From Methanomassiliicoccus sp. (GTDB lineage Archaea; Thermoplasmatota; Thermoplasmata; Methanomassiliicoccales; Methanomassiliicoccaceae), in assembly GCA_033485155.1 (NCBI GenBank), contig JAWQJJ010000001.1:1-64000 (forward strand): 64,000 nt of DNA, in the 5' to 3' direction. Below the pieces are notes generated by a model. It was not told where the DNA came from. It saw only the letters and a program-made list of their open reading frames with translations, and did not search any database. The translations under genes and the position numbers were made by a program. Shown here piece after piece: positions 1 through 64,000 of the stretch (position 1 is its first letter; the number at the start of each line of letters is the position of its first letter).

Positions 1-223
1 CCGAATCTGAATAATCGAGCGCAGTGATCGTCATCCCGTTCCTGGCGAAGTACCAGGTGTCCCTTCCTTGCCCGCAACCTAGTTCCAGGACCGTCTTGAC
101 ATCATGAGATCTCAGTGTCGGCAGTGCACTAACGGCTAGCTCGCTCGGTTCCTTGCCAAAGAAATCCTGAGCCTTGGTGTAGGTGTTATCCCATTGCTTC
201 TTTTGACTGGTCTCATCTTGCAT
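1..223 (-). CDS. SAM-dependent methyltransferase, N-terminal part (runs off window)
   Basis: The first 74 codons of a class I methyltransferase are read leftwards and cut off by the window edge. The translation begins MQDETSQKKQW and contains the glycine-rich SAM-binding motif I (VLELGCGQGRD, about residues 45-55), followed by an ALDYS strand that is typical of motif II. The substrate cannot be told from this piece. A GGTGA Shine-Dalgarno sequence lies a few bases before the ATG at 223, which fixes the start. It probably heads its own transcript or follows the DUF169 gene upstream on the same strand. Confidence 0.8.
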   Translation of the reverse strand, partial: MQDETSQKKQWDNTYTKAQDFFGKEPSELAVSALPTLRSHDVKTVLELGCGQGRDTWYFARNGMTITALDYSDS

Positions 224-285
224 CAGAGTCACCTTTAAGAAAACGGAGGGCCGAGAGGTTAGGTGGATGGCCCTTCGCGTCGGCG

Positions 286-1008
286 TTACTTTGCCCTCGA
301 CTTTGGTATCGGACCTTCCTTCATCCTCTCCACCGCGGCAACTATCTCCTTCATCTTGCTTCCAGGGATGCCAACGAGCATCTCCTCGGGTCCGATATCG
401 GTGGTCTTACGGCAGCCGAAGCATCCAAGCGAGATATTGACGTGGCCCTCTACGTAAGGAACGACAGTAGAGTCGGCGCAGGCAGCCTGGACCGCAGCCA
501 TGTTCACAGTGACCCGTCCACCCATGGAGAACGTGCTCGCCGCTGGGATCAGCCAGAAAACCTGCTCGGGCATCCCGGAAACGATGACCACATCGGGCTT
601 GAGCTTGGCCTTGCTGAGCGGAGCGACAGCGGTGGCTTCAATGCTCCCTGCTTCCAGGGACGGTCGCTGAGCAATAGTCGATCTAGCAGCCTCCTGACTT
701 TCGTACATGCCCATGTTGTAGTGGAACTCCCCCGAGACCACTTTCTCCGGTACCGGCACGATCCCCAATGATGAGGCGCCTACCGGGCATGCTTGTTTAT
801 CCCCTTGCACGACCAAGAGTTCACCCTTCCGAGCCCTCATGATGGCCTGGCAGTGCCGTATCGGCTTGTCCGGCGCCACATATCCCTCAGGAAGCGATTG
901 CCCCTTCTTGATTAGAGTAATGGCCACCGGTTCGTTCCTTAATCCCAAGGCCTCAACGAGTTTCCTTGATTGCTCCTCGCACTCGGTCATAGATTCCCAT
1001 GAATCCAT
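286..1008 (-). CDS. DUF169 family protein
   Basis: A 240-residue protein of the DUF169 family, which is common in methanogens and other anaerobes and has no established biochemical role. Visible family traits are a conserved Cys in a CQAIMRARKGE segment near residue 53, a KQACPVGASSLG segment near residue 72, and a CFGCRKTTDIGPEEM motif near residue 200. The paired Cys residues suggest metal or cofactor binding, but this is inference. The start at 1008 gives the usual family length; a second ATG six codons in (MTECEEQ) is possible. It is followed at 63 nt by the methyltransferase fragment on the same strand. Confidence 0.8.
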   Translation of the reverse strand: MDSWESMTECEEQSRKLVEALGLRNEPVAITLIKKGQSLPEGYVAPDKPIRHCQAIMRARKGELLVVQGDKQACPVGASSLGIVPVPEKVVSGEFHYNMGMYESQEAARSTIAQRPSLEAGSIEATAVAPLSKAKLKPDVVIVSGMPEQVFWLIPAASTFSMGGRVTVNMAAVQAACADSTVVPYVEGHVNISLGCFGCRKTTDIGPEEMLVGIPGSKMKEIVAAVERMKEGPIPKSRAK

Positions 1009-1126
1009 GGACGGAATGAATCTTATTCCTTTCGTCGATTATTGATTACTATTGGAATTGGAAGCTCCATATCTAATCTCCATGGAACTTACCGGACTAC
1101 CGGTGAAATTTGATATGGGTCGTTCC

Positions 1127-1312
1127 TCATCTCTTCAATTTTGGCTTGGCCACGTAGAACTCGCAGTCCGGGTAGAAGCTCTCGCCCTCGCATAGATGGT
1201 AGTCCTTGATCTTCAGGACATCGTTGCGTATGCGTCTCGCCTTGCAGTTCGAGCAGCGACCGTCGGCTGCATGCCACAGGCAGCGCACCATTGATCTTTC
1301 GGATTCTTCCAT
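1127..1312 (-). CDS. small Cys-rich protein, probable zinc binder
   Basis: A 61-residue ORF with Cys at residues 11, 20, 23, 41 and 50 and His at 14 and 39. The spacing (CxxC plus outlying Cys/His) suggests a small metal-binding fold. It lies upstream of DUF169 on the same strand, with its own spacing of 118 nt. The overlapping 78-residue frame (1089-1325) lacks this pattern and is treated as a shadow. I do not recognise a family. Start chosen at the first ATG; the second ATG (residue 8) would keep all the Cys. Confidence 0.5.
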   Translation of the reverse strand: MEESERSMVRCLWHAADGRCSNCKARRIRNDVLKIKDYHLCEGESFYPDCEFYVAKPKLKR

Positions 1313-1485
1313 GCACGAACCCCATTGGGGAACGGCTTAACGGGAGTTATCCCTTTCGTTAATCATCTTCGGACTTAGCGGGTGGGTCAACCGGCTATCA
1401 ATAAAAGACGGTTCATCGCCATTGGAGTGTTCCTCGGACCCCGACACTCACATCGCTTGCTCCCACAGCCGTTCCTGGGAAGTCG

Positions 1486-2427
1486 ATGCAAAAGGTTCTC
1501 CTCGACTACTTGCCTGACCCAAGAGAAAATGAACCCGTAGACCTCTTCACCGTCGTGGACCGCAGCACCAAGCTTCTGCTGATCGCCCTGTTCGTCGCTC
1601 TCACCGTCCCTTTGACCTTGGCCATCATCGTGTTCGCCGACGTGATGGAGGCCACGGAGCTGATCGCTCAGGCCCTGCTCCTCACCGCGATGCTACCGCT
1701 GATCGTCATGTCGGTGTACATGTGGGCGACGGGAAGGGGGGCGATGCTCATCGCGGGCTTCAACACCTCTCCCAAGGCGGTACAGGACAGCTACGACTCG
1801 GCCGCGCTGGCCAGGTTCGTGGGTATGGTGTTGACCATCTTCATGTTCATACTCCTCATGGGGCTGGAAGCCCTCGTGCTCTTTGATGCCGCCATCCCCT
1901 TCTGGATACTGCTAATCGTAAGCCTGACCATCCTGTCCGCCAGCGTCGTGTACATGAACACCGGGAAGCGGTTCCTCAGGGACGGAGCCCGTCCTCCGAG
2001 CGCTTTGATAACCGCGGCCGACCGGAAACGGAACCGGCGGCTCATGATCGCTGTCCTCGCCGTCATCGCCATCGTCTTGGTCGCAGCGTTCTTCTTCATC
2101 GGCTCGGGGAGCGTGGCCGCGTCCCTGGACGCCGATTCTCTCCATGTCAGCGCCCCCATGGTCAACGAGAATGTTGGATATCACAGCATCACCTCGGTGG
2201 AGCTGCGCCATGGTTTCGATGACGGGCGGCGGGTGAATGGCTTCGGTGGAACCCAGGTGAACAGCGGAAGCTTCGAGAACGAGGAGTTCGGACACTACGT
2301 GCTCGCTAGATACAACGGCGTCGACGCCTGCATCGTCGTCCACCGCTCCGGAGGCGTGCTGGCATTCAACCTGCAAACCGCGGAGGAGACGGAGCGGTTG
2401 TACGGTGAACTGCTGACCAAGCTATGA
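1486..2427 (+). CDS. membrane protein, DUF3784-like region plus PH-like C-terminal domain
   Basis: A 313-residue protein of unknown function. Hydrophobic segments lie near residues 31-50, 60-80, 104-125, 131-150 and 184-203. The sequence between TM2 and TM3 (GRGAMLIAGFNTSPK) resembles the short loop of DUF3784 proteins. The last 105 residues are soluble and look like the small bacterial PH-like domain attached to membrane anchors: a DADSLHVSAP strand, an ITSVELRHG segment and a closing helix (AEETERLYGELL). The start is the first ATG. It is convergent with the CDF transporter, 16 nt between the stops. Family assignment is by motif feel, not by a search. Confidence 0.65.
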   Translation: MQKVLLDYLPDPRENEPVDLFTVVDRSTKLLLIALFVALTVPLTLAIIVFADVMEATELIAQALLLTAMLPLIVMSVYMWATGRGAMLIAGFNTSPKAVQDSYDSAALARFVGMVLTIFMFILLMGLEALVLFDAAIPFWILLIVSLTILSASVVYMNTGKRFLRDGARPPSALITAADRKRNRRLMIAVLAVIAIVLVAAFFFIGSGSVAASLDADSLHVSAPMVNENVGYHSITSVELRHGFDDGRRVNGFGGTQVNSGSFENEEFGHYVLARYNGVDACIVVHRSGGVLAFNLQTAEETERLYGELLTKL

Positions 2428-2443
2428 GGCCCGGCCGGCGTTC

Positions 2444-3412
2444 TCACTGGTGACCGCTCGGTCCGGAAGCACACGCTCCGCTCGCGGCGGAGGGCGACAG
2501 CGACTCGGCCTCGATGTACACGCGGTTCCCGACCGGGTAAGCGCTCCGCAGGTCGGCCTCGATGCGGCGGATGGCCGCGTGCATCTGCTCAGCGGTGGTG
2601 CCCTCCACGAAGCACACCCCCATATTCACCAGGAGCTCGTGCGGCCCGAGGTACATGGTGAGGATGTCGTTGGCCCGCCTTACCGCCGGATCTGACTCCA
2701 CCCTCCGGCGGATGTCGACCAGCTCCTCGTGGGAGACGCCCTCTCCCAGTAGGAGGCCGGCGGTCCTCGAGGCCAGGAACCAGGCCACGCACATCAGCAG
2801 CAGACCGATGGCCACCGAGGCCACCCCGTCGAGGTACGGGTTGTGAAGCAGATGGCCAAAGAATATGCCCAGGAACGCGAAGATCAGGCCCAGCAGCGCC
2901 GCGGAGTCCTCCAGGACAACGGTATAGAGGCTGGGGTCCTTGGAATGCTTGAGGAACTGCCAGGCGCTCTTCTCCCCCTTCGCCCGCAGGAACTGCCTAA
3001 CGGCTATGGTGAACGAGCTGCCCTCGATGAGCATCGAGATCGCGAGCACGATGTACGCGGCGGTGGGATCGCCCAGTTCGGTGGTAGGCGTCACGTCCAT
3101 GATGTGGGTGATGCCTTCGTAGACCGACATCCCGCCGCCGATGCCGAAGATGGAGATGGCCACGATGTTCGTCCAGAAGTACAACGATTTGCCATGGCCG
3201 AACGGGTGGTCCTCGTCGGCCGGCCGCTTGGACCGCTTCATGCCCAGAAGCAACAACCCTCCGTTGCCCGTGTCGACCAAGGAGTGTATGCCTTCTGAGA
3301 CCATGGCCGACGAGCCGCTTAGAACCGCGGCGATGAACTTGACAATGGCTATGACCAGGTTGCCCAGTATGGCCGCCACCACCGCGACCCTTGAACCGCC
3401 TTCCGCTTCCAT
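2444..3412 (-). CDS. cation diffusion facilitator (CDF) metal transporter
   Basis: A 322-residue CDF-family exporter, expected to move Zn2+, Fe2+, Mn2+ or similar out of the cytoplasm in exchange for protons. TM2 carries the metal site EGIHSLVDTGN (HxxxD near residues 43-47), the loop after it holds the HPFGHGK signature, and TM5 has a second acidic site (VLEDSAALLG). The C-terminal 80 residues (DIRRRVESDPAVRRANDI onward) form the cytoplasmic dimerisation domain. A GAGGT Shine-Dalgarno sequence precedes the ATG at 3412. Metal specificity cannot be read from the sequence. Confidence 0.9.
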   Translation of the reverse strand: MEAEGGSRVAVVAAILGNLVIAIVKFIAAVLSGSSAMVSEGIHSLVDTGNGGLLLLGMKRSKRPADEDHPFGHGKSLYFWTNIVAISIFGIGGGMSVYEGITHIMDVTPTTELGDPTAAYIVLAISMLIEGSSFTIAVRQFLRAKGEKSAWQFLKHSKDPSLYTVVLEDSAALLGLIFAFLGIFFGHLLHNPYLDGVASVAIGLLLMCVAWFLASRTAGLLLGEGVSHEELVDIRRRVESDPAVRRANDILTMYLGPHELLVNMGVCFVEGTTAEQMHAAIRRIEADLRSAYPVGNRVYIEAESLSPSAASGACASGPSGHQ

Positions 3413-3557
3413 CGTTTTTTACCTCGAACCTGCCGGTACGGGGCAGAACGCTGGGTGGCTATTTCAAGATTGATATGGTGGCCGTCAGAGTCGGCCTTTC
3501 TTCATACCCCGTCTCCGCCCGTATTACGCTGTTTGACTTCATCCCCGGCCAGTCGCC

Positions 3558-3593
3558 GTGATTATCACTGGATGGCGTGGCATGTTATCACGG
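3558..3593. promoter_or_regulatory. possible operator: palindrome GTGATTATCAC plus a repeated half-site
   Basis: A perfect 5+1+5 palindrome (GTGAT-T-ATCAC, 3558-3568) is followed by a second TTATCAC half-site at 3586-3592. Both lie upstream of the TATA-like box that serves the RNase III-like gene, and also upstream of the divergent CDF gene. The bound factor is unknown. Confidence 0.25.
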
Positions 3594-3613
3594 AGCGGGC
3601 CCACGGCGTTCTG

Positions 3614-3624
3614 TATTTTATATT
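3614..3624 (+). promoter_or_regulatory. TATA-like box for the RNase III-like gene
   Basis: The stretch TATTTTATATT stands out from GC-rich surroundings. A start of transcription about 25 nt downstream (near 3645) would leave a short leader carrying the GGAGG at 3658-3662. Confidence 0.5.
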
Positions 3625-3669
3625 CTATTGACAATTTAATACATCGAGGACCATCTCGGAGGCACCATC

Positions 3670-4128
3670 TTGGCCAACAAAAAGAAAATGGACCTGGAAA
3701 CGCTGATAGGCTACTCCTTCAACGAACCGGAACTCATGGAGAGGGCCGTAGCCCATCACGGCACGATGAACGACGCCCGGGCGACGAACAAGGCAAAGGA
3801 CCCCGGACTAGCGGTGCTCGGACAAGCGGTCATATGCTGCACCGTGGTCAACCACTTCTACTCCCTGGGGATGAGCGAGGAACAGATCAACGGGGAGCGG
3901 AAGGCGAGGGTGTGCCGGGAGAATTACATCCGCGTTGCCGAGGCCATCGGGCTCGGAGAATATGTCATGCCCGAGGCCAGGAAGCGCTCGGCCAGCGACC
4001 TGCGGAGCGATAAACTCGGAGAGCGGTTCGAGGAGATCATGGGCGCGGTGTACCTGGACGACATCAACACTGGCGGCACCGGCATCGGGGCATGCTGGGA
4101 AGTGCTCAAGAAGGTCAACATGATCTGA
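3670..4128 (+). CDS. stand-alone RNase III-like domain, active site degenerate
   Basis: A 152-residue protein whose fold signature matches the RNase III catalytic domain: an IGYSFNEPELMERAVAH opening (family: lgy.F.n..Ll..AlTH), a LAVLGQAVI segment at 47-55 where the family has LEFLGDAVL, and ERFEEIMGAVYLD at 118-130 where the family has DxFEALIGAIYLD. The first catalytic Glu is Ala48, the following Asp is Gln52 and the second Asp is Glu118; only Glu121 keeps its place. No dsRNA-binding domain follows. The start is a TTG at 3670 preceded seven bases earlier by GGAGG. It may bind structured RNA without cutting it, or be a divergent nuclease. Confidence 0.7.
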   Translation: MANKKKMDLETLIGYSFNEPELMERAVAHHGTMNDARATNKAKDPGLAVLGQAVICCTVVNHFYSLGMSEEQINGERKARVCRENYIRVAEAIGLGEYVMPEARKRSASDLRSDKLGERFEEIMGAVYLDDINTGGTGIGACWEVLKKVNMI

Positions 4129-4260
4129 GCCGCCAGCACGCTGGGGCAGCGACAGCTGCCCCTTCCCAGGCTGTCCCGGTGAGGCCAGCTAGTGCGAATA
4201 AAATGAATCACTACGGTTCGATCCCGATAGGTTTATTGTGATGCGGTAAGGTGAGATTGA

Positions 4261-5469
4261 ATGGATTGTCCTCCCTCAATAAAAAAAGGTGATTTGGCAG
4301 ATATACAGCCATCTTTCGATCCAATCTTAGATCTTGAATATTACCCAGCGGCAGCGATTTGTCGGAATGGAGAATACCACGAAAGAGTGTTATTTATTGA
4401 CGAGGATGATGCGAAGAAGATAGGCAGTTATGATTGGTTGAAGAAAAGCACATACTGGAGGGATAATGTATTCATAGAATTCCATATGATAGAAAGTGTA
4501 AAACCGTCAAAATGGAGGCTACCTAGAGAGATTGTCCAGGATATTTTAAGCATGTCCATTTACGAGCGCCGCAGATTCAATCTTCAAACCAAGAATGGCG
4601 AGAACATATATAATCAAAGTTGGAATATTAAATTTGGTCAGTTAGATTTCCTTATGTTACCTGGGGGGCAGGATCCATCGGATATTGTATCTGTAAACTG
4701 GGTATTCAATGAAATGAAAGAATCTGTAACTACATTAATCGAGTTCGGAGACATTCGAATATGTGTATTTCCATCATCCATTGAATCAGAGCACAATTTT
4801 TCAACTATTACTGAAAAAGGATATGCAGAGCATGAGGCAAGGAACATTGAGGGAGAGCGAAAGGTTAATCGGATTACCAGAATGAATCAGATAAATAAAC
4901 TGGCTATGTCTAAGTCGGTACATACAAGAATCTCATTTCAAGATGAAATCCGAAGGAAACAACATCATATTTCTGGGGCAAGTCCAAAACGCCTTGATAA
5001 GCGGTTAAAAAAAGACCTTATCAGGATTGATCCAGGGAAAGAGAGAGAGTACCCGTGTAAGGTAACGCTCAGGGATGGAACTATGCTCGAAAATGTAGTT
5101 TTAGTAAAAAAAGGCATAGTTGGGAAGAGACTCCAGAGTAAATATTCTACTCATGAAAGAGATATCAATGAATATTACGTCAATGCGGATGATATTGTTG
5201 CTATTGAAGAGAGCCCCAACGCTATACCTGCATTTTTAAGAAAAAGGATACCTCAAAGGATGCCTGAATGGCCTTTAGAGTTCAAGATACAAATGAATGA
5301 TGGGACTGCTCACGCGTACCAGCATTGCAGTCCAGAGAATGGCTTTCTCGATTTACCATCTCCGTATCAGACGTCAGACATCATATCCCTTAATGAAAGA
5401 GAGGGTTATGCTAGTCATAGCCTTGCTTATATCGCTGATTCAATTTATTCCATATGTGTATTCAAATGA
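4261..5469 (+). CDS. unknown AT-rich protein with internally duplicated two-module architecture
   Basis: A 402-residue protein of no family I recognise. Base composition is far more AT-rich than any neighbour and codon use is correspondingly different, so recent acquisition is likely. Two halves resemble each other. Residues 27-145 and 263-378 each contain a first module (YPAAAICRNG / YPCKVTLRDG) followed by a second (FNLQTKNG / FKIQMNDG) that ends in a matching strand (SDIVSVNW / SDIISLNE). A charged linker of roughly 100 residues (RKVNRITRMNQINK onward) joins them. No signal peptide, membrane segment or nuclease motif is visible. A TATA-like AGGTTTATTG at 4230-4239 lies about 25 nt upstream, consistent with a leaderless start at 4261. 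Confidence 0.75.
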   Translation: MDCPPSIKKGDLADIQPSFDPILDLEYYPAAAICRNGEYHERVLFIDEDDAKKIGSYDWLKKSTYWRDNVFIEFHMIESVKPSKWRLPREIVQDILSMSIYERRRFNLQTKNGENIYNQSWNIKFGQLDFLMLPGGQDPSDIVSVNWVFNEMKESVTTLIEFGDIRICVFPSSIESEHNFSTITEKGYAEHEARNIEGERKVNRITRMNQINKLAMSKSVHTRISFQDEIRRKQHHISGASPKRLDKRLKKDLIRIDPGKEREYPCKVTLRDGTMLENVVLVKKGIVGKRLQSKYSTHERDINEYYVNADDIVAIEESPNAIPAFLRKRIPQRMPEWPLEFKIQMNDGTAHAYQHCSPENGFLDLPSPYQTSDIISLNEREGYASHSLAYIADSIYSICVFK

Positions 5470-5629
5470 TTTGGTTGGACAATTGCCCCTCCATTCATTC
5501 TCGAATGAAACCTGAAGTTGGGTGGAGCGAGATCATCCTGCGCGAAGATTTGTGTGGCGCGGGCCATTCCATTACTATCAGAATAGCGCCGGAGCGCCGA
5601 AGCACGTGCCGGGAAATACCATGTGCTCC

Positions 5630-5648
5630 TGGATGTTGGTAACATCCA
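5630..5648. repeat. 8-bp inverted repeat
   Basis: TGGATGTT and AACATCCA are perfect 8-base arms around a GGT loop, in the 241-nt gap between the AT-rich gene and the ribbon-helix-helix gene. It may be the terminator stem of one of them or a protein site; no T-tract follows directly. Confidence 0.4.
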
Positions 5649-5682
5649 CGGTGGCACTATGGAAAAACCGGATGGTTTGAAA

Positions 5683-5697
5683 GGGGGCCAGGCCCCC
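5683..5697 (-). terminator. possible terminator hairpin of the ribbon-helix-helix gene
   Basis: GGGGG-CCAGG-CCCCC forms a strong stem 14 nt after the stop of the minus-strand gene at 5711. On that strand it is followed by TTTC, only a short T run, so the assignment is tentative. Confidence 0.35.
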
Positions 5698-5710
5698 ATG
5701 GTACCATGCG

Positions 5711-5863
5711 TTACTTCTTGCTGCCGTTCGTCCGTTCGCTCAGGACCTGCGTTATCGATTCGCTCATCGACACGCCGTTGATCATCTTCCTCTTGACTAG
5801 CTGGTTGTACTGTTCCTTGGGTATCCACACCGTGAGGCGGGCGAACCCTCCCTTGGTCTTCAT
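5711..5863 (-). CDS. 50-residue ribbon-helix-helix (CopG/Arc-like) protein
   Basis: A short ORF that encodes MKTKGGFARLTVWIPKEQYN and continues through a helix-turn-helix stretch (LVKRKMINGVSMSESITQVL) to a Lys-rich tail. The RLTVWIPKEQYNQL strand and helix and the GVSMSESI second helix are typical of ribbon-helix-helix DNA-binding proteins such as CopG-like antitoxins and repressors. A good AAGGAGGG Shine-Dalgarno sequence lies 8 nt before the ATG at 5863, supporting translation. It stands alone, so an adjacent toxin is not evident. Larger overlapping frames on both strands are shadows. Confidence 0.75.
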   Translation of the reverse strand: MKTKGGFARLTVWIPKEQYNQLVKRKMINGVSMSESITQVLSERTNGSKK

Positions 5864-5992
5864 ATCGCATTCCCTCCTTGCATCTGTTATTAATAATTCG
5901 GTCGATCTTCAGGCGAAGGTGTTTGGATCGAGAGTCGCCTCAGGGCGTACCGCCTCCCATTACCTCGAGGGCTGTTCGTCCGTCCCTTGAGC

Positions 5993-6115
5993 TCACGTCG
6001 ACCGCCTCCTGCGCTTGCACCGCTCGGTCATCGTGCCGCAGGGTTCGACCTCGTTCTTGGTGTCGTCGACGCGGACGCAGAAGTCGCAGCAGTCCTCGAA
6101 GACGCGATCGCTCAG
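5993..6115 (-). CDS. tiny Cys-rich protein, probable CTG start
   Basis: A 40-residue reading frame with CCDFC and two further Cys residues (VEPCG, TERCK), ending in a basic tail. A near-perfect GGAGGTGG Shine-Dalgarno sequence ends a few bases before a CTG at 6115, and no ATG/GTG/TTG lies at that distance. An in-frame GTG at 6190 gives a longer protein but has no ribosome site. The Cys pattern suggests metal binding. It may be translated after the short ORF at 6112-6240, whose TGA overlaps this CTG. No family recognised. Confidence 0.4.
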   Translation of the reverse strand: MSDRVFEDCCDFCVRVDDTKNEVEPCGTMTERCKRRRRST

Positions 6116-6240
6116 GAGCCCACCTCCCGGCGAAGCGGGTAGAGGGAGTTGTGGCAAGGGCCGTCGTGAGGAATCTCGCAGAGGGGGCACTCGGGAGGTT
6201 TTATTATTGCGTTTTTTCCCGAGCCAAGGAATGCGATCAT
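6112..6240 (-). CDS. possible tiny Cys/His ORF upstream of the Cys-rich protein
   Basis: A 42-codon frame from ATG at 6240 to TGA at 6112, containing ECPLCEIPHDGPCHN, a plausible CxxC...H...C zinc motif. A TATA-like AATAATAAAA (minus strand, about 6199-6208) falls inside the frame, so the true start may be later or the frame may be non-coding. The overlap of its stop with the CTG of the next ORF would permit coupled translation. Confidence 0.3.
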   Translation of the reverse strand: MIAFLGSGKNAIIKPPECPLCEIPHDGPCHNSLYPLRREVGS

Positions 6241-6331
6241 GCGCTCGGCTTGGTCCCTCAAGCCTTCGCCAGTATCATCTGACCCCGAAAGTATTTTTTA
6301 GCCTGAGCTATCAAGAGGATGGGGAACGAGA

Positions 6332-6709
6332 ATGAACCACACAATCATACATTTTGAGATCCCGGCGGACGACCTCGGCCGGATGAGAGGCTTCTACCGG
6401 AACGTGTTCGGCTGGAAGTTCACCGAGGTGCCGGAAATGGAGTATACCACCATCCAAACCGTCCCCACCGACGAACGTGGCATGCTGAAGGAGCCGGGGG
6501 TCAACGGCGGCATCTACCAGCGTAAGGAGAGGACCCAGGTCCCTTTGAACTACATCTCGGTGGATTCGGTGGACGAGTTCATCGACCGGGCGGTGAGCAA
6601 CGGAGGAAGCGTGAGGTCCCCCAAGATGCACATACCTCACGTGGGGGATGTCGCGGTCATCGCCGACCCCGAGGGGAATGCCCTGGGCATCATCCGCCCG
6701 GAGATGTGA
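6332..6709 (+). CDS. VOC (glyoxalase/dioxygenase fold) family protein
   Basis: A 125-residue single VOC domain, made of two beta-alpha-beta-beta-beta modules. The opening HTIIHFEIPADDLGRMRGFYRNVFGW and the close VAVIADPEGNALGII are standard family landmarks. Metal ligands would be His7 in the first strand and the acidic residue near the end; the second module has D-P-E-G-N but a less certain ligand set. VOC proteins include lyases, resistance proteins and simple binding proteins, so the substrate is unknown. It is convergent with the antiporter gene, five bases between stops. Confidence 0.85.
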   Translation: MNHTIIHFEIPADDLGRMRGFYRNVFGWKFTEVPEMEYTTIQTVPTDERGMLKEPGVNGGIYQRKERTQVPLNYISVDSVDEFIDRAVSNGGSVRSPKMHIPHVGDVAVIADPEGNALGIIRPEM

Positions 6710-6714
6710 CGGGA

Positions 6715-8490
6715 TCAAAGGCCCTTCCACCGCTGGCGGTGGTTGAATCGGGGCTGATCGTGCGTCTCCGTCCGGGGCGGGGGGGTGACCCCGTAGCCGA
6801 CCGTGCTGCGAGGCCGGACGAGGTATCTTGATCCGCCACTGGTGCGGTCATGAGCGATCTTCATGAACAGGATGAACCACATGACATAGGCCGCCAGGAC
6901 CACGAGGACCGCGGGCCAGAACATGGTGAAGATAAAGGCCACACAGGCTGACGTAAGCAGGGTCACAAGCACCAGGGAGGCGACGTACCGGCTGATGTAA
7001 GAGTGGTTGCCCGATTCCGCCCCTAGGTTGCTGTAGCTGGTCTGCCTGACCACCGGGGTCAGCACCGTCTGGAGGACGAACCACATCAATACCGCCGCCA
7101 GAATGCACACTCCGAAGGCGATATAGTGGATCCTTCCCGAGGTGGCGATAAGCGCCAGGATGGCTCCCAGATAGAACACCCCGGTCATCAGCAGCAGTCG
7201 GGAGCCGCGGTAGACGCGGAATCCGCTGCCCGGCATGATGATCTTGCTAAGGGTCCTCGCCACCAGCGAGGCGGAGTACTTGATGAAGTGGGGCATCCTC
7301 CGCGCCAGGCCGTCGGCGAGGTGGTTGCTGCGACGCATCAGGAAGGGGCACAGGGCGCTCATGATGAAGGTGAAGGCCCCGGCCAGAGGGTATAGCTCGG
7401 CACCCTTGGTGGTGGCCACGGAATGCTTGGCCACGCTCGCGTACATCACCGACTCAGCGCCCCGGGCACACAGTGATGTGGACACCGCCATGCTTTGCCT
7501 CGAGGAGTATCCCATGAAGTACGAGACCACCGCGGTGATGAGCACGTCATCGACGAACACGAGGACGACCGCTACGGCCACGATGCCGATGACGGCTGGG
7601 AACAGGGAGGGATCGATCATCATGCCGAAAGCCATGAAGAACACCGCCACGAAAGCGTCGCGGAAGGGAGCCATCTTCTCCTCCATGCGCTCGGTGATCT
7701 TCGTCTCGGCGAAGGTCATGCCGATAAAGAAGGCCCCGATCATCGCCGGGATGCCCAGGACCTCGGCCACCGCGGCGGCCATACACACCACGCCCAGGGC
7801 GAAGATGACGAACATCTCGTCATTCTTCATCCGGACCAGGTACCGCACGGTGCGGGGGATGACCACCAGGGCGAGGACGGCGAAGAACGCCACGAAGATA
7901 GCTGCCCCCACGAGGAAGCTGGTCATCGAGGTATCGGCGGAGGTCTTGACCATCAGCCCCCCTATCGCCGCCAGGAACACCGCGGAGATGAAGTCTTCCA
8001 CCACCATCACCCCCAGCAGGAAGTCCGTCTCCGGCGCGTTGAGGCGGCCCAGCTCGATGATCGACTTCATTGCCACCGCCGCACAGCTCATGGCTATGAC
8101 CGCGGACAGGAACACGGTGTCCAGTAGGGGCCACCCCAGTGCTGTGCCCAGCAGGATGCCGGTGAACAGATTGACCCCGATGTTGACAAGCGAGAGTATG
8201 ATCGCCGGGCGCTCCACCTTCCTGAGCTTGGAGATGGAGAACTCCAACCCCACGAAGAACATCAGCAGGACGATGCCCAGGTCGGAGATGAGCGTGATCA
8301 GCTCGGAGTCGGCAATGACCCCGTGATACTGGAAGCCCAGAATGTCAATGCGCATGAAGGGGCCAATGAGGATGCCAGCAAGGATGTAGCCGAGGACCAC
8401 GCTCTGTTTGGTCCGACTGGCCAGGGCGGCGCCTAGGAAGGCGACGAACATTATGACGCCCACTTCCAACATGATGTTGCTTTCGGTCAC
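6715..8490 (-). CDS. Kef-type monovalent cation/proton antiporter (CPA2) with extended C-terminus
   Basis: A 591-residue membrane protein. Residues 1-385 form a Na+/H+ exchanger domain of the Kef/CPA2 type: GYILAGILIGP near residue 33, a GIVLLMFFVGLEFS segment, a VVEDFISAVFL segment (the paired-acid region is E-D here) and IPAMIGAFFIGMTFA. Expected role is K+ or Na+ for H+ exchange. The segment from about 410 to 545 adds further hydrophobic helices in place of the usual soluble TrkA-N regulatory domain, and the tail is basic. The start is a GTG at 8490; an ATG six codons later is also possible. Confidence 0.85.
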   Translation of the reverse strand: MTESNIMLEVGVIMFVAFLGAALASRTKQSVVLGYILAGILIGPFMRIDILGFQYHGVIADSELITLISDLGIVLLMFFVGLEFSISKLRKVERPAIILSLVNIGVNLFTGILLGTALGWPLLDTVFLSAVIAMSCAAVAMKSIIELGRLNAPETDFLLGVMVVEDFISAVFLAAIGGLMVKTSADTSMTSFLVGAAIFVAFFAVLALVVIPRTVRYLVRMKNDEMFVIFALGVVCMAAAVAEVLGIPAMIGAFFIGMTFAETKITERMEEKMAPFRDAFVAVFFMAFGMMIDPSLFPAVIGIVAVAVVLVFVDDVLITAVVSYFMGYSSRQSMAVSTSLCARGAESVMYASVAKHSVATTKGAELYPLAGAFTFIMSALCPFLMRRSNHLADGLARRMPHFIKYSASLVARTLSKIIMPGSGFRVYRGSRLLLMTGVFYLGAILALIATSGRIHYIAFGVCILAAVLMWFVLQTVLTPVVRQTSYSNLGAESGNHSYISRYVASLVLVTLLTSACVAFIFTMFWPAVLVVLAAYVMWFILFMKIAHDRTSGGSRYLVRPRSTVGYGVTPPPRTETHDQPRFNHRQRWKGL

Positions 8491-8501
8491 CGTGGTTCCC
8501 C

Positions 8502-8518
8502 TTCGAACCCTGGTTCGA
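8502..8518. repeat. inverted repeat just upstream of the antiporter start
   Basis: TCGAACC-CT-GGTTCGA is a perfect 7-base-arm palindrome 13 nt before the GTG at 8490. It could be an operator or a leader hairpin. The 206-nt gap to 8697 otherwise holds only a TATA-like TTATACATTAA at 8620-8630 for the ATPase gene. Confidence 0.4.
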
Positions 8519-8696
8519 GGGAAGGTCCCGGGCCTCCCTGCCCCGTGGGCAGCGAGGCTACGCTATCCTCCCTTCTGAACCCAAAGGCCCAGTGCATCCC
8601 TGCGCGCGGTATCAGGGGGTGTTATACATTAACCTTGCTCAGTGAGGTCGGAGTGTGGGAAAAAACACATTAGCTTTCATCCCATTGTGAAGTGCG

Positions 8697-11411
8697 ATGA
8701 GCAGCTGGCACTCCTGCGACCCCGGACAGGTGATGGACGAGCTGTCGACGTCCTCCTCGGGCCTCACCTCGGAGGAGGCGGAAGCCAGGCTGCAGAGGTA
8801 CGGGCGCAACGAGCTTAGAGGGAAGGAAGGGCCATCCCCCCTCACGATCCTTGTACGACAGTTCGTCGATCCCCTGGTCGGCATCCTGTTGGTGGCAGCG
8901 ATCGTCTCCCTCGGGGTGTGGTTTGTCGACCGCAGAGAGGATGAGCTGATCGATGCTGCGGTGATAATGGTCATCGTGCTCATCAACGCCGCCCTGGGGT
9001 TCTACCAGGAGTACAGGGCTGAGCAGACGCTGCGGGCGCTGAGGGAGCTGGCATCCCCCCAGGCCACGGTCGTCCGGAATGGATTGGAGAGCGAAGTGCC
9101 GTCACCTTCCCTGGTCCCCGGCGACGTCATCGTACTGGCGACCGGAGACCGGGTCTCGGCGGACGCCCGGCTGCTGGAGGCGGTGAACCTGGACGCCATG
9201 GAGTCGTCGCTAACTGGAGAATCCACCCCGGTGAGCAAGAACGCCGGCGATAGAGTGCCCGAGGACGCTCCGGTGGGGGACCGATCCACAATGGTCTTCT
9301 CGGGCACGGTGGTGGGTCGGGGCCACGGACAGGCGGTGGTGGTGGCCACGGGCATGGACACCGAGCTGGGTAAGATCGCCGGGTTGGTGGGGGGAAGGAG
9401 CGAGCAGACCCCCCTGCAGAGGAAACTCGCCCGGCTCAGCGTTCAGCTTGGCATCGCCGTCCTGGCCATCGCCGTCGTCGTCTTCCTCATCGGGCTGCTG
9501 AGATCGGTCGAGGTGCTGGAGATGTTCCTGACAGCGGTGTCCCTGGCCGTGGCGGCGATCCCGGAGGGGCTCCCAGCGGTGGTGACCGTATGCCTGGCGC
9601 TGGGCCTCGCGCGCATGGCCAGGAGGAACGCGGTAGTGCGATCGCTGCCCTCGGTGGAAAGCCTAGGTAGTGCTACGGTCATCTGCACCGACAAGACTGG
9701 CACGCTGACCACGGGGGAGATGAGCGTTACCGAGGTCGCATTGGTAGACTGCACCGTCGAGGTCACTGGCCAGGGCTATGGGCCGAGCGGAGAACTGCGC
9801 CACCGGGGAAGGAGGGCGAGCGTCGGCGGTGAGCTTGCCTGGCTGGTGAGAGCGGGGGCGCTGTGCAACGACGCCCGGCTGGTGCACGACGGCGCCTGGT
9901 CGGTTGCCGGGGACACCACCGAGGGCACCCTGCTGGTCCTCGCCCTGAAGGCAGGCGAGGACACCGAGGCCCTGAAGGCCGAGTTCCCGCGGGTGGACGA
10001 GCTGCCCTTCGATCCGGTGAGCAAGCGGATGACCACCGTCCATCTGCGCGAGGGGAAGCGCTACGCGTTCACCAAGGGAGCGGCAGAGAGCGTGCTGCCG
10101 CTGTGCGGAACGGCCATGGTCGATGGTTGGACCGTTCCCTTGGACGAGGAGATGCGCGACATGGTGATGCGCAAGGACCGGGCCATGGCCAGCCGTGCGC
10201 TGCGCGTTCTCGCCCTCTCCATGAGCGCGGATATTGGGGACGGGGTTCCGTCGGAGGGGACGACCTTCCTCGGCCTGGTGGGGATGATCGATTCGCCTCG
10301 CCCCGACGCCATCGAGGCGATCGGCCAGTGCCGTTCCGCCGGCATCAGGGTCATCATGATCACCGGGGACCACGAGCGCACCGCCGAGGCCATCGCCCGA
10401 CAGATGGGGATCGGGGATGGCGTCACCCCGGCCATCTCCGGCCGGGAGATGAGCGATATGAGCAAGGAGGAGCTGGCCTCCCGGGTCAAGGAGGCGAGCG
10501 TGTTCGCCAGGGTCACTCCGGAGCATAAGGTCGGCATCGTGGAGGCGCTGCAATCCAACGGCGAGGTGGTGGCGATGACGGGCGACGGGGTGAACGATGC
10601 CCCCGCCCTGCAGCGAGCGGACATCGGAGTGGCCATGGGCATCACCGGCACGGACGTGGCCAAGGAGGCGGCGGACCTCGTGCTGACCGATGATAACTTC
10701 GCCTCCATCGCCGGGGCGGTGGAAGAAGGGAGGAGCATCTACGACAACATACGGAGGTTCGTGGCCTTCCTGCTGTCCTGCAACGGGGGAGAGATCGCCC
10801 TCATCCTCGCCGCCACGGTGCTGTTCACGGAAACGGACCTGCTGCCTTTCCTGCTGCCCATCCAGATCCTATGGGTGAACCTGGTCACGGACAGCTTCCC
10901 GGCCCTGGCCCTGGGACTGGAGAGGACAAACCCGGGAGTCATGCGGCGGTGCCCTCGCGACCCACGGGAGGGGCCGGTGACCAGGCTTACGGTCTACCGC
11001 ATCGTGATTCTGAGCGCGGCGATGGCAGCGAGCGGCCTGGCGGCGTTCCAGCTGAGCATGGTCATGGACGACAACGTCTCCCAGGCCCGGACGGTGGTGC
11101 TCTGCACACTGGTCCTCACCCAGCTGTTCCTGGTGTTCTCCTTCCGCTCGGAGCGCTCGATCCTGGTAACCGGGCTGCGGGGCAATACCCCCCTGCTGTA
11201 TGCTGTCCTTCTTTCCTTCGCTCTACTGCTGGCGGCGGTGTACCTGCCGCCCCTGGGGGTCGCATTCCGTACCGTCCCCCTGGGAGCGGAGTGGCTGTAC
11301 ATCATCCCCCTGGCCCTCCTCGGCTTGGCGGTCGACGAGGCCATCAAAAAGATATTCAGGAGGCTCAGAGGTAGGGAGGAGAGCTGTGAGCTGAGGGACG
11401 ATGGAGATTGA
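8697..11411 (+). CDS. P-type Ca2+-transporting ATPase (type II)
   Basis: A 904-residue P-type pump. Domains in order: N-terminal cation-ATPase segment, actuator with TGES (near residue 173), M4 with PEGLP, phosphorylation site DKTGTLT at Asp332, nucleotide domain, hinge TGDGVNDAP near residue 628, and six C-terminal helices. M5 keeps N-x-x-E (CNGGEIAL) and M6 keeps N-x-x-x-D (NLVTDSFPAL), the Ca2+ site residues of SERCA/PMR1 pumps, so Ca2+ (or Mn2+) export is likely; Na+ pumps of this type differ in M5. The start ATG at 8697 has a weak upstream site. Its last 11 bases overlap rtcA, suggesting one transcript. Confidence 0.9.
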   Translation: MSSWHSCDPGQVMDELSTSSSGLTSEEAEARLQRYGRNELRGKEGPSPLTILVRQFVDPLVGILLVAAIVSLGVWFVDRREDELIDAAVIMVIVLINAALGFYQEYRAEQTLRALRELASPQATVVRNGLESEVPSPSLVPGDVIVLATGDRVSADARLLEAVNLDAMESSLTGESTPVSKNAGDRVPEDAPVGDRSTMVFSGTVVGRGHGQAVVVATGMDTELGKIAGLVGGRSEQTPLQRKLARLSVQLGIAVLAIAVVVFLIGLLRSVEVLEMFLTAVSLAVAAIPEGLPAVVTVCLALGLARMARRNAVVRSLPSVESLGSATVICTDKTGTLTTGEMSVTEVALVDCTVEVTGQGYGPSGELRHRGRRASVGGELAWLVRAGALCNDARLVHDGAWSVAGDTTEGTLLVLALKAGEDTEALKAEFPRVDELPFDPVSKRMTTVHLREGKRYAFTKGAAESVLPLCGTAMVDGWTVPLDEEMRDMVMRKDRAMASRALRVLALSMSADIGDGVPSEGTTFLGLVGMIDSPRPDAIEAIGQCRSAGIRVIMITGDHERTAEAIARQMGIGDGVTPAISGREMSDMSKEELASRVKEASVFARVTPEHKVGIVEALQSNGEVVAMTGDGVNDAPALQRADIGVAMGITGTDVAKEAADLVLTDDNFASIAGAVEEGRSIYDNIRRFVAFLLSCNGGEIALILAATVLFTETDLLPFLLPIQILWVNLVTDSFPALALGLERTNPGVMRRCPRDPREGPVTRLTVYRIVILSAAMAASGLAAFQLSMVMDDNVSQARTVVLCTLVLTQLFLVFSFRSERSILVTGLRGNTPLLYAVLLSFALLLAAVYLPPLGVAFRTVPLGAEWLYIIPLALLGLAVDEAIKKIFRRLRGREESCELRDDGD

Positions 11412-12435
11412 CGGTTCGTTCGGCGAGGGGGGCGGGCAGATACTGCGCTGCGCGGTGGCGCTGTCGGCGCTGACCGGTAGGGAGGTCACCATGACCAATA
11501 TCCGGGCCAAGAGGGGCAAGCCTGGATTGGCCGCCCAGCACCTTACTGCGGTCATGGGCGTAGCCACGCTGTGCGACGGGGACGTCGAGGGTGCCTACGT
11601 CGGCTCGACCTCGATCGCCTTCCGCCCCGGCAAGGTCCTCGGCGGCGCCTACCAGCTGGACGTGGGTACGGCGGGGAGCATCACCCTGGTCCTGCAGGCG
11701 TGTCTTCTGGCCTCTTTGCACGCTCCGACGACGACTGAGCTGGAGGTCCGCGGGGGCACCAATGTTCAGATGTCCCCGCCCGTCGACTTCTACTCGCACG
11801 TCCTCGTCCCTCTCCTGGGAAGGATGGGTTACGATGTCCAGCTGGAGCTGGTGGCCCGAGGCTTCTACCCCCAGGGGGGCGGCGTGGTGAGAACGTCAAT
11901 GGCCCCCTGCCCTGGCTTGAGGCCTCTGTCGCTGCGCGAGCGCGGCAAGCTGGAGGAGGTGGGAGGCGAATGCTTCGCCCAGAACCTGCCCGATCACGTC
12001 GCCCACCGCATGGAGGACGCCGTCCGCCAGGTGCTGGTGGATCACGAGCTGAGACTGCGGGCGCATCGCACCTCCGGCCACTCCACCGGGGCTGGGACGG
12101 CGCTCTACGCCCGATACCATAACACCGTTCTCGGCGCGGACGGGTTGGGCAAGAAGGGGGTGCCCGCCGAAACGGTGGGCGAGGAGGCCGGCTGCACTCT
12201 CCGCCGGGAGATGGAGGGGCCCGGGACGTTGGACGTGCACGCCGCGGACCAGCTGCTGCCGTACTTGGCCCTGGCCAGCGGGCCGTCGGCGTTCAGGGTT
12301 CTAGAGGTCACCGAGCATCTCAACACCCAGATGTGGCTCCTGCGCCAGTTCCTGCCCGTCCGATTCAAGGTGACCGAGGGCGGCGAGGGAGCGATGGTCG
12401 AGGTCTTCCCTAACCATACATGCCGGGAAGGGTGA
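11401..12435 (+). CDS. rtcA: RNA 3'-terminal phosphate cyclase
   Basis: A 344-residue RtcA. The enzyme uses ATP to turn an RNA 3'-phosphate into a 2',3'-cyclic phosphate through adenylylated enzyme and RNA intermediates. Visible landmarks: GSFGEGGGQILR at the N-terminus, IRAKRGKPGLAAQHL near residue 34, FYPQGGGVV near residue 159, HSTGAGT near residue 224 and HAADQLLPYLAL, where His280 takes the position of the adenylylated His. The gene begins inside the end of the Ca2+-ATPase gene (11-base overlap), so coupling is likely, though the functional pairing is unexpected. Its 3' end overlaps the convergent PAC2 gene by 26 bases. Confidence 0.95.
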   Translation: MEIDGSFGEGGGQILRCAVALSALTGREVTMTNIRAKRGKPGLAAQHLTAVMGVATLCDGDVEGAYVGSTSIAFRPGKVLGGAYQLDVGTAGSITLVLQACLLASLHAPTTTELEVRGGTNVQMSPPVDFYSHVLVPLLGRMGYDVQLELVARGFYPQGGGVVRTSMAPCPGLRPLSLRERGKLEEVGGECFAQNLPDHVAHRMEDAVRQVLVDHELRLRAHRTSGHSTGAGTALYARYHNTVLGADGLGKKGVPAETVGEEAGCTLRREMEGPGTLDVHAADQLLPYLALASGPSAFRVLEVTEHLNTQMWLLRQFLPVRFKVTEGGEGAMVEVFPNHTCREG

Positions 12436-13177
12436 CCTTCCGGAGCTCATCCTCCTTGCCCGCCTTCTCGTACATGTCCTTGAGGTTGCCCTCGATGACC
12501 TCGGCCTCCTTGACCAGCGGGCCGATGTCCAGGGAGTCCTTAAGCACCATGCGGTTGATAGCCCTGGTGACCGCCGCGGCGGCCCGGGCGTCGGGGAACT
12601 CACTGCTGGCCTCGGAAAGGATGGTGACGACGTCGAAGATACGGTTGACGCCCTCATTGAGCAGTACGCCGGACAATCCAACGATGACCCCTCCCTCGAA
12701 GATATCCACCTCGTTACTCTTCAGCATCTCCCTCGCTTCAGGCGTGGAGGCGATGCCTAGCACCCGGCCGTTGCCATCGGTGTTGGGGGTCCGTCCGCTC
12801 TGCTTGGTGCTGATGCCCTCGGGGGAGATGATCATCCGACACTTGTGGTCCTCGACCCAGTCCATGATCGTTTTTCCCAAATCCTTGATGATGTGCGGTG
12901 GAGGCTGGAACTCGGACACGAAGACGACCAGCCGGTCGCCGTCCTCGCCGACGTTGCCGGCGTACAGCCGCACCGGGCTGTTGGGTATCCCGTTCTTGAT
13001 CATGGACACCGCCGGGAAGGTGTCGGAATCCACCACCGCGATCTGCCGCAACCCCAGCGAGCTGACCACGTAGTTGGCGACAATGGAGCCGACCAGCCCG
13101 ATCGACGGGAAACCGTCCAGGACGTAGGCGCCGCGGAGGTTCATCTCCTCGATCTCGATGATCTTGATGTAGCTCAT
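12410..13177 (-). CDS. PAC2 family protein (proteasome assembly chaperone-like)
   Basis: A 255-residue protein of the PAC2 family, related to eukaryotic proteasome assembly chaperone 2 and archaeal PbaA/PbaB-type chaperones. The opening is diagnostic: LRGAYVLDGFPSIGLVGSIVANYVV (in part), then VSEFQPPP near residue 93, a GGVIVGLSGVLLN segment near residue 163, and a helical C-terminus. The frame is open for 155 more codons upstream, but that portion is antisense to the RibD-type gene. The ATG at 13177 gives the family's usual length. Likely role is assembly or regulation of the proteasome; no proteasome gene is nearby. Confidence 0.85.
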   Translation of the reverse strand: MSYIKIIEIEEMNLRGAYVLDGFPSIGLVGSIVANYVVSSLGLRQIAVVDSDTFPAVSMIKNGIPNSPVRLYAGNVGEDGDRLVVFVSEFQPPPHIIKDLGKTIMDWVEDHKCRMIISPEGISTKQSGRTPNTDGNGRVLGIASTPEAREMLKSNEVDIFEGGVIVGLSGVLLNEGVNRIFDVVTILSEASSEFPDARAAAAVTRAINRMVLKDSLDIGPLVKEAEVIEGNLKDMYEKAGKEDELRKVTLPGMYG

Positions 13178-13252
13178 GGTGTTTCGATTCCAACGCCCGG
13201 CTAATAAGAGATGTGGGAAGGATTTAATGTCGGGGGCTGGATTTGGGGCCAT

Positions 13253-13891
13253 ATGAGACCCACGGTGACGGTGAACTGCGCCATGACCGCCGACGGAAAG
13301 ATCGCCGGAAGGTCCCGCAAGCAGCTGCGTATCTCCTCGCCGGAGGATCTCCAGAGAGTAAGGGAGCTTCGAGCGGCGTCCGATGCCATCCTGGTCGGCG
13401 TGGGTACGGTCCTCGCTGACGACCCCCACTTGACGGTGAAGGGCCTGCCCAAGGAGCGCAATCCCCTCAGGGTGGTCCTCGACCCCCGCGGACGGACCCC
13501 CGACTCCGCCCGGGTGCTCGACGACCGGGCGCGCACCGTCATCGTCACCTCCGAAGGGTGCCCGAGGACATGGGTGGGAGCCGAAGCGCTGCGTGTCGGC
13601 GGGGACCGCATCGACCTCCGCCTCCTGCTCACCATCCTCCACGCCAGAGGGATAAGGTCGCTTATGGTCGAGGGCGGCGGGGAGACCATTTTCTCGTTCT
13701 TCAGGGAGGGTCTGGTCGACCGCTACATGGTGTTCGTGGGCAGCATGGTCGTGGGTGGACGTACCTCGCCCACCCCGGCCGACGGCGAGGGGTTGGCGGA
13801 GGAGGGAGGGGTGCGCCTGAGGCTGGCGGGGTGCGAGCGGATGGGCGACGGCGTCCTGCTCACCTACGAGGTCCTCGATGCCCGCCCCTAG
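13253..13891 (+). CDS. 2,5-diamino-6-ribosylamino-pyrimidinone 5'-phosphate reductase (riboflavin/F420 pathway)
   Basis: A 212-residue RibD C-terminal-type reductase, acting at the second step of archaeal riboflavin biosynthesis, which also feeds coenzyme F420. Landmarks: TVNCAMTADGKIAG at the N-terminus, DAILVGVGTVLADDP near residue 42, NPLRVVLDPRGRTP near residue 67, and SLMVEGGGETIFSFF near residue 137 (NADPH site). The frame opens at 13211, but the ATG at 13253 places the family start correctly and lies about 25 nt after a TATA-like GGATTTAAT. Overlaps the next gene by 14 bases, so they are co-translated. Confidence 0.88.
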   Translation: MRPTVTVNCAMTADGKIAGRSRKQLRISSPEDLQRVRELRAASDAILVGVGTVLADDPHLTVKGLPKERNPLRVVLDPRGRTPDSARVLDDRARTVIVTSEGCPRTWVGAEALRVGGDRIDLRLLLTILHARGIRSLMVEGGGETIFSFFREGLVDRYMVFVGSMVVGGRTSPTPADGEGLAEEGGVRLRLAGCERMGDGVLLTYEVLDARP

Positions 13892-14351
13892 GTTCCTGGC
13901 CGATGAGATGCTGGGTACACTGGCGCGGTGGCTGAGGATGCTGGGCTATGATACCGAGTACGTCCGGGATCTTCTCGACCGGGAGGTGCTGGAGCTGGCC
14001 AGAGCGGAGGACCGGATCATCCTCACACGGGACCGCCAGCTGGCGGAGCGCGCCGGGAACACGGGCCTGCTGATCACCGGCGATGACCTCGACGATCAGC
14101 TGGAGCAGGTGGTCAGGACATTCGCTCTGAGCAACGAACGATCCATGACCAGGTGCACGGTCTGCAACGGGAGGCTCGTGCTGGCGGACCCCCAAGAGGT
14201 GGCCGAGAAGGTGCCAGAGCGGGTCCTGGCCTTCAGGAAAGAGTTCTACCTTTGCCCTAGGTGCGGGCAGATATACTGGAAAGGGACGCACTGGGACGAT
14301 ATCAAGAGGAGGATCGGCCGCGTCCTCACAGCCGGTAGTAGTCCTCGCTGA
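13878..14351 (+). CDS. Mut7-C domain protein (PIN-fold RNase-like with zinc ribbon)
   Basis: A 157-residue Mut7-C protein. The N-terminal 75 residues are a PIN-like fold with conserved acids (RFLADEMLGTLARWLRMLGYDT, then ILTRDRQLAER and GDDLDDQ). The C-terminal part is a zinc ribbon with CTVC near residue 93 and CPRC near residue 134. Family members are predicted RNases, and the name comes from the C. elegans MUT-7 C-terminus. It overlaps the reductase gene by 14 bases and is convergent with the next gene with a 26-base 3' overlap. Confidence 0.88.
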   Translation: MPAPRFLADEMLGTLARWLRMLGYDTEYVRDLLDREVLELARAEDRIILTRDRQLAERAGNTGLLITGDDLDDQLEQVVRTFALSNERSMTRCTVCNGRLVLADPQEVAEKVPERVLAFRKEFYLCPRCGQIYWKGTHWDDIKRRIGRVLTAGSSPR

Positions 14352-15249
14352 CTATCTTCCCCGAGGAAGCATTGACGATGATGATCCCATGCACGCCCTC
14401 CACGCACCAGATGGGGATGTAGAACACGCCTCGGTCTTCCAGCGCGATGTCCTCTTCCCTAGGGGTGACCCGGCGCTTCTCGGTGATGGTGACGTGATTC
14501 TCCTCGCGGATGCTCTCCTTGTCGTAGGAGTTCACCCTTACTAGCTCCCTCTTGGCCATCCGCCGGGCGTCCTCGGTGGCGATGGCAGGCTCGAGGGTGC
14601 GGTGGGTCATCTCCAGCGCATACACCACCTCGGTCCGCTCGTTCCACGACTCCACCTTGTGGGTGAGGCCGTTGACCGACAGGGTCCCCCTTTCCACCCC
14701 CACCTTCTCGTCGCCCATGTACAACGGGCAGATATAGCCATAGACATAGTGAGGCACCAGTTCCAGCCGGTAACGGAACCCGGAGACGGTTTTACGCGAC
14801 AGTTCCCTTATGTCCTCCGTCCCCACCACTGGTCGGACGATGCGCTCGCCCACCGACGCGTCCTTGACGTCCTCCAGCAGCTCGGGGGATACCAGCCGGG
14901 GGTAGTCCTCGGCCACCAGCTCGTCGACCAGCCCGTGGTCCTTATCTCCCATGACCCGCTCGATGCGGGTCCGCCCGATCTCGTGCTCCAGGGCGCTGCG
15001 GTCCCATACCGTCACCGATCGGTCGAGGCTGTCGAGGAACGCCGGGGGCATCGTTTCCAGGGTGGCGATGACTTTCTTGCCTGGGTGGCTCTTGAACCTG
15101 GAGAGGAAGGCATCGGCGGCGGGACGGTCGATCGAGGGCATGAGAAAGAACACGATTTCCAGCCCGTCCTTTCTGGCCAACATGTGGTCCTGCCGCTCGG
15201 TCACCTCGAAGTCACGGGCCTGCATTATCTCGGCGACCAGCTTGGCCAA
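14326..15249 (-). CDS. conserved archaeal protein with putative restriction-endonuclease-like N-terminus
   Basis: A 307-residue protein. The first 100 residues (IMQARDFEVTERQDHML, then IVFFLMPS, KKVIATLE and VTVWDRSALEHEIGR) resemble archaeal proteins with an Mrr/Holliday-resolvase-like fold; the VWDR...EHEIG piece is the strongest hint. The remainder is alternating strands, ending with HGIIIVNASSGKIVSEDYY, which resembles a PepSY-like strand-helix unit. A clear catalytic D-ExK set is not visible, so activity is uncertain. The start is a TTG at 15249; an ATG eight codons in is an alternative. Confidence 0.55.
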   Translation of the reverse strand: MAKLVAEIMQARDFEVTERQDHMLARKDGLEIVFFLMPSIDRPAADAFLSRFKSHPGKKVIATLETMPPAFLDSLDRSVTVWDRSALEHEIGRTRIERVMGDKDHGLVDELVAEDYPRLVSPELLEDVKDASVGERIVRPVVGTEDIRELSRKTVSGFRYRLELVPHYVYGYICPLYMGDEKVGVERGTLSVNGLTHKVESWNERTEVVYALEMTHRTLEPAIATEDARRMAKRELVRVNSYDKESIREENHVTITEKRRVTPREEDIALEDRGVFYIPIWCVEGVHGIIIVNASSGKIVSEDYYRL

Positions 15250-15408
15250 GGTCGTAAACGTGCACCCTGGGCGGAATCATGATGGGGTCATAAATACGTT
15301 TCCGGGAGGGATGTTACAAATAACCCAGGCGGCTGTTCCTGCTCCCAATTTTGCACATAGGACCTTTTAATTATTTAGACCAGATAGCTAGCCGAAGGGA
15401 GAATTTTT

Positions 15409-17697
15409 ATGGACCGCAGGATGATGGCAGCCATGGTTATCGTCATCATACTGGTGATCTCCGGGACGGTCGCGGTGCTATCCCTGAACCAAGGGAAGAG
15501 CGAGGAACCGGTGGTCCGGGACCACCAGGCCGCTAGGGCATGGGTCGACCTCACCTCCATCTCCGCCGGAGAGGTGCGGGAGGAGGACCGGTGGGGAAAC
15601 GTGGAGACTTTCAGCGGGGCGCAGAATGGTACGCTCAGCTACTACCACCAGGTGTCCTTCCATCAGACCGACACCACCGAGAGCGTGGTGCTCGGCGGCG
15701 AGGTGTGGTGCATGGTGAGGGGCAACACCAGCGGCGCCGTCCTCCTGCGCTATACCCCTTCGATCCAGGGAGCGGGGTGGAATATCTCCTTCGAGTGCTA
15801 CGCCCCACAGGCCGGCGATGCCATCGACGCGACATATGGGAGGCAGCAGATCGGCCTCACCGCCACGCTCATCGACCGGCAGGGCAACGCCCTGGCGTCG
15901 GTGGACCTTTCCTATGGCACGCCGGGCGATAACTATGTCCGCCTCAGGGACGCGGGAACGGGTGAGGTCACCAACCTCAACGATGTCATCCTGCCCTCGG
16001 CCACGGTCAAGGGCCCGGCCGAGGGCTACGAACCGGAACGTTATCTGGTATCGTTCCAGAGCATGGGCGACCAGCGCTGCGTGGTCACCGTTATGCACAC
16101 CTCGGGGGTGATGGTCGGCCGGGGGGTGGTGCAGATCCCGTCGAGCTGGGGAGGAGCGGCCCAGCTTGTGCTGAGCACCACCTCCACCGTCCTGACCCAC
16201 CAGAGCCCCGACCCCGCCGTTCCTTGGGTGGTGGACACTCATAGTGGAGGCTGGTTCGTCGATGACCTGGCCTGCCGGGGAGCCACCGCCTCCTATCCCC
16301 TGGCTGGCCCCCTCTACGAGTATGCCAGCGAGGGTGCCGGTGTTCCCACCGGCGTCCTCGTCACCGGCGCTCCGTATCCCCATGCCACGGTCACCATCGG
16401 TGGAAAGGTCGCCACCTTCAACGAGACCACCGGAAGGTACGAGGCAGATCTGCGGATGAGCGTGCAGTGGGGGCGGAGCGTTGGCTACACCGTGGTCATG
16501 GACGGAGTGGTGGTGAATGACACCATGGCCTTGACCATGACCAGCTCGGCCCGGAACGCCTTAGTCAGCGAATGGTGGAACGGCTGGGACTGGGTCAGCG
16601 TGTTCGGGGTCGATGACTGCGGGGGGCCGGACAGCGCCATAGCGATCTACAAAGGCTACAACCACCCCATGACCGCCTACGTGATGAACTCGGGCGGATC
16701 GTCCCGGCAGACGCTCACTTACCCTTATCTGGAGATAGCCCTCCACGCCCCCCACGATTGGGAAGGAGGGGGCACCCGGTTCTGGGCCGACGGGGTGAGC
16801 AAGGCCAACGCCGGGATGACGTTCCTCAAGCAGACCTACGACTATGCCAGTCGGTGGGACGCGCCCGCCAACGGAGGCAAGGGCGACACCTATATCTCCA
16901 TGGCCAACCCCGGCAATAAGGCCACCTACCAGACGATGTACGCACTTTACGAGGCGGGCATCCGCATCGACGGGCGGTCCTCGGACAAGGGTGGAGGTGC
17001 CCCGGGCAACCATACCCAGGTGGGCTCATGGTACGACCCCGGGGGGTACGACGGCACCGGGGCGGGGTGGTACTCCTACCAGCCGATCGACCTCATGGAC
17101 GCCGCCCGCCTTCTCAGCTGGGACGGGGAACAGAGCTGGAGCCAGAGCTTCGGGCTGGTCAACAGCGTGGCGGAGAGCCACGGAGTGCTCCGGGTGTACG
17201 GACACCCAAACAAGGTGATCGCCTTGCCTGAGCTGCTGCACTGGATCGACGATCCCAAGACCAACTACTCACGGGAGAATTGGAAGGCCACCGACGGAGA
17301 GGTCGCCAGCTATATCTACGGCCGATGGTCCACAGACATCGCCCTCGATCCAACCCGCTCGGACGCCACCACCTGGACCTACAACGTGAGCACTGCCGAC
17401 CCCACCGCCGCTGGGTACTGGAAGGTACCGATCACCATCGGCATCGACGTGGGCGGCAAGAAGCTCAAGGACGTCGTGGTGACCACCAACGAGCGGAGCG
17501 TGAGGCTCAGCGATCACACCCTGAAGGACCTGGACGGAGCCAGGATCATGGACTCGGGCTACGACGTCAGGAACGGCACGCTGTATGTCTCCGGCATCTG
17601 GACCGGGGGGGCCAGGATCACGGTAACCTTCGAGGAAGGGGAGAGCACGGCATTGAACCTGACGCCCACCACGCCGTTGATAATTCGCGTGGAGTGA
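15409..17697 (+). CDS. large secreted protein, possible polysaccharide-deacetylase-like domain
   Basis: A 762-residue protein with an N-terminal membrane/signal segment (residues 5-26). Residues 35-300 are beta-rich and repetitive. A second segment near 315-375 looks like an Ig-like or carbohydrate-binding domain (VLVTGAPYPHATVTIGGK). Residues 395-660 begin SVFGVDDCGGPDSAIAIYKG and include ALHAPHDW and ENWKATDGEVASYIYGRW; this order recalls NodB-type deacetylases (DD near the start, His motif later, EVA helix near the end), but the full metal triad is not proven. Many Asn-X-Ser/Thr sites fit a surface glycoprotein. A TATA-like TTTTAATTATTTAG lies at 15364-15377, about 35 nt upstream. Confidence 0.6.
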   Translation: MDRRMMAAMVIVIILVISGTVAVLSLNQGKSEEPVVRDHQAARAWVDLTSISAGEVREEDRWGNVETFSGAQNGTLSYYHQVSFHQTDTTESVVLGGEVWCMVRGNTSGAVLLRYTPSIQGAGWNISFECYAPQAGDAIDATYGRQQIGLTATLIDRQGNALASVDLSYGTPGDNYVRLRDAGTGEVTNLNDVILPSATVKGPAEGYEPERYLVSFQSMGDQRCVVTVMHTSGVMVGRGVVQIPSSWGGAAQLVLSTTSTVLTHQSPDPAVPWVVDTHSGGWFVDDLACRGATASYPLAGPLYEYASEGAGVPTGVLVTGAPYPHATVTIGGKVATFNETTGRYEADLRMSVQWGRSVGYTVVMDGVVVNDTMALTMTSSARNALVSEWWNGWDWVSVFGVDDCGGPDSAIAIYKGYNHPMTAYVMNSGGSSRQTLTYPYLEIALHAPHDWEGGGTRFWADGVSKANAGMTFLKQTYDYASRWDAPANGGKGDTYISMANPGNKATYQTMYALYEAGIRIDGRSSDKGGGAPGNHTQVGSWYDPGGYDGTGAGWYSYQPIDLMDAARLLSWDGEQSWSQSFGLVNSVAESHGVLRVYGHPNKVIALPELLHWIDDPKTNYSRENWKATDGEVASYIYGRWSTDIALDPTRSDATTWTYNVSTADPTAAGYWKVPITIGIDVGGKKLKDVVVTTNERSVRLSDHTLKDLDGARIMDSGYDVRNGTLYVSGIWTGGARITVTFEEGESTALNLTPTTPLIIRVE

Positions 17698-17735
17698 CCG
17701 ACAGGGACAAATCACGGAATGGGGCTGGTAGATTC

Positions 17736-18134
17736 ATGGACCGTTTTCGCGCGATGCAGCTCTCTGGCGCAGCGCTGGTGCTGTTGGGCATTGTTGTGCT
17801 AGCCTGGGCAGCAGCCGCCGGGCAGGTCTCCGTGGCCCTGGTGCTCATCGTTCCTGTCCTCTACGGCACAGGTCCGCTGGTGGCCTTCGCCGCCCTCGCG
17901 GTGTTCGCGGGCATGGTGCTGTTGTCCCTTTCCCTGTTTGGCAGGCCTGGGGGCCGGGACGCCGGAATAACGTCGGCGACGGGCAAGAGAGAGTGGGGCG
18001 GTGTCGTCCTCATCGGGCCGATTCCCATCGTTTTCGGTTCTCCGGGGATGCTCGAGGGACGGGGGGTTCTCGCGCTGCTCGCGGCCCTCTCCATCATTGT
18101 CCTTCTCCTGTTCCTATTCATTTCCCTGAGATGA
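17736..18134 (+). CDS. DUF131 membrane protein
   Basis: A 132-residue archaeal membrane protein of the DUF131 (TIGR00304) family. Three to four hydrophobic segments surround the hallmark WGGVVLIGPIPIVFGS near residues 86-101. Function is unknown. The frame opens at 17280 inside the preceding gene; the ATG at 17736 (MDRFRAMQLSG) follows the stop of the secreted protein by 38 nt, giving the usual family length. The stop region overlaps the convergent small ORF by 17 bases. Confidence 0.8.
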   Translation: MDRFRAMQLSGAALVLLGIVVLAWAAAAGQVSVALVLIVPVLYGTGPLVAFAALAVFAGMVLLSLSLFGRPGGRDAGITSATGKREWGGVVLIGPIPIVFGSPGMLEGRGVLALLAALSIIVLLLFLFISLR

Positions 18135-18333
18135 GCCGCCGGGCACAGGCTTCGGTGCTCTCGTCCTTATGGCGGGACCCCCGGACCTCGGAGGTGATCA
18201 GCACATAGCGTTCGAAGTCGAGGCCCTTGTTCCTCAGCAACCGGCCGAGGGCGTGCTCGACCTCCTCCTTACGCAGCTTGATCTCCAGAGCTTCCCTGAG
18301 CAGCGAAAGGTCCTCGGGGGTTAGCGGTGCCAC
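18118..18333 (-). CDS. small protein overlapping guaA amidotransferase gene
   Basis: A 71-residue charged, helical protein (PLTPEDLSLLREALEIKLRK at the start) with no recognised family. Its GTG start at 18333 lies inside the last codons of the GMP synthase amidotransferase gene (13-base overlap), with GGTGGTC upstream. That arrangement suggests translational coupling. The sequence has the composition of a real protein rather than a shadow. The C-terminal half (RYVLITSEVRGSRHKDEST) is beta-then-basic. Confidence 0.6.
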   Translation of the reverse strand: MAPLTPEDLSLLREALEIKLRKEEVEHALGRLLRNKGLDFERYVLITSEVRGSRHKDESTEACARRLISGK

Positions 18334-18893
18334 TCCTCGACCACCCTCAGGAAGTTTTGGAAGATGTCCGAGCCATGCTCGGTGTTCTCCACCTCGGGGT
18401 GGAACTGGAGGCCGTAGAACGGCTTCCCCTTGACCTTGATCGCCTCCACCGGGCAGTCAATGGTGTGCGCGAGAACCTCAAAGTTGTCCGGGACCTTCTT
18501 CACCTCATCGTTGTGGCTCTGCCACACCACGAACTCCCGGGGCAGCGATCGGAAGATATCATCCTCCTGGTCGACCACCAGGGTGGCCTTGCCGAACTCC
18601 GGCTTCCCGGCCGGGGCGGTCCTGCCGCCGAAGTGGTTGGTCATGAAGTGGAACCCGGCGCAGATCCCGAGGATGGGGAAGTCGGCGCGGTCGAGGTACT
18701 CGCCGTTGCGCCCCATCCGCTCGTTCTCATCGGCTACGTGCGGCGAGCCGCCGGAGAGAACCAGGCCGTCGACGTCCAGCTGATCGAAGGGCGTGTTGTT
18801 CGGTATGATCTTCGTCTCCACGTCCAGGTACTTCAGCACCCGCCACTCACGGTGGGTCCACTGGCCACCGTTGTCCACAACGTAGACGCGCAT
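18321..18893 (-). CDS. guaAA: GMP synthase, glutamine amidotransferase subunit
   Basis: A 190-residue stand-alone class I amidotransferase subunit of the archaeal split GMP synthase. It hydrolyses glutamine and passes ammonia to the ATP-pyrophosphatase subunit to turn XMP into GMP. The nucleophile is Cys78 in GICAGFH; the His-Glu pair is in LQFHPEV near residue 167. YVVDNGGQWTHRE at the N-terminus is typical. Its partner subunit lies at 19798-20745 on the same strand, separated by an HAD gene on the other strand. Confidence 0.95.
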   Translation of the reverse strand: MRVYVVDNGGQWTHREWRVLKYLDVETKIIPNNTPFDQLDVDGLVLSGGSPHVADENERMGRNGEYLDRADFPILGICAGFHFMTNHFGGRTAPAGKPEFGKATLVVDQEDDIFRSLPREFVVWQSHNDEVKKVPDNFEVLAHTIDCPVEAIKVKGKPFYGLQFHPEVENTEHGSDIFQNFLRVVEEWHR

Positions 18894-18993
18894 ACATGGT
18901 TGTGAACGCGCGCGGTTAGATAAAAGCTGTCATTCGCCTTGGACGTTGCTTGCGAAAGGAGGTTTATCTACCGGCCCGACATTAGTCTGGCCG

Positions 18994-19707
18994 ATGAAGG
19001 CGGTGCTGTTCGACCTGGGGCACACCCTGATCGATTATTACTACGACTGGAAGGGCCCCGAGGAGCGGGGGATCGCCGGGATATATGATATCGTCCACGA
19101 GTGCTCGCCGAAGACGGACCGGGAGGAGTTCACCACGTACCTGAGGGAGCGTCTTCAATATTCTCGATCGATGAAGTACGACCAGTATGTGGAGACCCCC
19201 CTTGCCGAGCTTATGGGCGAGTGTCTGGAGCGATACGGCTGCCTGGACGAGGACAGCCTGCAGAGGAGCATGGAGGTGTTCTACAACGTGCTGCTGGAGG
19301 ACCGCAACCTGGTCCACGGTGCGGTGGATCTGCTGGCGGAGATAAAGGAGCGGGGCCTCAGCGTCGGCCTTATCTCGGATGTCGCGTGGGGGCTGCCTTC
19401 AGAGTTCCCAATGCGGGACATCCGTCACTTCGGCATGGACGCGTACTTCGACGACTACGTGTTCAGTACCGACGTCGGGCTACGCAAGCCTCATCCCAAG
19501 ATGTTCAAGATCGCCCTATCCAATCTGGGTGTGGACGCGTCCGAGGCGATGTACGTCGGCAACTCCATCGCCCAGGACATCCGAGGGGCCAAGGGCGTGG
19601 GCATCCGAGCTGTGCTGAAGTCCTCGGCTTATTGCCCTCAGGCCGAGGGGGTCTTCCCCGACCACACCGTCCAGACGTTGGACGAGGTTGCGGGACTGAT
19701 CGAATAA
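18994..19707 (+). CDS. HAD-superfamily hydrolase
   Basis: A 237-residue HAD phosphatase-like enzyme. Motif I is VLFDLGHTLID, where the second Asp of the usual DxDxT is Gly, a change found in some HAD branches; motif II is LISDVAW; motif III/IV is LRKPHPKMF...MYVGNSIAQDIRGAKGVG. The cap domain lies between residues 20 and 110. Substrate unknown. The ATG at 18994 lies about 25 nt after a TATA-like GGTTTATCTA, so it is likely leaderless, although the frame opens 16 codons earlier. Confidence 0.85.
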   Translation: MKAVLFDLGHTLIDYYYDWKGPEERGIAGIYDIVHECSPKTDREEFTTYLRERLQYSRSMKYDQYVETPLAELMGECLERYGCLDEDSLQRSMEVFYNVLLEDRNLVHGAVDLLAEIKERGLSVGLISDVAWGLPSEFPMRDIRHFGMDAYFDDYVFSTDVGLRKPHPKMFKIALSNLGVDASEAMYVGNSIAQDIRGAKGVGIRAVLKSSAYCPQAEGVFPDHTVQTLDEVAGLIE

Positions 19708-19744
19708 AAGAAACGCGCTTCCGGGGAGATCCCCGAAAGGAAGT

Positions 19745-19767
19745 AAAAAACCGCATCAAAAAGGCGG
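19745..19767 (-). terminator. possible terminator of the purE-guaAB transcript
   Basis: On the minus strand CCGC-N9-GCGG is followed at once by six T residues, about 30 nt after the guaAB stop. The stem is only four base pairs; the T-tract is the stronger signal for archaeal termination. Confidence 0.4.
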
Positions 19768-19797
19768 ATGAGGTTACTTACCTACGAGTAGCGTTGG

Positions 19798-20745
19798 TCA
19801 TTCCCACTCGACTGTCGCTGGTGGTTTGTTCGTTATATCGTAGACCACCCGGTTGACATCGCTCTTCATCTCGTTGGTGATGCGCACCGAGATGCGCTCC
19901 AGGACCTCGTGCGGGATACGGGAGTAAGCGGCACTCATGCCGTCGATCGATTCCACTGAACGCACGGCGATGGTGCGCCCGTAGGCTCGGTTGTCTCCTT
20001 GCACCCCGACCGACTGGCAGGGCAGCAGGACGGCGAAGTACTGCCACGGGCAGGTCATCTTTCCGGCGGCCGATGCGAGCTCGATCTCCTCCTCCACGAT
20101 GGCACACGCCTCCCGTACGATGCCCACCGACTCCGGGGTGGCCTCGCCCAATACGCGGATCGCCAGGGCCGGGCCGGGGAACGGCTGCCGCTCGGCGACC
20201 TTCACGTTGAGGTAGCGGGCCACCACCCTGACCTCGTCCTTGTACAGGTCCCTCAGCGGCTCAACCAGCTCCATGTTCATATCCTTGGGCAGGCCGCCGA
20301 CGTTATGGTGGCTCTTGATGACGTCCCGAACGCCGTCCCCGCTCTCAATCCAGTCGGGGGCGATGGTCCCCTGCACGAGATAGGTGGCGCCGAACTCCTT
20401 GGCCGTGCGCTCAAAGACGCGGATGAAGCGCTCGCCTATGATCTTGCGCTTCCTCTCCGGGTCGGTCACTCCCTTCATGGCGGCGAAGAATTCCTCGCTG
20501 GCATCGACGAGCCTGTAATTCACGCCCAGGTCGTCGAACATCTTCCCGACCGCTTCCGTCTCTCCCTTGCGCATGAAGCCGTTGTTTACATAGACGGTCA
20601 AGAGGCGATCGCCCATCGCCCGGGACGCCAGGACGGCGGCCACCGTGCTGTCCACACCCCCGGAGCAGGCGATGATCGCCTTCCCCTTGATCCTCGACCT
20701 CATCTCCTCGATCTGCTCGTTGACGAACCTCTCAGCATTGAACAT
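19798..20745 (-). CDS. guaAB: GMP synthase, ATP pyrophosphatase subunit
   Basis: A 315-residue PP-loop subunit of the split archaeal GMP synthase. The pyrophosphatase loop ACSGGVDST is near residue 27; the C-terminal dimerisation domain carries RQPFPGPALAIRVLGE and ends SDVNRVVYDITNKPPATVEWE (in part), the usual XMP-site terminus. It activates XMP with ATP before amination. The start is the ATG at 20745, preceded by AGGAGGTGG; the longer frame is inside purE. It overlaps purE by 14 bases, so both purine genes are co-translated. Confidence 0.95.
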   Translation of the reverse strand: MFNAERFVNEQIEEMRSRIKGKAIIACSGGVDSTVAAVLASRAMGDRLLTVYVNNGFMRKGETEAVGKMFDDLGVNYRLVDASEEFFAAMKGVTDPERKRKIIGERFIRVFERTAKEFGATYLVQGTIAPDWIESGDGVRDVIKSHHNVGGLPKDMNMELVEPLRDLYKDEVRVVARYLNVKVAERQPFPGPALAIRVLGEATPESVGIVREACAIVEEEIELASAAGKMTCPWQYFAVLLPCQSVGVQGDNRAYGRTIAVRSVESIDGMSAAYSRIPHEVLERISVRITNEMKSDVNRVVYDITNKPPATVEWE

Positions 20746-21211
20746 CCTTGCCCACCTCCTCGGAATCCCGCTCCACCGCATCGGCCATCTCCCGGCGGTG
20801 CTTCTCCAGCTTGAACGTGATCTCCTTATCATTGAGCCCCATGATCTGAAGGGCCAGAAGGGCAGCGTTGTCCCCGCGATCCAAACCGACCCCCGCCACC
20901 GGAATCCCTGCCGGCATCTGCACGATGGAAAGGATGGAATCGAGGTTGACCTTCCCGCTGACCGGTACGCCGATCACCGGCCGAACGGTGGCGGCGGCAA
21001 CCGCCCCCGGCAACGCCGCGGACAACCCGGCGATGGCGATGAACACCTCGGCATCGCTGCCGGTGACCAGTTCCCTGACCCGGTCCGGGGTGCGGTGGGC
21101 GGAGGCGACGACGGTCTGCGAGCTCACCCCGAACTCCCTCAGAATATCGGAGGCCTTTTTGGCCACAGGCGCATCGCTCTTGCTTCCCAGGACTATAAGG
21201 ACACGAGGCAT
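20732..21211 (-). CDS. purE: phosphoribosylaminoimidazole carboxylase, PurE
   Basis: A 159-residue PurE. VLIVLGSKSDAPVAKKAS at the N-terminus, VVASAHRTPDRV near residue 34 and AGLSAALPGAVAA near residue 61 are the CO2/AIR site motifs. It interconverts AIR, N5-CAIR and CAIR in purine biosynthesis; whether it is the class I mutase or class II carboxylase type cannot be decided by eye. It leads the purE-guaAB pair and is co-transcribed with it. Confidence 0.93.
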   Translation of the reverse strand: MPRVLIVLGSKSDAPVAKKASDILREFGVSSQTVVASAHRTPDRVRELVTGSDAEVFIAIAGLSAALPGAVAAATVRPVIGVPVSGKVNLDSILSIVQMPAGIPVAGVGLDRGDNAALLALQIMGLNDKEITFKLEKHRREMADAVERDSEEVGKDVQC

Positions 21212-21272
21212 GAGCCAAGCAAAGTCGGACCTGATAAAAAAGGTTGTGATGGAAGGAGTTTGGCGTCCCTGT

Positions 21273-21569
21273 TCAGGACTTCATGATGGCCAGCAGGAAG
21301 ACCCCGATGGCGATCAGGGCGCCGATAAGGGCGGCTAGGATATACAAGAAGGCCACCCAGATAGTCTCGATGATGCTGACGTCGATCAGACTGGGGTCCA
21401 TCCACCGGAGGCCGACCCAGATGATGCCGATGAGCAGGCCGACGATCAGTAGCACGACACCGATCGTGCGGCTCTTGCCACTCCCAAAGTAAGCGGTGAA
21501 CACACCGGCCAGGACAAGGAAGAGGCCCAAAGTCATCAGAAGTATGGTCAGGAATTCCATCAGTTGCAT
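21273..21569 (-). CDS. small membrane protein, three predicted helices
   Basis: A 98-residue hydrophobic protein with helices near residues 5-27, 34-53 and 66-94 and no recognised motif. GGTGA lies five bases before the ATG at 21569. The Lrp-type sensor gene ends 13 nt upstream on the same strand, so the pair may be one unit. Function unknown. Confidence 0.65.
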   Translation of the reverse strand: MQLMEFLTILLMTLGLFLVLAGVFTAYFGSGKSRTIGVVLLIVGLLIGIIWVGLRWMDPSLIDVSIIETIWVAFLYILAALIGALIAIGVFLLAIMKS

Positions 21570-21582
21570 TTTTTCACCTGTT

Positions 21583-21852
21583 TTAGAACTTAATGCCTGT
21601 GAGCGTCTTGGTGTCTATGACCCCAGGGATCGTTCTGATCTGGTCCACCACCACCTGGCCAAGGCGGTTGAAATCCTCGGCCTCGATCTTGGCGATCAGG
21701 TCAAACTCCCCGAACAGGGGATGGAGCTCCACGACCTCCTTGACCTTAAGGAGCTCATTGTAGACCTCGTGCTCCTTGGCCGGTGCCGTGCTGATCAAGA
21801 CGAACCCCACTGCCAAACTCTCACCTTGCTGACCCATTAGTTTATGTGCCAT
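21583..21852 (-). CDS. Lrp/AsnC-type ligand-binding (RAM) domain protein without DNA-binding domain
   Basis: An 89-residue stand-alone RAM domain. The pattern SLAVGFVLISTAPAKEHEVYN...VVELHPLFGEFDLIAKIEA matches the alpha-beta ligand-binding half of Lrp/AsnC regulators. No helix-turn-helix precedes it. Such stand-alone domains may sense amino acids and modulate full-length regulators. A TATA-like, T-rich stretch precedes the ATG, and the start may be leaderless. Confidence 0.85.
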   Translation of the reverse strand: MAHKLMGQQGESLAVGFVLISTAPAKEHEVYNELLKVKEVVELHPLFGEFDLIAKIEAEDFNRLGQVVVDQIRTIPGVIDTKTLTGIKF

Positions 21853-21910
21853 AATAAATGTTTCGACCCAAAAAATTTTTACTGGCTATAAGCTCCAGAC
21901 AGCCATCGGG

Positions 21911-22837
21911 CTATCCCGGCAGGGACGCGAGGACGACCGCCGCCCTCTCCTCCACCATCTCCCAGCTCGGGAGGTTGGACACCGCTCCCGGAGCCTCCAG
22001 GACGAACGATGCCGCCGCGTTGCCATAAGCCATGGACTCGAGGAATCCGTGGCCGCGATAGCGTCCCGCGTAGAAGCCCGCCCGGAAGGCGTCTCCCGCC
22101 CCGGTGGGGTCGATCACCGCCGACGGTTTGGCCGCCGGCACCGACAAAGTGCCCTGGCCGGTGAAGGCCAATGCCCCCTCCTTCCCCCGGGTGGTGATTA
22201 TCTCCGGAACGAATGCCAGGAGACCCTCGGGGCCGCCAGCATCCATATACTTAAGGGCGGTCCGCAGCTCGTTGCGGTTGCCGAACAACCTCGTGGCCAG
22301 CGGTAGCGCCTCACGGAAGGTATCGCGGTCCCAGATGCGGTGGATCTCCTGAGCGGGATCGAACGATATTTCCTTCCCCAGCCGTTGGCATTCGAGCATC
22401 ACCGGCAGATAGTACTCCGGCCGGCCGGTGGAGATGTGCACGACCTTCGAACGGCGGGCGGAGTCGAGCCGGGGCTCGAAGCGCCCCATGTCCCGCATCG
22501 GACCCTGGTAGACGTAGGCTATCTGGTCCTCCTTGGAGTCGGTGACCACGATTACAGTGGAGGTCTCGTACCCCTCGACGGTGACGACCTCGGAGAGGTC
22601 CACTCCCTTGCTCTCCATGAACTCCCGGAAATCGGCCGGCAGGTCCGGGCCGACATAAGAGACCAGCGCGGTGGGCACGCCCAGAGCGGCAGCTGCAGTG
22701 GCAATGTTGGCGCCTGTTCCGCCGAAGTAGCGGTGTTTCTCCCGGATGTCCACTGAGGTGTTGGGTTCGGGGAACCGTTCCAGCGCCAGGATCTGGTCCA
22801 AGCACACGTGACCGTAGACCGTCAGGAAGGGGATCAT
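21911..22837 (-). CDS. PfkB-family carbohydrate/nucleoside kinase
   Basis: A 308-residue PfkB (ribokinase) family kinase. GGTGANIATAAAALG near residue 38 is signature 1, and DPTGAGDAFRAGF near residue 245 is signature 2 with the catalytic Asp. The ATG at 22837 forms an ATGA overlap with the stop of the adenosylhomocysteinase gene, which favours this start over an earlier ATG at 22852. Because adenosylhomocysteinase makes adenosine, a role as adenosine or nucleoside kinase that salvages it is a reasonable inference; sugar kinase activity is the alternative. Confidence 0.85.
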   Translation of the reverse strand: MIPFLTVYGHVCLDQILALERFPEPNTSVDIREKHRYFGGTGANIATAAAALGVPTALVSYVGPDLPADFREFMESKGVDLSEVVTVEGYETSTVIVVTDSKEDQIAYVYQGPMRDMGRFEPRLDSARRSKVVHISTGRPEYYLPVMLECQRLGKEISFDPAQEIHRIWDRDTFREALPLATRLFGNRNELRTALKYMDAGGPEGLLAFVPEIITTRGKEGALAFTGQGTLSVPAAKPSAVIDPTGAGDAFRAGFYAGRYRGHGFLESMAYGNAAASFVLEAPGAVSNLPSWEMVEERAAVVLASLPG

Positions 22838-24072
22838 GTGCCCTCTTGCCATCCCTGCAGGTACTTCCTCTGCTCCTTGGTCAGCTCATCGATCTCGATG
22901 CCCATGACCTTGAGCTTGGTGCGGGCCACCTGCTGGTCCAGCTCCTCGGGGACGTTGTAGACCTTGGCCTCCATGCGCGAGTGGTTCTTCACTAGGTGCT
23001 CCAGCGACAGCGCCTGGATGGAGAAGCTCATGTCCATGATCTCCACCGGATGCCCCTGCCCGGCGGCGAGGTTCATCAGCCGGCCTTCGGCGATGAGATA
23101 GGCTCGGCGGCCGTCGGCGAAAGTGTACTGGTCCACCGCCTCCCGGACCCTGACCGGATGGCCGGCAAGCGCCTCCAGCCCGACCTTGGAGATCTCGTTG
23201 TCGAAGTGACCGGAGTTGCCCAGGACGCAGCCGTCCTTGAGTACCTCAAGGTGCTCCCGCCGGATGATGTCCTTGTCCCCGGTGGCGCAGATGATGATAT
23301 CCGCCCGCTTTACCGCCTCCCGCATGGGCATGACCCCGTAGCCGTCCATGCGGGCCTCGATAGCCCGTACCGGGTCGACCTCGGTGACGATCACGTTCGC
23401 CCCCATGCCCTTGGCCCGCATGGCGATGCCCCGCCCGCACCAGCCGTAGCCGGCGACCACCAGGTTCTTGCCGGCGATGAGCAGGTTGGTCGCGTTCATG
23501 AACCCGTCGAAGGTCGACTGTCCGGTGCCGTAGCGGTTGTCGAACATGAATTTCATGTGGGCGTCGTTGACCGAGACCACCGGGAACTCCAGCTTGCCCT
23601 CGGCCGCCATGGCCCTAAGGCGCACCACGCCCGTGGTCGTCTCCTCGTTGCCGCCCTTCACATTGGGCAGGAGGTCCCGGCGGGTGGTATGGAGAATAGT
23701 GATTAAGTCCGCCCCGTCGTCGATGACGAAGTCCGGCCGCATGTCCAGGACGGCGTTGAGGTTGGCGTAATACTCCTCATTGTTCTCGCCCTTCTTGGCG
23801 TAGGTCTCCAGGCCATAGTGGTGCTTGAGCGCCAGGGCCACCGAATCATCGGTGGACAGAGGGTTGCAGCTGGCCAGGCGCACCTGGGCCCCGGCCTCGG
23901 CGATGGTAAGGGCCAGGATGCCGGTCTTCGCCTCCACGTGCAGCGCCATACCCACCTTGACCCCTTCCAACGTCCTCTCCCTGACCAGGCGGGAGCGGAT
24001 GTCCTCGAGCACGCCCATGTGCGCCCGAGCCCACTCCAGCCGCCTGATGCCCTTCTCGATCAGCTCGTCCAA
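22834..24072 (-). CDS. ahcY: S-adenosylhomocysteine hydrolase
   Basis: A 412-residue adenosylhomocysteinase. It splits S-adenosylhomocysteine into adenosine and homocysteine using bound NAD+. Landmarks: ALTIAEAGAQVRLASCNPLST near residues 55-75 (in part), DDGADLITILH near residue 117, NDAHMKFMFDNRYGTGQS near residue 172, and the NAD motif VVAGYGWCGRGIAMRAKGMGA (in part) near residue 209. The C-terminus is shortened compared with eukaryotic enzymes, as is usual in archaea. It is followed with a 4-base overlap by the PfkB kinase. Confidence 0.96.
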   Translation of the reverse strand: MDELIEKGIRRLEWARAHMGVLEDIRSRLVRERTLEGVKVGMALHVEAKTGILALTIAEAGAQVRLASCNPLSTDDSVALALKHHYGLETYAKKGENNEEYYANLNAVLDMRPDFVIDDGADLITILHTTRRDLLPNVKGGNEETTTGVVRLRAMAAEGKLEFPVVSVNDAHMKFMFDNRYGTGQSTFDGFMNATNLLIAGKNLVVAGYGWCGRGIAMRAKGMGANVIVTEVDPVRAIEARMDGYGVMPMREAVKRADIIICATGDKDIIRREHLEVLKDGCVLGNSGHFDNEISKVGLEALAGHPVRVREAVDQYTFADGRRAYLIAEGRLMNLAAGQGHPVEIMDMSFSIQALSLEHLVKNHSRMEAKVYNVPEELDQQVARTKLKVMGIEIDELTKEQRKYLQGWQEGT

Positions 24073-24174
24073 TGGAACACCGGGCGTGGATTGGACCGCC
24101 CCCTTATAAAGTGTACCGCCAGCAAGCTACTTCCGCCCCGGAGGATGGTCCAGAAATGACGGTGACGCCCATCA

Positions 24175-24909
24175 TTACCTCAGGGTAAGGCACATCGCCT
24201 CTCTGGACCGGCGAAGGTTCTCGACGTTGTCGAACTCCCCGATGAGCCGCTTCCTCCCCTCGGGGTCGTCCCTCAGCTCCCGGACCGCTCGCTCGATGTT
24301 GGGCACCGCCCTGGTCAGCTCGTCGACGACCGTGACATGCGACTCCACCGCCGTCCTGGAGAGAGGGTTCAGATCAATGGCCAGCACCTTCTTCCCTGCC
24401 TTTACTAGGGCTCCGGCACGGTCGCCATCCTCCAGGGGGATGAGAACGACGTCGGCCTCGTAGATGCCCTCGGTGCAGCACATCGCCCGATCCGAGGCGA
24501 TGCCCTCCAGGCGCGCCTCCTGCACCCGGCCCAGGACGTCCCTGCCGCCCAAGCCCTCGAGGTACGAGACGACCTTCTCCACCCGCTCCGGGGAGCGGTG
24601 GAAGAGATTCACCTCGACCTTGGCCGGGACTGCCCTGGCTAATGACAGGAGGCCTTCAGCGCAAAGCCCCGCGGCATTGCCGTTGACGGTGATGACCGGG
24701 CGGCGGGCCTCCAGCAGCAGCGCCGCTACCGTCCGTTCCGCCTGCGCGGCCGTTTCGGTGGTCCTCTCGCCGAGCATGTAGTCGAACGCCTCCCCCCGGC
24801 CGTGAGCGATGAGACCGGTGGGGGCGACCACGCCCTGCCTGACCAGATCTGACATCCGCTCCCGTACCACCAGCGAACGATAGCGAGGATGGTCCCTGGA
24901 GATCTCCAT
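24175..24909 (-). CDS. 4-phosphopantoate--beta-alanine ligase (archaeal phosphopantothenate synthetase)
   Basis: A 244-residue archaeal phosphopantothenate synthetase, joining 4-phosphopantoate and beta-alanine with ATP in coenzyme A synthesis. Family landmarks are HPRYRSLVVRERM at the N-terminus, TGLIAHGRGEAFDYMLGE near residue 31, and PVITVNGNAAGLCAEG near residue 71, with LAIDLNPLSRTA near residue 172. It is separated from adenosylhomocysteinase by 102 nt and probably has its own promoter. Confidence 0.92.
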   Translation of the reverse strand: MEISRDHPRYRSLVVRERMSDLVRQGVVAPTGLIAHGRGEAFDYMLGERTTETAAQAERTVAALLLEARRPVITVNGNAAGLCAEGLLSLARAVPAKVEVNLFHRSPERVEKVVSYLEGLGGRDVLGRVQEARLEGIASDRAMCCTEGIYEADVVLIPLEDGDRAGALVKAGKKVLAIDLNPLSRTAVESHVTVVDELTRAVPNIERAVRELRDDPEGRKRLIGEFDNVENLRRSREAMCLTLR

Positions 24910-25017
24910 GCTTGGTCGATGGGGGAGGCAGTAAAAAACCGTTGTTGCCTACCGTCCCTCCTCAGGCCTGATGGGCGTCGGCGCTCGGACAACAAAAAAT
25001 AATAAAGCCTATCGTAA

Positions 25018-25030
25018 AGTTTAAATACGT
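25018..25030 (+). promoter_or_regulatory. TATA box of gar1-tfb
   Basis: The stretch GTTTAAATACG sits in an AT-rich patch about 50 nt upstream of gar1. A transcript from near 25050 would carry gar1 and the overlapping tfb. Confidence 0.55.
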
Positions 25031-25075
25031 ATTTTCCAATGTACTTGAACATACCGGTCTACGGACCGTTGGTGC

Positions 25076-25348
25076 ATGATGAAACTTTTGGGCGTTATCC
25101 AGGATATAAGTTTTGACGGCAAGCTCATTGTGAGAGGCTCGTTCGCTCCTGGACCCCGGGACAGGGTGGTGGACAACCGGAGCAAGCCTCTGGGCTTCGT
25201 ACGAAGGGTGTTCGGGCCCGTTGACTCACCGTACATCATGGTCGATCCAGCCGGTAAGAGCAACCTGCTCGCAGCCGTGGGGAAGCAGGTATACGTCGAG
25301 GAGGGCGGACATTATGCCAAAGGTAAGAGAAGGGACCGAAGAGATTGA
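25076..25348 (+). CDS. gar1: H/ACA RNP protein Gar1
   Basis: A 90-residue Gar1-like protein of the H/ACA ribonucleoprotein, which guides pseudouridylation of rRNA and tRNA with Cbf5, Nop10 and L7Ae. The compact barrel is seen in [20 protein letters not shown], then [19 protein letters not shown] and a basic tail ([11 protein letters not shown]). Two ATG codons are adjacent (25076 and 25079). The gene overlaps tfb by 35 bases, so both should be co-translated. Confidence 0.88.
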
Positions 25349-26246
25349 GAAGTGCCCCGAGTGCGGCGGCAAGCACTTAGTCAGAGATTACGAGCGGGGC
25401 GAGCTGATCTGCGAGGACTGCGGTCTGGTCCTAGATGACCAGTTCATCGACCAGGGACCGGAGTGGAGAGCCTTCGACGTGGAGCAGGGCGAGAAGAGGG
25501 CGCGTACCGGTGCGCCGATGACCTACACCATCCATGACAAGGGTCTGTCGACCGAAATCTCATGGAAGAACAAGGACAGCTACGGCAAGAGCATCCCTAC
25601 CAGGAACCGGGCTCAGCTGTACCGTCTCAGAAAGTGGCAGCGCAGGATCAGGGTGTCCAACGCTACCGAGAGAAACCTCGCCTTCGCATTGTCGGAGCTG
25701 GACCGGATGGCCTCGGCCATGGGCTTGCCCCGCAACGTGCGGGAAACGGCGGCGATGGTCTACCGCAAGGCGGTCAACAAGAACCTCATCCGTGGCCGCA
25801 GCATCGAGGGCGTGGTGGCGGCGTCGCTGTACGCTGCCTGCCGGCAGTGCAACGTGCCGAGGACCCTGGATGAGGTCGCCAACTCCTCCCGCGTAGGTCG
25901 GAAGGAGATCGGAAGGACCTACCGCTTCATGACCCGGGAGCTGAAGCTCAAGCTAATGCCGACGAGACCGCAGGACTATGTGCAGAGGTTCTGCTCCGAG
26001 CTCAAGCTCAGCGGAGAGGTTCAGTCCAAGGCCGCGGAGATCCTCAAGGACGCGGCCAAGAAGGAGCTGACCTCCGGACGCGGCCCCACCGGAGTGGCGG
26101 CGGCGGCCATCTACATCGCCTCCATCCTGTGCAACGAGCGCCGGACCCAAAGAGAGGTGGCTGATATCGCCGGGGTCACTGAGGTCACCATCCGGAACCG
26201 CTACAAGGAGCTGACCGAGAAGCTGGGCATCGAGATCCAGCTCTAG
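25314..26246 (+). CDS. tfb: transcription initiation factor TFB
   Basis: A 310-residue TFB, the archaeal TFIIB, which bridges TBP-bound promoter and RNA polymerase. Order: zinc ribbon with [23 protein letters not shown] near residues 14-37 (in part), B-reader region, and two cyclin repeats ([18 protein letters not shown] onward; [16 protein letters not shown] onward). The second repeat ends with a helix-turn-helix ([18 protein letters not shown]) that reads the BRE. The ATG at 25314 follows GAGGGCGGAC and begins MPKVREG; the longer frame lies in gar1. Confidence 0.95.
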
Positions 26247-26255
26247 GCCGGGCAT

Positions 26256-26281
26256 CGGGGCCTCGAGCCCCGGCCTTTTTC
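26256..26281 (+). terminator. terminator after tfb
   Basis: CGGGGC-CTCGA-GCCCCG forms a perfect 6-bp stem with CTCGA as loop, followed two bases later by TTTTT. It begins ten bases after the tfb stop. Confidence 0.7.
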
Positions 26282-26368
26282 TACGGTCGTCCCCGATGCG
26301 CGGGGAGACCATCCTTTCCTTCAATACCTATTTCTAGCGAGGGAAAGTTTTCGTAGAGAGGTGCGACG

Positions 26369-27337
26369 GTGGAGGACAAGAGCGTTCTACTGAAGCCGAT
26401 GGGCGCATGGTACGCCCTCGGTGGCCTGATCACCATTGTGAGCGCGATCGTGGTCTCCTTCATCGATTTCAGGTTGGGAGCCGTACTGGCCATCCCCGCC
26501 TTCATCCTCCTGGCCCTCTTGGGGTCCATGGAGTTCTCGGCCGGCCGGACCATCTGGCGATCGGAGGTCGGCTCCTGGCGGAGCATCATGACCGCCTCCC
26601 TGGTCACGGTGGTGGCTAGGTTGCTGTTCGTCTTCCTGTTATGGCCCGAAGTGTTCACCGGCAGCGGGACCGTGCTGTTCTGGGAGAGCGACTCGAAGGG
26701 AGCGTGGCTCCTCTACCTCAACCTCATCTGGCTGGCGGTGGAAGCAGTGCTCTCCATCTACCTGTATCTCCATTCCGACCTCTTCATGCGGGAGGAGCGT
26801 GAGGGAGACCGTCCCGATCTGGCCAGCTGCAGGGTGAAGAGCGCTTCGGAGTGCCCTCACTGCCACGAGGTGGTGGAGACCTACTGGCGATCCTGCCCGT
26901 GCTGCGGCACCAAGCTGCCCCGGGTCTGCAGGGAATGCGGAGGGGAGATCGGCGACATGATGGCCCGATGCCCCCAGTGCGGTGCCGAGATCATGCAGGC
27001 GGCGTCCATGGCCAAGACCGTGGAGATGTGCCACAAGCTCACCCAGGAGAATGATCTGCCTGAAACGAAGGCCGGGCACTACGCTAGACTGGCCGAGGCC
27101 CTGTTGAAGAACGGGCAGCCGGAGGAGGCGGTGATAGCCTACCGCCACGCCATCGCCCTTACGAGCTTTCCACGCAAGCGGACCAACTTCATGGTCCGGG
27201 CCGCGCGCATCCTGATCAACACCGGGCACCAGCCGGAGGCGGCTATGCTCCTGGACGAGGCGCTGGCCATCGACCCGGAGGACATTGCCGGGGCCCAGAT
27301 GGTGCGATCGGAGATGGGCCGACCTTCGTTCGCCTGA
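26369..27337 (+). CDS. membrane protein with double zinc ribbon and TPR region
   Basis: A 322-residue protein: four hydrophobic segments (about 13-35, 38-52, 68-92 and 110-132), then a double zinc ribbon (CPHC, CPCC, CREC, CPQC between residues 164 and 208), then a TPR-like helical repeat region (GHYARLAEALLKNGQPEEAVIAYRHAI, in part). The start is a GTG at 26369. The composition suggests a scaffold or sensor in the membrane with cytoplasmic zinc and TPR parts. Function unknown. Confidence 0.7.
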   Translation: MEDKSVLLKPMGAWYALGGLITIVSAIVVSFIDFRLGAVLAIPAFILLALLGSMEFSAGRTIWRSEVGSWRSIMTASLVTVVARLLFVFLLWPEVFTGSGTVLFWESDSKGAWLLYLNLIWLAVEAVLSIYLYLHSDLFMREEREGDRPDLASCRVKSASECPHCHEVVETYWRSCPCCGTKLPRVCRECGGEIGDMMARCPQCGAEIMQAASMAKTVEMCHKLTQENDLPETKAGHYARLAEALLKNGQPEEAVIAYRHAIALTSFPRKRTNFMVRAARILINTGHQPEAAMLLDEALAIDPEDIAGAQMVRSEMGRPSFA

Positions 27338-28393
27338 TCACGGTCGGACTCGGGACAGGCGCATATATTCCGTCCGGTCCTCTATGACCCGAGCGAACAG
27401 GATCTCCTTCTTTACCCCGTGAGCCAGCCGGACCGCCCGGGAGACCTCCGGCCAGGTCGTCTCGTAGTCCGCGGGCACGGCGTGCACCAACCACCGGGCG
27501 TGGGACCGCTCGGGATCGTCCTCGTACACCCGGAAGTGGGAGCCGTACTTGAACCCAGTCTTGACCACAAGGCCGCGGGAGCGGAGGTCGTTGTAGGCCT
27601 TCAACCTCAGGTCGAAGTCCTGCTGGAACTTGAGCGCCCGTTTCTTGAAGCGATCAAACCTCACTGCCCTGCCGGAGACTATGGTATATACATCCAGCCG
27701 CTCCCGCTCCATGAGGTGGGCAGCCTCGATGAGGGACAGCTGGAGCGCCTTTCCCAGCTTCTTGCCGTAGAAACCTTGCGCATACAGCCGCTCCGCGCCT
27801 GCCTCGTCGAACACCATCACCCGGTCCTCTAGCAACGCCCCTCGCACCGGCGGCCCTACCCACTCCTGGGTCGCGGTGCCCTTGGGCTCGCTGCGGTCGG
27901 CGTGGTAGAAGGTGATGTCTCCCTCCTCGTCCACGATGGCGATGAGTAGTTCCTTCCTCGTGCGCTCGGAGCGGTCCATGACTTCCATGAAGGGAGCCAT
28001 GGAGAACACCGAGCGCTCCGAGATCGCTGAGACCCAGCTCTTGGTCTGGGTGCTATTGGGGGTACCCCCTCGGGGGAACACCCGGAAATCGAACTCCTCC
28101 CCCGCCGGCTTGACCAGGTAGCCCCGTCCCCTCAGGTCGCGATACACGATGTACTTGATCTCAAAGTCACGATGGGCGGCCGAGGCCGATGCCACCAGCC
28201 GCTCCATGGAGATCGCATCGCTCTCCTCGCGGACCTCCAGTCGGCCGCACTCCACCAGGTATACCGCTTCCAGCAGGTCCATCTCCAGGCCGCCGCCGGA
28301 CATCGGGTAGCCGTAGTAGCCCTTGTTGTAGATCTGGCTGGCCTCGGTCTGATCGGCGATGATGACGCTGTCCTTGACCAGCTCTCCAGGCAT
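27338..28393 (-). CDS. endA: tRNA-splicing endonuclease, duplicated-subunit type
   Basis: A 351-residue tRNA-intron endonuclease of the form in which two subunit-like repeats are joined. It excises introns at bulge-helix-bulge motifs. Both halves show the same order: ASQIYNKGYYGYPMSGGG / AERLYAQGFYGKKLGKA, followed by DLLEAVYLVE / QLSLIEAAHLME. The catalytic triad is in the second half: Tyr in FKYGSHFRVY, His in RWLVHAV, Lys in HGVKKEI. The ATG at 28393 is favoured over the frame opening at 28432 because a TTAAGA box lies about 28 nt upstream. Confidence 0.9.
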   Translation of the reverse strand: MPGELVKDSVIIADQTEASQIYNKGYYGYPMSGGGLEMDLLEAVYLVECGRLEVREESDAISMERLVASASAAHRDFEIKYIVYRDLRGRGYLVKPAGEEFDFRVFPRGGTPNSTQTKSWVSAISERSVFSMAPFMEVMDRSERTRKELLIAIVDEEGDITFYHADRSEPKGTATQEWVGPPVRGALLEDRVMVFDEAGAERLYAQGFYGKKLGKALQLSLIEAAHLMERERLDVYTIVSGRAVRFDRFKKRALKFQQDFDLRLKAYNDLRSRGLVVKTGFKYGSHFRVYEDDPERSHARWLVHAVPADYETTWPEVSRAVRLAHGVKKEILFARVIEDRTEYMRLSRVRP

Positions 28394-28473
28394 GGTACTC
28401 GCAGAACGGCCTTTGCTCTTAACCCTTTCCACGCTCGGACGACTGTTCGCGTATCATGTGAGGCAAGGGGAAG

Positions 28474-28483
28474 GATTTATCTA
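28474..28483 (+). promoter_or_regulatory. TATA box of the phr-like gene
   Basis: GATTTATCTA stands in GC-rich DNA about 60 nt upstream of the regulator gene. Its centre is about 29 bases before the inverted repeat at 28507, matching the geometry of the second operator. Confidence 0.6.
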
Positions 28484-28506
28484 CCGATGAGTACCGTATA
28501 AGGTAT

Positions 28507-28521
28507 ACAACTTACAGTTGA
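28507..28521. promoter_or_regulatory. operator 1 (ACAAC-N5-GTTGA) at the phr-like promoter
   Basis: ACAAC-TTACA-GTTGA forms a near-perfect inverted repeat just downstream of the TATA box, where the transcription start should lie. The 9-base half-site GTATACAAC (28503-28511) is the exact reverse complement of GTTGTATAC in operator 2 (29493-29501). The centre-to-TATA spacing is the same within a few bases. Autoregulation by the adjacent Phr-like repressor is the likely purpose. Confidence 0.65.
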
Positions 28522-28541
28522 TATCTTAGCAGGTGAACCAT

Positions 28542-29153
28542 ATGGTCGGACTTGACGCCTTACTATCGGTCATCGAGAACCCCGCCCGGCGAAGGATCCT
28601 TGAGGCCCTCGTCCGGGAGCCCCACTACCCATTGCAGCTGTCCAAGGAGTTGGGGATGAGCCAACAGGCGGTGATGAAGCATCTGAGGGTGCTGGAGTCG
28701 TGCGGGCTGGTCAAGAGCTTCCGCGAGGAGAGCGATCTGGGAGGGCCGATGCGCAACAAGTACTATCCTACGGTCAACTTCACCATCGTCGTGGACGTGG
28801 GCACGAACATATTCCGCGCCGAGCTCACCACCCGGGAGCACGAGCCTGCCCCGGTCGATCGGGAGGAGGCTCAGGCCCGAGAGGCCCGGGCCAAGGAGCT
28901 CAGGGAGAGGATGTCGGACATTGATCGCCGGCTGCTCGAACTGCAGCGGCAGAGGGAGGAGCTCATCGAGGAGAAGGAGAGCATCATGGACGAGGTGGCC
29001 AGGCTGACGGCCGAGCTTCCCGACTACCAGGCGCGCAGGGCGATGTACGAGTTCATCAGCAGACCGGACCTCGATCCCCGGGAGATAGCAAGACAGCTGT
29101 CTATGCGGGACGAGGTTGTCCTGCGCTACATCAAAGAGTGGCTGGAGGAGTGA
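28542..29153 (+). CDS. Phr-like winged-helix heat-shock regulator
   Basis: A 203-residue ArsR-type winged helix with a coiled-coil tail. Residues 5-65 hold the wHTH (NPARRRILEALVREPHYPLQ, SQQAVMKHLRVLESCGLVKS), then a KYYPTVNF wing region, then a long charged coiled coil (SDIDRRLLELQRQREELIEE). This domain order and length match the Pyrococcus heat-shock repressor Phr, which represses its own gene, hsp20 and an AAA ATPase. The ATG at 28542 follows AGGTGAACC; an earlier GTG at 28533 is less likely. It sits directly upstream of CDC48 and Hsp20. Confidence 0.8.
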   Translation: MVGLDALLSVIENPARRRILEALVREPHYPLQLSKELGMSQQAVMKHLRVLESCGLVKSFREESDLGGPMRNKYYPTVNFTIVVDVGTNIFRAELTTREHEPAPVDREEAQAREARAKELRERMSDIDRRLLELQRQREELIEEKESIMDEVARLTAELPDYQARRAMYEFISRPDLDPREIARQLSMRDEVVLRYIKEWLEE

Positions 29154-29154
29154 C

Positions 29155-29433
29155 ATGAACGAGGAAGATGGAGAACGGAGAACGGATGGAGTGCCAACCG
29201 GCCAGTTCGAACGCCTGGCCCGGGGGGCGGGCAGGGCGATGGATCGCGCCGTGCAGCGGGCGGAGGTCGGATCCCGCCAGGTGTACCACGCCGTGGCCAA
29301 CGAGGCCAAGAGCGGAGCCCGGGACGTGGCGAACCATGCCTCTGTCGTCGTGAACGAGGTGAAGAGCGAGCTCCCCCGCCTGAGGGCAGAGCTACGGGAG
29401 ATGGAGGCGCGGGTCAGGGATCGCCTGAGGTGA
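29155..29433 (+). CDS. small helical protein cotranscribed with the phr-like gene
   Basis: A 92-residue amphipathic helical protein starting one base after the regulator stop (TGACATG), with GGAGGAGTGAC upstream. It contains repeated alternating hydrophobic and charged runs (GRAMDRAVQRAEVGSRQVYH, then NHASVVVNEVKSELPRLRAE) reminiscent of LEA-like stress proteins. There is no recognised domain. Its place in the heat-shock module suggests a protective or regulatory role, but this is inference only. Confidence 0.65.
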   Translation: MNEEDGERRTDGVPTGQFERLARGAGRAMDRAVQRAEVGSRQVYHAVANEAKSGARDVANHASVVVNEVKSELPRLRAELREMEARVRDRLR

Positions 29434-29444
29434 TCTCAAGGCGA

Positions 29445-29456
29445 TTAATTTATATA
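29445..29456 (+). promoter_or_regulatory. TATA box of the CDC48-Hsp20 operon
   Basis: TTAATTTATATA, 12 nt after the helical-protein stop. The transcription start should lie near 29477, at the edge of operator 2. Confidence 0.75.
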
Positions 29457-29482
29457 GAAGGGCAATCATTGAGTGATAGTAG

Positions 29483-29497
29483 ACAACCTAGAGTTGT
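29483..29497. promoter_or_regulatory. operator 2 (ACAAC-N5-GTTGT) at the CDC48-Hsp20 promoter
   Basis: ACAAC-CTAGA-GTTGT is a perfect 5-base-arm palindrome, extended to GTTGTATAC on its right side. It covers about +5 to +20 of the expected transcript, a place where a bound repressor would block polymerase, as Phr does in Pyrococcus. Confidence 0.7.
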
Positions 29498-29519
29498 ATA
29501 CTGCTGAATTGGAGGCTAG

Positions 29520-29681
29520 ATGAACCCTGATGTCCCCGACAACGAGCGGAGCCCGGCGCCCAAGCGCAAGTGGAGGCCGCTCAATGAGCCGGAGAGGAGA
29601 ACGAGCGAGCTGGACCTGACGTTCGCCAGGAGCGCGGACGGTCCGTCCTACGAGATGCAGTTCCAGTGGAGCGGACATTAA
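29520..29681 (+). CDS. 53-residue small protein at the head of the CDC48 operon
   Basis: A short frame from ATG at 29520 (GGAGG five bases upstream) to TAA at 29681. The protein is charged and Pro-rich at the start (NPDVPDNERSPAPKRKWRPL) with a C-terminal FARSADGPSYEMQF. No family is recognised. The strong ribosome site, the preceding operator/TATA pair and the 39-nt gap to CDC48 make it probably real and probably part of the heat-shock response. Confidence 0.65.
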   Translation: MNPDVPDNERSPAPKRKWRPLNEPERRTSELDLTFARSADGPSYEMQFQWSGH

Positions 29682-29720
29682 ATAACCGCTCTGATAGAGT
29701 AGTCAAAGAGAGGGAGAAGC

Positions 29721-31904
29721 ATGGATTCATCGGAAAAGGTATTGAAGGTCGCCGAGGCCAAGTCCAAGGACGCTGAGCGCGGCATCGCCCGGGTGGACCC
29801 CGCGGTTATGGAGGTGCTCGGCATCACCGCCGGTGACGTCATCCAGATCGAGGGCAAGAAGCGGACCGTGGCCATCGTGTGGCCTGGTTACCCCGAGGAC
29901 GCCAACCGCGGGGTCATTAGGGTCGACGGCACCATCCGCCGCAACGCCCAGACCAGCATCGACGAGAAGGTCGCCATCCGCAAGGTGGCGATCAAGGAGG
30001 CGCGCAAGATCACCTTCGCTCCCACCGAGCCGCTGCGCATAATGGGCGGCGAGGAGTATCTCAGCCAGAGCCTGGAGGGACGTGCGGTCACCCGCGGTGA
30101 TGTCATCCAGATCAATGTCATGGGCCGGAGGATCGATCTGATCGTCGTTTCCTATAGTCCGACCTCCGACGCCGTGCTCGTGCACCGCACCACCGAGGTC
30201 AAGATCAGCGAGAAGCCGGTGAAGGAGGGCCAATCCAACATCCCCAAGGTCACCTACGAGGACATCGGAGGACTGGGGGACGAGGTCAAGCGGGTCAGAG
30301 AGATGATCGAGCTTCCCCTCCGCCACCCTGAGCTATTCGAGAGGCTGGGAGTGGAGGCGCCCAAGGGTGTGCTGCTGCACGGCCCACCAGGTACGGGCAA
30401 GACCCTCCTGGCCAAGGCTGTGGCGGGGGAGACCAACGCCAACTTCGTCACCATCGGCGGGCCGGAGATCATGTCCAAGTTCTACGGCGAGAGCGAGGAA
30501 CGGCTGCGTGAGATATTCAAGCAGGCCCAGGAGAACGCGCCCACCATCATCTTCATCGACGAGATCGACTCCATCGCCCCCAAGCGGGAGGAGGTCAGCG
30601 GAGAGACCGAGCGGAGGGTCGTAGCCCAGCTGCTGTCGCTGATGGACGGGCTGGAGGCGAGGGGAAAGGTCGTGGTCATCGGTGCCACCAACCGTCCCAA
30701 CGCGCTCGATCCCGCCATCCGCAGGCCGGGCCGTTTCGACCGGGAGATCGAGATCAATCCGCCCAACCGCGAGGGGCGGCTGGACATCCTGCAGATCCAC
30801 ACTCGGGGCATGCCTCTGGAGGAGGACGTCGAGCTGGAAACCCTGGCCGACCTCACCCACGGGTACGTTGGCGCGGACCTCTCCGCCCTGACCAAGGAGG
30901 CGGCCATGCACTCCCTTCGCCGCGTGCTTCCGGAGATGGACCTGGAGATGGAGCAGATCCCCATGGACGTGCTGAGCAAGATCACCGTCACCAGGAACGA
31001 CTTCTTTGCCGCCCTGCGGGAGATGCAGCCTTCCAGCCTGAGAGAGGTGTTCATCGAGACCCCCAACGTCAGGTGGGAGGAGATCGGCGGTCTGACCGAG
31101 GCTAAGCGCGAACTGCAGGAAGCGGTGGAGTGGCCCCTGAAGTATGCCTCAGTGTTCAGCCACATGAACGCCACGCCCCCCAAGGGTGTGCTGCTGTACG
31201 GTCCGCCAGGTACGGGCAAGACCCTGCTGGCTAAAGCGGTCGCCACCGAGTCCCAGGCCAACTTCATCAACGTCAAGGGGCCAGAGTTCCTGAGCAAGTG
31301 GGTCGGCGAGTCGGAGAAGGCGGTCAGGGAGACCTTCCGCAAGGCGAGGCAGGCCTCACCCTGCATCATCTTCATGGACGAAATCGACTCCATCGCCCCG
31401 GTCCGGGGCGGGGAGGCCGACAGCCACGTCACCGAGCGGGTGATCTCGCAGATGCTCACCGAGATCGACGGTCTGCAGAGCCTGCACAACGTGGTGGTCA
31501 TCGCCGCCACCAACCGGCCGGATATGCTCGACCCGGCTCTGCTGAGGCCTGGCCGCTTCGACCGGCTGGTCCGCATCCCCAACCCCGACCTCGAGGGCCG
31601 CAAGCAGGTACTCCGCATCCACACCGCCAAGAAGCCCCTGGCCGAGGACGTCGACCTGGATGATCTGGCAAGGAGGACCGACGGTTACTCCGGCGCGGAC
31701 CTCGCCGCCCTGACCAACGAGGCGGTGATGCTGGCCATCCGGTCGCTGGTGGCCAAGAACAAGGACGTCGCACCGGAGGAACTGAACGACGCGAAGATCT
31801 CGATGACCTTCTTCAACCAGGCCATGGAGAAAGTGAAGCCGGTCAGCCGCAGCGACCTGGGCAGGTACCCGAAGGTCGCCGAGGATTACGTATATGTGAG
31901 GTGA
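29721..31904 (+). CDS. CDC48/VCP (VAT) AAA+ ATPase
   Basis: A 727-residue double-AAA unfoldase. Residues 1-190 form the N-domain (double-psi barrel and beta-clam: [20 protein letters not shown] in part). D1 Walker A GPPGTGKT is near residue 221 and Walker [13 protein letters not shown] near residue 275; D2 repeats both (near 493 and 547). Second-region arginines ([16 protein letters not shown]) are present in both rings. The C-terminus ends [10 protein letters not shown], an aromatic tail as in proteasome-partner unfoldases. It feeds proteins to the proteasome or remodels complexes. Cotranscribed with hsp20. Confidence 0.96.
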
Positions 31905-31909
31905 AGAAC

Positions 31910-32440
31910 ATGGCAGACGACAAGAGGAGGAAGCGCCGCACCTCCTGGGATGACCTCTTCGGCAGCTTCGACGAGGACTTCGAGGAGATGCGTGCGCGCA
32001 TGGACGCGTTGATGGAGGGGTTCATGAACGGTCGCATCGACACCAGCACGAACCAGCCCATCGTCTATGGGTTCTCCATGCGGGTTGGGCCGGACGGAAA
32101 GCCCCACATCGAGGAGTTCGGCAACACCTCTCCCGAGGTCACCGGCGAGGGGGGAGCCCGGGAGCCGCTGACCGACATCATCGAGGAGAAGGAGCGCGTC
32201 CGGGTGATCATCGAGCTGCCGGGGGTGGACAAAGAAGACATCCAGCTCCATGTCGAGGACCGCGTGCTGGACATCTCCGTGGATAAGGAGGACCGCAAGT
32301 TCTCCAAGGAGCTGGAACTCCCCTCGGCGGTGGACCCTGACTCGGCCTCGGCATCGTACAAGAACGGTGTTCTCGAGGTGACCCTTAAGCGGATCGCCCC
32401 CAAGAAGCGAGGCAAGGCAGTCAAGATCGAGGGCCGGTAG
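31910..32440 (+). CDS. Hsp20 (alpha-crystallin) small heat-shock protein
   Basis: A 176-residue small heat-shock protein. The acidic, basic-rich N-arm (DDKRRKRRTSWDDLFGSFDEDF in part) precedes a crystallin core (REPLTDIIEEKERVRVIIELPGV, then VSIDKEDRKFSKELELPSAVDPDSASASYKNGVLEVTLKR in parts), with A-x-x-x-n-G-V-L closing strand conserved. It holds unfolding proteins for refolding or degradation. Gap to CDC48 is five bases and GAGGTGA precedes the ATG at 31910, so both belong to one operon. Confidence 0.93.
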   Translation: MADDKRRKRRTSWDDLFGSFDEDFEEMRARMDALMEGFMNGRIDTSTNQPIVYGFSMRVGPDGKPHIEEFGNTSPEVTGEGGAREPLTDIIEEKERVRVIIELPGVDKEDIQLHVEDRVLDISVDKEDRKFSKELELPSAVDPDSASASYKNGVLEVTLKRIAPKKRGKAVKIEGR

Positions 32441-32454
32441 GCCCTTCCCTTTTT
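32431..32454 (+). terminator. terminator of the CDC48-Hsp20 operon
   Basis: GGGCC-GGTA-GGCCC forms a 5-bp stem that includes the hsp20 stop codon, followed by TTCCCTTTTT and a second run of six T residues at 32461-32466. Confidence 0.55.
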
Positions 32455-32544
32455 CTTACCTTTTTTCTCGAGGGCCAGATAGCACATCGGCACGCCCCTC
32501 ATCAACGGTAACGCTCATATAGAAGTTTAAGAGTATAGAGGTCC

Positions 32545-33507
32545 GTGCAGAGGGACGAGCTCATAGAGGCGGTGCGGTCGGTCCTGACCAAGTCCGGCTT
32601 CTTCGTCTCCAGACCCCTGGCCATGCGAGGAATTAGCTTCGACGTGGTGGCCAGGCGGGATGATACCCTTCTCATCGTCAAGATACTCAGCAACGTCGAC
32701 GCTTTCTCCAAGGAGAACGCCGAGGAGATGCTCACCCTGGGCGAGGCCCTGGGAGCGTCACCGCTGCTCATCGGGGAGCGCTCGGGGTCGGGAGACATCG
32801 ACGAGAGCATCGTGTACTCGAGGTTCGGGGTGCCCATAATCTCGCTGACCACGCTGTCCGACCACCTTCTGGAAGGCGTCCCTCCGTTCATCTTCGCCGC
32901 CCCCGGCGGACTGTACGTGAAACTGGACAGTCATCTGCTGAAGCAGCTGCGAGAGGAGAGAAACATCTCCTTGGGGACGCTGGCGGAGATCGCCGGGGTG
33001 TCCCGGCGGACGATCCAGATGTACGAAGGGGGCATGGGGGCGATGATCGATGTGGCCATCCGCCTGGAGGAGTTCCTTAACCAACCGATCGTCACCCCGG
33101 TCAACCCCTTCCAGCACTGCACCGCACCCAAGCCCCGAGAGAGGGACGGAGCGCCCGCGCGCTCCTCCGACGTGTTCGGCCAGGAGGTCTTCGACCAGCT
33201 GGCCCGGATGGGCTTCTCCATCATGCCCACCTCCCGCTGCCCGTTCGAGGCCCTCAGCAAGGACGAGCATATCCTCATCCTCACCGGCCTGGGCAAGGAC
33301 GACGCCAAGCTCAAGGAAAAAGCCATGGCCGTGGCCGACATCTCCAAAGTGACGGAGCGATGCTCGGTCATCTTCATCGAGAAGGCCAAGAGCAAGCACA
33401 ACATCGGAGGCACGCCCATCATTGGGAAGGACGAGCTCCGGAAGATCGCCGAAGCGTGCATCCTGTACGAGCTGGTAGGTTCGAGGAAGGATGATGAGGA
33501 CCATTGA
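32545..33507 (+). CDS. archaeal HTH regulator, COG1395 type
   Basis: A 320-residue regulator of the archaeal MF_00584/COG1395 type. The N-terminal 125 residues are a nuclease-fold-like domain (RGISFDVVARRDDTLLIVKI in part). A Cro/C1-type HTH follows (LKQLREERNISLGTLAEIAGVSRRTIQMYEGG in parts, near residues 130-165). A C-terminal domain continues to the end. The binding site is unknown. The start is a GTG at 32545, about 27 nt after CATATAGAAG; no ribosome site is seen, which suggests a leaderless mRNA. Overlaps the next gene by 17 bases. Confidence 0.85.
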   Translation: MQRDELIEAVRSVLTKSGFFVSRPLAMRGISFDVVARRDDTLLIVKILSNVDAFSKENAEEMLTLGEALGASPLLIGERSGSGDIDESIVYSRFGVPIISLTTLSDHLLEGVPPFIFAAPGGLYVKLDSHLLKQLREERNISLGTLAEIAGVSRRTIQMYEGGMGAMIDVAIRLEEFLNQPIVTPVNPFQHCTAPKPRERDGAPARSSDVFGQEVFDQLARMGFSIMPTSRCPFEALSKDEHILILTGLGKDDAKLKEKAMAVADISKVTERCSVIFIEKAKSKHNIGGTPIIGKDELRKIAEACILYELVGSRKDDEDH

Positions 33508-34123
33508 CCTGCAGACTGCCTCGGTCACCGTCCTCCCGGTGGTCAAGGGTCTGGTGAGCGAGGCCGAGGCGGTATCTCAGGCGTTCTCCGAGATCGATCC
33601 CGAGGTCATCGCCGTATCCATCTCCCGGGAGGAGCTGGACGCGCTGCGCAAGCGCGAGGATTACGACCTGTATGTGCCTTCCGATCTGGAGATCATCTAC
33701 CAGGCCTTCCTCGAGCGGTTCGGGGAGGTCCGCATCCCACCCCCGGCCTTCGTCCGGGCGCTGGAGATATCCGAGCATCAGGGCGCGGTGATCGTTCCAC
33801 TGGATATGAACGACGAGCTTTATACCGCGACCTATTGCGACAAGGTCAGCACCTTCGACATGATCCGCGAGTCCTTCTTCGCCCGAAGGGCCACCGGCAA
33901 GAGTTACGATGTCTCCACCCCCGCTACCTTCGTGCGGAGCTGGGACCGCCGCGTCAATCGGTCGGGGTTCCGGAAGCTGGAGGAAGCGAGGGAGAGGCAC
34001 ATGGCCGACGTCCTGCGCATTCTCGCCCGCAAGTACCGCCGGGTGCTGGCGGTGGTGGAGTGCGAGCGCTGCGAGGGCATTCTTGCCCTGCTCGAGGACC
34101 GCGAGGCCGAAACGGTAAAGTGA
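33491..34123 (+). CDS. TraB-like protein, divergent
   Basis: A 210-residue protein overlapping the upstream regulator. IDPEVIAVSISREELDALR (20-40) and ERHMADVLRILARKYRRVLAVVE near the C-terminus recall TraB/PrgY proteins, which have a similar order of a PDVVAVELD segment and a MA..L....VVAVVG segment. The usual GxxH motif is replaced by ECERC, so activity is uncertain. No membrane helix is visible. A role linked to the upstream regulator is inferred from the overlap only. Confidence 0.5.
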   Translation: MMRTIDLQTASVTVLPVVKGLVSEAEAVSQAFSEIDPEVIAVSISREELDALRKREDYDLYVPSDLEIIYQAFLERFGEVRIPPPAFVRALEISEHQGAVIVPLDMNDELYTATYCDKVSTFDMIRESFFARRATGKSYDVSTPATFVRSWDRRVNRSGFRKLEEARERHMADVLRILARKYRRVLAVVECERCEGILALLEDREAETVK

Positions 34124-34189
34124 ACCCAGGTTCCCTGGGGCCGTGGTTCTCCAGCGACATTTATAATAATCGCCGCTCGATGGGCGGGC

Positions 34190-35869
34190 ATGCAGGACCG
34201 CGTTCCACTGGGCATCCGTTTCACCGAGGCCGTGGATCGGCTGGTGCTGTGCCTTGAGCGGAACAGGCTGTCCATCATCGGCATCTTCTTGTACGTCCTG
34301 GCGGTGGCCCTGGTGCGGGACATCTCGGAGTATTACCTGCTCGACCATACCTTCGTGGTCGAGCCCCATCCCTGGATCTACAGCATCGCCCACCACGTCG
34401 CGTTCTACTTCCTCACCTTCTTCGGTCTGGTGCTCCTCATCTCCGCCTTCTCCCGGCGGGGCGTCAGGAAGGCGGTGAACTACGTCGCCTGTTTCTTCTG
34501 GATCATCATCCTGCCCCCGTTCCTAGACCATTTCCTGTTCGGCTCCCAGCAGAACTATGCATACTTCTCGCCCACCGACTTCCTGAACTACATCCTGCAC
34601 TTCAGCGGAGAGACCTTTCACCCCGGGCAGGCGCTGGAGATCGTCGTGGTGCTCTTCGCCGTGGTCTCCTACGTCATATGGGTCAAGCGGGCGAGGTTCA
34701 GCTCGGTGGAGGGGCGGGCCGCGGTAATAGTGGAGGTCGCCCTGCTCGTCCTCTTCACCGTACTGTCCCTCTTCTTCATGGCCACCCCCGGCGCCTATCT
34801 TCCGGTGGGCAGTGAGAACGGTGTGCCCTCTTTCCCCGGCTTCGACGTTACTAAGTACTTCCAGTACCACCTGTTCATCTTCGCCTATTACATGATTCTG
34901 CTGCTAGGCGTCCTAGCCTCCCTGGTGTACATCAACTACCCCCGGGCCCTCAAGGACCTGGTACTGAGCCTGCGGCCCTGGCAGACGGTATTTTTCACGG
35001 GCGTGGTGGCTGCGGGCATCGCCGCGGGGTGGGTCACCGCCGCCGGGCCGGAGTACATCTACGACATCCTGGACCGACCCTACTGGGTCAACCTCGCGTT
35101 CGTAATCCTCTCCCTACTCAGCACGGTGCTGGCCTGGCTGGTCACCACCATGTGGAACGACCTCAGCGACCACGCCGGGGACTCCCCCGGCCGCGCCGGC
35201 CGGGCCCTTGCCTCCGGGGTTGTGGGACGAAGGGAACTGGCCGAGGGGTCGGTGGTCCTCATGGGCCTCTCCCTGGTGATGGCCGCGTTGTTGTCTTGGG
35301 AGCATGTCCTCCTTCTAGCGGCCATCTTCCTGCTGGGAGCGGTGTACTCCTTCCGCCCGGTGAGGTTCAAGGAGCGCCTCCTGAGCCCGCTGCTGCTGGG
35401 CGCGGGGGCTTTCCTCGCTTTTATCTTCGGGTTCCTGACCCCGCTGAGCCCGGTGAGACTGTACCAGGGAGACCCATCCCTGGTGTACCCTGACAGCTGG
35501 AACCTGCTGTTCCCCACCTTGACGGTGCAGGCGGTGGTGCTCGGCATATACATGTTCATCGGCCTGGTGGTAGGCTCCATGGTCACTGACATCGATGGCT
35601 ATGCCGAGGATGCCAGGAGCGGGGTGCACACAGTGTATACGAGGTTCGGGATGGATCGAGGAAAGAGGACCGTCTCCACCCTTGTGCTTCTCACCTCCCT
35701 TACCCCCCTGGCCCTGTTCCAAGGGGTCCAGGATCTCATCGTCTTCCCGATGCTGGGCATCGCCGCCTCGGTGACCTTTCTGCGCACTGGGCGGGCAAGG
35801 TACGTGCTGGGCATCGCTCTGGTGGGCATGCTGTACGCCGCGTGGAGGTTCCTTCCCGCGCTCACCTAG
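34190..35869 (+). CDS. UbiA-family prenyltransferase-like protein with large N-terminal membrane domain
   Basis: A 559-residue multi-pass protein. The C-terminal half is UbiA-like: NDLSDHAGDSPGRAGRALASG near residue 323 corresponds to the first Asp-rich motif (NDxxDxxxD), and DIDGYAEDARSGVHT near residue 467 to the second. The N-terminal 270 residues add about six further helices with no recognised domain. UbiA enzymes attach prenyl chains, including the archaeal lipid geranylgeranyl step. It sits tail to tail with a geranylgeranyl reductase, which supports a lipid or quinone role. TTTATAATAATC about 26 nt before the ATG suggests a leaderless transcript. Confidence 0.75.
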   Translation: MQDRVPLGIRFTEAVDRLVLCLERNRLSIIGIFLYVLAVALVRDISEYYLLDHTFVVEPHPWIYSIAHHVAFYFLTFFGLVLLISAFSRRGVRKAVNYVACFFWIIILPPFLDHFLFGSQQNYAYFSPTDFLNYILHFSGETFHPGQALEIVVVLFAVVSYVIWVKRARFSSVEGRAAVIVEVALLVLFTVLSLFFMATPGAYLPVGSENGVPSFPGFDVTKYFQYHLFIFAYYMILLLGVLASLVYINYPRALKDLVLSLRPWQTVFFTGVVAAGIAAGWVTAAGPEYIYDILDRPYWVNLAFVILSLLSTVLAWLVTTMWNDLSDHAGDSPGRAGRALASGVVGRRELAEGSVVLMGLSLVMAALLSWEHVLLLAAIFLLGAVYSFRPVRFKERLLSPLLLGAGAFLAFIFGFLTPLSPVRLYQGDPSLVYPDSWNLLFPTLTVQAVVLGIYMFIGLVVGSMVTDIDGYAEDARSGVHTVYTRFGMDRGKRTVSTLVLLTSLTPLALFQGVQDLIVFPMLGIAASVTFLRTGRARYVLGIALVGMLYAAWRFLPALT

Positions 35870-37026
35870 GTCAGGGAGGAGAAGAACAGATAGGGGAAAC
35901 GGCGGACGATGAGCCGGAGGAGGGATTCCCAGCTCCTCTCCCCGTTGGATATCTCCAGGCAGGTGGCGACCAGCTGGGGATCGTCCTGCATCTTCCGCAT
36001 CAGCACCGGAGTGTTCACGACGCCCATCAGCCACTGGGCCTGGGGGGAGATGACCCGGGAGGCCCGCATCACCGGCAGGACGTCGGAGGCCAGTCCCCTG
36101 CGGTAAGAGGACAGGGGATGCGAGCCTAGGATCATGCCCTGCACCGCCTCCGCGGCGTGCCTTGCGCTGAGGAACGCATTGGTCATTCCCTCTCCCGACA
36201 GCGGGGAAGCGAACCCCGCGGCGTCGCCCACCACCAGGCATCTTTTGGTGTGCACCCGCCTTCGGGGGACCATGGGGATGGGGTGGGCGGACACCCGGAC
36301 CTCGCTCGCCTCTCCGTACCGCGCCTCGACGTTACTGCGCAGGCCGTCGAGCTCGGAGTGGTATATCGCGCCCTGGAGCCCCATCCCCGTGACCCCGATG
36401 TTGGCGCCGCCTTTGGTGGCGAACATCCACCCGTTGAGGGGGAACTTGAACCGGAACGGGTACCTCTCGATCGGCGTTCCCATGAGATGGTACTCCATCC
36501 TCCCCCCGGGGTCGCGGCCCAGCTTGCAGGTCAGAGCGATGCCGATCCCCTGGTCCCGACCAGGGTAGGGGCCGAAGAGGGCAGACGCCGTCCGGCTGGT
36601 GGCTCCCTCGGCCACGATGAGGGCCTTGGAGAACACCTCCCGACCATCCACCGTCATCTCCACGCCCTCGTCCCGTTCCCCCACCCTGGTGATGGCGGCG
36701 GGGCACCACAGTTCGGCTCCCGCCTTCTCCGCCTCCGATACGAGGAAGGCGTCGAAGGCCGAGCGGCGGACGGTCACCGCCGCCCTCCGGGGGAGCCCGA
36801 ACTCCGCCCTGAAGTCACGGTGAATGATGCCGACGGAGGTGATCTCCTGCTCGATGACCGCCTCGGGAAGTGGGCCGTCCAGCAGGCCGGCGGCCCGCTC
36901 CAGCAGCCCGCCCGCACAGCATTTCTCTCTTGGGATCGGCTCGCGCTCCAGCAGCAGGGTGCGCAGCCCCGCCCGCGCGCACAAGCACGCCGAGCGGGCT
37001 CCCGCTGGCCCCGCTCCGCTGACCAC
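35866..37026 (-). CDS. geranylgeranyl reductase family flavoprotein
   Basis: A 386-residue FAD-dependent reductase of the geranylgeranyl/digeranylgeranylglycerophospholipid type, expected to saturate archaeal lipid chains. GAGPAGARSACLCARAG at the N-terminus is the FAD dinucleotide motif, REKCCAGGLLERA near residue 33 is the family segment, and CLVVGDAAGFASPLSGEGM near residue 265 is the second FAD motif. The first canonical start codon is GTG at 37026, but codons upstream (DRFDVV) extend the FAD strand and GGAGGAGGA precedes an ATC at 37050, so the true start may be non-standard. The 3' end overlaps the UbiA-like gene by four bases. Confidence 0.85.
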   Translation of the reverse strand: MVSGAGPAGARSACLCARAGLRTLLLEREPIPREKCCAGGLLERAAGLLDGPLPEAVIEQEITSVGIIHRDFRAEFGLPRRAAVTVRRSAFDAFLVSEAEKAGAELWCPAAITRVGERDEGVEMTVDGREVFSKALIVAEGATSRTASALFGPYPGRDQGIGIALTCKLGRDPGGRMEYHLMGTPIERYPFRFKFPLNGWMFATKGGANIGVTGMGLQGAIYHSELDGLRSNVEARYGEASEVRVSAHPIPMVPRRRVHTKRCLVVGDAAGFASPLSGEGMTNAFLSARHAAEAVQGMILGSHPLSSYRRGLASDVLPVMRASRVISPQAQWLMGVVNTPVLMRKMQDDPQLVATCLEISNGERSWESLLRLIVRRFPYLFFSSLT

Positions 37027-37049
37027 AACGTCGAACCTGTCGCCGGTGA

Positions 37050-40000
37050 TTACTTCCTCCTCCCTCTCCAGCGTCCCACCGCCTCGCTGGAGGCGACGAT
37101 CGCTACCATGCCCACGATGGGCAGGAAGATGGTCAGGTCGATGTTGCCGACGTTGACGTTGATGACCGATTCGCTATTGGCGGCAATCGAACTTATGGGA
37201 GTCTCGGTGAACCTCCATGATCCGGAAATGTACTGGTTGTTGGAGTATTCCCACAGCGAGGGGCCGTTCCCGGGGGTCCTACCGACCTGCGAGCCTACCA
37301 CCAGGATTATGTCGAGGTCCTGATCACCGTCGATGTCCCCCAGCTCCACGCCATGGATCTCGTATGCGCCGCTGGCAGGGCACATGATGGATAGCTTGGT
37401 GGTGTCCAGGGATTGAGGCGGGAAGACCCCGGGGTTCGAGGTCGTCTGCATCAGGACGAACAGCTTGCCGTTTGCAGCGGTGTCACCACCGATGCCCACC
37501 ACGATGTCCATGGGCTCGTTGATCACGTTCGACCCGAGATATTTCTTCATGTCACCAACGGCAAGGGCGGAGATGTAGCCTCCGCTGGACGTCCACTTAG
37601 GCTGCCCCCCGCTAGACCACTGCACGGTGGGCGAGTTGTGGCTCACGATGAGCTGGTTCAGAGTCAGGGTATCCTTGGTGGTATCGGTGACCGCCCGGTT
37701 CGTGTCAATAAAGCGCACGTAGTAGTACGAGTTGGGGGTGTAGGTCAGATTGTAGCTCACCGTCACATCGCTGTTCGAGGTGATGGTGCTGATGTCGAAC
37801 CAGGTGGCGTTGTCCACCGAGTACTGTATCTGGAAGCCCTCCGTGCCGCTCACATGCCCGACCACGGTAAGCAGCTGGTAGGCAGCCACGGCGTTGGGGA
37901 TCTGATAGACCCATGCTAGGGCCTTGGTTTGGATGAAAGTGACCTCCGCCCATACGTAGTCGAAGTGCACAGTGGACGATCCAGAGGGGTTCACGAACCG
38001 GACCATGAGGTTGGAGGTGATGTTAGCATACGAGTCACCGCCCACGCCGGTCAGGGCGAAGGTGGCGGTCACCTCCGAGGTTTCGCCGCTCTTGGGCTGG
38101 ATGTTGGTATTCGTCCACGTCAGGCCGTTGTTGAACGAGTACTGGATGTAGCCCGTGCCGGTATAGTTGGAATCGACCTTGTACTGGACCACCAGGCTGG
38201 TGGTCTTGATCGGGGTGGTCAGGTTCTCGAAGTTCAGCGAGAACGTGCCCAGGGCCATGGTCGTCCCCTGGCCGACGTCATAGTAGACGTTGTTGTCGGC
38301 ATAGATGTTGGCGATCGTGGATCCGGTCGTGTCGGCAGCGGTCTTGACGCCAGTGGCGTCGTATGGATCATAGAGAACGTCGACCTCGGTCAGGGCTTCC
38401 ACCGACGAATCGGAGGATAGCAGATTGGCTGCGGTACCGGTGCGGGTCGCGGTGAAGACCGTGTCGACCGGGTACTCGTACGACGGACCGTTATAAGGCA
38501 CCGTGGAGGCGACCTGCTGCGTGTAATAGATGTACACCGAGCGGTCGGTGGACAGGGTGCTGGTGCGCACGATGTCAGGGTATCCATCCCCGTTCATGTC
38601 CGCCACCCGGACCTTGGGCATGACCTGAGCATGGGTCCACGGAGTGTTGCCGGTCACCTTTTCTAGGGTCCTCAGGGAGTCGGAGGTGCTGAAGGTCCCG
38701 GACTGTGAGCCGGCGTTCTTCACCCACATGTTGAGCCAGACCTTGGTGCTGCCGTCCTCGTAGACCGCTACGATGTCCTTGTAGCCGTCCTGGTTGAAGT
38801 CGCCGACGGCGATGTCGCCGGCGGCCGGGTTGTTGTTGCTGTTGGCCTGATTGCTGGTGGAGGCTGCGGTCTTCCAATCCAGGGTGCTGTACAGGGTGGT
38901 CTTTGCCCAGTTGTTGCTCCCGTCGTTCCAGAATACATATATGCCGCGGTTGAAGTACATGCCCCAGCTGTTGGTGTAATCGGCGGAGTCCGTGCTGGTG
39001 GCGGTGGTGTACACGACCACATGCATGAAGCTGGCGACCACATCGGAGTAGCCGTTATTATCGAAGTCGCCTATCGCCAGAGCGGTGCACATCTCGTTCG
39101 TCGTATAGTAGCCATCATAGTACATGTCCGTACCTGAGGTCTTCCATACAGTAGCGTCCTCGTTGGTGTTGCCATACTGGTCTGAGTTATAGGCGGTCTG
39201 CGTCCCGCTGTAGGCGTCGAACGGATAGGTAATGGACCGGGCGCTGGACCATGTCGATCCGTCGCTCTTCTCGTTCTCGTACCAGAACAGGTTGGACAAC
39301 GAGGTGTCCTGCGCCCCGACCACTAGGTCGTTGCGGCCGTCACCGGTGAGATCTTCCAGGTACATGCCCAGGGGTCCTTTGCTGGGGTTCGAATCGATGA
39401 CCTTCTCGTTCCACTGGTCACCGCCCTTGAACCAGGCGATGGCATTGTTCTCCCAGGTCGCGCCGGACGAGCTCCAGGTGAACGAGCCGGAGCCGAGCGC
39501 GGCAGCCACATCGGCGGTGGTGAGCGGCGCGGTGACGAAGAACTGACAGCTCAGCTGGCTGTAGCTCTCACCGGTCGTTCCGCCGGTCCCGGTATCGAAG
39601 AAGGTGGAGATCTTGAGGGTGTAAGCGTTGGTCTTGGGCAGCCACCAGCCCTGGTTGGCGTCCTTGAGAGTTATCTTGAGAGTATACACGCCGTTGATGG
39701 TGTTATCACCGTACGGGGTTATGGTGATCCCATTGGTCTTGTACAGCGAAGAAAGGGGGGCGCTGTAGGAGGGCTGTGAATTGACCGGAGGCACGGGGGT
39801 GGCTGCCTTCATGACGATATAGCTGCCGGTATAGTCATCGACCTCTATGCCGCTGAGATACACCGTATCGGTGTAGCGGTCGACATCCTTGGTCCGGATG
39901 ATCAGGTACACGTCATCGGTATGATTGAAGGTGGTGGTCTTCACCAGGGTGTTGCCGCTGGCCACATAGGTCTCCAGCTGAGGATAGCTCGCGCCGTTGA

Positions 40001-41273
40001 CGTTGATGTAGTCGGCGATGTTGAAGGTGTTGCCCTGGTTATCTTTCATAATGATCTGCACCGGGTACCGGTACGCGGTGCTGGGGGCGGTGAAGTTGAA
40101 CACGAACTGCCGGAAAGTCGAGTAGGTCTTCCCTATCTGGAAGGCCGCATCAGAGGACGGGGAGATGGGAGTGGTTCCTTGCAGGGGCTGATAGATGTAG
40201 AACGAATTCCTCCCCGCGACGTTGCTGAGGGTGTCGCTCCAGACCTCAATGGTCACCCCCTCGCTGACGTTGAAGTTGCGGGTGATGGAGCCGTCGGAGG
40301 TCCTCTTGATGTAGTAGAAGGTGATGCCCAGAGCACCCCCGGCCTCACCGCCGCTGGCGTCAGGGGGATAGGTACCATTGGTGAGGTAATCGGAGTAGCT
40401 GGCGTAGGGGCTGTCAGAGATGCCCGTGCCGGCGGTGATGTCTATCGTCATGCTCTGCGTGACCCGGTGGCCGGATTTGTCACTGGCGTAAACCAGTACG
40501 GTGGCCCCATCCCAGGCATTCTTCGCGGTGAAGTAGCCCGAGACGTACAGGTTGAGGGTCGAGTTATAGGTCATCGGTATGGCCGAGGCCAGCTTGAGGG
40601 ACGAGGCGTTGACGAACACGCTGGTGTTGTCCAACTTGCTGTAAGGATCGCTGATCTGGACGTAGAACCTGACCGACGTGCCATCGTAGACCGGGGTGGG
40701 GGTGAGACCCCTGTCAGCGATGATGGGGAGGGTGGTCGCCGCCTGGGACCCGCCCTGCAGGGGCGCGCTGTACACCACGGTGTTGGCCACGGTGTCCACG
40801 ATCATGATGCTCAGGTCGGTGGTAGAAAGAACACCAGAGAACTTGTAGGTCCAGGTAATGCCAGTGGGCCAGGAAGCACTGGCGATGTTGCCGTCGGTGA
40901 ACTTAAGGGTGGAGGGGACGTTGTCGACGAACAGGTAGATATTGGTCCGATAGCTGTAGAGCTCCTCTCCGCCCTTGTGGGTGATGTTGATGTACGCGTC
41001 ATTGTTGGCGTTTCCCATCAACTTGATCGAGGACGTGAAGTCGGTATAGACCTTCTCGCTGGGGCCGGGCATGGAGGTCACGAAATACAGGATACCGGTG
41101 AACAGAGTGACGGTGATGGCGAGTATCAGCAGGTTTCCGATGATCTCCGATACACCGTAGCGGCTCCAGCTCTTACGCTTAGGGAAGGACCCGGACTTGA
41201 GGGAGCGGTCGCACGTTGAACTCAATCGGCCCGATGGCCGAGCAATGGGTTTGTCGCTCTGACGGACTATCAT
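37050..41273 (-). CDS. giant pilin-like surface protein with FG-GAP/VCBS repeats
   Basis: A 1407-residue protein. After a basic leader (FPKRKSWSRYG) comes VSEIIGNLLILAITVTLFTG, the N-terminal helix of archaeal type IV pilin-like proteins (DUF1628/pilin_N). Large beta-rich segments follow, many of them repeat-like. FG-GAP/VCBS calcium loops are visible near residues 640 (DLTGDGRNDLVVG), 733 (GDFDNNGYSDVV), 828 (GDFNQDGYKDIV), 891 (ADMNGDGYPDIV) and 1313 (GDIDGDQDLDII). A C-terminal helix and RWRGRRK end the protein. ATG 41273 is preceded by GGTGGTGA, better than the frame opening at 41354. It is likely a cell-surface adhesin or cell-wall spanning protein. Confidence 0.8.
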   Translation of the reverse strand: MIVRQSDKPIARPSGRLSSTCDRSLKSGSFPKRKSWSRYGVSEIIGNLLILAITVTLFTGILYFVTSMPGPSEKVYTDFTSSIKLMGNANNDAYINITHKGGEELYSYRTNIYLFVDNVPSTLKFTDGNIASASWPTGITWTYKFSGVLSTTDLSIMIVDTVANTVVYSAPLQGGSQAATTLPIIADRGLTPTPVYDGTSVRFYVQISDPYSKLDNTSVFVNASSLKLASAIPMTYNSTLNLYVSGYFTAKNAWDGATVLVYASDKSGHRVTQSMTIDITAGTGISDSPYASYSDYLTNGTYPPDASGGEAGGALGITFYYIKRTSDGSITRNFNVSEGVTIEVWSDTLSNVAGRNSFYIYQPLQGTTPISPSSDAAFQIGKTYSTFRQFVFNFTAPSTAYRYPVQIIMKDNQGNTFNIADYINVNGASYPQLETYVASGNTLVKTTTFNHTDDVYLIIRTKDVDRYTDTVYLSGIEVDDYTGSYIVMKAATPVPPVNSQPSYSAPLSSLYKTNGITITPYGDNTINGVYTLKITLKDANQGWWLPKTNAYTLKISTFFDTGTGGTTGESYSQLSCQFFVTAPLTTADVAAALGSGSFTWSSSGATWENNAIAWFKGGDQWNEKVIDSNPSKGPLGMYLEDLTGDGRNDLVVGAQDTSLSNLFWYENEKSDGSTWSSARSITYPFDAYSGTQTAYNSDQYGNTNEDATVWKTSGTDMYYDGYYTTNEMCTALAIGDFDNNGYSDVVASFMHVVVYTTATSTDSADYTNSWGMYFNRGIYVFWNDGSNNWAKTTLYSTLDWKTAASTSNQANSNNNPAAGDIAVGDFNQDGYKDIVAVYEDGSTKVWLNMWVKNAGSQSGTFSTSDSLRTLEKVTGNTPWTHAQVMPKVRVADMNGDGYPDIVRTSTLSTDRSVYIYYTQQVASTVPYNGPSYEYPVDTVFTATRTGTAANLLSSDSSVEALTEVDVLYDPYDATGVKTAADTTGSTIANIYADNNVYYDVGQGTTMALGTFSLNFENLTTPIKTTSLVVQYKVDSNYTGTGYIQYSFNNGLTWTNTNIQPKSGETSEVTATFALTGVGGDSYANITSNLMVRFVNPSGSSTVHFDYVWAEVTFIQTKALAWVYQIPNAVAAYQLLTVVGHVSGTEGFQIQYSVDNATWFDISTITSNSDVTVSYNLTYTPNSYYYVRFIDTNRAVTDTTKDTLTLNQLIVSHNSPTVQWSSGGQPKWTSSGGYISALAVGDMKKYLGSNVINEPMDIVVGIGGDTAANGKLFVLMQTTSNPGVFPPQSLDTTKLSIMCPASGAYEIHGVELGDIDGDQDLDIILVVGSQVGRTPGNGPSLWEYSNNQYISGSWRFTETPISSIAANSESVINVNVGNIDLTIFLPIVGMVAIVASSEAVGRWRGRRK

Positions 41274-41325
41274 GAACTCACCACCGGCCCCTTCTCCGGC
41301 GCAAAACGGTTTACCCGCCTCATTT

Positions 41326-41336
41326 CTATAAATATG
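41326..41336 (-). promoter_or_regulatory. TATA box of the giant surface protein
   Basis: ATATTTATA on the minus strand lies in an AT-rich patch. Transcription starting about 25 nt downstream (near 41305) would leave a roughly 30-nt leader with the GGTGGTGA ribosome site. Confidence 0.6.
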
Positions 41337-41428
41337 TATACTTCTGATTTTCAAATAAGTGAAATTTTAATTCCAGCAGAATAGAAATCACCGTTGATTT
41401 AATAGCCTGGCACCCCCTTGACCGAGGC

Positions 41429-41944
41429 ATGCTCGAGATTGAAATCAAGTGTCCCTGCGATGACCTTGACGGCATGGAGGGGAAGCTCAGGGAACGGGGG
41501 GCCTCGTTCCATGGCGAGGTAGATCAGGCCGACCTGTACCTTGCACACCCCTGTCGCGACTTCGCGGTGACGGATGAGGCCCTGCGCCTGCGGAGGGAGG
41601 GGGAGACCGTCGCCCTCTTCTACAAGGGCCCCAAGCTAGACCCGCAGAGCAAGACCCGCGAGGAGATCCAAGCTGCCGTGCCCGATCCGGCAGCCATGAG
41701 GCTGGTGCTGGACCGATTGGGCTTCCGTCCGGTGGCCGAAGTAAAGAAAAAGCGCCGCAACTATGGGCTGGGGCCGGTGGAGGTGTCCATCGACCGCGTG
41801 GCCGGATTAGGCGGCTTTGTTGAACTGGAGGTCCAGGACCTGCCGGTCGAGGAGGGACGTTCGATGCTCTTCGCCCTCATGAGGGACCTTGGCCTGGAGA
41901 GGACGGAGAGGCGGTCCTACCTGGAGCTGCTGCTCCAGGCGTGA
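41429..41944 (+). CDS. cyaB: CYTH domain protein, class IV adenylate cyclase (CyaB) type
   Basis: A 171-residue CYTH protein. The EIEIK signature opens the chain (LEIEIKCP), followed by ALRLRREGETVALFYKGPK (52-70), the KKKRRNY strand near residue 107 and VSIDRVAGLGGFVELEV near residue 119. CyaB proteins cyclise ATP in vitro or hydrolyse triphosphates; in archaea the in vivo role is unclear. A TATA-like GATTTAATAG lies about 28 nt before the ATG, so the mRNA may be leaderless. Confidence 0.88.
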   Translation: MLEIEIKCPCDDLDGMEGKLRERGASFHGEVDQADLYLAHPCRDFAVTDEALRLRREGETVALFYKGPKLDPQSKTREEIQAAVPDPAAMRLVLDRLGFRPVAEVKKKRRNYGLGPVEVSIDRVAGLGGFVELEVQDLPVEEGRSMLFALMRDLGLERTERRSYLELLLQA

Positions 41945-42196
41945 TCAGATGTTCTGAATGTGCTCGGCCAGGAACTTCCTGATCTCCGGCTCATCGGGAA
42001 TGCTGATGGAGGACTTGTAGCGTTCGGAGCCGTCCTTCATCGTGTAGCCCCGGCTGAGCGATATGAACTCGGTGGTGCCGCTCTCACTGACCGCTCGCTT
42101 GCGGGCCACCTCTAAGAAATTGTTCTTCCCGAACGGGATCCTCTGGGAGTCCACGACCTCGAACTGAACATTGCGCTCGTTGCTTCCATCGCTCAT
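41945..42196 (-). CDS. small conserved protein, possibly PC4-like
   Basis: An 83-residue protein starting at ATG 42196 (AGGTG upstream), convergent with cyaB with no gap. The KNNFLEVARKRAVSESG and EFISLSRGYTMKDGSERYKSS segments look like a compact beta-sheet with a final helix (EPEIRKFLAEHI), somewhat reminiscent of PC4/p15-type single-stranded DNA-binding proteins. The resemblance is weak, so a family is not assigned. The 32 codons upstream of 42196 are outside the probable gene. Confidence 0.6.
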   Translation of the reverse strand: MSDGSNERNVQFEVVDSQRIPFGKNNFLEVARKRAVSESGTTEFISLSRGYTMKDGSERYKSSISIPDEPEIRKFLAEHIQNI

Positions 42197-42345
42197 GTCT
42201 ACACCTATCTGGAGTTTGGAACCCCCGCAAGCACAATAAAGGTTTTGCCTTCCCCTGCACTGCCTCCAGCGCCGGCCGCGGGAGGCTACCAATGGGCGTT
42301 GGGGAGTGCGACAGGTAGAAATATCCCGCCGCTCATTGAACGGAC

Positions 42346-43698
42346 ATGTGCCCGGATGGGACGGAGCCAGCCGCTCCTGGTGGACCCAATTACTGCACCA
42401 ATTGTGGGGCCCGACTATTGCCGGACTCGAACTTCTGCACCTCCTGCGGCAAGCCCCAGAAGGCCCATGTGATCCCGCCGCAGCCGGTTATGCCCTACGG
42501 CCCTTACGTTCCTCCGCCCCCTAAGAACAGTACCGCCCACGACGTCATCATGGGCTTCGGGAGCTACAGCGCGGCGGCCTTGGCCGTCCTCATGGCGGTC
42601 AACGTCGTCATCGCCATCTGGGCCGTTGGGCAGGTCTGGCCGCACATGGACAAGCACGTCTACCTGTTCGTCATCACCCCATTCATCGTCAACTTCGCCG
42701 AGCTGGGGGGAGGGGCGTTCATGGGCTACTACATCTTCCTGGTGACGGTCATCACTGCCTGCTTTGCGTGGATGATGTACAAGAGCCTTCGGCCGCTGGC
42801 CTCCGAACTGCAGGTGAAGTACCCCCAGGAAGGCCACAGTCCCCTCTACACCATGGCCACGCTGCTCTTCGCCGTCCTGTCGTTCAACGTCATCTACTAC
42901 TTCCTCATCGAAGCCACGGGGGCCTCCGCCACCACCCCCTCGTTCGACACAAGGGAGCTGTGGCAGCTCATCTACGGCTTCGCCGAGGCTAGCGTGTGGG
43001 AGGAGGTCGTTTCCCGCATCCTGCTCATCGGCGTTCCCCTACTGATAATCGATGCCCTCCTCCGGATGAAGAACCCGGATTACAAGATGAAGAGGGTACC
43101 ACGGTACATCCTGGGTGGAGGCTTCACCATCGGCCGCAAGGAAGCGCTGCTGATGGTCTTCTCCAGCCTCATGTTCGGCACTGCCCACGTGTTCGCTTGG
43201 GACGCCTTCAAGGTGCTGGGAGCGGCGGTGGCGGGCCTGGCGTTCGCTTACCTGTACCTGAGGATCGGCCTGTACGCTTCGATCATGCTGCACTTCGCCA
43301 CCGACTTCATGACCGTGCCTCTGAGCGTATGGCCAGACGCCACGGGAGTGACCCTGGTGGTCGGCCTGCTGGTGCTGGTGTGGCTGTTCGTGGGGGTGCC
43401 GTACATGGTCCTGTACTTCTCCAAGGGAGCGGGTTGGCTCCTGGGAAGGAGAATTTGGCCCGATCTTCCTCCGGCCGTTCCCAAGCCCCCCGTGTTCGTT
43501 CCCTACTACCCCGTATACGCCTCCCCGGCGCCGGTGTACTATCCCGCTCCGCAGCCCGCTCCCCCTGCTCCGTACCAGAGCGCCCCCCTGCCGCAGGCCG
43601 ACCAGGGGCACGCCTACGTCTGCCCGAACTGCGGAAACCGGGAGGCGGTGTACACCGATGGCAGGTTGGTATGCACCCGGTGCGGGAGCAAGCGCTAG
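42346..43698 (+). CDS. CPBP-family intramembrane protease with zinc ribbons at both ends
   Basis: A 450-residue protein. An N-terminal zinc ribbon (CTNC, CTSC, residues 17-34) is followed by a Pro-rich linker and seven to eight membrane helices. The CPBP/Rce1 motifs are EEVVSR near residue 220, FGTAHVFAW near residue 282 and HFATDF near residue 325. A second Pro/Tyr-rich linker ends with another ribbon (CPNCGNREAVYTDGRLVC in part, CTRC). Glutamate protease activity of the Rce1 type is likely, with zinc ribbons perhaps docking substrates. TAGAAATATC about 25 nt upstream suggests a leaderless start. It is convergent with the TIM-barrel gene (four-base overlap). Confidence 0.82.
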   Translation: MCPDGTEPAAPGGPNYCTNCGARLLPDSNFCTSCGKPQKAHVIPPQPVMPYGPYVPPPPKNSTAHDVIMGFGSYSAAALAVLMAVNVVIAIWAVGQVWPHMDKHVYLFVITPFIVNFAELGGGAFMGYYIFLVTVITACFAWMMYKSLRPLASELQVKYPQEGHSPLYTMATLLFAVLSFNVIYYFLIEATGASATTPSFDTRELWQLIYGFAEASVWEEVVSRILLIGVPLLIIDALLRMKNPDYKMKRVPRYILGGGFTIGRKEALLMVFSSLMFGTAHVFAWDAFKVLGAAVAGLAFAYLYLRIGLYASIMLHFATDFMTVPLSVWPDATGVTLVVGLLVLVWLFVGVPYMVLYFSKGAGWLLGRRIWPDLPPAVPKPPVFVPYYPVYASPAPVYYPAPQPAPPAPYQSAPLPQADQGHAYVCPNCGNREAVYTDGRLVCTRCGSKR

Positions 43699-44447
43699 AG
43701 CATGGCGGACAGGCGGTCCCTGCTGACCAGCGCATCGGCGATGCCCCGCGACTCGATGACGAACCGTCCCCCGTAATCGGCTAGCTTGCTGACCACGAGG
43801 TCGAAGTCCACCGTCCCGTCGCCGATGGGCAGGTGCTCGTCGAACTTGCCCTGGTTGTCATGCACGTGGAGGTTTACCAGCCTCGGCTTGAGATCCATGA
43901 ACTGAGGAAGGAGGCCCATGGTATTGGCATGCCCCACGTCCAGGCAGAACCCCATCTCGGTGCCCTCGGCCAGCTGGACGAGGGCTTCGGGGGTCGTGCC
44001 CATGGAGAAGAGGCTTCGGGGCATGTTCTCCAGGCCTATCTTCACCCCCAGCTCCCGGGACAGGCGGTCCAGGCGCCGCAACGAAGCTTTGGCCACCTCG
44101 ATCACCTTCTCCCTGCACACCATGCCGATGGGAGTGAGGAAGGAGGGATGCACAGTGCACACCCCCATGCCCAGCCGATGGCAGCCCTCCAGGCAGGCGG
44201 TGATCTCCCCCACCGATGCCTCCAGCATCCGGGGGTTGAGGGAGCCGATGTTGATGTCGCTCATGGGAGCGTGGGCGCTGAACTCGAGGTCGTAGGACGG
44301 GGTAAGGGCAAGAAAGTCCTTCTCGATCTCCCTTAGATCGTGCCGACCTTCGGCCACCACCTCCCACGCCCGGAAGCTGGAGGCGATGGTCTCCAAGGCT
44401 TGGGCGAAGGGCATGGCCGAGAACGCCGGGGAGGACACCGCGATCAT
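43695..44447 (-). CDS. sugar phosphate isomerase/epimerase-like TIM-barrel protein
   Basis: A 250-residue AP-endonuclease-2/xylose-isomerase-like TIM barrel. SAHAPMSDINIGS near residue 57, CTVHPSFLTP near residue 96, GLENMPR near residue 137, LDVGHANTMG near residue 168 and LHVHDN near residue 192 are the metal-binding strand ends of this superfamily. Substrate is unknown; family members act on sugars, inosose or damaged DNA. It is transcribed after the UPF0201 gene with a four-base overlap. Confidence 0.85.
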   Translation of the reverse strand: MIAVSSPAFSAMPFAQALETIASSFRAWEVVAEGRHDLREIEKDFLALTPSYDLEFSAHAPMSDINIGSLNPRMLEASVGEITACLEGCHRLGMGVCTVHPSFLTPIGMVCREKVIEVAKASLRRLDRLSRELGVKIGLENMPRSLFSMGTTPEALVQLAEGTEMGFCLDVGHANTMGLLPQFMDLKPRLVNLHVHDNQGKFDEHLPIGDGTVDFDLVVSKLADYGGRFVIESRGIADALVSRDRLSAML

Positions 44448-44842
44448 TCCTGCTCCTCCATCCGGTCCTCTACCGTGCTCTCGGCCAGGTGGTCGATGGT
44501 ACGAGCGATGTCGTCGCTCTCCACCGTCACCTCGATCCCTCCCAGTGCTACCGGCCCCTCGATGAAGGACACTTTACCCATGAACGCCGCCTGCTTGTTC
44601 AGGGCGAACCTCGTGCCGTTGCCCCGGACCCCCTGCAGCATGACCGAGCGGGCGGTGTCGCGGATGTGCTGGTTGAGGATAGCCTCGCGCAGGGCCTCCC
44701 CGCTGTCGGAGCGGCCTACGAGGCTCCCCTCGGCGTCCTCGAGCTGGGCGTCGGGGATCAGGTTGAGAATGGCATGGCGCACCTTCTCCCGGTCCTCGGT
44801 GGGGCGGCAGGCGGCCGTGGCGGTGATCTGCAGCATGCCCAT
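44444..44842 (-). CDS. UPF0201 family protein
   Basis: A 132-residue archaeal UPF0201 (COG1931) protein, an alpha/beta fold with an RNA-binding-like appearance and no proven function. The order RPTEDREKVRHAILNLIPDA, then DTARSVMLQGVRGNGTRF and LNKQAAFMGKVSF is characteristic. It heads a two-gene unit with the TIM-barrel gene. It is divergent from the DP1 gene, the two starts being about 75 nt apart and sharing a promoter region. Confidence 0.85.
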   Translation of the reverse strand: MGMLQITATAACRPTEDREKVRHAILNLIPDAQLEDAEGSLVGRSDSGEALREAILNQHIRDTARSVMLQGVRGNGTRFALNKQAAFMGKVSFIEGPVALGGIEVTVESDDIARTIDHLAESTVEDRMEEQE

Positions 44843-44916
44843 CTCATCGCTCCAATCGTAAAAAAGAGTTGTCTCTCGAAAAGATATTTACCTTCATGAC
44901 CATAATGGTCGCCGGG

Positions 44917-46359
44917 ATGAGGGACAGCGTTCTAGACACCCTGGCCAACGAGGGCATTCTCCTGGAGCCCAGCGCGGCCGAGTTCGTGCTGGCCCGCGCC
45001 GACCCCATCGACTTCGTGCGCTCCGCCCTGGCTTCCATGCAGCAGCAGCCGCTGGTCCTCACCGTCGATGACCTCCGGCCGTTCGCCGACGCCCCGGTGG
45101 TCCGCACCATCCCCAAGGCGTTGGAGGAGGTCAGGAACGGGCCGCCGGCCCCCCTGCCCCGCGATGATGGGGACTTTTGCATCCTAAGGGACATCACCGG
45201 CAACTCGACCTGCGAGGGAAACATCATCGACTTTGCCCGGTATTTCAACGACCGGTTCAAGAAGATCAAGAAGATCCTGTCCGCCCGCCGGGAGCTGGTT
45301 GGGTGCCTCCCCGTGCCCAAGGCCACCAAGTACGACCGCGAGGTCAAGATGATCGCTATGGTCAACGAGGTCCGCACCACCAAGAACGGCCACAAGCTGC
45401 TTGAGGTGGAGGACGACGAGGGCCGCTGCCCGGTCCTCATCCTCAAGGACAGCCCGCTGATCAACGAGTGCATCGTCAACGACGAGGTCATCGGCATCGT
45501 GGGGAAGACAAGCACCAAAGGCGACCTGGTGGTCATGAACGAGCTGGTGCGGCCGGACCTTCCCATGAGGAGGACCATGCAGCCCTCTGACTCGTGGGCC
45601 TCGGTGGCATTCATGTCCGACGTGCACATCGGCTCCAATACCTTCCTCCAGAAGCCCTGGGAGCGGATGATCCACTGGCTGCGGACCGAGGGCAAGGACG
45701 AGGTTCAGTACCTGGTGGTGCCGGGGGACGTGGTCGACGGCATCGGGGTGTTCCCGGGGCAGGAGGAGGAGCTGGAGATCGACGACATCTTCGCTCAGTA
45801 TGAGGCCCTTGTCAACCACCTGAAGGACATTCCCGACGGGATCCGGGTGATCGTCCAGCCCGGCAATCACGACGCTGTTAGGCCTGCCGAGCCGCAGCCC
45901 ACCTTCCCCAAGGACATCGCCAAGCTCTTCGACTCGTCCCTGACCCTGGTCGGCAACCCTTGCTACATGGAGATCGAGGGCCGTAAGATCCTCTCCTACC
46001 ACGGGAGAAGCCTGGACGACTGGATCGCAAGCGTGCAGGGGTTGAGCTACAACAATCCCATCGAGGCGATGAAGGAGATGCTCAAGCGCCGGCACATGGC
46101 CCCCATCTACGGAGGCAGGACCCCTCTGGCGCCGGAGAAGGAGGACTTCCTGGTCATCGACGAGGTGCCGGACATATTTATCACCGGCCACGTGCACGGG
46201 GCGGGCATCAGCGAGTACCGTGGGGTTAAGCTCATATGCGCCTCCACCTGGCAATCCCAGACCCCTTTCCAGAGGATGCATAACTTCAATCCGGACCCGG
46301 CCAAGATGCCCATCACCCACCTCGGGACGGGGCAGACCAGGATGATGGATTTCAATTGA
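44917..46359 (+). CDS. polB: DNA polymerase D small subunit DP1
   Basis: A 480-residue DP1, the 3'-5' exonuclease subunit of archaeal PolD. The N-terminal part includes a helical segment and an OB fold (EVKMIAMVNEVRTTKNGHKL in part). The calcineurin-like phosphoesterase motifs are FMSDVHIGS, VVPGDVVDGIG, PGNHDAVRP, SYHGRSLDDW and FITGHVHGAG, in order from about residue 230. The ATG at 44917 lies about 30 nt after an AAGATATTT box, as for leaderless genes; ATG 44896 and TTG 44869 are alternatives. The large subunit is not in the window. Confidence 0.93.
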   Translation: MRDSVLDTLANEGILLEPSAAEFVLARADPIDFVRSALASMQQQPLVLTVDDLRPFADAPVVRTIPKALEEVRNGPPAPLPRDDGDFCILRDITGNSTCEGNIIDFARYFNDRFKKIKKILSARRELVGCLPVPKATKYDREVKMIAMVNEVRTTKNGHKLLEVEDDEGRCPVLILKDSPLINECIVNDEVIGIVGKTSTKGDLVVMNELVRPDLPMRRTMQPSDSWASVAFMSDVHIGSNTFLQKPWERMIHWLRTEGKDEVQYLVVPGDVVDGIGVFPGQEEELEIDDIFAQYEALVNHLKDIPDGIRVIVQPGNHDAVRPAEPQPTFPKDIAKLFDSSLTLVGNPCYMEIEGRKILSYHGRSLDDWIASVQGLSYNNPIEAMKEMLKRRHMAPIYGGRTPLAPEKEDFLVIDEVPDIFITGHVHGAGISEYRGVKLICASTWQSQTPFQRMHNFNPDPAKMPITHLGTGQTRMMDFN

Positions 46360-46362
46360 GCT

Positions 46363-47325
46363 TCAGGCGAGGAGAATGACCAGCAAAAGATATCCGGCGT
46401 AGATGGCTAGGAACCCCATCCCGGTCCGCCGCCCGCCATGGTCCAGCAAGGCGAGGAGGAGGACGATCATCGTCGAGAGCGCGGTCATGACGCCCATCCC
46501 CACTGCCGTCTCCGCCCCCGTGGTGTCATAGCCCCCCACCAGCGCGCCGAGGCTGAGGATGAACAGGGTGTTGATGATTATGGTGCCCACGACGTTGCCG
46601 AGCACTACCTCCGACTGCCCCTTCCTCGAAGCGGTGATGGCGATGGCCACCTCCGGTACCGAGGTACCGACGGCAACAAGGGTCAGGCCCACGACCTCCG
46701 GGCTCACCCCCAGGCCGATGGCCAAACCGGAGGCTCCTTCCACGATGATCTGTGCGCCCAAGGACAACAGCACGATGCCCGCCGCGATCAGCGTGACGAT
46801 CTTGGTGCCGGTCATGGACTTGACCTCCTGGACCAGCTCGAGCTCCTCCTTAACCACCGTGCGGGCCTTTCCCCGATCAGCGCCGCGGTACATTGAGCAG
46901 GAGAATATGGCCAGGACGGCGAGCATTATCGCACCGTCCACCGGCCCCAGGTGCCCGTCCCAGGACAGGGCGATGAGAAGGGGACCCGACAGAAGGAGGA
47001 AGAACGACTCCCAGCGCATCTCGTTCAGCCGCAGCGCCAAGGGGGCCATCAGGCAGGCGATCCCCAACACCAGGGCACCGTTAGAGATGTTGGCTCCGAT
47101 GACGTTGCCCAGGGAGATCGAGCTGCTGCCCTCCAGGGAGGAGACGATGGCGAGAACAGCCTCGGGGGAGGAGGTTCCCAGGGCGATGACCGTCAGCCCT
47201 ATCACCAGCGGCCGGACCCCGTACCGCATGGCTAAGGCCGTCGCGCCATTGACCAGCCACTGCGACCCGAAGTATAGGGCCACGGCCCCCACCAGGAGCA
47301 GGATGAGGGACAGGGCCGGAAGCAT
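46363..47325 (-). CDS. Na+/Ca2+ exchanger family (CaCA) membrane protein
   Basis: A 320-residue CaCA antiporter with about ten helices in two inverted halves. The alpha-1 repeat is GLTVIALGTSSPEAVLAI...LGNVIGANISN (in parts, residues 43-85), and the alpha-2 repeat is GLTLVAVGTSVPEVAIAI...LGNVVGTIIIN (in parts, about 212-255). Both carry the P-E and N residues that bind the cation. Cytoplasmic Ca2+ extrusion in exchange for Na+ is likely. Together with the P-type Ca2+ pump it gives the window two Ca2+ export routes. Convergent with DP1, three bases between stops. Confidence 0.9.
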   Translation of the reverse strand: MLPALSLILLLVGAVALYFGSQWLVNGATALAMRYGVRPLVIGLTVIALGTSSPEAVLAIVSSLEGSSSISLGNVIGANISNGALVLGIACLMAPLALRLNEMRWESFFLLLSGPLLIALSWDGHLGPVDGAIMLAVLAIFSCSMYRGADRGKARTVVKEELELVQEVKSMTGTKIVTLIAAGIVLLSLGAQIIVEGASGLAIGLGVSPEVVGLTLVAVGTSVPEVAIAITASRKGQSEVVLGNVVGTIIINTLFILSLGALVGGYDTTGAETAVGMGVMTALSTMIVLLLALLDHGGRRTGMGFLAIYAGYLLLVILLA

Positions 47326-47361
47326 GACGGTCAGATTTCCGTCCGCCGGTCAAAAACCTTT

Positions 47362-47514
47362 TCAGGGATTGAAGAACAGGATGTACAGGATGATCACGTA
47401 GCCCAGCACGAGCATGAATAGGCTGATCATCCAGAATAGCCGGAGCAGACGGGCCCGGGCCGTGGGATCATGAAAATTGAAAAGGGGTTTGATGAGATCT
47501 TTAAGCGGTCTCAA
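47362..47514 (-). CDS. 50-residue membrane protein at the end of the ATP synthase operon
   Basis: A short frame that starts at a TTG (47514) inside the end of atpD, overlapping it by 14 bases, with GAGG six bases before the TTG. The product begins with LRPLKDLIKPLFNFHDPTAR (residue 1 read as Met), continues with a basic stretch and ends in one strong hydrophobic helix (MISLFMLVLGYVIILYILFF). It may be a tail-anchored small protein of the ATP synthase unit, or an independent small membrane protein. It is too short for standard gene calling. Confidence 0.5.
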   Translation of the reverse strand: MRPLKDLIKPLFNFHDPTARARLLRLFWMISLFMLVLGYVIILYILFFNP

Positions 47515-48145
47515 CTTTGGCCTCGGCCTTGTCTTTGATGCGCTTGAGACGGAAGGTGTTCTCCCTCTCCATCTCCTGCAATCGCAGCTCGATGAACGCC
47601 TTGGCCTCCTCGAGCTCGGGGATGACCTTGAACTCCAGCGCATTGACACGCCGCTTGGTCTTCTCGATCTCATCGAGGAGCTTCTTCATCGTCGTCTCGA
47701 TCTCGGCCGCTTGGACCAGCGTCTCCACGAGGTTCTCGAACGCCCTGGTCGCCTCATCGATGTAGGTCGAGGTGCCAATCACACCGTAACCACGCTGGTC
47801 CACGGTGCTCTTCAGCGAGTTGGTCTCGATCTCCGGGACCACTATGCCCATGATGTTCTTGGAGCGCAGAGCGACCTCGGGATGGAGGCGGAGAGCGAAG
47901 GCGGCCGAGCGGACAGCGATGGCACCGTCCACGGCCTGGGCCACGGCGATCTTGGCCATGGCCTCGTCGTAGTCCTTAACGATCTTCGAGCGGACCTGCT
48001 TGGCCTGCTCCAGGATCTTGAAGAACTCGATGATCAGGCCATCCCTCTTCATCTTGAGGATCTTGTGGCCTGACTTCGTTAGCTTGATCCTCTTCTTGAT
48101 CTCGAGCAGCTCCGAGCGGGTTGGCTTGACCTCCATCCTTGGCAT
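47501..48145 (-). CDS. atpD: A-type ATP synthase subunit D (central stalk)
   Basis: A 214-residue central-stalk subunit, a long antiparallel coiled coil that turns inside the A3B3 hexamer. The N-terminus is the classic EVKPTRSELLEIKKRIKLTK and the next helix GHKILKMKRDGLIIEFF; the C-terminus returns as a second long helix rich in Glu and Lys. It is last of the nine-subunit operon and follows atpB by two bases. Confidence 0.95.
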   Translation of the reverse strand: MPRMEVKPTRSELLEIKKRIKLTKSGHKILKMKRDGLIIEFFKILEQAKQVRSKIVKDYDEAMAKIAVAQAVDGAIAVRSAAFALRLHPEVALRSKNIMGIVVPEIETNSLKSTVDQRGYGVIGTSTYIDEATRAFENLVETLVQAAEIETTMKKLLDEIEKTKRRVNALEFKVIPELEEAKAFIELRLQEMERENTFRLKRIKDKAEAKVETA

Positions 48146-48147
48146 CT

Positions 48148-49539
48148 TTACTCACTCTTTCTGTGGGCGGGGTGGTACTTCTCGATGTACTTCCGGTCGA
48201 TCCTGGACAGTTGGTTCTCCGGCAGCATGGCCACCAGTTCCCAGGCGATCTCCAGGGTGGTCTCGATATCGCGGTCCTCGTCGTGGCCCTGTCTGACGAA
48301 CTTGTTCTCGAAGGCGTCGGCGAAGTCGAGGAACTTGCGGTCCCTCTCTGACAGCGATTCCTTTCCGACAATGGCCACCAGGCCCCTGAGGTCTCTGCCC
48401 TCAGCATAGGCGGCATAGCATTGGTCGGAAACGGCCTTGTGGTCCTCCCTGGTCAGACCCGGACCGATACCGGCGTTCATGAGCCTCGAAAGCGAGGCCC
48501 CCACGTTGATGGGGGGATATATGCCGGCACGGTGAAGGTCCTTGGACGTCACGATCTGACCCTCAGTGATGTAGCCGGTCAGGTCCGGGATGGGGTGGGT
48601 AATATCGTCACCGGGCATGGTCAGGATGGGAATCTGGGTGATGGAGCCCTTCTTCCCCTTGATCCTACCTGCACGCTCGTACAGGGTCGCAAGGTCGGTA
48701 TACATGTACCCTGGGTAGCCACGGCGACCGGGCACCTCTTCACGGGCCGCACCGATCTGCCTGAGGGCCTCGCAGTAGTTGGTGATGTCGGTCAGGATGA
48801 CCAGCACGTGCATGTCCAGCTCGAAGGCCAGATACTCGGCGGTGGTCAGCGCGAGCCTCGGAGTGATGATCCTTTCGATGGCCGGGTCGTCGGCCAGGTT
48901 CATGAATACGACCGCCCGCTTCAGCGCTCCGGTCCGCTCGAAGTCGGACATGAAGAACTGCGCCTCTTCGGCGGTGATGCCCATGGCGGCGAACACCACA
49001 GCGAACTCCTCGTCGGAGCCGCGCACCTTGGCCTGCCTGGCGATCTGCAGAGCGATGTCGTTGTGAGGTAGACCGCTCCCAGAGAAAATGGGCAGCTTCT
49101 GGCCACGGACCAGGGTATTCATCCCGTCGATGGTCGAGATACCGGTCTGGATGAACTCTTTGGGCTCGGCACGGGCCCACGGGTTGATGGCCGCGCCGTT
49201 GATGTCCAGCCGCTCTTCGGGAGTGATCGCGGGGCCCCCGTCGATGGGGTCACCGGCCCCGTTCAGGATCCTGCCCAGCATGTCACGGGAAACCGGCATC
49301 CTCATGGTCTCGCCGAGGAATTTGACCCCTGCGGCCCGCTCTACGCCAGCGGTTCCCTCGAACACCTGGATGACGACATATTTGCCAGAGGTGTCCAGCA
49401 CTTGGCCCCTCTTCTGGGTGCCATCGGGCATGGTCACGGTGGCAAGCTCGTTGTAGCCGACTGGCTCGGTCTTCTCCACGAACACCAGCGGTCCGGCGAT
49501 CTGCGAGATTGTGCGGTACTCTTTGGAAACGATGCTCAT
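48148..49539 (-). CDS. atpB: A-type ATP synthase subunit B (regulatory)
   Basis: A 463-residue non-catalytic B subunit. The N-terminal barrel ([20 protein letters not shown]), then the [19 protein letters not shown] segment, [27 protein letters not shown] (in part) and [20 protein letters not shown] (in part) are all as in archaeal B subunits. The P-loop is replaced by FSGSGLPHN, the normal state for B. Overlaps atpA by four bases. Confidence 0.97.
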
Positions 49540-51269
49540 GCCTTACCCCCCAGGGCTTCGAACTGGCCGCTCATCTCCTTGCCGACGGCGTCCAGCTCCT
49601 GGTCGATGTTCTCCTCATACTTGGCCTTGGCCAACCGGTTACGGACCGGAAGCTCGACGATGGCGTCGACGGAGACGTCGGCCTCGACGGCTTTCTTGGA
49701 TAGGTCGGAGAACTGCTTGATCAGCTTCATGACCTTGTACTGCCGCGGGAGCGGGCAGTAGGTGTCGACCTTGTGGTAAGCGTTCTGCTGCAGGAAGATC
49801 TCACGGATCATCCTCGCCACCTCCAGGGTCATCTTCTGCTCGTCGGGCAGCGCGTCGGAACCGACCAGCTGCACGATCTCCTGCAGTTCGGCCTCGCGCT
49901 GCAGGACCTCCATGGCCCACTGCCGGAGGGCGGGGAAGTCCTCCGCCACATTGGCCCGGTACCAGGCGTCCAGGTTGCCGGTGTACAGCGAGTACGAGGT
50001 AAGCCAGTTGATGGTCGGGAAGTGTCTGCGCTCACGGAGCTTGGAGTCCAGGGCCCAGAACACACGGACGATACGCAGAGTGTTCTGCGTGACCGGCTCG
50101 GACATGTCACCGCCGGGCGGAGAGACCGCTCCGACGACAGAGACCGACCCGGTGGTCCCGTTGGCGTTGGCGACACGGCCGGACCTCTCGTAGAATTCCG
50201 AGAGCCTCGCCGCCAGGTAAGCGGGGTATCCTTCCTCACCAGGCATCTCTTCCAGCCTGGAGGAGATCTCTCTCATGGCCTCGGCCCATCTCGAGGTCGA
50301 GTCGGCCATCAGGGAGACGTTGTAGCCCATGTCACGGTAGTACTCGGCGATGGTCATGCCGGTATAGACGGACGCCTCACGGGCGGCCACGGGCATGTTG
50401 GAGGTGTTGGCGATGAGCACGGTCCTCTGCATCAGAGGCTCCCCGGTCTTGGGGTCCTCGAGCTCGGGGAAGGTCGCCAGAACCTCGGTCATCTCGTTCC
50501 CGCGCTCGCCACATCCGATGTAGACGACGATCTCGGCATCGGACCACTTGGCCAGCTGCTGCTGGGTAACGGTCTTGCCCGTACCGAACGCTCCGGGAAT
50601 GGCTGCGGTGCCTCCCTGGGGCAGGGGGAACATGGTGTCCAGGACTCTTTGCCCGGTGACCAGGGGGATATCCGGCAGGAGCTTCTTGCCGAAAGGCCTG
50701 CCGCTCCTGACCGGCCACTTCTGCAGCATAGTCAGGTTCTTCTGACCGACGATGGCGACGGTCTCATCGACGGTGAAGTCGCCCTCGGTGATGCTGTTGA
50801 GCGTTCCGGACACTCCGGGCGGCACCATGATCTTATGAGTGATGTAGTACTCCTGAACGGTTCCCAGGACAGTTCCGGGCTCTACCTTGTCACCCTTCTT
50901 GGCGACAGGGGTGAAGTGCCACTTCTTGGTGTGGTCCAACCCGGGGGCGCTGACACCCCTCTTGATGTAGTCGCCCATCCTGCTCATCAAGACTGGAAGG
51001 GGCCTCTGGATACCGTCGTACACACTGCTCAGGAGGCCAGGTCCCAGCTCGGCCACCAGAGGTTGCGCGGTATCAATGACCTTCTCGCCGGGCCTTAGTC
51101 CGGAGGTCTCCTCGTAAACCTGAATGATCGTCTTGTCGCCGTCGATCTTGATGACCTCGCCCATCAGGCCCTCTTCTCCCACCTGCATGATGTCATACAT
51201 CTTGGGGGAGATCCCGATCGCGGTCACCACCGGTCCGGCCACCCTGTAGATCTCACCTTGCTTCGCCAT
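49536..51269 (-). CDS. atpA: A-type ATP synthase subunit A (catalytic)
   Basis: A 577-residue catalytic A subunit. The P-loop GAFGTGKT is at residues 226-233 and [18 protein letters not shown] near residue 251. The archaeal non-homologous insert lies between residues 110 and 190 and the C-terminal helical domain follows. The ATG at 51269 is preferred over TTG 51275 because GAGAGGG precedes it. No intein is present at the P-loop, where several archaeal A subunits carry one. Confidence 0.97.
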
Positions 51270-51271
51270 TT

Positions 51272-51577
51272 TCAATCCCTCTCAGTCTTGTATAGGTCAA
51301 CGCCAATTGCCCTCTTCACCTTCTCTCTCAGGTCGCCTTCCTCTCCGCCTACCGGAACAACGACCGGGGAAATGCTCTCCATCGCCCTCTTGCGGGAGTT
51401 AGGAGAGGCCTTGGACAGGTCAGCGGCATTGATGGCCAGCACGCCGATGGACGGGTCGGCCACCAGGTCTAGCAACTTCTGCTCGTACTCCGCCGGCCGG
51501 ACGGCATAGACCCGCCGGATGCCGGCTAGGCGGAAGCCCAGCACGAACTCTTCACTTCCTAGTACCGCGAATTCCAT
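51272..51577 (-). CDS. atpF: A-type ATP synthase subunit F
   Basis: A 101-residue central-stalk subunit F with the Rossmann-like order [21 protein letters not shown] and then [13 protein letters not shown]. It sits between atpC and atpA; its start overlaps the stop of atpC by a single base. F contacts subunit D and modulates coupling. Confidence 0.93.
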
Positions 51578-52638
51578 CAGATCACCAGCAACTTCTTGAT
51601 AGCTTCGGGGTCCATCCCAGTGGCCTTGCCGCGGGCCACGATACGGATGTTGTCGACCTCGATCTTCTTTCTAATGACATAGTCGATGATGGGAAGAACG
51701 GACAACGGATAGAGGTGGGAGAACCTCTCCGCCTGCTTGGCCTGGTAAGCCTGCAGGCTTAGCATCACGTCGTTGAGGGAGCCGGTCTTCCTGGCCACCT
51801 CCAGTCCTTCCTTGATGTCCTCATAGAACTTCAGCTTGGTCAGCTCGTCGAGCATCTGCTCGAAGCTCTCGGCCGAGGACAGTCGGGTAAGCTCCTTCAT
51901 GTCCAGGTCATGCCCGCCCTCGATGAAGTAGGGGCGGATCTTGTCCGCGCTCAGCCCGGCCTGCTTGAGCTTGAGCAGAGTGCGAAGGTTGACGATGTCG
52001 ATCTCCCTCCGGATGTACCTGTGGAAAAGCGCGCGGGGCTTTCCCTTGGGGGGAACGGCCTCCAGCAGCTTCTCGTAGTAGTCCTTGTCGAGGTAATCCT
52101 CGATGGGCGCCAGGTTCCCGGTCTTCTCATAGTTCGTCAGGACCTCGTCGGGAACGGCGATGTCCTGCTTCTTGTGGACGGCGTCCAGAACCTCTTTGGG
52201 TCCGTCCATGGCCACCAGGGACAGGAGGTACTCCTCACTGAGGTTGCCCGCAGGGACGAGGTCCTCCTGTATCTCCTCGAGGCTAGCGTTAGAGAACTTG
52301 CCGCGCAGGATGGTCTTGATATTGACGTAATCCCACCGGCGAAGGTAGGCCGCCAGGATGGTCTTGAGATCACCCTCGCAGAAGTTGATGATGGTCCGGT
52401 AGGTGCGGGCCAGGTTCATGGAGGTGCCTAGCTCTATGAGGTTGACCCCCGAGTACTTGGACCCTAGCTCGGTCATCTCCGCTTTATACTCCGTCTCGCC
52501 CATGAACCTCCCGATCTCGTTGAGGTCCATCATCATCAACTTGGGGTAGTTGTCCTTGGTCAACAGCTGGGCCTTCTTGGCCTTGACCCTCGCCGTGGCA
52601 TAGGGGTAGTTACCCTTTCTGCGGCCTGATCCTAACAT
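51577..52638 (-). CDS. atpC: A-type ATP synthase subunit C
   Basis: A 353-residue subunit C (d-like), which couples the central stalk to the c-ring. The three-fold helical repeat is visible in LNEIGRFMGETEYKAEMTEL, then YLRRWDYVNIKTILRGKFSN, and FHRYIRREIDIVNLRTLLKL near residue 208. Between atpE and atpF, 15 nt after atpE. Confidence 0.94.
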   Translation of the reverse strand: MLGSGRRKGNYPYATARVKAKKAQLLTKDNYPKLMMMDLNEIGRFMGETEYKAEMTELGSKYSGVNLIELGTSMNLARTYRTIINFCEGDLKTILAAYLRRWDYVNIKTILRGKFSNASLEEIQEDLVPAGNLSEEYLLSLVAMDGPKEVLDAVHKKQDIAVPDEVLTNYEKTGNLAPIEDYLDKDYYEKLLEAVPPKGKPRALFHRYIRREIDIVNLRTLLKLKQAGLSADKIRPYFIEGGHDLDMKELTRLSSAESFEQMLDELTKLKFYEDIKEGLEVARKTGSLNDVMLSLQAYQAKQAERFSHLYPLSVLPIIDYVIRKKIEVDNIRIVARGKATGMDPEAIKKLLVI

Positions 52639-52653
52639 TTGTTCACCTAACGC

Positions 52654-53211
52654 TCACTCGAACAGCACGTTCGATATGTTCTTCATGTCCCGGTCCCAGA
52701 TGCTCTCCAGGATGGTCTTGAAACGGTAGTCCAGGCGGACGGTACCGTCCTCGTTCTCCAGGATCAGGCCGGAACCCATTTCGGTCTCGTTCAGGGAATC
52801 GCATCCCCGAAGTCCCGCCAGAAGGTCGGCCTCCCCCTTGGGGATGAAGACCTTGGGCTTATGGATGACCTTCTTGCCATCGGCCAAGATCTTCTTGTAG
52901 AGGGCAGACTTTTCCTTGGAATCCATCGTGGACAGCTCCCTGAGCATCTCCTCGAAGGTCCGGTTCAGGATGTCCTTCCTCTTGTTCAGCACGATCTTCT
53001 TAGCCTCCAGTTCAGCACTGGAGAGTTCCTGCCTCCTCATGCGCATGAGGCCGTCCTGGAGCTCCTTATCCTCTGTCTTCCGCATCTTGTCGATCCTTTG
53101 ATCGGCTTCCTGGAGGATCTTCGCTCTCTCCTTCTCAGCCTCCTGGACGCGCTGGTCGGCTTCCTTCCGCGCGTTATCCAGGATATCGTTGGCTACCTTA
53201 TCCAGTGCCAT
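52654..53211 (-). CDS. atpE: A-type ATP synthase subunit E (peripheral stalk)
   Basis: A 185-residue peripheral-stalk subunit. The N-terminal half is a coiled coil of Lys, Glu and Arg (ILDNARKEADQRVQEAEKER), and the globular C-terminus contains GSGLILENEDGTVRLDYRFK (125-165), the normal E domain. It pairs with subunit H. It follows atpK by 25 nt. Confidence 0.94.
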   Translation of the reverse strand: MALDKVANDILDNARKEADQRVQEAEKERAKILQEADQRIDKMRKTEDKELQDGLMRMRRQELSSAELEAKKIVLNKRKDILNRTFEEMLRELSTMDSKEKSALYKKILADGKKVIHKPKVFIPKGEADLLAGLRGCDSLNETEMGSGLILENEDGTVRLDYRFKTILESIWDRDMKNISNVLFE

Positions 53212-53236
53212 GAGCCAGCCTCTTTGCGCTGACTGC

Positions 53237-53470
53237 TCATCCCGACATGTTGAGCCAGAGCAGGATAGCTACGACCAGACCGAAGATAACGATGGTCTCG
53301 GGGATAACGGTCAGGATAAGGCCCTTACCGAACAGCTTCTCGTCCTCGGCCATCGCACCAACCGCGGCCGCACCGATGCTGGCCTCAGCAATAGCCGAGC
53401 CGACACCCGCCAGTCCGACGGCCAGTCCCGCACCAATCGCAACCAATCCTGCGCCTTCAGATACTACCAT
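53237..53470 (-). CDS. atpK: A-type ATP synthase subunit K (rotor c subunit)
   Basis: A 77-residue single-hairpin c subunit. Helix 1 is GLVAIGAGLAVGLAGVGSAI, the loop is AMAEDEKLFGK, and helix 2 carries the ion-binding carboxylate in VIPETIVIFGLVVAILL (Glu near residue 58). The 77-residue length shows a two-helix subunit, so the ring is of the small-hairpin type. Ion choice (H+ or Na+) cannot be read safely. AGGAG lies before the ATG at 53470. Confidence 0.95.
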   Translation of the reverse strand: MVVSEGAGLVAIGAGLAVGLAGVGSAIAEASIGAAAVGAMAEDEKLFGKGLILTVIPETIVIFGLVVAILLWLNMSG

Positions 53471-53473
53471 TTC

Positions 53474-55531
53474 TTATTCCTCCGTTGTATGCTTTCTTAT
53501 TACCCTGAGGGGGTTGAACTCCAGCCCGCCTCCTTCGTAAAATTTGTTGAATAGCTCGACGTACTGCAGCCTGATAGCGTGCAGACCGGCCGAGAGTATC
53601 GCCAGTATGAAGATCATCAGATGCCCGATGACGAACACCAGAAGTCCCAACACGAGCATAATGACATCGCCCGAAGACGCGATCAGCTCGATGGCGATAA
53701 AGTTGAAAGCCAGCGCCATGCCCGCCTTGGACATGCCGATAGCAATCAGCCTAGTATATGAGAGCACGTTGCTCATGACCTCGGGAAGTTCGATAATGGC
53801 CTTCCCGCCCTCGCCCTTGACCGCCATGACCAGGCCGATGACGATCAGCACTATGCCAACGACAAATGTGGGGTCAGTAAGGTTCGGGTCGTATCCACGG
53901 ATGAGCACGTTGATCATGAATATCAGAGCCACCAGGGCGAATCCGACCATGATCATTATCCACGAGAGCTTCTCCACCATGGCATGCTTCAACCCATGCC
54001 TGATGGTCTGGTTGTAGAACCCTAGGCATAGGCCGATGAGCAGGTGGACGACTCCGATCCACAGGCTGATGTAGAGAAGTATCTTCACTGAACCCAGCTT
54101 GGTATAGTAACCCAGCTGCAGTGCGAAGTCCCCGAAGTTGAACAGTACCCTGGGAATCTCGATCCCCAGAAGGGCGGACCATGAAAGCTCGGTGGCATGG
54201 GCCGCGTGGAACTCGATACCGAACATGTCACCGTAGAGGAAGAGCCCAAAGATGATGGACCAAATACCTCCGTAGAACAACATGGTGGCGATGCCCCTCC
54301 ACTCCTTGCTGGTGCACCTCTTCAAACCGAGGAAGCCGAGGATGGTGAAGGGAATTCCATATCCCACGTCCCCGACCATGAGGCCAAAGAACATGGGGAA
54401 GAAGATGGCCACCGTGATGGTGGGATCGATCTCGTTGTAACGAGGGGTGGAAAGTAATTTCGTGAAGAAGGTGAAACGATCCACGGTACGTTTGTGGCTC
54501 GTCTTTACAGGGGTCTCCTCGGACATGGGCACGGCTACCGCCTCGGCGGTGCTCAAGCCAGCCTCCATCTTCATCTCTTCCTCAGACTCGTGGACATCCA
54601 CTCTGGCCTTGTCCTCCAAGACCTCGATATAGATGTTGTCCTGGAACTTGTCGGAGAAGGCCTTCTTGACCTTGTCGACCTCTGCCGTTGGCACCCAGGC
54701 CTCGAGGACGAAGGCGTGCTCGGAAGCCCCCATTCTAAGGGGCAGCTCGGCCTTCTCCACCACGATGCTCAGATGCTCATCTGAGGCTAGGATAGTATTA
54801 GCGTACTTCTCCCGGAGCTGCTCGATGTTCTTCTCGACAGCCTCGAGCTCCTTCTCCAGACCGCTGATCTCGGTCTCCAGGGCGGAGGCGAGCTGCTCGG
54901 GCTTACCCGTTCCCTCAGGCACCGGGACCTCGGTGAAACCGTTCTGAACAAGGATGCGCTGGGCCTCGTCGGCCTTGGCCACGGGAACGAACGCGACGAT
55001 GAAATTACCATCGGGGTTGCTGAACAGCTCCATCTCCCCGCCCAAGGCCTCGTTGAGCTGGGCCTCAGGGTTGGTATGAACGTGACCGGCCATGACGTCG
55101 ATGTTCTGGTAGCCCTTGTACAACGCCAGGTCCAGGTCGATCGCCCGGAACGGCTCCAGAAGGGCCTTCTTGGACTGGGCCTCGGTGAGGCGGGCCTGCT
55201 TGGCGGCCTTGGAGGCGACAGTTCCCTGCATCTCGGTCTCGATCTGCTCGATTGAGGTGTCGATGGTCGGTGCGATCTTGCTGATCGGCACCTTCTCCTT
55301 GAACTCGGCCTCATCGACCTCGAGGTCCTTCTCCATGGAGCGAAGCTTCAGGAGCTTGTGGGATGCATCCGACGCTGCGGGGAGGGGTGACCCTAGGGAG
55401 AACCCTTCCTCGTCAGGGGAGAAATCGACCACGTGGACGTTCTCGAGCCCGTACAGGAGTTCGATGGAGGCTGGCAACCTGTCCTTGGTCCCTACGACCA
55501 AGATCTTACTCATTGGCTCCGGCAGCAGCAT
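53474..55531 (-). CDS. atpI: A-type ATP synthase subunit I (a subunit)
   Basis: A 685-residue membrane stator subunit. The soluble N-terminal half (to about residue 330) has two coiled-coil regions and alpha/beta lobes. The C-terminal half has about eight helices with IIELPEVMSNVLSYTRLIAIGMSKAGMA (in part), the helix carrying the conserved Arg of the ion channel. The ATG at 55531 (MLLPEPMSKI) overlaps atpH and is preceded by GAGAGGA; MSKILVVG at 55513 is the alternative. Confidence 0.95.
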   Translation of the reverse strand: MLLPEPMSKILVVGTKDRLPASIELLYGLENVHVVDFSPDEEGFSLGSPLPAASDASHKLLKLRSMEKDLEVDEAEFKEKVPISKIAPTIDTSIEQIETEMQGTVASKAAKQARLTEAQSKKALLEPFRAIDLDLALYKGYQNIDVMAGHVHTNPEAQLNEALGGEMELFSNPDGNFIVAFVPVAKADEAQRILVQNGFTEVPVPEGTGKPEQLASALETEISGLEKELEAVEKNIEQLREKYANTILASDEHLSIVVEKAELPLRMGASEHAFVLEAWVPTAEVDKVKKAFSDKFQDNIYIEVLEDKARVDVHESEEEMKMEAGLSTAEAVAVPMSEETPVKTSHKRTVDRFTFFTKLLSTPRYNEIDPTITVAIFFPMFFGLMVGDVGYGIPFTILGFLGLKRCTSKEWRGIATMLFYGGIWSIIFGLFLYGDMFGIEFHAAHATELSWSALLGIEIPRVLFNFGDFALQLGYYTKLGSVKILLYISLWIGVVHLLIGLCLGFYNQTIRHGLKHAMVEKLSWIMIMVGFALVALIFMINVLIRGYDPNLTDPTFVVGIVLIVIGLVMAVKGEGGKAIIELPEVMSNVLSYTRLIAIGMSKAGMALAFNFIAIELIASSGDVIMLVLGLLVFVIGHLMIFILAILSAGLHAIRLQYVELFNKFYEGGGLEFNPLRVIRKHTTEE

Positions 55532-55850
55532 CTAATGTCCTCTCGAAGCTTTTTTTGATCATGAGCTTTGCTTTGGGTATCCGATCGCTGGCTTTAGCGT
55601 CGATCTTGGCGGCCTCGTCCCTGCCCTTGGCGAGCAGCTCTTCCCGCTGTGCGGAAAGCGCCTTTCTCTCTTGAGCGAGGGCGGATTCGGTCTTGGCGCG
55701 AAGGTCCTGTTCGGCCTTCTGCGACCTATCCACGGCCTCCCTGCGAGCGGCAGCAATAATGCTCCTTTGCTTCTCGTCTGCCTGCTCGAGCGTCTGCTTA
55801 GCCTTGGCTTCAGCGTCTTTTACTTGGAGAAGTGTTTCAGCTTTGCCCAC
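55506..55850 (-). CDS. atpH: A-type ATP synthase subunit H (peripheral stalk)
   Basis: A 114-residue coiled-coil subunit pairing with subunit E. The GTG at 55850 begins MGKAETLLQVKDAEAKAKQ; GGGGAGAG lies five bases upstream. The frame is open for 80 more codons upstream, but a TATA box at 55888-55899 falls within that extension, so the shorter start is favoured. It heads the ATP synthase operon and overlaps atpI by 26 bases. Confidence 0.88.
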   Translation of the reverse strand: MGKAETLLQVKDAEAKAKQTLEQADEKQRSIIAAARREAVDRSQKAEQDLRAKTESALAQERKALSAQREELLAKGRDEAAKIDAKASDRIPKAKLMIKKSFERTLDAAAGANE

Positions 55851-55887
55851 AGAACTCTCCCCGGAAGGTTTCTTCAGTATTGCCTCA

Positions 55888-55899
55888 TGATATTTAAAG
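55888..55899 (-). promoter_or_regulatory. TATA box of the ATP synthase operon
   Basis: CTTTAAATATC on the minus strand. A transcript beginning near 55868 would have an 18-nt leader containing GGGGAGAG and then the GTG of atpH, driving all nine subunit genes. Confidence 0.7.
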
Positions 55900-56001
55900 T
55901 GTTGTGAAATCACCTGCTGGCTTATGTCCAGCCAGGCCATTTTTTCCTGATAACGTAGATGTAAAAAATGAGGGTTAACAATGAGCCAGGTTAAGCTCTG
56001 T

Positions 56002-56499
56002 TTACTCCGTCGCCGATTCCGTCCCTTCCGGTGGAACGTAACGCCGTACGACCACACCGCTCTCGTCGAGCACCTTGCGGGAGAGCTCATCGACGTAATC
56101 GTCCTTGTATACGATCTCCCGGATGCCGGCGTTGACTAGGATCTTGGCGCACATCACGCAGGGGAAGTTCGTGGTGTAGATGACGGAGTCCTTGATGCTG
56201 ACTCCGAAGTACGCGGCCTGGATGACTGCGTTCTGCTCTGCGTGGACTCCCCGGCACAGCTCATGGCGGGTGCCTGACTGGATGTGGTTCTGCAACCGGA
56301 CACATCCGACCTCCGCACAATGCCTTAGCCCCTTGGGCGCGCCGTTGTAACCGGTGGTGAGGACCCTCTTCTCCTTGACCACCACTGCCCCGACTTTGCG
56401 TCTCAGGCAGGTCGATCGGGTGGCCACCAGTTCAGCCATTCGCATGAAATAGGTGTCATTGTCCGGCCGGTCCATGGTCGGCCATTTCCACCCTGACAT
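56002..56499 (-). CDS. dCMP/cytidine deaminase (ComEB type)
   Basis: A 165-residue deoxycytidylate deaminase-like zinc enzyme. [20 protein letters not shown] near residue 34, VHAEQNA with the proton-shuttling Glu near residue 86, and [13 protein letters not shown] near residue 112 are the zinc and catalytic motifs. It converts dCMP to dUMP in thymidylate supply. The C-terminal tail ([15 protein letters not shown]) is as in archaeal members. It is divergent from the signal peptidase gene. Confidence 0.9.
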
Positions 56500-56575
56500 A
56501 TCTAACTTGCTCTTCCTCTAACGCAAAGGACGCCAGATGCGATCCGGTTCCTAAGACTATTATAGTGTCTTCTGC

Positions 56576-57466
56576 ATGTGTGACCTCGTGCCATCCACCC
56601 AGAGAGGTCCTAGGTATTGGTGGTCGAGGCTCAAGCCGTTCATCATCGCCCCGGTGGTCTTCATCATTATCGTGGGCGGCATCTTCGCCTACAGCGGGGT
56701 ATGGCCCCCCATGGTGGTCATCGAGTCGAAGAGCATGCAGCATGCCGATACCAGCTCGATCGGGGTGATTGACACCGGGGACATCGTGGTGGTCAAGAGC
56801 GTTGGGTCCACAGATGACGTGGTCACCTACCTCGAGGGAATGGTCACCGGCCACTCCACTTACGGTGAGCCAGGTGACGTGGTCATCTATTACAAGGCGG
56901 GAATGAGCAAACCCATCATCCACCGGGCCATCTGCGAGCTCGTCTACAACTCGACCGGTGGGGGGTTCGACATCCCCGATCTGGCCAAGGTGCCGGCCTC
57001 GATGTGGTCGGTGCCCGGGGAGGCTCAAGAGTGGTGGAACCTCAAAGACACCGTGGAATTGTACGGCATCGGGTATGCCAACGCCACCGTGACCATCGAC
57101 CTGGGAGCAATGCTCGACTACATGACCTCACCCGGGTATTCCGGAGAGGTGCATGGCGGCCTCGTCACCATGGGCGACAATAACTTCTACATCGGCCCCA
57201 ATGGCACAGTCATCGGCAAGTACGACCAGAAGTGGATAAGTGCGGTGAAAGAGCCAATAAAGGACGATTGGATCGTAGGTAAGGCCCGGGGTGAGCTGCC
57301 GTGGTTCGGCCTCCTCAAGCTGTACGCCACCGGCACCGCGCCCTCCTATACGCCGGAGAACAGTAAGGTCAACCTCATCATGTCCCTGGCCCTCATCATC
57401 ACCATCCCCATCGCCGTGGACGTGATCGCCGCGGTGATGAAGAAAAGGTCGAAGCGGGGGAAGTGA
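56576..57466 (+). CDS. signal peptidase I, archaeal S26B type, with a long insert
   Basis: A 296-residue signal peptidase with an N-terminal helix (residues 24-43) and a C-terminal helix (268-286). The catalytic Ser is in ESKSMQH, the His in IIHRAI, and the Asp in TMGDNN, the Ser-His-Asp set of archaeal and ER enzymes. About 100 residues separate the IHRAI and TMGDNN motifs, much more than in simple members; that insert contains a VELYGIGYANATVTIDLG beta segment. It removes signal peptides from secreted proteins such as the surface proteins in this window. Confidence 0.85.
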   Translation: MCDLVPSTQRGPRYWWSRLKPFIIAPVVFIIIVGGIFAYSGVWPPMVVIESKSMQHADTSSIGVIDTGDIVVVKSVGSTDDVVTYLEGMVTGHSTYGEPGDVVIYYKAGMSKPIIHRAICELVYNSTGGGFDIPDLAKVPASMWSVPGEAQEWWNLKDTVELYGIGYANATVTIDLGAMLDYMTSPGYSGEVHGGLVTMGDNNFYIGPNGTVIGKYDQKWISAVKEPIKDDWIVGKARGELPWFGLLKLYATGTAPSYTPENSKVNLIMSLALIITIPIAVDVIAAVMKKRSKRGK

Positions 57467-57485
57467 CCGGGAAAGACGGGCCCGC

Positions 57486-58721
57486 CTAGATCAGGGTGGT
57501 CTGGTTCTTGGGCCGGTAGTTCTTGATGGCCTGCAGGATCTCATCGTCCTCGAGGATCTTCTTAGTCTCCACCCTCGGTACCGAGGACTCGATCTCCTTG
57601 GTCCGCCCGCCCCGACCGAACGATTTGACCCGGGCGTGTATGATCCCCAACATGTCCAGCTCAGAAATGAGGTCGGTGACACGGCGCTGTGTTAGGACGG
57701 TGACCCCAACCATCTGGCTAAGCTCCCGGTAGGTCTCGTAGACGTCCCCGGTGGTAAGCCTGCCGTCCCCCCGCTCCTCGTTAAGGAGGATGCTCATGAG
57801 GACCAGCTTTGACTGGGTAGGAAGCGTACGGATGGCTTCGGTTACACAATCCAGTTCGATCTTGTTCTTGGCCTTGTAGACGTGGGCCTCGGTGACCTTG
57901 TCGTCGCCGTTGCGTTCGGCGATCTCGGCCGCCACCCGCAGTAGGTCAAGCGCGCGTCTGGCATCCCCATGCTCCTGCGCCGCGAGGGCCGAGCACAGCG
58001 GCGCCACGCCAGGATCGACGACCCCGCTGAAGAAGGCCAAATCGGAGCGTTGGTTGAGAATGTCCCGGAGCTGCTCGGCGTTGTAGGGAGGAAAGACCAT
58101 CTTTTCCTCACCGAGGCGGCTCTTGACCCTGGGGTCCAAAAATTCGGTGAACTTCAGGTCGTTGGAGATGCCGATGAGCGATACCTTGGCCCGCTGAAGA
58201 TCGTCATTGATCCTAGACAAGTGGTAGAGCACGTCGTCCCCGGATTTGTATACCAGCTTGTCGATCTCATCGAGCACTAAAATCACTACGCGGTTGGTCT
58301 CGTCGATCTTCTCTCGCAGGATGTTGTACACCCGTTCGGTGCTCCACCCGGTGAAGGGGATTCGCTCGTTGAAATCGCCGATGAACATGTTACCGATGTT
58401 CTGCAGGACACCATATTGGGTATCCACGACCTCACAGTTCATGTAGAGATAGGTCACCCGGTTGAACTGGGAATCGGCTTTCTGGATTTCCTTTCCGAGA
58501 TACTTCACTGAGGCAGTCTTTCCCGTCCCGGTCTTGCCAAATATGAGCACATTGGAGGGGCGGTCGCCCCGCAACGCGGTCACCAAAATGGAAGCAAGCT
58601 GGTTGATCTGTTCCTTGCGATGGGGAAGCTCGTCCGGAATGTAGGATGGACGGAGGATCTCACGATTGCGCTGGAATATCTTCTTCGAGTTTAGATACGG
58701 TTGGAATATGCTTTCGTCCAG
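57486..58721 (-). CDS. Orc1/Cdc6 replication initiator
   Basis: A 411-residue initiator. The Walker A motif GKTGTGKT is near residue 62, Walker B VILVLDEIDKL near residue 145, and a winged helix follows (TQRRVTDLISELDMLGIIHA near residue 360). The conserved N-terminus (IFQRNREILRPSYIPDELPH) lies upstream of the first TTG (58586), so that start is too short. No ATG, GTG or TTG occurs between there and the stop at 58761-58763. The only near-cognate codon with a ribosome site is CTG at 58721, preceded six bases earlier by GGGGGA. The gene is next to the putative origin and binds its ORB repeats. Confidence 0.85.
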   Translation of the reverse strand: MDESIFQPYLNSKKIFQRNREILRPSYIPDELPHRKEQINQLASILVTALRGDRPSNVLIFGKTGTGKTASVKYLGKEIQKADSQFNRVTYLYMNCEVVDTQYGVLQNIGNMFIGDFNERIPFTGWSTERVYNILREKIDETNRVVILVLDEIDKLVYKSGDDVLYHLSRINDDLQRAKVSLIGISNDLKFTEFLDPRVKSRLGEEKMVFPPYNAEQLRDILNQRSDLAFFSGVVDPGVAPLCSALAAQEHGDARRALDLLRVAAEIAERNGDDKVTEAHVYKAKNKIELDCVTEAIRTLPTQSKLVLMSILLNEERGDGRLTTGDVYETYRELSQMVGVTVLTQRRVTDLISELDMLGIIHARVKSFGRGGRTKEIESSVPRVETKKILEDDEILQAIKNYRPKNQTTLI

Positions 58722-58754
58722 GTGTTTTCCCCCGTTTTGAAAAAGGTTCCGGCC

Positions 58755-58776
58755 GACCCCTTAATTTCCATTGGAA
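58755..58776 (-). repeat. ORB-like repeat A
   Basis: On the minus strand TTCCAATGGAAAT is followed after three bases (TAA) by GGGGTC. TTTCCATTGGAAA is also a perfect palindrome here (58765-58777). It matches 19 of 22 bases of repeat C and has the origin-recognition-box pattern of a palindrome followed by a G-tract. Confidence 0.75.
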
Positions 58777-58889
58777 AGCGGTCGGGGCCTTATCATTGGT
58801 CAAATATAGGAGGGGTATAATTTAGTTTTTCTAGTGAATGCGTCCAGCCCGTAACAGGCTATTTTTGGACAGAGCGGCAAGAGGACCCC

Positions 58890-58911
58890 CACCCCTTCAT
58901 TTCCATTGGAG
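58890..58911 (-). repeat. ORB-like repeat B
   Basis: On the minus strand CTCCAATGGAAAT is followed after three bases (GAA) by GGGGTG and then more G residues. It matches repeat A at 19 of 22 bases. It has the same orientation as repeat A and is 135 bases from it. Confidence 0.7.
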
Positions 58912-59055
58912 ATAACATTAGTGCACCCGTCCCATCGGAAGGGGTGGTTAAAAATCATACTGGACGTGCGCGATGATTTTTGTTGAGAATGGTCGAAGGG
59001 TGACCGGTGCAAGTGCGGGTGCAGAAAAAAAAGTGTCGATGGGCGTGGACGAAAA

Positions 59056-60429
59056 ATGGAAATGAAACAGAGAATGAGAGACGAAGGAAATTTTAAAAAA
59101 AGAGAGAGTAGAGAAGGACAATATACTTACGTTATATATAGTAAAGAAAAGGAAGGAAAAAAGTTGAAAAAAGAAGATTCTAGAGGGAATGAAATTCCGG
59201 TTGGAATCGTAACCTTGGACGAGGATCTACCGGAGCTCGAGGAACTTGCCCGTTCTGCCGGATACGATGTGCTCTTCGAGATAATTCAAAAACGAAACCA
59301 TCCCAATAGCAAGACATTCGTGGGGAAAGGAAAATTGGAAGAGGTCAAAGAAACCCTCGCTAAGCGTTCCGTTCCCGTTCTATTGTTCAATGGGGAGCTC
59401 AAACCTTCCCAACATTACTTACTGGAGAGTGAACTGGGAGTGGAATGCGTCGACCGCATCCGTCTCGTACTCAATATATTCTCCACCAGAGCATCATCCA
59501 GGGAGTCCCAGCTCCAGGTTCTGAGAGCCAAGCTGATCTACGAGATACCCCTCCTCCGTGAATGGATCCACAATGCCAAGGCCGGCGAGCACCCTGGCTT
59601 CCTCGGCGGCGGCGCTTACGAGACCGATGCGTATTATGAGCTTATCAGGCGCCAGCTCAGCCGCATTGACGGTGAGCTTCAGAAGCTCGACGTCAACCAC
59701 AGTCTCAGGAGGCAGCAGCGACGCAAGAGAGGGTTCAGCACCGTCGCCATTGCCGGTTACACTAACGCCGGCAAATCATCCCTTCTCAATGCCCTGACCT
59801 CAGAGAAGGTCCTGGTAGAGGATCGTCTGTTCTCGACACTGGCCACGACCACCGGACGTCTCGAAGGAGAGAACAAACCAATCCTCATCACTGACACCAT
59901 AGGCTTCCTGGGAAACCTCCCTCATTTCCTCATCGAATCCTTCAAGAGTACCATCGACGAGGTCTATTTTGCCGATTTGGTCATCCTGGTGATAGACGCG
60001 TCCGATTCAGTGGACGAGGTCAGACGGAAGATCGAGACCTCCCGGGACATACTTTTCCCGGAGGTGGACGCATCTTCGATCATCATTGTTCTCAATAAGC
60101 TGGATTGCGCTGACGAGCTTCCCAAGAAGAGGGCCCTAGCCGCGGAAATATTACCGGCCAGAGACATACTGGCAACCTCAGTCCGTACCGGGAACGGGAT
60201 CAAGATCCTGCACGACGTCATCTCTTCCACCTTCCAGTACCCGGTAGAGATGCGCTTCCGGCTTCCACATGGGGAGGGGGTGGAGCCCTTCCTCTCGTGG
60301 CTGCACTCGCGCACCGAAGTAGTGCAAGTGAAATATGATCAAGAAGTGGAAGTGCACCTTTTCTGTCAGGAGAAGGACCACGCCAACATAGTCAATAAAA
60401 TCGTCTCACTTGGTGGCCAGTCGGTCTGA
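59056..60429 (+). CDS. hflX: HflX-family GTPase
   Basis: A 457-residue HflX, a ribosome-associated GTPase that splits or repairs stalled ribosomes. The HflX-specific N-terminal domain (RNHPNSKTFVGKGKLEEVKE, then LKPSQHYLLESELGVECVDR) precedes the G domain: G1 GYTNAGKSSL near residue 235, G3 DTIGF and G4 NKLD. The first 50 codons are extremely A-rich, possibly because they lie in the origin's unwinding zone. Start chosen at the first ATG; internal starts are possible. Confidence 0.9.
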   Translation: MEMKQRMRDEGNFKKRESREGQYTYVIYSKEKEGKKLKKEDSRGNEIPVGIVTLDEDLPELEELARSAGYDVLFEIIQKRNHPNSKTFVGKGKLEEVKETLAKRSVPVLLFNGELKPSQHYLLESELGVECVDRIRLVLNIFSTRASSRESQLQVLRAKLIYEIPLLREWIHNAKAGEHPGFLGGGAYETDAYYELIRRQLSRIDGELQKLDVNHSLRRQQRRKRGFSTVAIAGYTNAGKSSLLNALTSEKVLVEDRLFSTLATTTGRLEGENKPILITDTIGFLGNLPHFLIESFKSTIDEVYFADLVILVIDASDSVDEVRRKIETSRDILFPEVDASSIIIVLNKLDCADELPKKRALAAEILPARDILATSVRTGNGIKILHDVISSTFQYPVEMRFRLPHGEGVEPFLSWLHSRTEVVQVKYDQEVEVHLFCQEKDHANIVNKIVSLGGQSV

Positions 60430-60502
60430 GACATTCACTGGAAAGGAACATCGGCGGCCTGAGTGAGCAGACCTGATAACAGACCCGGTACCGCTCGATT
60501 AG

Positions 60503-60524
60503 TTCCAGTGGAAATAGAGGGGTC
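60503..60524 (+). repeat. ORB-like repeat C
   Basis: TTCCAGTGGAAAT is followed after three bases (AGA) by GGGGTC, the closest match in the window to the archaeal origin-recognition-box pattern. It lies in the 109-nt gap between HflX and the next gene. A weaker related TTCACTGGAAA is at 60434-60444. Confidence 0.7.
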
Positions 60525-60538
60525 CCCCTCTTGCCCCC

Positions 60539-60889
60539 TTATTTGACCCCAAAATTTTTCTTCTTGACCGCGAGGCGCTCCTCATAATTCACAGGAAGCT
60601 TCCACGCAAGGTATTCAACGTCGTCGAGCTGCTTCACGAAGACGGCTTTGCTCTTCTCATCGATGAGCTTGTTGAACTTGCGCACATTTAAGCGATAGGT
60701 CACGAACCAGATGACGCCGACGAGCGTCATGACCGCCCCGATCCCGATGAGCCAGTAGCCCCAGGCACCGATATCGCGGAAATAATCGCCCAGGAGATCA
60801 AGCAATCCCACGATCATCAAGACCGCGCCCGCCCCGAGGATGGCCAGGGAGATGGCCCGGGCATGCTGCACGGTGTATGGCTTAGACAT
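60539..60889 (-). CDS. small membrane protein, two predicted helices
   Basis: A 116-residue protein. Helices are near residues 15-35 (ISLAILGAGAVLMIVGLLDL) and 45-67, followed by a charged C-terminal tail (KFNKLIDEKSKAVFVKQLDD). No family is recognised. ATG 60889 is chosen over TTG 60898 because it is the common start form; the two differ by three codons. Confidence 0.65.
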   Translation of the reverse strand: MSKPYTVQHARAISLAILGAGAVLMIVGLLDLLGDYFRDIGAWGYWLIGIGAVMTLVGVIWFVTYRLNVRKFNKLIDEKSKAVFVKQLDDVEYLAWKLPVNYEERLAVKKKNFGVK

Positions 60890-60942
60890 GGAGGCCAAAT
60901 CTGCGATGGCCTATTCAAGATTATCCTCATAACTTAGATGCA

Positions 60943-61338
60943 ATGAAAATCTTCGAGACCTTCCAGTTCGTTGGTCCGAGCGTGCGCGCTCCCCACGCTA
61001 GCCCCCTCGTCCTGCTTATGGTGGCCTCTGTTTCCATTGCCGCGCTCATGGCCCTCTCCGACTTCAATCCTGTCGAGATGCCCCAGCTCCGAGACCTGGA
61101 CGCGGACGCTGCGACCATGACGTTGGTGGTCTTGGAATGCCGGATATGTACCGGAGGGTACCTCCTCGAGCTCGCCGATGGGGTGGGCGGCGAGGCAAGG
61201 GCCTTCTGCCCAGCTCATCTATTGTCCACTCCCCTGGACCGCGGGTCGACGGTGACGATCACGGTGATGCGCTCCTCCGATGACCCCTCTTTCCTCTTTG
61301 TTCAGGAGATCTCGCTGCCTCCGACCGGAAAGGATTGA
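60943..61338 (+). CDS. membrane-anchored OB-fold-like protein upstream of tiaS
   Basis: A 131-residue protein with one N-terminal membrane helix (LVLLMVASVSIAALMALS, residues 22-39) and a C-terminal domain with strands TMTLVVLECRICTGGYLLEL, ARAFCPAHLLS and RGSTVTITVMRS, reminiscent of an OB fold. It ends 33 nt before tiaS, so they may be cotranscribed. Function unknown; RNA binding at the membrane is only a hint. Confidence 0.6.
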   Translation: MKIFETFQFVGPSVRAPHASPLVLLMVASVSIAALMALSDFNPVEMPQLRDLDADAATMTLVVLECRICTGGYLLELADGVGGEARAFCPAHLLSTPLDRGSTVTITVMRSSDDPSFLFVQEISLPPTGKD

Positions 61339-61371
61339 TATCCCCCCGCCCCTTCGGTGGCCTGAAGGCCC

Positions 61372-62679
61372 ATGTTCATCGCCGCCGACGACACTGACTC
61401 GTCCACCTGGATGTGCACCACGTTCCTCGCCACGGAACTGGTACGGGCCCTTTCCGACCACGATCTCATCGGGCTGCCGAGACTGGTCCGGCTCAACCCA
61501 GCGGTCCCCTGGAAGACCAGGGGGAACGGGGCCATATGCATCAGGGTGGGCCGGGGGATCGGGCAGCCGCGGCTGTGCGGTCATATGGATGGCAAGGACG
61601 TTCTCTGCTACGCCCGTTCCCAGGAGGACCCTGATCCCGATGAAATAATGGCCAGATGCTGGCCGGTGGTGGAGAGATGGTCGCAGAGGGACGACTCCGA
61701 TCCCGGCCTGGTTGTCACCGCCGAGGCCCCCGAGGGGGAGCTATATCGGCATGCGGTGCGGCGGATCATCGACAAAGAGGAGGCGCTAGCCGCGCTGCGA
61801 GGGGTGGGGGCGCGAACCTTCGAGATCAACTCCGGTCGCGGGCTGATAGGCGCCGCGGCGGCCGCGGCGTGGAGGCCGATGGACCGTACCTACGAGGTAC
61901 TGGCGTATCGGGAGAGGGAACGGTGGGGGCGTCCTCGGGAGGTCTCCCCGGAGGACATCGCCCTCCTGGACCGGCGGTTCCCCTCTACCTTCAACAATTA
62001 CGAGCATGTCGCTGGCCGTCCGGCCATCGTGCCCCACACCACCTGTCCCGTCCTCTACGGCATCCGGGGCGACTCTCCCCTCGACCTCGTCAAGGCGGCG
62101 TCCTCGGTAGCCTCCGAGCCGGTGGACCGGTGGCTGATGTTCATAACCAACCAGGGGACCGACGACCACATAATCACCGCGTGGGACCGCTTGGTGCCAA
62201 ACTCCTCGTACCTGGTGGAGGGGAATGTGGCAACAATGCCGGCCACCATACCTGGCGGCCATGTGATTTTCGCTCTTAGCACCCGGGACGGCGACGTCGA
62301 CTGCGCCGCCTACGAACCCTCCAAGGGCTTCCGGGCCATCGTGCGCCAGCTGCGACCGGGGGACCGGGTCCAGGTCATGGGAGAGCTGCGCGAAGCTCCC
62401 CGTACTCTCAACATCGAGAAGCTCAACGTCCTATCGTTGGCGCGGTCGATGGTGAAGCTCTCAAACCCCCCCTGCCCGGCGTGCGGCCGCCGGACCAAGT
62501 CGGCGGGGCAGGGGCAGGGTTACCGCTGCCGGGAGTGCGGCACGAAGGGGCTGGAAGCGACTATGCAGGAAGAGGTGCGTCAGATCGGCCCGGGATGGTA
62601 CGAGCCGCCGGTGTGCACCCGTCGCCATTTGTCGAAGCCGCTGAAGCGTATGGGCGTGCAATCGACCATCGTCGTATAG
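61372..62679 (+). CDS. tiaS: tRNA(Ile2) 2-agmatinylcytidine synthetase TiaS
   Basis: A 435-residue TiaS, which attaches agmatine to C34 of the CAU anticodon of tRNA-Ile2 using ATP, so that it reads AUA. The N-terminus is FIAADDTDSSTWMCTTFLA (TiaS catalytic/tRNA domain), HTTCPVLYGIRGD follows near residue 224, an OB segment (GDRVQVMGELREAPRTLNIE near residue 325) and a zinc ribbon (CPACGRRTK...CRECG) close the chain. The C-terminus is basic. The enzyme is specific to Archaea. Confidence 0.93.
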   Translation: MFIAADDTDSSTWMCTTFLATELVRALSDHDLIGLPRLVRLNPAVPWKTRGNGAICIRVGRGIGQPRLCGHMDGKDVLCYARSQEDPDPDEIMARCWPVVERWSQRDDSDPGLVVTAEAPEGELYRHAVRRIIDKEEALAALRGVGARTFEINSGRGLIGAAAAAAWRPMDRTYEVLAYRERERWGRPREVSPEDIALLDRRFPSTFNNYEHVAGRPAIVPHTTCPVLYGIRGDSPLDLVKAASSVASEPVDRWLMFITNQGTDDHIITAWDRLVPNSSYLVEGNVATMPATIPGGHVIFALSTRDGDVDCAAYEPSKGFRAIVRQLRPGDRVQVMGELREAPRTLNIEKLNVLSLARSMVKLSNPPCPACGRRTKSAGQGQGYRCRECGTKGLEATMQEEVRQIGPGWYEPPVCTRRHLSKPLKRMGVQSTIVV

Positions 62680-62765
62680 AATGACCGGCAGTTTTTTTAT
62701 ACGCCAATTCCCTGGCCGCTACGGATGGGAGTGCAGCTCCCAGGATACAGCAGGAGCATGATCAT

Positions 62766-63944
62766 TTGAAGGAAGCGGTCATCATCAGTGCCGCCCGTAC
62801 CGCGGTCGGCAAGTTTGGAGGCTCGTTGAAGAACTTTCCAGTCCCCCAGCTGGGGGCCGTGGCCATTGCCGAGGCGGTCAAGAGGGCCACGCTGGAGCCC
62901 AAGGACGTGCAGGAGTGCATGATGGGCATTGTTCTCTCAGCCGGGGTCGGCCAGAACCCCGCCCGACAGGCGGCATTGAAGGCCGGACTGCCGGTGGAGA
63001 TAGGCTCCCTGAACATCAACAAGATATGCGGCTCGGGGCTGAAGACGGTCATGCTGGCCGCTTCCTCCGTACGGGCCGGGGAGAACGACGTGGTCGTGGC
63101 CGGAGGTATGGAGAACATGAGCGCCGCCCCCTACCTTCTCATGGAGGGCCGCTTCGGCTATCGGCTCGGGGATAACAAGATCGTCGACCACCTGGTTCGT
63201 GATGGCCTGTGGGACGCCCCCACCGACCAGCACATGGGCAATACCGCCGAGCTGGTGGCAGAGCGCCACAACGTCACGAGGCAGGAGGCCGATGAACTGT
63301 CCTACCAGAGTCACGTCAAGGCCACTGCTGCCCAGAAAGCGGGCCGCTTCGACAAGGAGATCGTGCCGATCAAGATGAAGGTCAAGAAGGAGGAGATCGA
63401 GTTCCGCCAGGACGAGGGGGTCCGCCCGGACATATCCATAGACGCCCTGGCGAAGCTCAAGCCGGCGTTCAAGGAGGGCGGCGTCGTCACCGCCGGCAAC
63501 GCATCGCAGATCAGCGACGGCGCGGCCGCCGTGGTGGTGACCTCCAGGGAGTACGCCGAGGCTCGGGGAATAAAACCGCTCGCCACCATCGTCGACTACT
63601 GCACCGGGGGCACCAGGCCGGAGTGGATCATGGAGGCGCCGATCTCCGCCACCCGCACCCTGCTGGAGCGCAACAAAATGGGCATCGAGGACATCGATCT
63701 GTTCGAGCACAACGAGGCTTTCGCCACCGCCTCGGTTGCGGTCAAGCGGGCCCTCAAGGTGCCTGACGATCGCTTCAACGTGAACGGCGGCGCGGTTGCT
63801 CTCGGCCATCCCATCGGTTGCTCCGGCACCAGGGTGCTGACCACTCTGATCTACGCGATGCACGACCGCGGTGCCCGCACCGGCCTGGCAACCCTGTGCC
63901 TGGGTGGCGGGAACGCGGTGTCGATGATTATCCGCCGGGAATGA
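62766..63944 (+). CDS. acetyl-CoA acetyltransferase (thiolase)
   Basis: A 392-residue thiolase. Cys88 in NINKICGSGLK is the acylated nucleophile; EHNEAFA carries the His and LCLGGGNA the second Cys. The full-length thiolase II pattern suggests biosynthetic condensation of acetyl-CoA, for example the first mevalonate step, rather than the archaeal type fused operonally to DUF35 and HMG-CoA synthase. The start is a TTG at 62766 with GGAG upstream. It is followed by a strong terminator. Confidence 0.92.
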   Translation: MKEAVIISAARTAVGKFGGSLKNFPVPQLGAVAIAEAVKRATLEPKDVQECMMGIVLSAGVGQNPARQAALKAGLPVEIGSLNINKICGSGLKTVMLAASSVRAGENDVVVAGGMENMSAAPYLLMEGRFGYRLGDNKIVDHLVRDGLWDAPTDQHMGNTAELVAERHNVTRQEADELSYQSHVKATAAQKAGRFDKEIVPIKMKVKKEEIEFRQDEGVRPDISIDALAKLKPAFKEGGVVTAGNASQISDGAAAVVVTSREYAEARGIKPLATIVDYCTGGTRPEWIMEAPISATRTLLERNKMGIEDIDLFEHNEAFATASVAVKRALKVPDDRFNVNGGAVALGHPIGCSGTRVLTTLIYAMHDRGARTGLATLCLGGGNAVSMIIRRE

Positions 63945-63956
63945 TCACAATCCCTT

Positions 63957-63983
63957 CCCCCGCCTTAGCGGGGGTTTACTTTT
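63957..63983 (+). terminator. terminator after the thiolase gene
   Basis: CCCCCGC-CTTA-GCGGGGG is a perfect 7-bp stem with a four-base loop (63957-63963 and 63968-63974 with loop 63964-63967), followed by TTTACTTTTT. It begins 12 bases after the stop. Confidence 0.8.
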
Positions 63984-64000
63984 TCTCCCGCTGACCGGTT

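Follow-up and report, generated by a model that had tools for sequence, protein, structure and literature searches.

We analysed a 64,000-nucleotide stretch of DNA from Methanomassiliicoccus sp. (the window: positions 1 to 64,000 of contig JAWQJJ010000001.1, assembly GCA_033485155.1), whose minus strand encodes a giant pilin-like protein that we term PLP1. The features of the locus, with the regions of PLP1 given from its C-terminus to its N-terminus, are as follows:

34190..35869, plus strand: UbiA-family prenyltransferase (PF01040, E=1.4e-15; motifs NDLSDHAGD and DIDGYAED)
35866..37026, minus strand: geranylgeranyl-reductase-family FAD enzyme (GGR), ~24 bp downstream of PLP1
37050..41273, minus strand: PLP1, 1,407-aa pilin-like surface protein (ATG at 41273, stop at 37050-37052)
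37053..37073, minus strand: basic tail RWRGRRK
37095..37151, minus strand: C-terminal membrane helix, residues 1375-1393, within a conserved GNIDLTIFLP-type motif
37179..37571, minus strand: predicted propeller, last part, residues ~1235-1365
37584..38471, minus strand: predicted domain(s) inserted between propeller blades (beta-sandwich/jelly-roll), residues ~935-1230 (AF2 model and sequence matches)
38484..39506, minus strand: FG-GAP beta-propeller, first part, residues ~590-930 (Pfam, model and Foldseek)
39528..41045, minus strand: predicted stalk of tandem beta-sandwich (Ig-like) domains, residues ~77-582 (AF2 model and Foldseek)
41076..41153, minus strand: pilin-type hydrophobic helix, residues 41-66
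41154..41273, minus strand: class III (prepilin-type) leader, residues 1-40

The coordinates, strand and length of the PLP1 ORF in the preliminary description are all correct. The reading frame is open 5' of the ATG as far as 41354, and we regard the ATG at 41273 as the best start, because its position and an upstream GGTG motif are kept in close relatives. The ORF is not a product of chance, since full-length relatives occur in ~24 genomes of the order and the differences between PLP1 and its nearest relative (0.20/0.12/0.345 at codon positions 1/2/3) are those expected of a gene under purifying selection. A search of the same genome found no second copy, and a sequence search found no relatives in the PDB.

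The N-terminus had been described as pilin-like, and Pfam analysis confirms this: residues 40-113 match Pilin_N (PF07790, E=1.4e-10) with 42.3 bits against a curated cut-off of 25.2. The hydrophobic helix spans residues 39-66 in the AF2 model, and V41, S42, N47, L51, I53, T54, V55 and F58 within it are invariant in the 18-row PLP1 alignment. Cleavage is predicted after G40 (RYG↓VSEIIG). In 18/18 sequences position -1 is G or A and position -3 is R or K; position -2 varies, with K or R in seven of the 18 and an uncharged Y in this protein. A charged residue at -2 is said to be critical for substrates of the archaeal prepilin peptidase (PMC4371748). Neutral residues stand at -2 also in the archaellin (EMG↓VG, M), the operon pilin (RQG↓VAS, Q) and the short pilins (RSG↓VSP, S) of this genome, whose leader pattern PLP1 matches, so the charge rule may be looser here. 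The genome encodes a prepilin peptidase (PF06847, E=4.5e-14, 54.3 bits); PF01478, which we tried for the same enzyme, gave only a sub-threshold match.

The rest of the chain is rich in beta structure. According to AF2 models built from alignments of relatives, the N-terminal helix is followed by beta-sandwich domains up to residue ~582 (residues 1-620, mean pLDDT 71), and residues 590-1407 (mean pLDDT 78) form a propeller that is interrupted by a large inserted segment. Foldseek matched the stalk to the KIT ectodomain, C3 macroglobulin domains, SiiE and the S-layer protein SbsB, among others, and the propeller region to the FG-GAP propellers of CRTAC1 and KICSTOR and to jelly-roll proteins (reelin, carbohydrate-active enzymes), with many multidomain matches; these similarities are at the domain level, because TM-scores over the whole chain are low, as expected of multidomain chains. 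In Pfam, FG-GAP_3 (E=2.4e-16, seven stretches) and FG-GAP (6.9e-13) both score over their curated thresholds. Models and Foldseek support both the propeller and the Ig-like folds, contrary to the propeller-free structure that would have refuted the preliminary description. The calcium-type D-x-D-x-D-G loops, reported earlier as at least five, are indeed present: four are of strict DxDxDGxxD type (residues 641, 736, 825 and 892), a fifth (1313-1321) is near-strict, and a sixth (1241-1256) is degenerate. D641/645/649, D825/829/833 and D1313/1317/1321 are invariant in the 18 sequences. The six loop positions suggest a propeller of ~7 blades.

Only two hydrophobic helices are present, at residues 44-62 (KD 2.31) and 1375-1393 (KD 2.04). 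The membrane helix and RWRGRRK end noted earlier are supported by hydropathy and by their retention in all 18 PLP1 sequences, where the helix has KD 1.8-2.4 and the last 12 residues are net positive; the helix is absent from four members of the sister subfamily PLP2 (0.45-0.59). A lone hydrophobic helix at either terminus, together with the positive charge of the tail, fits a single cytoplasmic membrane, in which we infer that both ends probably reside, and the idea that the protein spans the cell envelope was not borne out. We also considered an archaeosortase-type C-terminal sorting signal and ruled it out, as no archaeosortase/exosortase (PF09721) scored over the cut-off in any of the 61 genomes searched (in G000 there was none at E<=0.01).

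Of the 61 genomes of the order Methanomassiliicoccales, 24 have a PLP1 gene, whether complete or interrupted by contigs or frameshifts, the named relatives belonging to Methanomassiliicoccus and to Methanomassiliicoccales MAGs. The alignment comprises 18 full-length rows, the others being 37-74% identical to the sequence from the window; leader, loops, C-terminal helix and tail are kept in every one, and several C-terminal residues are invariant. A search for homologues of the same architecture finds relatives over the full length. The PLP2 proteins likewise combine Pilin_N with FG-GAP repeats and lack the C-terminal helix. When 295 genomes from across the phylum were searched with a profile, PF07790-like N-termini turned up on many frames of 1,000-2,400 codons; the giant Thermoplasmatota pilins that we checked carry CARDB, Ig-like/Big_5, vWA and MAM-like modules, again without a C-terminal membrane helix. 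The pilin fusion is therefore not exceptional, as giant modular pilins are widespread in Thermoplasmatota, and the preliminary description of it as uncommon holds only in part: the combination with FG-GAP recurs in PLP2, whereas the conserved C-terminal anchor with GGR and UbiA as neighbours is unusual. By sequence, this second membrane anchor marks the PLP1 subfamily. No earlier description of the family was found in the literature that we searched, the coverage of which is incomplete. We regard PLP1 as a conserved and hitherto undescribed subfamily among the giant modular pilin-like proteins.

Archaeal pilins of PF07790 (Haloferax PilA, Sulfolobus Aap/Ups) share with PLP1 a class III leader with a G/A↓V-S-type site and the pilin hydrophobic helix. 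PLP1, in contrast, is several-fold larger and has an FG-GAP propeller, an Ig-like stalk, an additional C-terminal membrane helix and a neutral residue at -2. The adhesins PilY1/PilC are calcium-dependent, and they too are large beta-propeller proteins acting with type IV pili; however, they are not pilin fusions, and the propeller of PLP1 is of FG-GAP type, with no Pfam match to a PilC/PilY1 domain at E<=1. PLP2 and the other giants have in common with PLP1 a PF07790 N-terminus on beta-rich chains of 1,000-2,400 aa, with FG-GAP in PLP2 and CARDB, Big_5 or vWA in others, but those checked lack the C-terminal helix and PLP2-only loci lack UbiA and GGR. As in the bacterial modular pilins PilB and PilC of Streptococcus sanguinis, a pilin module is joined to large functional or adhesive modules; PLP1 differs in belonging to an archaeal pilin family and in its second anchor, which the available part of the source does not describe for bacterial proteins (PMC8179133). 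It combines Pilin_N with FG-GAP as a modular pilin would, but does not have a single N-terminal helix with a free C-terminus. The largest bacterial modular pilin noted in that part of the source is 860 aa (PMC8179133). This family brings the modular pilin design into archaea, with chains up to two to three times as long.

One operon of the genome (L043) encodes a pair of ATPases and a pair of TadC-type platform proteins and includes a pilin-like gene; another (L044) is of archaellum type. Some Methanomassiliicoccus-type genomes were reported in a published census to lack secretion ATPases (PMC4858521); this is not valid for the present genome, in which our search found four matches. The PLP1 gene lies outside the pilus operon. 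Among the 61 genomes, PLP-family genes are present in 38 of the 42 that have two or more T2SSE ATPases; the 19 with fewer have none. As 18 of those 19 belong to one family, f2, this association reflects few events, largely one clade-wide loss; independent support comes from G047, a member of f2 that has kept both four ATPases and a PLP-like gene, and from G007 (family f1), in which no ATPase, prepilin peptidase or PLP was found. Four genomes with at least two ATPases lack PLP (G019, G028, G031 and G058, the last three being 73-81% complete). Residues ~935-1119 of PLP1 are matched twice (E=1e-12 and 9e-12) in a 2,080-aa CARDB protein adjoining the two-ATPase operon, a neighbourhood that G019 keeps. 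The two-ATPase operon resembles the one for the CdiP pilus of Cuniculiplasma divulgatum, from the same phylum, which likewise has two ATPases and divides the platform between two genes, but CdiPB is a pilin of ordinary size, and the available part of the report mentions no giant propeller protein (PMC12448462). The genomic evidence indicates that the PLP1 subfamily is most likely tied to a two-ATPase/two-TadC type IV pilus-like machine.

We give an even chance to the following reading: PLP1, a pilin-like adhesin of giant size and modular build, has both ends fixed in the membrane and works with the two-ATPase/two-TadC machinery. The protein would be exported by Sec with its class III leader, which the FlaK/PibD-type peptidase of the genome would probably trim, and the pilin helix would then anchor it in the cytoplasmic membrane. 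The tandem Ig-like domains would form a stalk, the putatively calcium-stabilised FG-GAP propeller with its inserted beta-sandwich would serve as the binding head, and the C-terminal helix with its basic tail would return the chain to the membrane. A role in the pilus is not assured, because that helix should hinder extraction into a filament; most likely PLP1 is not a bulk filament subunit but an element tethered to the membrane, either adhesive or at the pilus base, and it may contact the pilus physically. Of the earlier proposal of a giant adhesin or envelope-spanning protein there remains a giant, membrane-anchored, beta-rich, pilin-derived and probably adhesive protein. Surface proteins and pilus parts of Methanomassiliicoccales have so far been almost undescribed.

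PLP1 could instead be an abundant component of a surface protein layer, in an archaeon that has no classical S-layer. Both of its ends would be anchored, its pilin leader would serve for membrane insertion only, and it would have no functional tie to a pilus machine. Its size, its acidity (net charge -42), its 13 N-glycosylation sequons and the matches of the stalk to SbsB and SiiE agree with such a role, and the composition of the protein layer in S-layer-less archaea of the phylum is a standing question (PMC12448462); Thermoplasmatales carry an unordered layer of unidentified make-up (PMC12448462). In Pfam and NCBIfam, no S-layer domain matches PLP1. Yet many genomes do without the protein, some have the anchorless PLP2 at the same locus, the distribution of the family follows the pilus ATPases, and a domain is shared with the protein beside the pilus operon. 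We consider this coat function unlikely, though with a real chance of being correct.

A free modular minor pilin, situated at the filament tip like PilB and PilC of S. sanguinis, would follow the logic of the bacterial proteins (PMC8179133), its C-terminal helix being removed or pulled out during assembly. PLP2 and the other giant Thermoplasmatota pilins without that helix could be tip adhesins. For PLP1 itself this is quite improbable, as helix and basic tail are conserved in all 18 sequences and none of the 61 genomes has an archaeosortase over the cut-off to remove the helix.

The two lipid-type enzymes encoded next to PLP1 provide a sharp, testable link to this surface protein. The GGR scores 152 bits against TIGR02032, just below the cut-off of 158.8, and matches 3oz2 in the PDB; its identification as the housekeeping archaeal-lipid reductase is unsupported (46 bits against a cut-off of 580). 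The UbiA protein has 559 aa, with an additional multi-TM N-terminal half that has no Pfam match. The order CYTH - PLP1 - GGR - UbiA - g33491 - HTH, with GGR adjacent to PLP1 and on its strand, is kept in nearly all relatives with sufficient flanking sequence. UbiA occurs in 25 of the 61 genomes and in none of the other 36. Of these 25, 24 carry PLP1; the last is G024, in which GGR-UbiA and the start of a PLP gene sit on two contig ends and presumably belong together. In some genomes PLP2, without the anchor, replaces PLP1 at the same locus, and GGR and UbiA are missing from PLP2-only loci (G027, G030). The tree of the flanking regulator shows ~6 changes in the state of PLP1, at least four of them on well-supported branches, and always together with UbiA/GGR. 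This points to several independent gains or losses, and the link is strong as a genomic pattern, although a sign test cannot reach significance with only the four well-supported contrasts. We conjecture that the probable task of the GGR-like enzyme and UbiA is to synthesise or alter an isoprenoid that is required solely when the form with the C-terminal anchor is in use. It is a less probable extension that PLP1-GGR-UbiA is a repeatedly gained or lost cassette in which the doubly anchored adhesin depends on a dedicated isoprenoid lipid from both enzymes; if true, the cassette would constitute a new kind of lipid-dependent tether for an archaeal type IV pilus-like machine.

In a further reading, PLP1 would work chiefly on behalf of the UbiA/GGR product, for instance as the carrier or sensor of a special prenyl lipid or as a protein that such a lipid stabilises, and the pilus co-occurrence would reflect lifestyle only. 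This is very doubtful despite the near-perfect co-occurrence and adjacency of the three genes across those gains and losses and their joint presence in G022, as no lipid-binding domain is recognised in PLP1, PLP2 manages at the same locus without the enzymes, and the independent contrasts are so few. In G022 (L108) the three genes stand together, and none of their other usual neighbours was found in the 6.8 kb upstream and 2.5 kb downstream of them; the trio may therefore travel as one piece. Among the remaining loci, L107 and L109 contain a second copy of GGR, and the gaps between PLP1 and GGR are longer in L055 and L057.

Beside PLP1, the giant pilin-like surface protein, and at L043, the locus of the window's genome that holds the pilus operon with two ATPases, lie the following features:

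L043 3771-10013, 2,080-aa CARDB protein, adjoining the two-ATPase pilus operon
window 41945-42292, 115-aa protein, conserved at the PLP1 locus
window 33491-34123, 210-aa conserved protein, adjoining a transcriptional regulator gene
window 34190-35069, N-terminal half of the UbiA prenyltransferase-family protein, a multi-TM domain

The CARDB protein possesses a signal-peptide-like N-terminus, followed by CARDB repeats, a single helix at about residue 1843 and zinc-ribbon domains, and is retained together with the two-ATPase operon in a relative of the same order (G019). In G007, a near-complete genome from the same family, our searches for a T2SSE ATPase, a prepilin peptidase and a PLP (wider PLP1 family) gene found none of them.

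In the draft genomes G001 and G013 (loci L052 and L021), PLP1 is broken across two frames, due to either assembly error or decay. Most relatives keep the 115-aa protein at the same locus (97% identity in the nearest relative's copy), and it matched no family; likewise, neither Pfam nor NCBIfam gave matches for the 210-aa protein, nor Pfam for the multi-TM domain of UbiA. Within window 4001-6000 the G+C content falls to 0.45, compared with ~0.62 across most of the window.

Locus L044 (G000 C3:190000-203000) carries an operon of the archaellum type and, after it, a set of chemotaxis-type genes, with all gene names except that of the ATPase assigned by reading of the sequences. This gene content stands in contrast to the description of Methanomassiliicoccus as non-motile (PMC4858521).
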